Below, one piece after another: positions 1-26,132 of a stretch of DNA of 26,132 bases; positions within the stretch are counted from its first letter, which is position 1; every line of letters starts with the position of its first letter. A program made the translations under genes and the position numbers. The DNA comes from Scenedesmus sp. ARA3 (lineage: Eukaryota > Chlorophyta > Chlorophyceae > Sphaeropleales > Scenedesmaceae). The notes beneath the pieces were generated by a model. The model was not told where the DNA came from, made no database searches, and worked only from the letters and a program-made list of their open reading frames with translations. Location: contig RWJK01000148.1 in NCBI GenBank assembly GCA_004335835.1, forward strand, positions 1 to 26,132. The letters are read 5' to 3'.

Positions 1-1019
1 AGCAGCAGCCGCCGTATGATGGCGCGTCGGCGGAGCAGCTGTCATCTGGAGCTGCCATTTCATCGGCAGCAGCGGGAGCTGTTGTGGATCCAGCCACTGG
101 CAGGGTGCTGGAGATCCAGCCGGCCGCAAGTGGCTGGTGGAGGCGGCAAAAGAAGCGCAGCTCTGCTGGCAGCTCCTCAGCAGACAGCCAAGCCCCCAAC
201 AGCAGCAGCAGCATACCCGTGAGCGGCGAGCAGCAGGGCGTGGCGGCGGCAGCGGCTGCCGCCGCTGCTGCTGCGACGGCTGGCGCTGCTGCTGCAGGGC
301 AGCCTGGCGATGAGCTGCTGCCTGGTGATGTGAGCAGCGAGGAGGGGCGCCAGGAAGTGCAGGTGGGCTGCTGTGCAGTGAGATGTGTTGGGAGATGCAT
401 GTGCTGCGTGGATGCATGTCCATGTATGATTGCTGGCGGTGGATCTGCACTGAGCAAGCAGCGGCCACAAGCGCAAGCGCGGTGTTCGGTATAGGGTGCT
501 GTGGCTGTGGTTGGCTATCAACCGAGGAGCATGCAGCTTTGGCTGCCAAGGGCTGCTATGCTATGGCCTTCCCTGCTTGCTGTGTGCGGCACCATTGCTC
601 TTTGTTGAGCTGCTCTGTGCCTTGCTGCGGCTGCTGCTGCTGCTGCTGCTGCTGCCGTTTTTAGGTGTGGCTGGTGCTGGAGCTGTGCACGGGCGGCACG
701 CTGAAGGATGCCGTGTCCATGGGCAAGCTCAAGGCGCAGGGCCGCCTGGAAATGGTGAGCGGCGCAGCAGGTGGTGATGTGCATGCTGACCTTGCGATTT
801 GCGCTGCTTTGCATTGCATCTCATTTGCCTTCGTTTGTCAGCAAGGGCTGCTGGCATTGCAGCGGCTGCTATGACGTGGCGAGAGCTCAGCCCATTTTGA
901 CTGCATGGCTGATTGTTGGCATGCATTTCAGTTACAGCAGCATGCATGAGCACGTAAGCCCAGTTGTTGTCCACTGCACTGCAGCTGCATATTCTGCCGC
1001 ACTGAACCTTGCCCTGATG

Positions 1020-1056
<37 letters not shown>

Positions 1057-3547
1057 AGGCCAAGCTGCTGTGCAGGCTGCTGGATGCTGCCACTGGCATG
1101 GCCTACCTGCACAGCAAGGGCGTGCTGCACGGAGACCTCAAGGCAGGCAATGTGCTGCTGCAGGCCACAGTGCACGGCACCTATGGCCAGGTGCGGCGGC
1201 TGGCGTGCTGCTGGTTGTTTTGCAGCAGCTGTTATGGTTTGCAGCGGGTGTGCTTGGTGCAGTGTACAGAGTTGTGCGGCAGCGTGCCTCATGTTTGGAC
1301 GGCGTGCAGCGTGCTTGGCGAGCCTGGTGGTGCTGGTGTCAGAGGTGATGACTGTCTGTTGGTTATCCCGCTGCTGCTGCTGCTGCTGCTGCAGGTGGCC
1401 AAGATCTCCGACTTTGGCCTGGCAGCCACGCTGCTTGATGGAGCAACGCACCGCAGCACAGCCAGCATGGGCACCATGTGAGCTCAGTTCGGCAGTTTGG
1501 CAGCTTGGCAGCCTCGTTACATCGATCATACAATATTCTGATCGTCGACTTTGCTCACATCATGCGATGTCGACTTTGCTCACACGCTTGCATGCCAATT
1601 AGAGCGCGCGGCGCACTTTCGAATCAAGCTGGCTGTGCTGTTGTGTTGCTACACCAGCGGCTGACATGCTGCTGCCGGCACTCTGCCTGCTGCACCCCTG
1701 TTGTCTCCCTCTGCTGCAGCACCCACATGGCTCCCGAGGTGCTGCGCTCTGGACACATGAGCACAGCAGCTGATGTGTGAGTGCCAGCTGCCCTTGTTTC
1801 TGCTTCATAGCTGCTGCGCTGAGGATGGTTTGCGCTCATTGTCAGTTGTTTCGCATGCAGGTGTCATGCAGCTAGTCGAGCATGCGGAATCCCACGTATC
1901 ATTGCAGTGTGTGCTGCGTTGTGCTTGCGTGTTCAGCAAAGCTTTGGTGCAGTGTGCCGGCTTTTGTGCTCAACCAACTTATGCCCGGACTGACAAGCGC
2001 GTCTTCTGCTGCTGTGATGCTTGCTGCTGCTGCAGGTACTCTTTTGGCATCATGAGTGAGTGCCGGCATGCAGCAGCTGCCGCAGCAGGGGCAGCTACAC
2101 ATGCACGCAAATGACTGCACTTACTCAAGTACTGCCCGCTAGCAGCTGTTGAGCGTGTGTGCTGTGGTGCTAGCGCATCCTCAGCTGCAGTGTGCTTGCA
2201 TGCTGTTGTTCACCTGCGTCTCCTGCGGCGTGCAGCACCTTGCTCACCCCCTGGCGCTCTCAGCTCGCGCTTGTGCTGCTTGCTGCTCCTTGTCACTGAG
2301 CCAAAATCAAACTACTGATCCTTGCTGCTGCTGTACACTTGACTCGCAGTGTGGGAGGTGTACACCAACCAGCAGGCGCACCAGGGGCTGCACTACGGTG
2401 CAGTGGTGGAGCGAGTGGTGGTCCGCGGGGAGCGGCCAAAGGTGATCCCCACTGCCTAGGGCACTGCTGCGGCTCTCAGCAGATGCTGTACCTCACACTG
2501 CCGCAGCTAGTCTGTGGATGTGAAGTATAGAATACTGTAGTCTGGCGGATGAGGCACATCAACATCTCTGTAGCCGGTGATCTTGCCTCTCCACAGCGGG
2601 CCCCGTACACGTCATGCACGCTTACCAACAAGAACGTTGCTGACAGGCCTGCTGCTGTGCTTCTGCCTGCGTTTCTTGTTGCGTGCGGCTGCCTGACTTG
2701 CGTGCTGCTGCAGGTCCCCACGGACATGCCGAACGAGTACTCGCTGCTCATGCGCAGCTGCTGGGATGGGGACGCAGCAAAGCGCCCCAACTTTGCACAG
2801 GTCATCACTTGCCTGGAGCTCCTGCTCGACAACTTGACATCAGACTCTGACGGCCGCATCAGTGAGGGCAGCGAGGGAGCAGCAAGCACCAGCAGCGCCA
2901 GCGGCAAAGGCGGCAACGCCAGCGGCGGCAACGCAAGCAGCGTGAAGATGGAGGACCTGCTCGCCCGCAAGTCAGAGCCAGTGTCAGCAGCAGCGGATGC
3001 GGCGCCGGACTCTGCATGTGGGAAGGACAGCCCCGGCGCTGGCAGCAGCAGCGCAGCGGCTGCGGGTGTTATTGCTGCCGGCAAGCCTGGTGGGCTCCTT
3101 GCCGGCAGCAGCAGCAGCCGGCCGTCGGCTGCGTCAGGCTCTGGCCTCGGCGCTGCTACGCCTGGCACGTCGCAGCTGCTGGAGCAGCGGCAGCAGCAGC
3201 TGCAGATGGTGTCTGTGCCGAGCGGGGGCAAGGCGTTGTCAGAGAGCCTGGCGTCTGGCGCCTCCACATCATCATCGCATGGCATGCTGGGTGCCACTTC
3301 GCTGCTCGGCACAAGCTCCAGGGCCGGTCAAACTGCCGGCACCTGGTCAAGCTCCTTAGGAGGGTCTGGTAGCATGGGGTCGACGCTGGCAGTGCCAGCG
3401 ACGCCGCAGCAGCCGGGCGCGCAGCAGCAGCAGCAGCAGCCGGGCGCGTGGCAGCAGATGCGCAGGCTAGGGTTGCGGCAGGGGCAGCAGCGCGGCAGCA
3501 AAGACGAGGCGGAAGCAGATGGAGGGCAGCTGGTGCAGGACCTGTGA
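1..3547 (+). CDS. Raf-like (TKL-type) protein kinase, 5'-partial, 8 exons in window
   Basis: Exons that join in phase: <1-362, 665-754, 1059-1190, 1395-1477, 1720-1776, 2036-2055, 2350-2441, 2714-3547 (TGA); about 555 residues are visible. The sequence shows the beta5/hinge segment (VWLVLELCTGGTL), the catalytic loop HGDLKAGNVLL (HGD instead of HRD, common in plant and algal Raf-like kinases), DFGLA, THMAPEVL, DVYSFGI followed by MWEVY, and CW...AAKRPNF of subdomain XI. Catalytic Asp, Lys and Asn and the DFG Asp are all present, so the enzyme is probably active on Ser/Thr. The first visible exon (frame from base 3) is a 120-residue Ala/Ser-rich insertion between strands beta4 and beta5; the glycine-rich loop and VAIK lysine must lie before the window. 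About 240 residues of low-complexity Ser/Ala/Gln tail follow the kinase domain. Introns are G+T-rich and several end in CTG runs. Substrate unknown; the family call is firm, the subgroup inferred from motifs. Confidence 0.88.
1021..1053 (+). repeat. (CTG)11 tract at an intron 3' end
   Basis: Eleven perfect CTG units lie 5 bases before the acceptor at 1058/1059, where a polypyrimidine tract would normally be. Similar shorter CTG runs precede the acceptors at 665, 1395 and 2036. Confidence 0.95.
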
Positions 3548-3593
3548 GCGCCTGCAGTTTGAATGACTGGATGCCTTCCCAGTTGTGTGCCTG

Positions 3594-3712
3594 GCTTGCA
3601 GGACAGGGCGCCCGCACAGCTTGCAGGACAGGGCGCCTGCACAGCTTGCAGGGCAGGGCGCCCGCACAGCTTGCAGATAGGGCGCCCGCACAGCTTGCAG
3701 GACTTTGCACGA
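3594..3712 (+). repeat. 25-bp tandem repeat just after the kinase stop codon
   Basis: Four near-identical units and a partial fifth start at 3594, 3619, 3644, 3669 and 3693. Each unit begins GCTTGCAG and continues with a GC-rich part around GGGCGCCCGCACA; unit 4 is 24 bp. The array starts 47 bases after the kinase TGA, so it should lie in the 3' UTR. Further isolated GCTTGCAGGA copies follow near 3776 and 3813. Long minus-strand open frames here are produced by the repeat and are not genes. Confidence 0.9.
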
Positions 3713-6700
3713 GCAGAGCCTGCGGGTGCGGTTTGAGGCGCGGCGGGGGTCCTGCAAGGACTGGGCGCTGCTCTGCTTGCAGGACCGTGGTGTGGCTGCG
3801 CAGGGTAGGTGCAGCTTGCAGGAAGCTGCAGCAGCGTGCAGGGTGCTGCTCCCTGCTTGATGGCAATGCCAGCCGGTGTTTCAAACACTGGCCAAGGATG
3901 GTGGGTTTGCGTACACGCTAGGATTTGTGTGGTGTGACCCAGCTCGCAGTGTCTTTGAGCTGAACCTATGGTAGTCAGGGGAATCGGGGCCGGTTGTGGG
4001 CTCGTTACAGCCGCAGGGTGTGCTGCAGCGGACCAGTGTGAACGCGTATGACCAGGCACTTTTGTTGATTGGCAGGAACGCATATGATGTGAGTGGTCAC
4101 GTCTGCACGCCCGCGCATGCTCGTGCGTGTGCGTGCGCTGCCTTTGCACCACAATTTGCACTTGCTGGGACTGTCGTTGCTGATTTTGTTGGTCAGCCAT
4201 GTCACACAGGACTGCTTTGGGAAGCTGTCCTCTGCCAGCTTGCTGTATGCTGCTTTCATGTGCAGCGCGGATGCAGCAAGTGCAGCGGCAGCTATTTGGG
4301 TACTTTGTGTTGTGTTGCAAACAGGATGTGGGGCGCAATAGCAGGAAGGCCATGATATTGTTGGACCGTTAGTCATTGATGTGCATGCAAGTGCACATTG
4401 TCTTTGTGCGTGCTTTGCTTGCATGTTGTTGCAGAATCGCATGGCCCGTAGAAGCATGTAGCGCAGTTTGTTACAGTGCGAAAGTCTAAGCACGTTGAGG
4501 TGCCAGCGCCAGTCTTATTTGACTGATGTGTTTCTGTGTGTTTGTTATTGATGTGCTGGCCAGCTCTAGCTGCTGCAGTTGTTTTGCGGTACATGCATGT
4601 TGACGTGTATGCGCGTTGCATGTTTGATGCTTGGTGAGACTGGCCTCCAGCAAGTCAGCAAAGCGTGCTGACTCCTTGCCCGTGGTTAGTGGGGCGGGCC
4701 ATGTGCACCGGCGCTGCATGTTGTTGATGTTGTAGTGCTAGGCTTGCAGAGTGTGCTCTCTTCACACACACCCGCATCAACTTTCGTGTTTCGTGTTGCC
4801 AGTGTGTAGCATGCTGTTGTCCTCACAACAACAGCTGGGCCTGCTGAGAACAAAACCTGTCACTGCACAGGACTTAATTGTGCGCTCTCACGCTGCTGTG
4901 CCAGCGCGCGTGTAGGCGCCCACACGATTGCATTGACGCCAGGTCAAACGGCAGGCGGGCTGTGCTGGCACTGCTGCTACTTGTTTGGCGCCGCCATCTC
5001 GCTTGCCGCTGCTGTGCTCATTCAATGCCCATGGTTTTAGTCAACGGCTGGTGTTTTGGGCAGGCATCATTGTGTCGTTGCAAAGACTTCAAGCTTAGCT
5101 GCGGTGTGACCGGGTGGCTGTCGCTTCCACCTGTTGCTTCCAGTGGTCGAGTGGTCGATCCATGGGCTGTTCAATGCCTTGCGTGCGCTGCCTTTCGTTC
5201 ATTGGTGGTCGCTTGACATTGATGCAGGCAGGGCATCATGTCGTCTGAGCTGTTGATTCTGCTGCGATGGCTAGCGGGTGGGCGCCTAGTCTGCAGCAAA
5301 AGCTGTCTGGCTATGTGCTCATTGCCTACCACACCCGTTGGTGTTACTGTACTTGTGATCAACCAGCCGGGGGTGGTTTGGCTGTGGCAGTACTTGCTGC
5401 TGTCATCATTATGCTGCTTGCACCCTGCGGGCATGGTCTCTAGCTCTGCATGGGTGCTGATGCCGACCGCGCACTGGATTTGTTCGCGGCGTTACGCTCT
5501 GTGAGCTCGTCTTAGCGCGCCTGCAGTCATTGCGCTTTGTGCCGCGGTGGCATGGTTTCATCTGGGTCGGGGCTGCCTTGCAGCTGCACGGCGTGTGCAC
5601 ATGGGAGAAGGCTGATCTGGTGTTTCCCTGGCGCGCATTGCTTACCAGCTTTCACACCTATCTGTCGCTTGAGTAGCAGTATGAAGTAGCAGTATGAGCA
5701 GAGGCAGAACTGGAACCGGCTGTTTGCTGTGGCAGCACGTTGGACTTGGCTGAGCAAGCCTCAGCGGCATCATTATTGAGATGTCAGCAATCTTCCACAG
5801 CAGCTCTCAGTCAGCCTTTGGAACTGTTGAGCAGCATTGTTGTGTGTGCAGAGTTCAAAACACTTGGACAGTTGCAGAGTGCCGCGTGGCGGCAATGTGT
5901 GCTGGCAGGGTGAATACAGGCCAGCAGCTGTGGCATACTTCTGCTTGCATGCTAAGGCTTGCATACTTCTGCTTGCATGCTAAGGCTCACCAAGTGCTGC
6001 CAGCTGCAGGGGCTGGTGCCATTGTCAGCGTTGTGCGCTTGCTTTGGCTCGATCTGCACTGAGCTGTTTGGCATGTGCGTGCTGCAGCTAGCTGAGCACT
6101 TGGGGACTGACACAACATTGTGGCTGCTGCATTTCGGAACACGGTTTGCTGATCATTGATGGACCTTTGACTGTTCAGGGCTGCCTGGTGCTCAGAAGGC
6201 AGCACAGTGAAACACTCACATGCCTGCCTACCATCAGCAGCAGCAGCAGCGGCAAAGTTGTCCTGCAAGCGGTGGGTCCGCGCAATGCTTGGTGCACACC
6301 GCCTGCGCCTTGTGTTGAGGTATAGTTTCCCTCCTTTTTCGAAACTGCCTGTCATCTCATCACCTGGACAGCTTGCATGTGTATGCAATGTGGACAGGTG
6401 GCGCTGTGGCAGCTGCTTGCGCCTGAAGATGCGCGGCAGAACATAAGCAACTGTGATGTCCTCAGCTTTGCTTCATTGCCAGGGCAATACCTGGGTTGAA
6501 TGTTGTGGATGTGCATGAGGCAGCGGCACAACGGGGTACGCTTGTCGCCGGGAGATAAGCCTGCCTTGGCGTGCCATTGGCCTGACTGTGAACGTTTTCT
6601 TTGGTGCGAGCGGCAACTCAACAACGCGGCTTTGCATGCCCTGTTATGCTCTCGAGCTGTGTACCGGCTTATGAACTTCCAATGCGTCCTGCTATCTCAA

Positions 6701-7842
6701 CTACGCAGCATGGGTGTGTGCTGCTTGTTTGATTGACGCACACGGAACAGCACAGCGAAAGGGGGTGGCGTTGCCTCAGTGTATTGCATGCAGGGCGTGG
6801 CACTCAGGCATGAACTGCTTGCGGCCTGCCTGCCTTTTGCTTGGCTATGAACCAACAACAGACCACTGCAGCACCTGCTCCTCAACAGACGGAGTTGTTG
6901 GTTCTGAGCGATTGCTGCTCTGCCTGATCGAACCTGTCAGCAGGCGGCAGAGCAGCGTCTCATCTCTTTTGCCTTGCATCGGCATCATACCGTGCGGTGC
7001 TGCGTTGTGGCTGCCACTGAACAACGCATGGCATGCACCGGGCTTGTGGCTACCCAAAGCCTGCTGATCTCCTGTCAAATTACAATCTGTGTACCGGATC
7101 GCTGTCTTGTTTTGTGCAGCTATAGTCGGTCTTACTCTGCTGCCAGTTGAATGGCCTGTGCATAGTATACGGCACGCATTGCTGCACGCTGCTGCCTGGC
7201 TGATGGCGGCTGCTGACATCGCATATGTTGCGGCGCCACGGCGCCAGTTGCAGTTTAGCGAGGCTCAACGGCAACGGCGCTGCGTTGGCAGGTTGATTGC
7301 CTGCTAGCTGTGGTGCTGCAGGTGTTTAGTATGTTGGCCTGTGGCCTTTGTTCTGCTGCTCGCTTGCTGTGTGCAGCTGGTGACGCAGTTCAGCATCGAA
7401 CCTTTTGTACTTGAGCACTGCGGGGCATACCGCAGGCAGCATTGCACCTGGCTATCACCGGGCTATGCCTGCACCGGCTGCATAGGCCTTGTAGCCTGTT
7501 GATACATACTTGACAATCCTTGCAGCTGCATGACACTGTAGGCGTCGCACTTGCTGTGCATGCCTTGCGGTTGGTTGTTAGTGGTATAAGGGACCTGGAG
7601 GGCCGGGCTTGGGTCATCGCTGTTACAACTTTACGATTGCTGTACTTCCACGCCTGTTTGGCCGACTGCTGCCGTCAGTCGTCTGGCGGTGGGCTCTGGC
7701 TGCTTACACATTGCCGCCCGTTGGGTGAACACGCATTGTGGTTCTTTGCCCTTGGGCAGAAATCAGGTGCGCGCTTCCCTAGTGATTGCTCACACTCGCA
7801 TCCACGAGGGTGCATGTGTTTGGTGCATTGCCTTCAGACACG
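3713..7842. other. Long gene-free, G+T-rich stretch
   Basis: No open frame here looks like a protein. On the plus strand the sequence is rich in TG, TTG and GCTG, the same bias as the kinase introns, which suggests transcription to the right, perhaps as a very long kinase 3' UTR or a noncoding RNA. I found no TGTAA on the plus strand between the kinase stop and 8454. No tRNA, rRNA or CRISPR is visible. Confidence 0.6.
5933..5987 (+). repeat. 28-bp tandem direct repeat, two copies
   Basis: A 28-base unit beginning GCATACTTCTGCTTGCATGC occurs at 5933-5960 and again from 5961, identical over 27 bases. It lies inside the G+T-rich noncoding stretch and each copy contains the palindrome GCATGC. 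Confidence 0.95.
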
Positions 7843-8242
7843 GCTGTGTCCGGCGGGACGTTAAACACGTGGCGCAGTGGTAATGATGGTCGACTTGTGG
7901 CCGAAAGGTTGCAGGTTCGGTTCTGAGCCAAAGCAGTACTTCCCTGGATTCAGGGAAACGGTCGGTGAAAACCGAAGGAAGGATACTGCTATGTCCTCGC
8001 GGCTCTCCGCAGGATTCCGTCGATTGCTGGCTACATAAATACCAGCCCTGCCAGGCACGCAGCCAACTGTATGGGTAACCCCCACCTGCTGCCTGGTGAA
8101 GGCGGTGAGGGTTTCTGGGTGGTCTACCCCTCACCAATAGAGAGGCAATAATAGTCGTAGTTTCCGCTCCGTACGGGGCGCGGTTGCCGATGCCGATGAC
8201 AAGGTATGGCTTACAAGAAGACTTATATTATTATTATTACCG
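7843..8242 (+). mobile_element. Probable tRNA-derived SINE with TTA-repeat tail
   Basis: An RNA polymerase III promoter is visible: an A-box-like TGGCGCAGTGG at 7870-7880 and a B-box-like GGTTCGGTTCT at 7914-7924. The two starts are 44 bases apart, as in a tRNA gene. No acceptor stem closes, so this is not a functional tRNA. The part around TTGTGGCCG resembles a tRNA-His anticodon region, which is tentative. A non-tRNA body of about 300 bp follows, with a hairpin (GGTGAGGG at about 8103 pairing with CCCTCACC at about 8128), and the element ends in a TTA-type repeat at about 8226-8239. TCAGACAC occurs at 7834-7841 and again at 8243-8250, a candidate target-site duplication; this would place 27 bases, including a GTCC/GGAC hairpin, before the tRNA-like head. 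Boundaries are inferred. Confidence 0.62.
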
Positions 8243-8250
8243 TCAGACAC

Positions 8251-9050
8251 AGTTTGCTTATGGACTTGGAGAATCAGATAGTTGCACAGGCTAGCCATGC
8301 AGGCACCGTTTCCTGCTTGCATGCGGTGCAGGAGCACACTCGTTGGGTTTCGGCTGCCTGCGACTTGGTGCTTATGCAGGCCTGTCCAGTTTAGTTGTTG
8401 TGCTGATGATCCCAGCACATTGCATGCCACTGCTTCATGCTCCGTCTTGATGTTGTAAAGAGAGCGTTTTCGTTTTACAGCATGTAAGCAGTGTTGTGTG
8501 CTGATGGCTTGCCAGCATGGCGGTGACCTACAGCAATAGGCCGCTCACAATATGCCCGTCTGGCTGACTCGATGTGAGCTTACAGCACTTCGCCACTCGC
8601 ATTGAAAGTGAGCCACCACATAGGGTCGCGGCAATTTGGCCCCTGCAGCGCCGCAAGGGCTGCTGTTGCTGCGTTGTGTTGTGTCTTTGCAAGTGCATGC
8701 GTATTCTGTGACCTTGCCGCGTGTAGGGCTGAAGGTCCCTTCACGGGTAGTTGCCAACTGGCTTTGGTAATGGTGCAGACTGGGTATTCCAGGTGCTTGT
8801 GTCGTGATACTGGCATGCATCAGCAAACAATTGTGTGGCCTTGAAGCTTGGTGCACAACTGCACATGTTGTCTTACTTTGGTGCTGGGCACTCGGTGTTA
8901 GGTTGGCATGTGTCGGTGATGTCTGGTTTTTTCACCGCACTTGCTTAGCTTCGCATCATGTACATGCTGTGCATGCCTTCACAAGGCTGCTGAAGATGAT
9001 GCGTGGCAATGGGGCTGTTGAAACATCCATCCATCGTTCTATTTACTTAA
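8251..9050. other. Gene-free, G+T-rich stretch up to the composition switch
   Basis: No gene can be supported. The stretch continues the G+T-rich plus-strand bias and contains two TGTAA motifs (8454 and 8484). It ends in an A+T-rich spot near 9041-9070 containing the palindrome GGTTAACC, after which the plus strand becomes C+A-rich. Confidence 0.55.
8454..8488 (+). terminator. Candidate TGTAA polyadenylation signals
   Basis: TGTAA, the usual green-algal polyadenylation signal, occurs at 8454-8458 and 8484-8488. By eye these are the first plus-strand copies after the kinase stop at 3547. Whether a kinase transcript reaches this far is inference. Confidence 0.3.
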
Positions 9051-10123
9051 GTGGTTAACCAATTAACGTTGATCACGTGTACCACAAGATGCCAGGCGGC
9101 GCGCTTAGCAACTCCTTCAAAGTGTTGCTGCACCTGCACTCCTTTCCAGCATGAAACTTTGGGGCGGCCTTCCGTCAACGGTTCATCCACTTGGGGAGAA
9201 ACTGAAACCGGCACACACACCAAAACGTCGTGCCAGTGCCCTCAGCTGGCAAGCGCCGCACCAACCGACAAGTGCACCCGATCACTGCGTCTGTCAATGG
9301 AAGAATGGCACCACTGCCGCCATCTCCAATGTAATTGTGCAGTGCAATCTGCGTGGCATGCAGTTACGTTTACCTCAGCCTGCGGCCTCATGCATGCTGC
9401 GTGCATGTAAATAGGACGATTCTAAGCATGGTAAAAGCATCACTGCGCACCTTTCAAGCAATGCTGGTCCAGAAGCCCCATGTGCAGCATGTGCAGCTGA
9501 CGCCTGCTAGCCATGCTGACGCTGCGTGCCCGCACAAGGAATCAGACAGATGTTGCGTGATGTACCGCTACGACCAAAAAGGTAAGAAACACACCCAAGA
9601 GAAATCGCCGCTGGCACCCTGTACAGATCCCCATCCCGCCGCACATTCCACTCGACCATCACAGAGTGAAGCAGCCACCTTGCCTTCACCGCAGCATGTC
9701 TGGCACGCCAGCTGCGGCAGCAGCTGCTGTTGCACCCACACTTGAATTTGCACAGATGACCTCGTGCATGATAAGTGCAGACACTGTGGCACTTTCCTAC
9801 TGGTGACAAGCTCAAGGAACGCCCCAGTAGCTCATGCCGATTGGGCTGCATGCTCATGTTTGAATGCTCTACTATGTCATTGTCTGGCCTGCTCTGGCAC
9901 GATCCATCCACATCAAACTGCCAAGCTATGTACAGGCTCAGTCTGCTCAGTCTGCAGCTGTGCCACTTGTTCCAACAGAGAAGCACAACACTTCAATACG
10001 TTTGCGCAACCAAAACACAGGCCAAGCTTCACACTATCAGCGCACGGCACCAACATGGCAACAGCAGCACAGTGTGTCTCTCACAAGCAGCCACATGCCA
10101 CAGCTAGGTGCTGCTGTCCTACT

Positions 10124-10243
10124 GCCAGCCTGGCAGGCCACGTCAGCAATGCTGCCAGCCTGGCAGGCCACGTCAGCAATGCTGCCAGCCTGCCAGGCCA
10201 CGTCAGCAATGCTGCCAGCCTGCCAGGCCACGTCAGCAATGCT
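10124..10243 (+). repeat. 30-bp minisatellite, four copies
   Basis: Four 30-base units start at 10124, 10154, 10184 and 10214. Each contains a palindromic core GCCTGNCAGGC followed by CACGTCAGCAATG. The central base is G in units 1-2 and C in units 3-4; otherwise the units are identical. The repeat length is a multiple of three, so it keeps reading frames open on both strands. Confidence 0.95.
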
Positions 10244-10379
10244 GCCAGTGAGCCACACACCTGCCGCAGGCCTGCCTGCAGCTCGTTGCAATGCAGCTGC
10301 ACTCCTCGCCCCACAAGCATGCACTTGATATCGGATGAAACTTCAGTCGACTGCAGTGCGGCCAACACTGACACGCATA

Positions 10380-10396
10380 CTACAACTAGTAGTTGT
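10380..10396. repeat. Short perfect inverted repeat
   Basis: ACAACTA and TAGTTGT are separated by one base, forming a small palindrome in noncoding DNA. No function is apparent. Confidence 0.8.
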
Positions 10397-10920
10397 GCAC
10401 GCACCGCCAGCTGTAGGCTAGCTTCTGGCCACTCACATGCAGCACTGGCAGTTGCAGCATGCCCAATTGCGACCCTGACACCCGAGATACTCTGTGCATT
10501 GACGCACACACCTCATCCGCTGCCACGTGCACAAAAGCTGATCCATCCATTCCCTGTCCCTCAATTCAACACGCAGCAGAGACAGAGACCCAGCGCTGAC
10601 GCGCATAATTAGTAAACCATGCATTTGTTGCAGAGCCGCGCACAGCCAGTGGCGCCTGACATGGGCCGAGGCATTGAATGCCTGTCTACCGATCTTTAAA
10701 TATATCAGTGCTGTGTGCATACAACACTGTCGGCATGCAGCCCAGAGCCCCACAGGCTTCCCGCCGTGTCGCTGCTCTGCTAACAAGCCGACATGCACTC
10801 TCAGCCACACTTCAGGAGAGCGTGGTCAGCTATATGTTATGCTGTCATCAAGTTGCCAAAAGCACTGCCGCAGGCACGCAGCAGTTGTTCAGCAAAATGC
10901 ATGTCACCGATCCTAGATGT

Positions 10921-11072
10921 ACTGAGCCCAAGACGCCCCATGCAGCACTGCCGCTGGAAGTCCTTGCGCCAGTCCTACCTGATGAACAACAGCAAGGTGC
11001 TGGCTGTGACTGACCAGCCCAAGAGGTAAAAGCACTGAACCCAAGACGCCCCATGCAGCACAGACGCTGGAA
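10921..11072 (+). repeat. About 39-bp direct repeat, two copies 113 bp apart
   Basis: The segment starting ACTGAGCCCAAGACGCCCCA at 10921 recurs from 11034 with a few differences, both copies running through CGCTGGAAG. A shorter pair containing TGGCATGCCTTTGAT recurs near 11589 and 11701. Confidence 0.85.
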
Positions 11073-11322
11073 GGTGCAGTGTCAAATCCAATGCTGTGCA
11101 AGTACTTGAGCTGCTGCACTTGCAGCACATCAGCTCGCCAGAAGTATCTGCTGGAACCCGTCAATACTATGCACCACGACATGTATGCTGTGTGCTCTGC
11201 AGCTACGCAGCAACACACCAACTGGTCAGCCAGCTTTTGCACGACAGACAGCAGCAGCTCATGCATGTGTGAACAACCCAAACCCCAAGAGCACAACCAG
11301 AACCCAGCTCGTAACGCCCCCG

Positions 11323-11327
11323 TTACA
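11323..11327 (-). terminator. Candidate TGTAA polyadenylation signal of the membrane-protein gene
   Basis: TTACA on the plus strand (TGTAA on the minus strand) is the first copy found downstream of the stop at 11760, implying a 3' UTR of about 430-450 nt. Confidence 0.4.
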
Positions 11328-11759
11328 TGGGGCACACAGATCAGGGACACCCTGCATGCACGTGTGGTGCAATGTTTGCTAACATTCTGTAGGTCCATTG
11401 AGTGCCGTGTAAGAAAGGCACACCCCAAGACTGTCATGCTATGGCCTCATCCATTTCTTAACATTGAAGAGTAGAGAATCTGAGCGTGAACTGGCAACCG
11501 TAACGCGTGCAAGAAGCAGTGCTTAGCCAAGAAGACACTACCGGTGCGATCACCTACTAGCATGCAGCAGTGCCAGCTGCAGCTCACATGGCATGCCTTT
11601 GATTGCAAACTGCAACACAAACAAACATCCCCCTTACCCGACGCTACTGTAAGTACCCTACCCTCCAGCTGGCATGCACTCTGTCCGTGCGCAGCTCAAT
11701 TGGCATGCCTTTGATCAAATGCATACAACACCCCGCAATGTGACTGAACTGCAAGCCCC

Positions 11760-13528
11760 CTACTCAGCTATCACCCCTTGCAGCCTCAACAGATGAGGGC
11801 CCAGCTTTACAAGGCCCAGCAGACTGACCATTGTCAATGAAAGCACGCACTGAGCCAGTGCAGCGACAGGCATGTGGAAAGCATCCTGCCACTTCCAATC
11901 ATCAACCCCCAGCACACCAGTGCCCCTGCTGTTGCCGCTGCTGCCTCTGGCTGTGCTGCTGCTGCCAGCTTGCTGCAGCAGCTGCTGCTGTACTGCGCCG
12001 TCTGCTGCGAGCAGCTCCTGTGCGTAAAACTGCTTACGCAGCCTTAGCTCTAGGAGGAACCACACCGGCAACGGCAGCAGCACCCCGCACACCAGCAGCA
12101 TCAGCATCACCGTGTGGTGGCACACGCCCATGTCACCCGCGACCCTGCCGGCAGACGTAACAGCCTCCGTAACATTTGTAACAACTCCGCCCCCTGCCGC
12201 CCAGTGGGCGATCTCAGAGTCCCCGGTGAGTCCAAGCAGCATCAGCAGTGCTGAAAGCACCTTGCGGCAGTGGCCCCACAAGCTATGCAGCATCAGCAGC
12301 ATTGCAGGGTCCTTGATAAGCCAGCTGCAGCTGCTGAGCACGAGCCGCTGATGGTACACTGCAATGGCTGCTAGCTGAGCAGCGAGCTGCAGCCAGAAAG
12401 GCAGCGGCAGCACGATTGAGTACCTGCAGCAGCAGCCAGCAGCAGCAGCAGCAGCAGCAGCAGCAAACAGGGGTGAGCAGCGGCAGTGCCTGCAGGCAGG
12501 TTTGACCAGCTGAGTTTGTGGTGTTAGTATCGGTTTGTGGTGATTCTGGCACATGGTCACTCTGGTCACTCTCAACATGCAGGATGCTGTTGCTGAGAGC
12601 TCTTGCTGTGGTTTACCCTGCAGCTGGCGCCAGTGCACACTCACCACACCAAAGGGATGATGCCAGTCTTGTAGAAGAGACGCATAGTGGCTGTGGCCTC
12701 AGTGGTGCAGTTGGGAACCAGTGCTGCTGTCACCGCTCGCGCAACCACAAGCAGGCAGACCACGCACAGCGTCCTGTGCCGCAGGTAGAATGAGCTGTGC
12801 CTCCACAGCAGCAAGCCATGGCTCAAATGCAGCAGCCAGCTCAGCAGCACCAGCCAAATGCAGCCCCACCTGCACTGGTTGAAGACCACGAGCGTGCCTG
12901 CGCAGTGCAGGAGCAGCGGGAGCGCATGCATTTCAGGGTTGGCTTTGACCAGGGGTGCTGGAAACTGGCGTGCTGAGCATTGGCTGGCTAGCAATCGGCT
13001 TGCAGAGGAGCCAGTACAGAGGCATGCCCTGTATGTATAGAAAATATGGTTTCTGCTGCCGTGGTAGAAAAGGGCCGCTAGAGCTGCTCCAGTGGCTGTG
13101 CTCGAGCAATACACACTGCACACAGCGCAAACTGTACAGGCATGCCTCCAATGGCACACAAATCTGCAAGCTGGCTTCAACAAAGGCAGCAAACTTGGCT
13201 GGATTCTTGAGTGATGATGTGGCCGCGCTCACTCTGTAACATGGGGCTGCATGCGTGTGGTCGCCCTGCTGCCTCTCACCTGGTGCCAACTGCAGTAGGC
13301 AGGTGTACAGGCCGATTGTGTCGAAATAGACACGCTTCTGCGCGTAGAACAGCTGATATTTTGTCTCAGTAGCTGCATCCGCAAAAGTGAGCAGAGGGCC
13401 CAACAGGGCAGGCTTCATGCCAGGCTGCCGTGCTGCTGCTGCTGCTGCAGCAGCCTTGCTGCTGCTGTTAGCTGGGATGTGTCCTGCTCCAGTGGTACCT
13501 TGCACTGCCTGCGAAGTGTTGCCACCAC

Positions 13529-13567
<39 letters not shown>

Positions 13568-13706
13568 TGCTGCTTCTGCTGCTGGCGCTTTTGTTTGCAA
13601 GCTGTGGTGGCGTGGCCAGTTTGACGTTGTCTCCTGCGTGCATGCAGTGGTTTAGAGGAGTGGTGACAGTGCTGGTGCAGTGCTGGTGAGCCCTTCCTCT
13701 GAACAT
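11760..13706 (-). CDS. Unrecognised multi-pass membrane protein, 3 exons
   Basis: Minus-strand exons: 13706-13281 plus one base (to 13280), 12957-12646 and 12423-11760 (TAG). Both introns have good donors (GTGAG, GTGAGT) and join in phase across LAP|APLV and PLVW|YSIV, giving about 467 residues. The N-terminal part is Ser/Ala low-complexity encoded by repeats. It is followed by a conserved-looking segment (KYQLFYAQKRVYFDTIGLY) and about seven or eight hydrophobic spans, for example around LLLHCAGTLVVFN, WLVLLSWLLHLSHGLLLW, LCVVCLLVVARAVTAALV, a span across the second junction, LMLLVCGVLLPLPVWFLL and LSLTMVSLLGLV. A Gln/Ser-rich loop precedes the last span. I do not recognise the family; transporter or receptor-like scaffolds are possible. 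The start is uncertain: in-frame ATGs lie at 13706, 13643 and 13418, and an upstream exon cannot be excluded. Confidence 0.7.
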
Positions 13707-14302
13707 CCCCCTGTAAAACGACCCTTCAAATCAATCTAAAGCAGGGCAGGCAACCATGATGCATAACTAAGGAGCAGACGAAGTAGCAGCAGCACCCTTG
13801 GCAAGGGTCCCTTGCTGAGGGAGTGCCCCCGCAGCCGGTAGCTGCTTTAAGACTCACAACGGCGTCAATGACGAGCCTTCACCTTCAAAAAAGATGCTCC
13901 CCGCCCGGCTGCCTTCAACCAATAATCAAGTGTAACTCGAGCGTTGATTATGGGCTGACCAAAGAAGAATGGCGACATCACAATCGAGCAAGAAATGTTC
14001 GCGCCTGTACGTCGATCCTACAGGTTACCTCAAACCCGTGACGGGCGATGCCGTTGTGGTTCAAACCATGCACCCTGAAAATCAGCCGCCACGTGGAGGA
14101 ACGCACTGATCCTGTTGGTGCTGCTCTGATCTGCTGCAAGCCTTGGAAAAATAAAGCTGAGTATCGATATACAATTTACCCCAGCGCAGCAAGATATGGG
14201 TGCTCCATGGCGCACCATGGCGCACCTACCCATGATCTCTAGCGATTCACCTTTGAGCTGTCATCATCACCCTGAAGGCATCGAGTCAAGCACACCTGAA
14301 TG
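13707..14302. other. Intergenic stretch between the two minus-strand genes
   Basis: This lies between the Sec16-type gene's probable polyadenylation signal and the membrane-protein start, so it should hold the latter's promoter. Composition is more balanced than elsewhere. I see no convincing TATA box, tRNA or protein; TCCATGGCGCACCATGGCGC near 14203-14222 is a short internal duplication. Confidence 0.5.
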
Positions 14303-14307
14303 TTACA
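14303..14307 (-). terminator. Candidate TGTAA polyadenylation signal of the Sec16-type gene
   Basis: TTACA on the plus strand lies about 200 nt after the stop at 14509 and is a plausible position for the 3' end of this minus-strand transcript. Confidence 0.45.
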
Positions 14308-14508
14308 CTACGCTGTCAATTTGTGAAGAATATGAGCCACACCAGTCTTCTTCACGCAGACTGCTGCCCTGGTGACCCCAGCAACAGATGAGGCCTGCAG
14401 GCCTGACAGGCCTTTAGAGCAGTTGGCTTGTCGCCAAGCACGACGCAGGTATCCTGTACCCTAGCACATGCGCTCCGTGCAGCTGTACACCAGCTCACTG
14501 CCTGCAGC

Positions 14509-17500
14509 CTACAGCAGCGACAGCTCCGCCACGCCGTCATCACTCAGCGCAAGCTGCTCAAACACAGCATCAAGGTTCATGCCGCCAGCTCTGAACGTGT
14601 CAGCCATGGACTCTGCTTTGAATTGCGCCTCCCCGAACATCTCCAGCAGCTCCACGTGCTCAGCCTGCTGCTGCTGCTGCTGCTGCTGCTGTGCGCCGCC
14701 GCCAGCAGCTGCATCCTCGTCATCTGCTGCGAGCTCTGGAAGCTGCCAGAAGAGCCAGTCGCCGTAGCCGATAAAGGTGTCCCGGTTTGCAATGACGCTG
14801 TCATCTTCCAGAGCCGCGCTGGCCACACGCTGACGCATGCGCTGCCAGCACTTGGGGTACTCTGCACATACATACACACAGGAGGTCGAGGTGAATGCAG
14901 GCAGCCAGAGGAAAACAAGGATGCAGCAAGTCGTTGTGAGTGGCTGGCACGGTAGGCAGCGCCAGCACATGCACGGCACGCATAGCCCCAAAGAGTGAGC
15001 TGCGCACAAGGACCACGGACAGCCACCACCCAGCCAGACCACCCAACACATGGTGACGTCCATGCCCCAGTTGTAAAAAAAGTGCAAACACGATCTGCCA
15101 AGTGTTTCACAGTGACCACTCGGAGTGCCAGGAGACTTTGGCGGGGGTTTTCTGGCTCAGCATTGCTTCAAGGTGCGCAGCTGTGCATGACCAGCGTGCT
15201 TCGGCATCCTGGCTTTGTCTAGAGTTCGTCATTTTACAGTTGGCGTGCTGCAGACATCATGGCTCCACCCACCTGGCGCAACTGCAGCTGCTGCAGCATC
15301 GCCCTCTCCAGCAGCAGCTGCATCTGCTGCTACATCTCCAGCCTGATACTGCTGCTGCCCGTCAGCTGCATCTGCGGCAGCAGCTGCTAACGCAACTTCC
15401 GGGTACAGATCATGTCCAGGCCCCAGCTGCTCATTGTCAGCAGCTGCTGCTACCTGCTCATCCACCTCCCAGCCGTCACCATCCCAGCCATCAGCAGCAC
15501 CGCCAATCCCTGCTGCTGCTGCTGCTGCTGCTGCTGGATCAGCTGCACCCGCCGCCGCAGCAGCAGCGCCAGCCGCCTCATCCTCGTGCTCCTGGATGAT
15601 GCGGCTGAGGGCGCTGCTCACGATGTGCCGCGAGGCTGCTGCTGCCGCCTTGGCGGTGTTGGGCTGAGAGCCGCCTGTGCTGCCCGACAGCGACACCCTG
15701 GCTGAGCGCTGCTGCTGCTGCTGCTGCTGCTGCTGTTCGTGATTGTGGCTTTCCTGAGCGAGTGCTGCTGCGCTGCTGTCGGCACTTGGCAAGGCCAGCT
15801 GCTCCGCTGGCACCTCCAAGGCATTAGAAGCAGCAGCATCGGCGTCCCAGGCAGATGCTGCTGCATCAGCTGCGGCTGCTGTGGCAGTATCCAGCTGCTG
15901 CTGCTGCTGCTGCCCCTGCTGCTGCTCGATGCCATCACCCCAGAGGCCAGCAGCAGTGCTTGCAAAAGCAGCCGCTGCTGAGCCGTCAGTTGCAGCATCA
16001 CCATAGGCCACGGCTGCTGCTGGCTGCTGGCTGGCTTGCACATTAGCTGGCATCTGCTCTAGCTCTGAACCCCAACCCTGCAGGTGCTGCTGCTGGTGCT
16101 GCCGCTGCTGGTCGAGCGACTGGCGCTGCTGCTGTTGCGGCTGTTGCTGCATCTGTTCATCCAGCGCAGAGGGCTGCTGTTGCTCATAGCCTTGCTGCTG
16201 TTGCTGCTGCTGGAAGTCTTGCTGCTGATCATACCCCTGCTGGTAGCCCTGCTGCGCGTACCCCTGCTGTGCGTTGTACTCCTGCCACTGAGCATAGTAC
16301 TCTGGAGGGTACTGGTACGCTGCATTGGGATCTGGCTGCACTTCGCCGCCAACGCCAGGGGTGCCATAGTACTGTGCATATTGATGCTGCTGCTGTTCTA
16401 CCTGCCAGTTGCTGCCATCGCCCGCTGCTGCTTCCTGGCCGCTGCCTTCAACCCACATAGATGCGACCTGCTGCTGCTGCTGCTGCTGCTCTGGTGCTGC
16501 TCCAGCGCTGCTGCCGCCCAGGGCATCCGCTGCTGCTGCTGCCGCTGGATCACTGCCGTCTTCCGCTGTTGGTGGCAGCGGCATGAACTTGCTAGTGGGC
16601 GTGGGCTCCTCCCCTGGGCTATGCCCCGCCACAGCATACGCAGCGTCAGCCGTGACAGCACGCGCCGGCGTGCACGGCGGCGCAGCCGCCGCCTGCTGCT
16701 GCTGCTGCTGGTTGTGGTGCTGCTGCCAGTCCGTGTAGTTGCTGGCCTGTGAGAGGCTGGAGTCGCCCGGGCTGGGCGGCGCTGCTGCTGCTGCGCGGCC
16801 TGCTGCTGCGTGGCTGGGCATGTGTGCTGGCTCGCTGGCGCTGGGCTTCATTGAGCCTGCCGGCAGCTTGCGGCGGTGCTCCATCTGGCGATACCAAAAG
16901 GCTGCAGGCGCACGGCACAGCAGATGGCAGCAGAGAGGGGGCAGAGGTCAGCAAACATGCAGCCCCCGCATGGCTAGTGCAGTGGAGACAGTAGGGCATG
17001 GCGATGACAACCGACAACAGAGCGCAGCAATGCCAGCGGGGTCTCATTCAACCCCTCCCTCGAGGGTTGAATGAGAGGGCAGGGACGGAGAACATGAAGC
17101 AGGGCGTGCAACCCTGCCAGTACTATCAACGCTGAAATGCATGTCTGCTGTGTACGGCGTCCTACCAGTACAGTACAAAGTGCAGTAGCAGCATCCTGCC
17201 AGGCAGCTGCACGCTACCACCGGCAACAACAACAGTACTGTGCCTCCACTACTAGAACAAAAACAGCAGCACACCAAAGCAAGCACAGCCGACAGCCTCT
17301 GCCTCCATGAATGCAGCAGCACCGAGTACTTTTCTCACCTTCCCGCTTCTTTGTGGGTGTCAGCGCCTCCTGCGCCTCCTGCTCTCGCGCGCGCTGCATC
17401 TCAAACTCCTCATAAGGCGTCTGCCGGTTCAGCTTCCCGGGCTGCTTGAAGTGCAGCGCACGCCAGTTCGTGTTCACCAGCTGCGTGTTCAAAAACGCAT

Positions 17501-20500
17501 CATATGGGTGCGTGCGCTGCTCATGCCCATGCTGCTGCTGCTGTTGCTGCTGCCATGGCGGCGAGCCAGCGCCGCCTGCCATGCTGCCAGGGCCAAATAA
17601 GCGGTCAGCGCCCTTGCTTGCTGCTGCGTCTGCATCCAGCTGGCGGTGGCCAGCCCCGGGTAGGAGCCCGTTGCCGTTGGCTGCTGCTGCGCCCCCAGCA
17701 CTGCCTGCAGCAGCACCATGCTGATCCAGCATGCGGCCTGCGCCAAACGGCTGGCTGCCAGTGGTGCCCATGTACCCATCCAGCACCATTGGCGCGCCAA
17801 AGGCAGGCCCCTGCATTTCGCCATGCCCACCCACACTGCTGCGCTGCTGCACTGCCCCACCAGCAGCAGCAGCATCCGGCTGCCATGGCGCCAATCCCTC
17901 TGCTGTTGCTGCTGCTGCCCCGCCTGCAGGCGCTGGCACAAAGACCCCCGGCTTGCCCAGCATCTGCGTGGGCGGGCTGGGGATGGGGAAGCCGCTGTCA
18001 CCCCGCGCCAGCGGGCTGCTGCCGCTGCCGCCCTGGTGTCCTGCAAGCGGGCTCACTGACCTGGGTCTAGCATACGGGCTGCTGGGCCGTACCATGGTCA
18101 GCATGCTGGTGTCGCCAGCCACAGCAGGCGCTGGCACAGTCAGCGTGGAGCTCTCCGCGCGCAGCGGCGGCGAGCCGCTGCCGTTGACCGAGGGCCGGTG
18201 CGGCGGCAGCAGCGGGTTCACGCCGGCAGCGCTTACACCCGGTGTGTGCATTGAGTTGCTGCGCACGGGTGGCGCGGACAGATAGCCCCCCGCAGCGCCG
18301 CCAGGCGAGGGAATGCCGCTGCCGTAGCGTGCGGGGTGGGGCGCGCTGCCAGGCGCACTCTGGTGCCGCGCTGCTGCTGCTGCCGACATGCTGCGCTTGG
18401 CTGCTGTGGCGCTGTTGGGGCCCCACAAAGGACCCACCTCATCGCTGCCTTGCTTGTCAAGGGTGGTGCTGATGCCTGGCAGCTCAGGGTGCACTGGATC
18501 CAGCAGCAGCGGCATCTGCTGCTGCTGTTGCTCTGTTGCTGCCAGCTGTTGCTGCGGCTGCATGGCATGCTGCTGCTGATGGTATGCATATTGGCCATAG
18601 CCTGCTGCTGCAGCGGCCGTTGCTGCCCCATCTGCTTCACCTGCAGCGCTATCAGGCAGCAAAGCAGCCGCACTTGCGCTTGTTTCAGGATCAAGCTGCT
18701 GCTGCTGCTGCTGCTGCTGTTCAGTGGACACCTCGCCAGATGCGTAGTACCCACTGCTGTCATACGTGCCGTAGCCATTGGCCATGCCGTAGTACTGCTG
18801 CTGCTGCGCCGCTGCATCCCCACCCTCTGCTGCTACCTGCTGGTATCCCTGCGCGTATGCATTGGCATCATAGCCATACCCCTGCTGCTCCCAGCCACTA
18901 TACTGGTTGTACGCATATCCGTGTGCACCAACATACCCTGCACCGGCGGCAGCAGCAGCATTGCTGTCAGCACCACCTTCTGCATCCATTCCAGCCCAGC
19001 CACCCTCTGCTGCTGCCGCATCTTGAGGAGGGGCGACAGGAACACCAAATGGGTCCTGCGGCTGCCCAAATGGATCCTGCTGCTGCTGCCAGTCACCGTA
19101 GCCACCTGCCTCCCCACCCTCTTCAGCTCCTGCTGCTGGTACACTGCTGGCGGGCTGGGTCGGCCATTCACTGCTGCCGTGCTGCCCTTGTGCTGCTGCA
19201 CCTTCCGGATCAACGCTCTTACCGGCAGCATTGTCGTAAGCACCGCCATTGCTGTATGGCGCATAGCCCACATGGTTACCGTTGCTGCCTGCAGCTGCAT
19301 ATGACAGGTGTCCCGCTGCACCCTGCTGCTGGCCTCCGATGCTGCGCCGCGCAGGCGATTTGACAGCGTTGCTGCCATCGTCAGCAGCATGCGGCGTCCA
19401 AGTTGCAAAGCTGAGGTTGCCAGGCCGTGACAGCTCAGCCATGCTGCCGCCCGCGCTGCTGTCCCGCCCATCCATCGCTTCAGGCTCCTGTGCTGCTATG
19501 CTCCCCATGGACACATCAGCGGCACCGGCTGCAGCCGACTCGCCCTGCCCCTCTGCGGCGCCTGCCTCTGCTGCGCCGCCGCTGCTGCCGCCTGCAGGCG
19601 CCGCAGGCATGAAGAACGACGGCTGCTTGCCGCTCACAGCGCCCCCGGGCACGAATGCGTCCATGGACATGCCCGACTGCGACTGCGACATGCCGCCTGC
19701 AGTGCTGCTGCTGTCGCCCGCGTTGGTGCCAGCTGCTGCTGCCTCGCTGGCTGTGTCTGAGGCTGCAGGCGTGGGCATGAAGAATGAGCCGGGCTTGCTG
19801 GGTCCTGCAGGCAGCCCGGGCACCTTTGGGATGCCAGGCACCAGCCCGCTGCCGCTTGCAGGACCCGAGCCAGGCAGCAGCGCGCTCTTTCCGGAGGGCG
19901 GGCACGAGCTGCTGCCTGTGCCTGAGGGCGGCGGCGGCCCTGCTCCCGGTGTTGCGATGTAGCGGTCTTTCAAGCTGCGGCCCCTGCAAGTTGCAGGAAA
20001 ATGAGTGCACAGCAGGCAAAATGAGCAGGAGCAGGAGCAAGGGCATACGCATCAGGCACAGGGGAGACCAGCAGGCGATGCAGTGGATCAGCGAGCGCCA
20101 GCAGATGGATTGAGGCTGTCCCCTGAATAGAGTTGGACAGCTGCAGCAAACATGCCATCCCCTGCTGCAATCAGAAGTAACATACATGATCTGTTTACTC
20201 TCTGCCATGCTGTGCAGCAGTCCACAGGATCATCATCAGTAGTATAATGACACCTAACAGAAGCTTCACTGCATGGAACAAGGCCACGTGTTGCATACGC
20301 ACCTGGTCCACGCACTGCCTCCTGGCACTGGTGGGATACCTGCTGCTGCCGCGTCTGCTGCTGCTGTGTTCAAAGAGGTGGAGCTGGATGCTGCAGACAT
20401 GGTGCCCACAGATGGTGGAAGAGCGCTGAGCTTTGCCTTCTCTGCACGTGCCTCATCCTCCTTGCCTCGCTCCACCCACATCTTGAACTGCAGTACGAGT

Positions 20501-20917
20501 GTCAACACATGGCGGGTGAGATCAGGCTGCTGGATGTGAAGCAGCAGCTCGAGCCTTTCAACCTGTGCCTCTGCAGCTGTAGAGACGTAGATCGTCTGGC
20601 ACGGCTTTAGGGCAGGAGCCAACATGCGCACCAGCTCAACTGAACTGCTGTCCCAGCAGCAGCAGAACAAGGCCCACCTCTTCATTGTAGTAGAGCTGGC
20701 CCAGGCTTTCACCAAGGTGAGCCTTTTTATATACCTTTGCCTCCTCCTCACCCTCCCCCTGCATCGCCAGGCAGCACACAGACGTTCAGTAAGCTCCCAT
20801 CGCCAGCAGCGCTGACACAACCATCAACCGCCCATGCTGCGCACAGGCAGCCTCCGCAAGCGCCTCTCTGCATTGTACCTTTCGACTTGGTTTGCGAGAA
20901 AGCAACCGCCCCAGCAT
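14509..20917 (-). CDS. SEC16: Sec16-type COPII scaffold protein, C-terminal region only, 6 exons
   Basis: Minus-strand exons: 20917-20879, 20758-20678, 20487-20303, 19974-17339, 16901-15273 and 14861-14509 (TAG). All junctions are in phase and give about 1640 residues. Plant Sec16 has a conserved block after its ACE1 domain of the form K-A-x-LGE...YYDE..KRWVE.G; here exons 2-3 give KKAHLGES, LYYNEE and FKMWVERGKEDEA joined across an intron. RYI (about residue 107) and FFMPTPA and FFMPAAP (about 166 and 222) match plant RYVDTFN and FFVPTP motifs. The remaining roughly 1400 residues are Gln/Ala/Ser/Gly/Tyr-rich, with poly-Q runs, two DPFG motifs and a charged, aromatic C-terminal exon (GYGDWLFWQLPEL). 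Sec16 organises ER exit sites and binds Sec13, Sec23 and Sec31. The ATG at 20917 has a good context (GCCGCGCCATGC), but the ACE1 and central conserved domains are not found upstream. Identity is inferred from short motifs. Confidence 0.66.
17042..17076. repeat. 13-bp perfect inverted repeat (hairpin) in a Sec16-gene intron
   Basis: TCTCATTCAACCC (17042-17054) and GGGTTGAATGAGA (17064-17076) are exact reverse complements with a 9-base spacer. The pair lies inside the minus-strand intron 16902-17338. It could fold in the pre-mRNA or be the remnant of a small foldback element. Confidence 0.9.
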
Positions 20918-21242
20918 GGCGCGGCTGTTTTCAACACAGTACTGGTCCCCCTCCCCTGGGTGAGCTGTGCATAGCGGTAGCAGAGTTCTAACAAACCCCA
21001 AACACTGTGAAAAGCATGCTTACATGAAGCAACCAACGCAGTCGCGCTCGTATTCGCATTTGACAGACGCGGAAGTCGAGTGCTTTGCGATGACATGGTT
21101 ACGTCGAATCTGACTGCAGTGTGTCCTACGGCCCCTTTTACGTAGCATTGGAACGTTGCTTTGTGTGCTGAAGTGGATTGCGGCAGCCAGCAGGAACTTC
21201 TCCTTTGTGCTGCCTGCTGCCGGCACGACAAACACAAAGAAA
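20918..21242. promoter_or_regulatory. Divergent promoter region
   Basis: About 325 bp separate the proposed starts of the minus-strand Sec16-type gene and the plus-strand fusion gene. The sequence between should carry both promoters. I see no clear TATA box, and a longer start for the fusion gene at 21156 would shorten the interval. Confidence 0.4.
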
Positions 21243-24200
21243 ATGCATACTCTGCAGAAATCCAGTGCTTTGCAGCAGGCTGTGGTGGGCAGTAGGCGTG
21301 GTAGCACAGCTGTTCCGCAGGCATTAGCAGGCCCCCCAGCTTGGGGGCGTGCTGGCAGCAGGCTGCAGACATTCACACCTTCAGCGCCCAGAAGCACGCC
21401 ACAGCTCCAGCATCAGCAGCACACAAAGCCCATGGCCTCACCAGTGGCAGCAGCTGCATCTGGCGGAGCGGCAGCAGCAGCGGAGGGCAACACAGTGTAC
21501 ATCCCCATCAGCGAGCTTAAGGAGCTGTGCACAAAGTCTCTGAGCACGCTGGGCTACAGCACTGAGGAGACTGCAGTGCTGCTGGATGTGAGTACTGCTG
21601 CAGCTGCCCTGCAGTCTGCTGCAGGCAGCCACAACCCTAGTTCCAGCAGAGGTGCCGCAGGCATTGCCTGCTCTGCATGTACATGACTGCTGAGTACAAA
21701 CACGCAGAGTAGTACGAGTGTCAGCTGATATTCATGTGCTGTAGGCTGTCAGCGTGAGCTCAGCAGTCTGATGTGAGTTCAGCTGATTCATCCTGGTAGT
21801 GCATGAGGGCCTGATCAGCTGGAAGTAGGACCCTACTAGCATCAGCAGATATCAATAGAGCAAACAACTGAGTAGCAGCTGGAAGTCAGCTGGGTAGTCA
21901 TGAGACTGCCTGGTATGCCAGCATTGCTGTTGCAGGCAAGCTTGAGCTACTGTGACCCTCCCAGCGTCTCTCAACGGACACCGAGTCACTGCAAGCACAG
22001 ACTATAGGCACACGTTGTGACCTCCTGCTCCCCGCAATCGCCCTCCCAGCCCATCCCAACCAAAGTTACTGCGGTTCTGTGACTATTCTGCTTGCAGGTC
22101 CTGCTGTACGCACAGCTGCGCGGTAACAACCAGGGCATTATCAAGATCACCACCGGCGGCATGAACCGCGCAGCTGCAGCAGCGCCCATCGCAGTCGAGC
22201 GCGAGACGCGCCTGTCCGCGCTGCTCAATGGCAACGCGCAGGCCGGCATGCTGGTGCTGCACCGCGCGATGACCATGGCAGTTGAGAAAGCCAAGTCAGC
22301 AGGCTTTGGCATTGTGGGGACCAACAACACCAGCACATCAACAGGCGCGCTTGGCTACTATGCAGAGCAGGTGGCACAGCAGGGCCTGATTGGCATCGTG
22401 TTTGCGCAGTCGCCCGAGTTTGTGGCGCCGCATGGAGCGAAGCAGGCTATCTTTGGCACCAACCCCATCGCTATCGGCATACCAGCAGAGAAGGTGCGCT
22501 GTCAGATAGATGCAGCAGCAGCAGCAGCAGCAGCGGCAGGGGAGCTCATGAGAGCAGCAGGTGCAGCTGCAAGAGCACTAGCATGCTGGCAGCAGAGCGT
22601 ATAACACAGCAGCAGCTGCGGAACACAGTTTGGCAGCTCTGATGATGACAACAGTACCTGGCCGGGCTGCTCATGCTGCTGGCTGGGCAGCAACTGCCAT
22701 CTCATGCGGCGGCCCTGCAGGCACAGCAGGGCTCAAAACCCATGCAGCACCTTGTTTCATCTTGTGCTACTGGCCCTGGCATGCTTTACACCACAGCACA
22801 CCAGGAGCTGCCAGCGCAGTCTGTCAATACGAGCATGCCTGCCACCTGACACCATGGTCACGTGCTGCCCACATGCCGAGGATCGCAGCTGCGCACGCGG
22901 AGAGAGGCTTGTTACACGAAGAAGGCATCTTACCACCTGAAGGTGCAGAACTTGACCCCAAGGTGTAGAACTCGCCTCACTTTCAGCTCGCCTCACACTG
23001 CAGCTGATGCCTGCCTGCCTCACACACATAATGCTTGCAGGGCCCCGTGGTCATGGACATGGCCACTGCAGCCTATGCCTGGTTTGGTCTGCTGGAGGCC
23101 AAGACTGCGGGCAGGCCCATCCCTGGTGACGTGGCGCTGAATGCACAGGGGCAGCCCACCACTGACCCGAACGAAGTGCTGTCAGGCGGGGCCATCCGCG
23201 TGTTTGACAGGTGAGGCGCCTCCGGCTGTGCTTGCGTGCACTAGGCTAGGCCGCCAGCTTGCGTGATCGAGACCATAGGCATAGGATGCCGGGAGATGCT
23301 GCCATGCTTTGCGCTGATCACCTGCGGCCTCCACTGCGCTACAGCTTCCACTGTTGCGCTGACGCTGTTGTTGCTGTGCTGCTCCTGCTCCTGCAGGAGC
23401 CACAAGGGTAGCAACCTGGCGCTGATGGTGGAGCTGCTGGCGGGCCCGCTGGTGGGCGCTGCTGTTGCCGACAAGCTGGAGCAGCGCAACTGGGGCAACC
23501 TGCTGCTGGCAGTCGACCCGGAGCTGCTGGGCGACGCGGAGAGCATCCGCGCACGCACACAGGTGGGTAGTTGGTTCAGCGGGCGGGGTGAGGGTTGCTG
23601 GCTGCTGACGTTGCTGCTGGCAGTTGACCTGATGTTTCTGGCACCAACATGCGCCTACCGCCCCTGCTTCTCGCGTGCGGTGCTGCAGGTGGTGCTGGAC
23701 CGCGTGAAGGGCACAGAGCGGCTGCCTGGCGTGGACGAGATCCTGCTGCCCTGCTTGTTACTAACATGTCATTTTGTGGCACGCTCCTGCAGGTGGTGCT
23801 GGACCGCATGAAGGGCACAGAGCGGCTGCCTGGCTTGGAAGACATCCTGCTGCCCTGCTTGTTACTAAACATGTCATTTTGTGGCACGCTGCTGCAGGTG
23901 GTGCTGGACCGCGTGAAGGGTGCGGAGCGGCTGCCTGGCTTGGAAGTCATCCTGCTGCCCTGCTTGTTACTAACATGTCATTTTGTGACGCGCTGCTGCA
24001 GGTGGTGCTGGACCGCGTGAAGGGCGCAGAGCGGCTGCCTGGCGTGGACGAGATCCTGCTGCCCAGCGAGCGCGGCAACAGGGTGGCAGCGCAGCGCGCC
24101 AGCAGCGGCATGGTGCCGATTGAGGCCAACCTGTACCACAACCTCAAGGTGTGCTGCGTGTGTGAGCTATGCAAGCAGTGGTGGAGGAAGTTTGCGTTTG

Positions 24201-26132
24201 GTATGTGTGGGTCCGACTTGGATTTTGTGGGGTTGGATGTTGCTCGGAAGTGATCACCTCATCAGCAAACCTATATTGTCAAATTGGCTTGAGATCACAT
24301 ATCATGCTCGCACCTCTGCGCTGGATGGCTGCATTGCAGGTCATGGCCTCCAAGGCAGACGCAGGCAGCGCTGGCAAGCCAGCAGCAGCAGGCGCATCCT
24401 CCTCCAAGATAAAGCTGGAGACGCTGCTGCTGCACCCTGCAGCCAGCTCAGTCACAGACCCGTATGATGCAAGCGGGCCGCCGCTGTACCAGACCGCCAC
24501 CTTTGGCCAGCCGAGTGCCACTGAGGGTGGCCAGTTTGACTACACGCGCAGCGGCAACCCCACACGCACCATGCTCGAAGAGCAGGTGGGGATGCGGCTA
24601 TGTGGTTCTCTTGTTCCTCAAGCCATCAGTTCTTGATGCACCCTGTTACGCGTGGTTGCTGTGAGTGATGATATTCAGCCGTGCCTTGCATGCTTCCAGC
24701 GCGATTGCACGACCACCTCTGTCTCACGCACTTGCCGTGCTGCTGCTGCTGCTGCTGCTTCCGCTGCTGCTGCTGCCGCAGTGGGCGGCACTGGAGGGCG
24801 GCTGCCGGGCGCTGGCCTTCACCTCCGGCATGGCCTCCCTGGCAGTTGTCACCAAGCTGGTGTCGGTTGGCGGCCACATTGTGGCTGGCGATGACATCTA
24901 TGGCGGCACCAGCCGCCTGCTGGCGTCTGTGGTGCCTGCAGGGGGTGTGAGCGTGAGCAACGTGGACATGACAGACATCAGGTGAGTTGTTGGCAGGGAA
25001 AGATTGCATTTTGCATGTGAGAGCGCATGTAAGCGTGCAAGCGAAGGGGGTCGGCGAATGATGTATCCAATTAAGATAGTGACAAACATGAATTTGTGGC
25101 AAAGGTGGCAGGGTGGGCCACGTGTTGACGGAGCTCATGGTGCGGCAAGCTGCATGTGTCCAGCTTGCAGCCTGCTTGGACAGCTCGCCAGCGAGGCAGC
25201 ATACATTGCGCAAGTGGGCTGTAATTGTTGCTGGAATTATGGTTGTGGCGCCTGCAGGCTGACCTGGCTGGCTGGCTAGCAGCAGTGGCCCGCCCTTAAT
25301 CTTGGAGACCAGATCACTTTGTTGAACTCACAATGCACTGTGCCTGTTGCTGCTGCTGCTGCTGCAGTGCTGTGAAGGCTGCCATCATCCCTGGCAAGAC
25401 GCAGCTGGTGATGGTGGAGTCGCCAACCAACCCACGCATGCAGGTGCGGCTGCTGCTGCCTCGGCAGCCCAGCAAATTTGTGTTTGACGTGTCCCGTGCT
25501 TGGCGCCCTGTTTCCGTCGGCAAAGCATGCGTCTTTGTGCATAAGACGGACTATATAAACATGTAGCAAGGCTGGCACCGCCATCGCACAGATCACACGC
25601 GGGCTTCACACCCTCTGCTTGCAGCCGCATGGCGCAGCAGCACCACCTCTTGACCCTCACTCATCTTCTGGCTTATCGTTCTCCGAACCATCCTTGGTCA
25701 ACCAACCATGCAGATCTGCGACATCAAGGCCATAGCAGCAGCAGCACACGCCGCAGGCGCGCTGGTGTGCGTGGACAACTCGTTCCTGACACCACTCTAC
25801 CAGCGGCCGTTAGATCTGGGTGCTGACATCAGCATGACATCTGGCACAAAGTATGTTGGCGGCCACGGGGACACCACGCTGGGCCTGCTGGCAGTGAGGG
25901 ATGCGGAGCTCGGGAAGAAGCTGTACTTCCTGCAGAATGCGGAGGGCGCAGGGCTGGCGCCGATGGACTGCTGGCTGGCGCTGCGCGGGCTCAAGACGGT
26001 GAGGCAGTATGGCATGGGTTTGGGTTGCGCCTTGTGTGTGTGTGAGGGAGCGCGTGGTGAGGGCTGATGACTGCGTCTCTGTGTCTGTGATGCGGCTGGC
26101 TGGCGCTGCGGGGGCTCAACACGGTGAGGCTG
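21243..26132 (+). CDS. Ldh_2-family oxidoreductase fused to cystathionine beta-lyase, 3'-partial, 9 exons in window
   Basis: Exons: 21243-21587, 22098-22493, 23041-23210, 23397-23562, 24002-24148, 24340-24585, 24782-24981, 25368-25443, 25714-25998; the gene continues past the window. All junctions are in phase, about 677 residues so far. Residues 1 to about 80 are Ser/Ala/Arg/Gln-rich with few acids, like a plastid transit peptide (a longer start at 21156 is possible). About 81-408 are a full Ldh_2 domain (malate/lactate/ureidoglycolate dehydrogenase superfamily): LLYAQLRGNNQG, GALGYYAEQ, FGTNPIAIGIP, VMDMAT, QPTTDPNEVLSGG and HKGSNLALMVELLAG. From about 409 it is cystathionine beta-lyase: PPLYQTATF, DYTRSGNPTR, FTSGMAS, VAGDDIYGG, VESPTNPR, VDNSFLTP and SGTKYVGGHGD with the PLP lysine. 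That enzyme splits cystathionine into homocysteine, pyruvate and ammonia in plastid methionine synthesis. The 191-bp intron between the domains holds no TGTAA and no evident promoter. Confidence 0.85.
23689..24065 (+). repeat. 104-bp tandem duplication of a splice acceptor and exon start, four copies
   Basis: The segment GTGGTGCTGGACCGC and its continuation, encoding VVLDRxKGxERLPG, starts at 23689, 23793, 23898 and 24002 (spacing 104, 105 and 104 bp). Each unit also holds the intron 3' end: a branch-point-like TTACTAAC (before copies 2-4), a T-rich stretch and TGCAG. Only copy 4 runs on into the rest of exon 5 without a stop. Confidence 0.95.
24340..26132 (+). other. CBL: Cystathionine beta-lyase domain of the fusion gene (partial)
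   Basis: About 269 residues of a Cys/Met-metabolism PLP enzyme, in exons 24340-24585, 24782-24981, 25368-25443 and 25714-25998. The closest subfamily is plant cystathionine beta-lyase, shown by YFLQNAEGAGLAPMDCWLALRG and the N-terminal LLHPAASSVTDPYDASGPPL region. It lacks a transit peptide of its own, which fits its place behind the Ldh_2 domain. If it were a separate gene it could start at ATG 24304 or 24343. The C-terminal third is beyond the window. Confidence 0.85.
25971..26129 (+). repeat. Duplicated exon end with splice donor
   Basis: CTGGCTGGCGCTGCGCGGGC at 25971, running through CTCAAGACG and the donor GTGAGG (25999), recurs from 26096 with about three differences and again ends in GTGAGG. 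The copy is cut by the window end. Confidence 0.85.

What the first reader, a model, noticed from the sequence alone, without database searches (positions are those of the whole stretch)
21243..26132. Single gene fusing an Ldh_2 oxidoreductase to cystathionine beta-lyase
Exons of both families are on one strand, in phase, and separated only by a 191-bp intron (24149-24339) with normal splice sites, no TGTAA and no room for a promoter. Cystathionine beta-lyase releases pyruvate and ammonia with homocysteine, and Ldh_2 enzymes reduce 2-oxo acids or cyclic ketimines with NAD(P)H. The fusion may therefore couple the last transsulfuration step of plastid methionine synthesis to removal of its keto by-product. 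The fusion is read from sequence; the coupling is inference.
Basis: partly seen in the sequence, partly recalled or inferred. Interest (0 to 1): 0.86.

Follow-up and report, generated by a model that had tools for sequence, protein, structure and literature searches.

The report
Ancient green-algal lyase–dehydrogenase fusion protein
A green alga carries one gene for a single protein that joins a methionine-making enzyme (cystathionine beta-lyase) to a domain with a dehydrogenase fold whose family's usual catalytic histidines are replaced; the same fusion occurs in many green algae, and the extra half would likely work in the plastid as an NADPH-using helper on what the lyase releases, which remains to be tested.

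Summary
Nine exons (21243-25998) with GT/CAG borders and unbroken phase encode an Ldh_2 domain followed by cystathionine beta-lyase (CBL); the junction intron is exactly 24149-24339. An intron-free 825-aa ORF from a near-identical alga (P0001, 99% over 91%, contigs of at most 3424 bases) reads through the junction, which implies spliced RNA. The window is a whole contig that breaks inside the CBL part; remaining exons lie on contig C518. The fusion is not private: 81 of the 120 best hits listed carry both domains, across green algae. The unexpected part is the Ldh_2 half. In 219 of 219 full-length rows aligned (50 partial ones left out), two active-site loops are remodelled: catalytic His116 is absent from all, His44 from 218, while cofactor residues stay. 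Key CBL residues are intact. Most likely a plastid two-headed protein: an active CBL plus a histidine-free, NADPH-binding reductase beside it, perhaps acting on the imine or pyruvate that CBL releases. Location, activity, substrate and coupling are untested.

The parts
21243..21587 (+). Exon 1: first in-frame ATG, presequence-like N-terminus (about residues 1-82) and start of the Ldh_2 domain
   Evidence: plastid targeting inferred from composition only; residues 1-63 are not covered by P0001
22098..22493 (+). Exon 2: core of the Ldh_2 domain, both remodelled active-site loops
22119..22145 (+). Codons for R-G-N-N-Q-G-I-I-K (residues 123-131): loop that in classical Ldh_2 enzymes reads xGxxSHGxxR; one residue shorter, His44 replaced by Gln127 and Arg48 by Lys131
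22320..22346 (+). Codons for T-N-N-T-S-T-S-T-G (residues 190-198): loop that in classical enzymes holds His116; one residue longer, no His
23041..23210 (+). Exon 3, Ldh_2 domain
23397..23562 (+). Exon 4, Ldh_2 domain
23681..24064 (+). Tandem array, period 104, 3.7 copies, of CAG acceptor, first codons of exon 5 and (between copies) a TTACTAAC stretch; only the last copy leads into the rest of exon 5
   Evidence: P0001 has the protein sequence of the last copy
24002..24148 (+). Exon 5, end of the Ldh_2 domain (...NLYHNLK)
24149..24339 (+). Junction intron between the two domains, 191 bp, phase 0
   Evidence: absent from P0001
24340..24585 (+). Exon 6, linker and start of the CBL domain (VMASKAD...)
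24782..24981 (+). Exon 7, CBL domain
25368..25443 (+). Exon 8, CBL domain
25714..25998 (+). Exon 9, CBL domain; the CBL domain continues on contig C518 (matches at 464-664 and 865-1344)
25849..25851 (+). Codon of the lysine at the position of Arabidopsis CBL Lys278 (PLP lysine; role recalled)

Best explanation
One gene encodes one protein that joins an N-terminal Ldh_2-fold domain, with both of its family's catalytic histidines replaced, to a cystathionine beta-lyase with its key residues intact, and it likely works in the plastid as a two-headed enzyme in which the lyase would make homocysteine while the Ldh_2 half would use NADPH to reduce a small 2-imino or 2-oxo acid beside it, the lyase's own released product being the leading candidate. 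Shown: the fusion, an intron-free ORF of a near relative that implies its splicing, its spread through green algae, the loss of both histidines, the retained cofactor positions and the kept lyase residues. Inferred: plastid location, NADPH preference (an Arg sits where AllD has Asp308 and where DpkA's 2'-phosphate-binding arginines lie), catalytic activity of the Ldh_2 half, its substrate and any channelling. Chemical reasoning, untested: a protonated imine needs a hydride but no acid, so a histidine-free site suits imine reduction (2-iminopropanoate to alanine) better than keto-acid reduction.
Against: No activity or substrate data. Loss of the two catalytic histidines and of Arg48 could mean no catalysis. 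In one fused lineage even the new loop 1 has decayed: P0055 and P0075 read RNNEHGV and RDNEAGV without the Lys, and P0076, P0078, P0079 read RGSSSGL, RGNGSGL, RGNTSGG, as if the half were kept there without catalysis. CBL proteins without Ldh_2 are listed for Chlorella, Micractinium, land plants, Prasinoderma (tag reading recalled), Bryopsis and Ostreobium, so CBL seems able to do without it; could not list proteins over about 770 aa. Ldh_2 relatives stand alone in brown algae, Chromera, a haptophyte and many bacteria and archaea. None of 830 ORFs in the 80 prokaryotic loci resembles CBL at E 1; the PLP link is 2 of 80 loci, plus one aminotransferase. The fusion model has pTM 0.51, so it shows no domain contact.
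Confidence: 0.37

Rival explanations
1. The Ldh_2 half is an active reductase for a substrate unrelated to CBL; the fusion only fixes equal amounts and the same compartment.
For: The clade is wider than the fusion: stand-alone in prokaryotes, brown algae, Chromera and a haptophyte. In the Mamiellales-like part of both trees (order name recalled) the halves occur as separate proteins: Ostreococcus tauri CBL alone (P0220), and solo Ldh_2 rows beside fused rows, each with a presequence-like N-terminus by eye. Some bacterial neighbours are sugar-isomerase-like (AP_endonuc_2), DUF4432 or D-2-hydroxyacid dehydrogenase genes.
Against: Persistence of the fusion from Mesostigma-tagged and prasinophyte proteins to Volvox suggests that proximity to CBL matters; chance retention is not excluded.
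Confidence: 0.3
2. The Ldh_2 half is a non-catalytic NADPH-binding or structural partner that senses plastid redox state or holds the enzyme together and so adjusts CBL, hence methionine synthesis.
For: Both family-invariant histidines and Arg48 replaced, cofactor positions kept. In the P0055/P0075/P0076/P0078/P0079 lineage the fusion persists although loop 1 has decayed further.
Against: The same histidine-less sequence is conserved in stand-alone prokaryotic proteins with no CBL next door, and outside that lineage the loops are nearly invariant, as expected of a catalytic site.
Confidence: 0.23
3. Two adjacent genes: Ldh_2 ends after 24148 and CBL starts at the ATG at 24343.
For: A public Scenedesmus model (P0073, 500 aa) starts at the matching Met; reading through the intron gives a stop at 24251-24253.
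Against: Intron-free 825-aa ORF across the junction in a near-identical alga and fused proteins and transcript models in many genera; no TGTAA in the intron.
Confidence: 0.02

Closest known systems
Plastid cystathionine beta-lyase of plants (Arabidopsis, PDB 1ibj)
   Same: CBL half: 138 of 232 residues identical over the part in the window, PLP lysine and substrate-site positions kept, best structural match
   Different: 1ibj matches the CBL half only; the algal protein carries 408 residues in front, and P0001 has a C-terminal predicted helix (residues 787-818)
Ldh_2 / L-sulfolactate dehydrogenase-like oxidoreductases (AllD 4fju, SLDH 2x06, DpkA 1wtj)
   Different: His44 to Gln, His116 to Ser/Thr, Arg48 to Lys, one residue lost in loop 1 and one gained in loop 2; no Ldh_2 equivalog cut-off reached (best 214.5 against 500, sulfolactate dehydrogenase)
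Stand-alone 'RGNNQG' Ldh_2 proteins of Chloroflexota, Thermodesulfobacteriota, Patescibacteria, DPANN-type archaea, brown algae and haptophytes
   Same: Same remodelled loops; 41-59% identical to the window's domain
   Different: Not joined to CBL; their function was not searched for in print beyond

Membership tests
Cystathionine beta-lyase (TIGR01329) | Score over the curated equivalog cut-off, full length | tested here: met
   P0001 491.8, Gonium P0009 513.5, Mesostigma-tagged P0043 507.5 against 487.5. The window's own partial protein scores 307.3
Cystathionine beta-lyase (TIGR01329) | Active-site residues including the PLP lysine | tested here: met
   Tyr127, Arg129, Tyr181, Ser275, Lys278 of Arabidopsis CBL kept (roles recalled); of 15 positions printed, 4 differ: Tyr125 Phe, Ile256 Phe, Ala276 Gly, Met287 Thr
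Cystathionine beta-lyase (TIGR01329) | Cleaves cystathionine to homocysteine | not testable with these tools
   needs an assay
Ldh_2 (PF02615) | Sequence profile and fold | tested here: met
Ldh_2-type 2-hydroxyacid dehydrogenase (AllD, SLDH, MDH type) | Catalytic His44 and His116, called invariant in the family (PMC3527362 passages) | tested here: not met
   0 of 219 full-length rows have His116, 1 of 219 (P0055) has His44; of 50 partial rows left out, none showed SHG in the domain or the classical second-loop motif
Ldh_2-type 2-hydroxyacid dehydrogenase (AllD, SLDH, MDH type) | Arg48, inactive when mutated in AllD | tested here: not met
   Lys in 57 of 59 fused, 34 of 34 solo eukaryotic, 74 of 74 prokaryotic loci, 52 of 52 others; the prokaryotic loci were found by patterns from this loop
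Ldh_2-type 2-hydroxyacid dehydrogenase (AllD, SLDH, MDH type) | Cofactor-site residues Thr156, Pro158, Asp174, Lys224, Gly306 | tested here: met
   57, 59, 58, 58, 55 of 59 fused rows; the window itself has Ser at 306
L-sulfolactate / ureidoglycolate dehydrogenase equivalogs | Curated score cut-offs | tested here: not met
   214.5 of 500, 155.5 of 496.2 for the window's Ldh_2 half
Plastid-targeted protein | Functional transit peptide | not testable with these tools
   about 82 residues precede the domain, rich in Ala/Gln/Ser with one acidic residue; no predictor available

The most novel reading that the evidence does not exclude
Green algae carry an ancient plastid fusion whose first half is a new, histidine-free class of the Ldh_2 fold that captures the reactive 2-imino acid set free by cystathionine beta-lyase and reduces it with NADPH to alanine, saving nitrogen and sparing other PLP enzymes, or else gates methionine synthesis by plastid NADPH.
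Probability: 0.25. Interest if true: 0.82.

Novelty: new variant of a known kind. Interest (0 to 1): 0.6.

Why it matters
The step that makes homocysteine for methionine in many green algae sits not in a stand-alone enzyme as in plants but in half of a two-domain protein, and several database names mention only the CBL half. The other half belongs to a clade spread over bacteria, archaea and algae that lacks the residues its family is thought to need, so either a new catalytic solution or a cofactor-binding partner is waiting. A Chlamydomonas (C. incerta, P0013) carries it, so it can be tested in laboratory algae.

Tried and rejected
Two-gene reading: rejected on P0001 and the many fused relatives. 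Fusion peculiar to this alga: rejected.

C-terminal helix as a mark of the fusion: it looked so at first (motif in 60 of 73 fused tails with the CBL end present; shuffled mean 0.3, most 3), but 6 of 24 CBL-only proteins had it there, CBL-only proteins of Coccomyxa, Elliptochloris, Pedinophyceae and Pavlovales have it too, and Ostreococcus CBL lacks it. A hand-picked set of haptophyte-like solo Ldh_2 proteins carries a similar tail (21 of 29). Not used as evidence.

Function from bacterial gene neighbours: 80 loci (of 92 relatives found), mixed neighbours. 59 same-strand neighbours of at least 150 aa within 120 bases were listed, of which 7 were given to Pfam; ORFs were called by a crude script. 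Recurrent blocks: a DUF4432/transporter-like block (5 loci) and a Chloroflexi block with a sugar-isomerase-like gene (25 loci). CBL as a neighbour: 0 of 830 ORFs at E 1.

VIA alignment of the whole fusion showed only CBL-type folds among its 50 rows, because one domain filled the list; the Ldh_2 half was therefore tested on the solo relative P0121. A search for cystathionine gamma-synthase in the genome gave only the CBL exons again. Plasmid search of the junction: no match. Pfam on five long ORFs elsewhere in the window: none of 5 matched.

Literature: searches showed no paper describing the fusion, judged from the listed part (titles and abstract starts; some searches listed only part of their hits). 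Searches were for enzyme chemistry. Passages were read in PMC3527362, PMC4523565 (terms 'fusion' and 'lactate' occur 0 times) and PMC6110843. Open-licence PubMed Central only.
Full report
WHAT IS THERE. The + strand from 21243 to the end of the window carries nine exons of one gene. Every intron runs GT...CAG, phases are continuous, and the 677-residue product has no stop. Pfam finds a complete Ldh_2 domain (residues 88-408) followed by the first two thirds of a Cys/Met-metabolism PLP enzyme (436-677). The junction intron, 24149-24339, is phase 0 and contains no TGTAA. The window is the entire contig C82 of an 87.3-Mb assembly in 1567 contigs. The last third of the CBL domain lies on contig C518, where residues 615-681 and 666-825 of the relative P0001 align at 464-664 and 865-1344; bases 2-37 of C518 match window 25973-26008, the end of exon 9, at 97%. 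In this assembly Ldh_2 matches occur only on C82 (3 of 3) and PF01053 matches only on C82 and C518 (5 of 5) (lower bounds by the tool's own note).

IS THE FUSION REAL. P0001 is an 825-residue ORF, 99% identical over 91% of the query, on 8 contigs of at most 3424 bases. Its sequence runs through the junction as NLYHNLK-VMASKAD. The same residues are spread here over 21432-26001 and C518 with introns, so P0001 must derive from spliced RNA or a processed copy. It begins at the Met matching residue 64, so it does not cover the presequence-like first 63 residues. P0003 has a transcript-assembly name and both domains. Of the 120 best hits listed (514 passed the threshold), 81 carry both PF02615 and PF01053. 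Source names include Raphidocelis, Gonium, Astrephomene, Volvox africanus, Haematococcus, Chlamydomonas incerta, Cymbomonas, Myrmecia, Trebouxia, Coccomyxa elongata, Apatococcus and Pseudoscourfieldia. JGI tags point to Ulva, Tetraselmis and Mesostigma (tag reading recalled); taxid 582737 is Tetraselmis sp. GSL018.

HISTORY. On a quick tree (no bootstrap) of 121 Ldh_2 domains, 38 of 59 fused rows, 27 of 34 solo eukaryotic rows, 48 of 74 prokaryotic loci and 8 of 52 further hits, near-copies being dropped by hand, the fused state needs 3 changes against a shuffled mean of 32.7; starred branches force only 1. One fusion followed by two separations fits, though counts cannot tell gain from loss. 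Nine solo rows lie beside eight fused rows (support 94), and a haptophyte-like clade of 12 solo rows (one named Haptolina brevifila by taxid) lies among fused ones (support 84). On a CBL tree of 77 hand-picked rows (42 fused, 35 CBL-only) the label changes 14 times (at least 7 forced by starred branches; shuffled mean 25.9), so the Ldh_2 half has been lost, or CBL-only models truncated, many times. P0073 (Scenedesmus) and P0095 (Volvox carteri, 'partial') look like truncated models. Ostreococcus tauri CBL (P0220) stands alone in a starred group of 5 inside a starred group with 7 fused rows. That the neighbouring solo Ldh_2 rows belong to the same algae is inference. One search, which listed most CBL-only proteins, could not list candidates longer than 1.75 times its 441-residue query.

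HOW IT MAY WORK. CBL chemistry releases homocysteine and an aminoacrylate/imine that becomes pyruvate and ammonia (established knowledge, recalled). A superfamily member, DpkA, reduces imines and forms N-methylalanine from pyruvate and methylamine (PMC6110843, passages). Reduction of a protonated imine does not need an acid residue, so a histidine-free site is compatible with imine reduction; this is chemical inference. Two bacterial loci place this Ldh_2 type immediately before one cluster of D-serine-dehydratase-like PLP enzyme, a weak hint: 2 of 80 loci, and none of 830 ORFs in those loci resembles CBL. Against a tight link, CBL is listed without this domain in Chlorella relatives and land plants, and the domain occurs alone in many organisms. 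I put 0.37 on a working NADPH reductase beside CBL with CBL's product as leading substrate, 0.3 on an unrelated substrate, 0.23 on a non-catalytic partner.

KNOWN OR NEW. The domain pair is visible in public databases, which name several of these proteins cystathionine beta-lyase or cysteine-S-conjugate beta-lyase. Six literature searches showed no description of the fusion (listings only). I file it as a new variant of known kinds: a CBL by membership, an Ldh_2 fold by membership, but not a histidine-type Ldh_2 dehydrogenase.

Noticed in passing
window 23681-24064: Near-identical 104-base copies (3.7 by Tandem Repeats Finder) of CAG acceptor, start of exon 5 and branch-point-like TTACTAAC; only the last copy continues into the full exon, so the earlier acceptors would give truncated products.
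   Followed up: partly
window 25960-26132 and L010 2-37: The end of exon 9 is partly repeated at the contig end, and a like stretch starts contig C518: the assembly seems to have broken at this repeat.
   Followed up: partly
genome G000: The only PF01053 matches found in the assembly are exons of this gene; no separate cystathionine gamma-synthase was found. Counts are lower bounds.
   Followed up: no
P0073 and P0095: Public Scenedesmus and Volvox carteri CBL models lack the Ldh_2 half although close relatives have it; probably truncated gene models.
   Followed up: partly
P0055, P0075, P0076, P0078, P0079: An unnamed algal lineage in which the fusion is kept although loop 1 of the Ldh_2 half has decayed beyond the NNQ...K pattern.
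   Followed up: partly
L024, L038, L041, L047, L054: Histidine-less Ldh_2 genes just downstream of a gene of one DUF4432 cluster (Pfam run on the L024 member) with transporter-like genes upstream; in L047 another ORF call lies between.
   Followed up: partly
haptophyte-like solo Ldh_2 proteins (P0113, P0131 and others): A coiled-coil-like C-terminal tail in 21 of 29, similar to the tail that follows CBL in most green fusions.
   Followed up: partly
window 17217-20051 (-): A 945-residue open frame rich in Ala, Gly and Ser on the opposite strand, upstream of the fusion gene.
   Followed up: no
window 2531-3544 (+): An open frame with a kinase-like stretch (SCWDGDAAKRPNF, resemblance recalled); Pfam gave no match on this frame.
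   Followed up: partly
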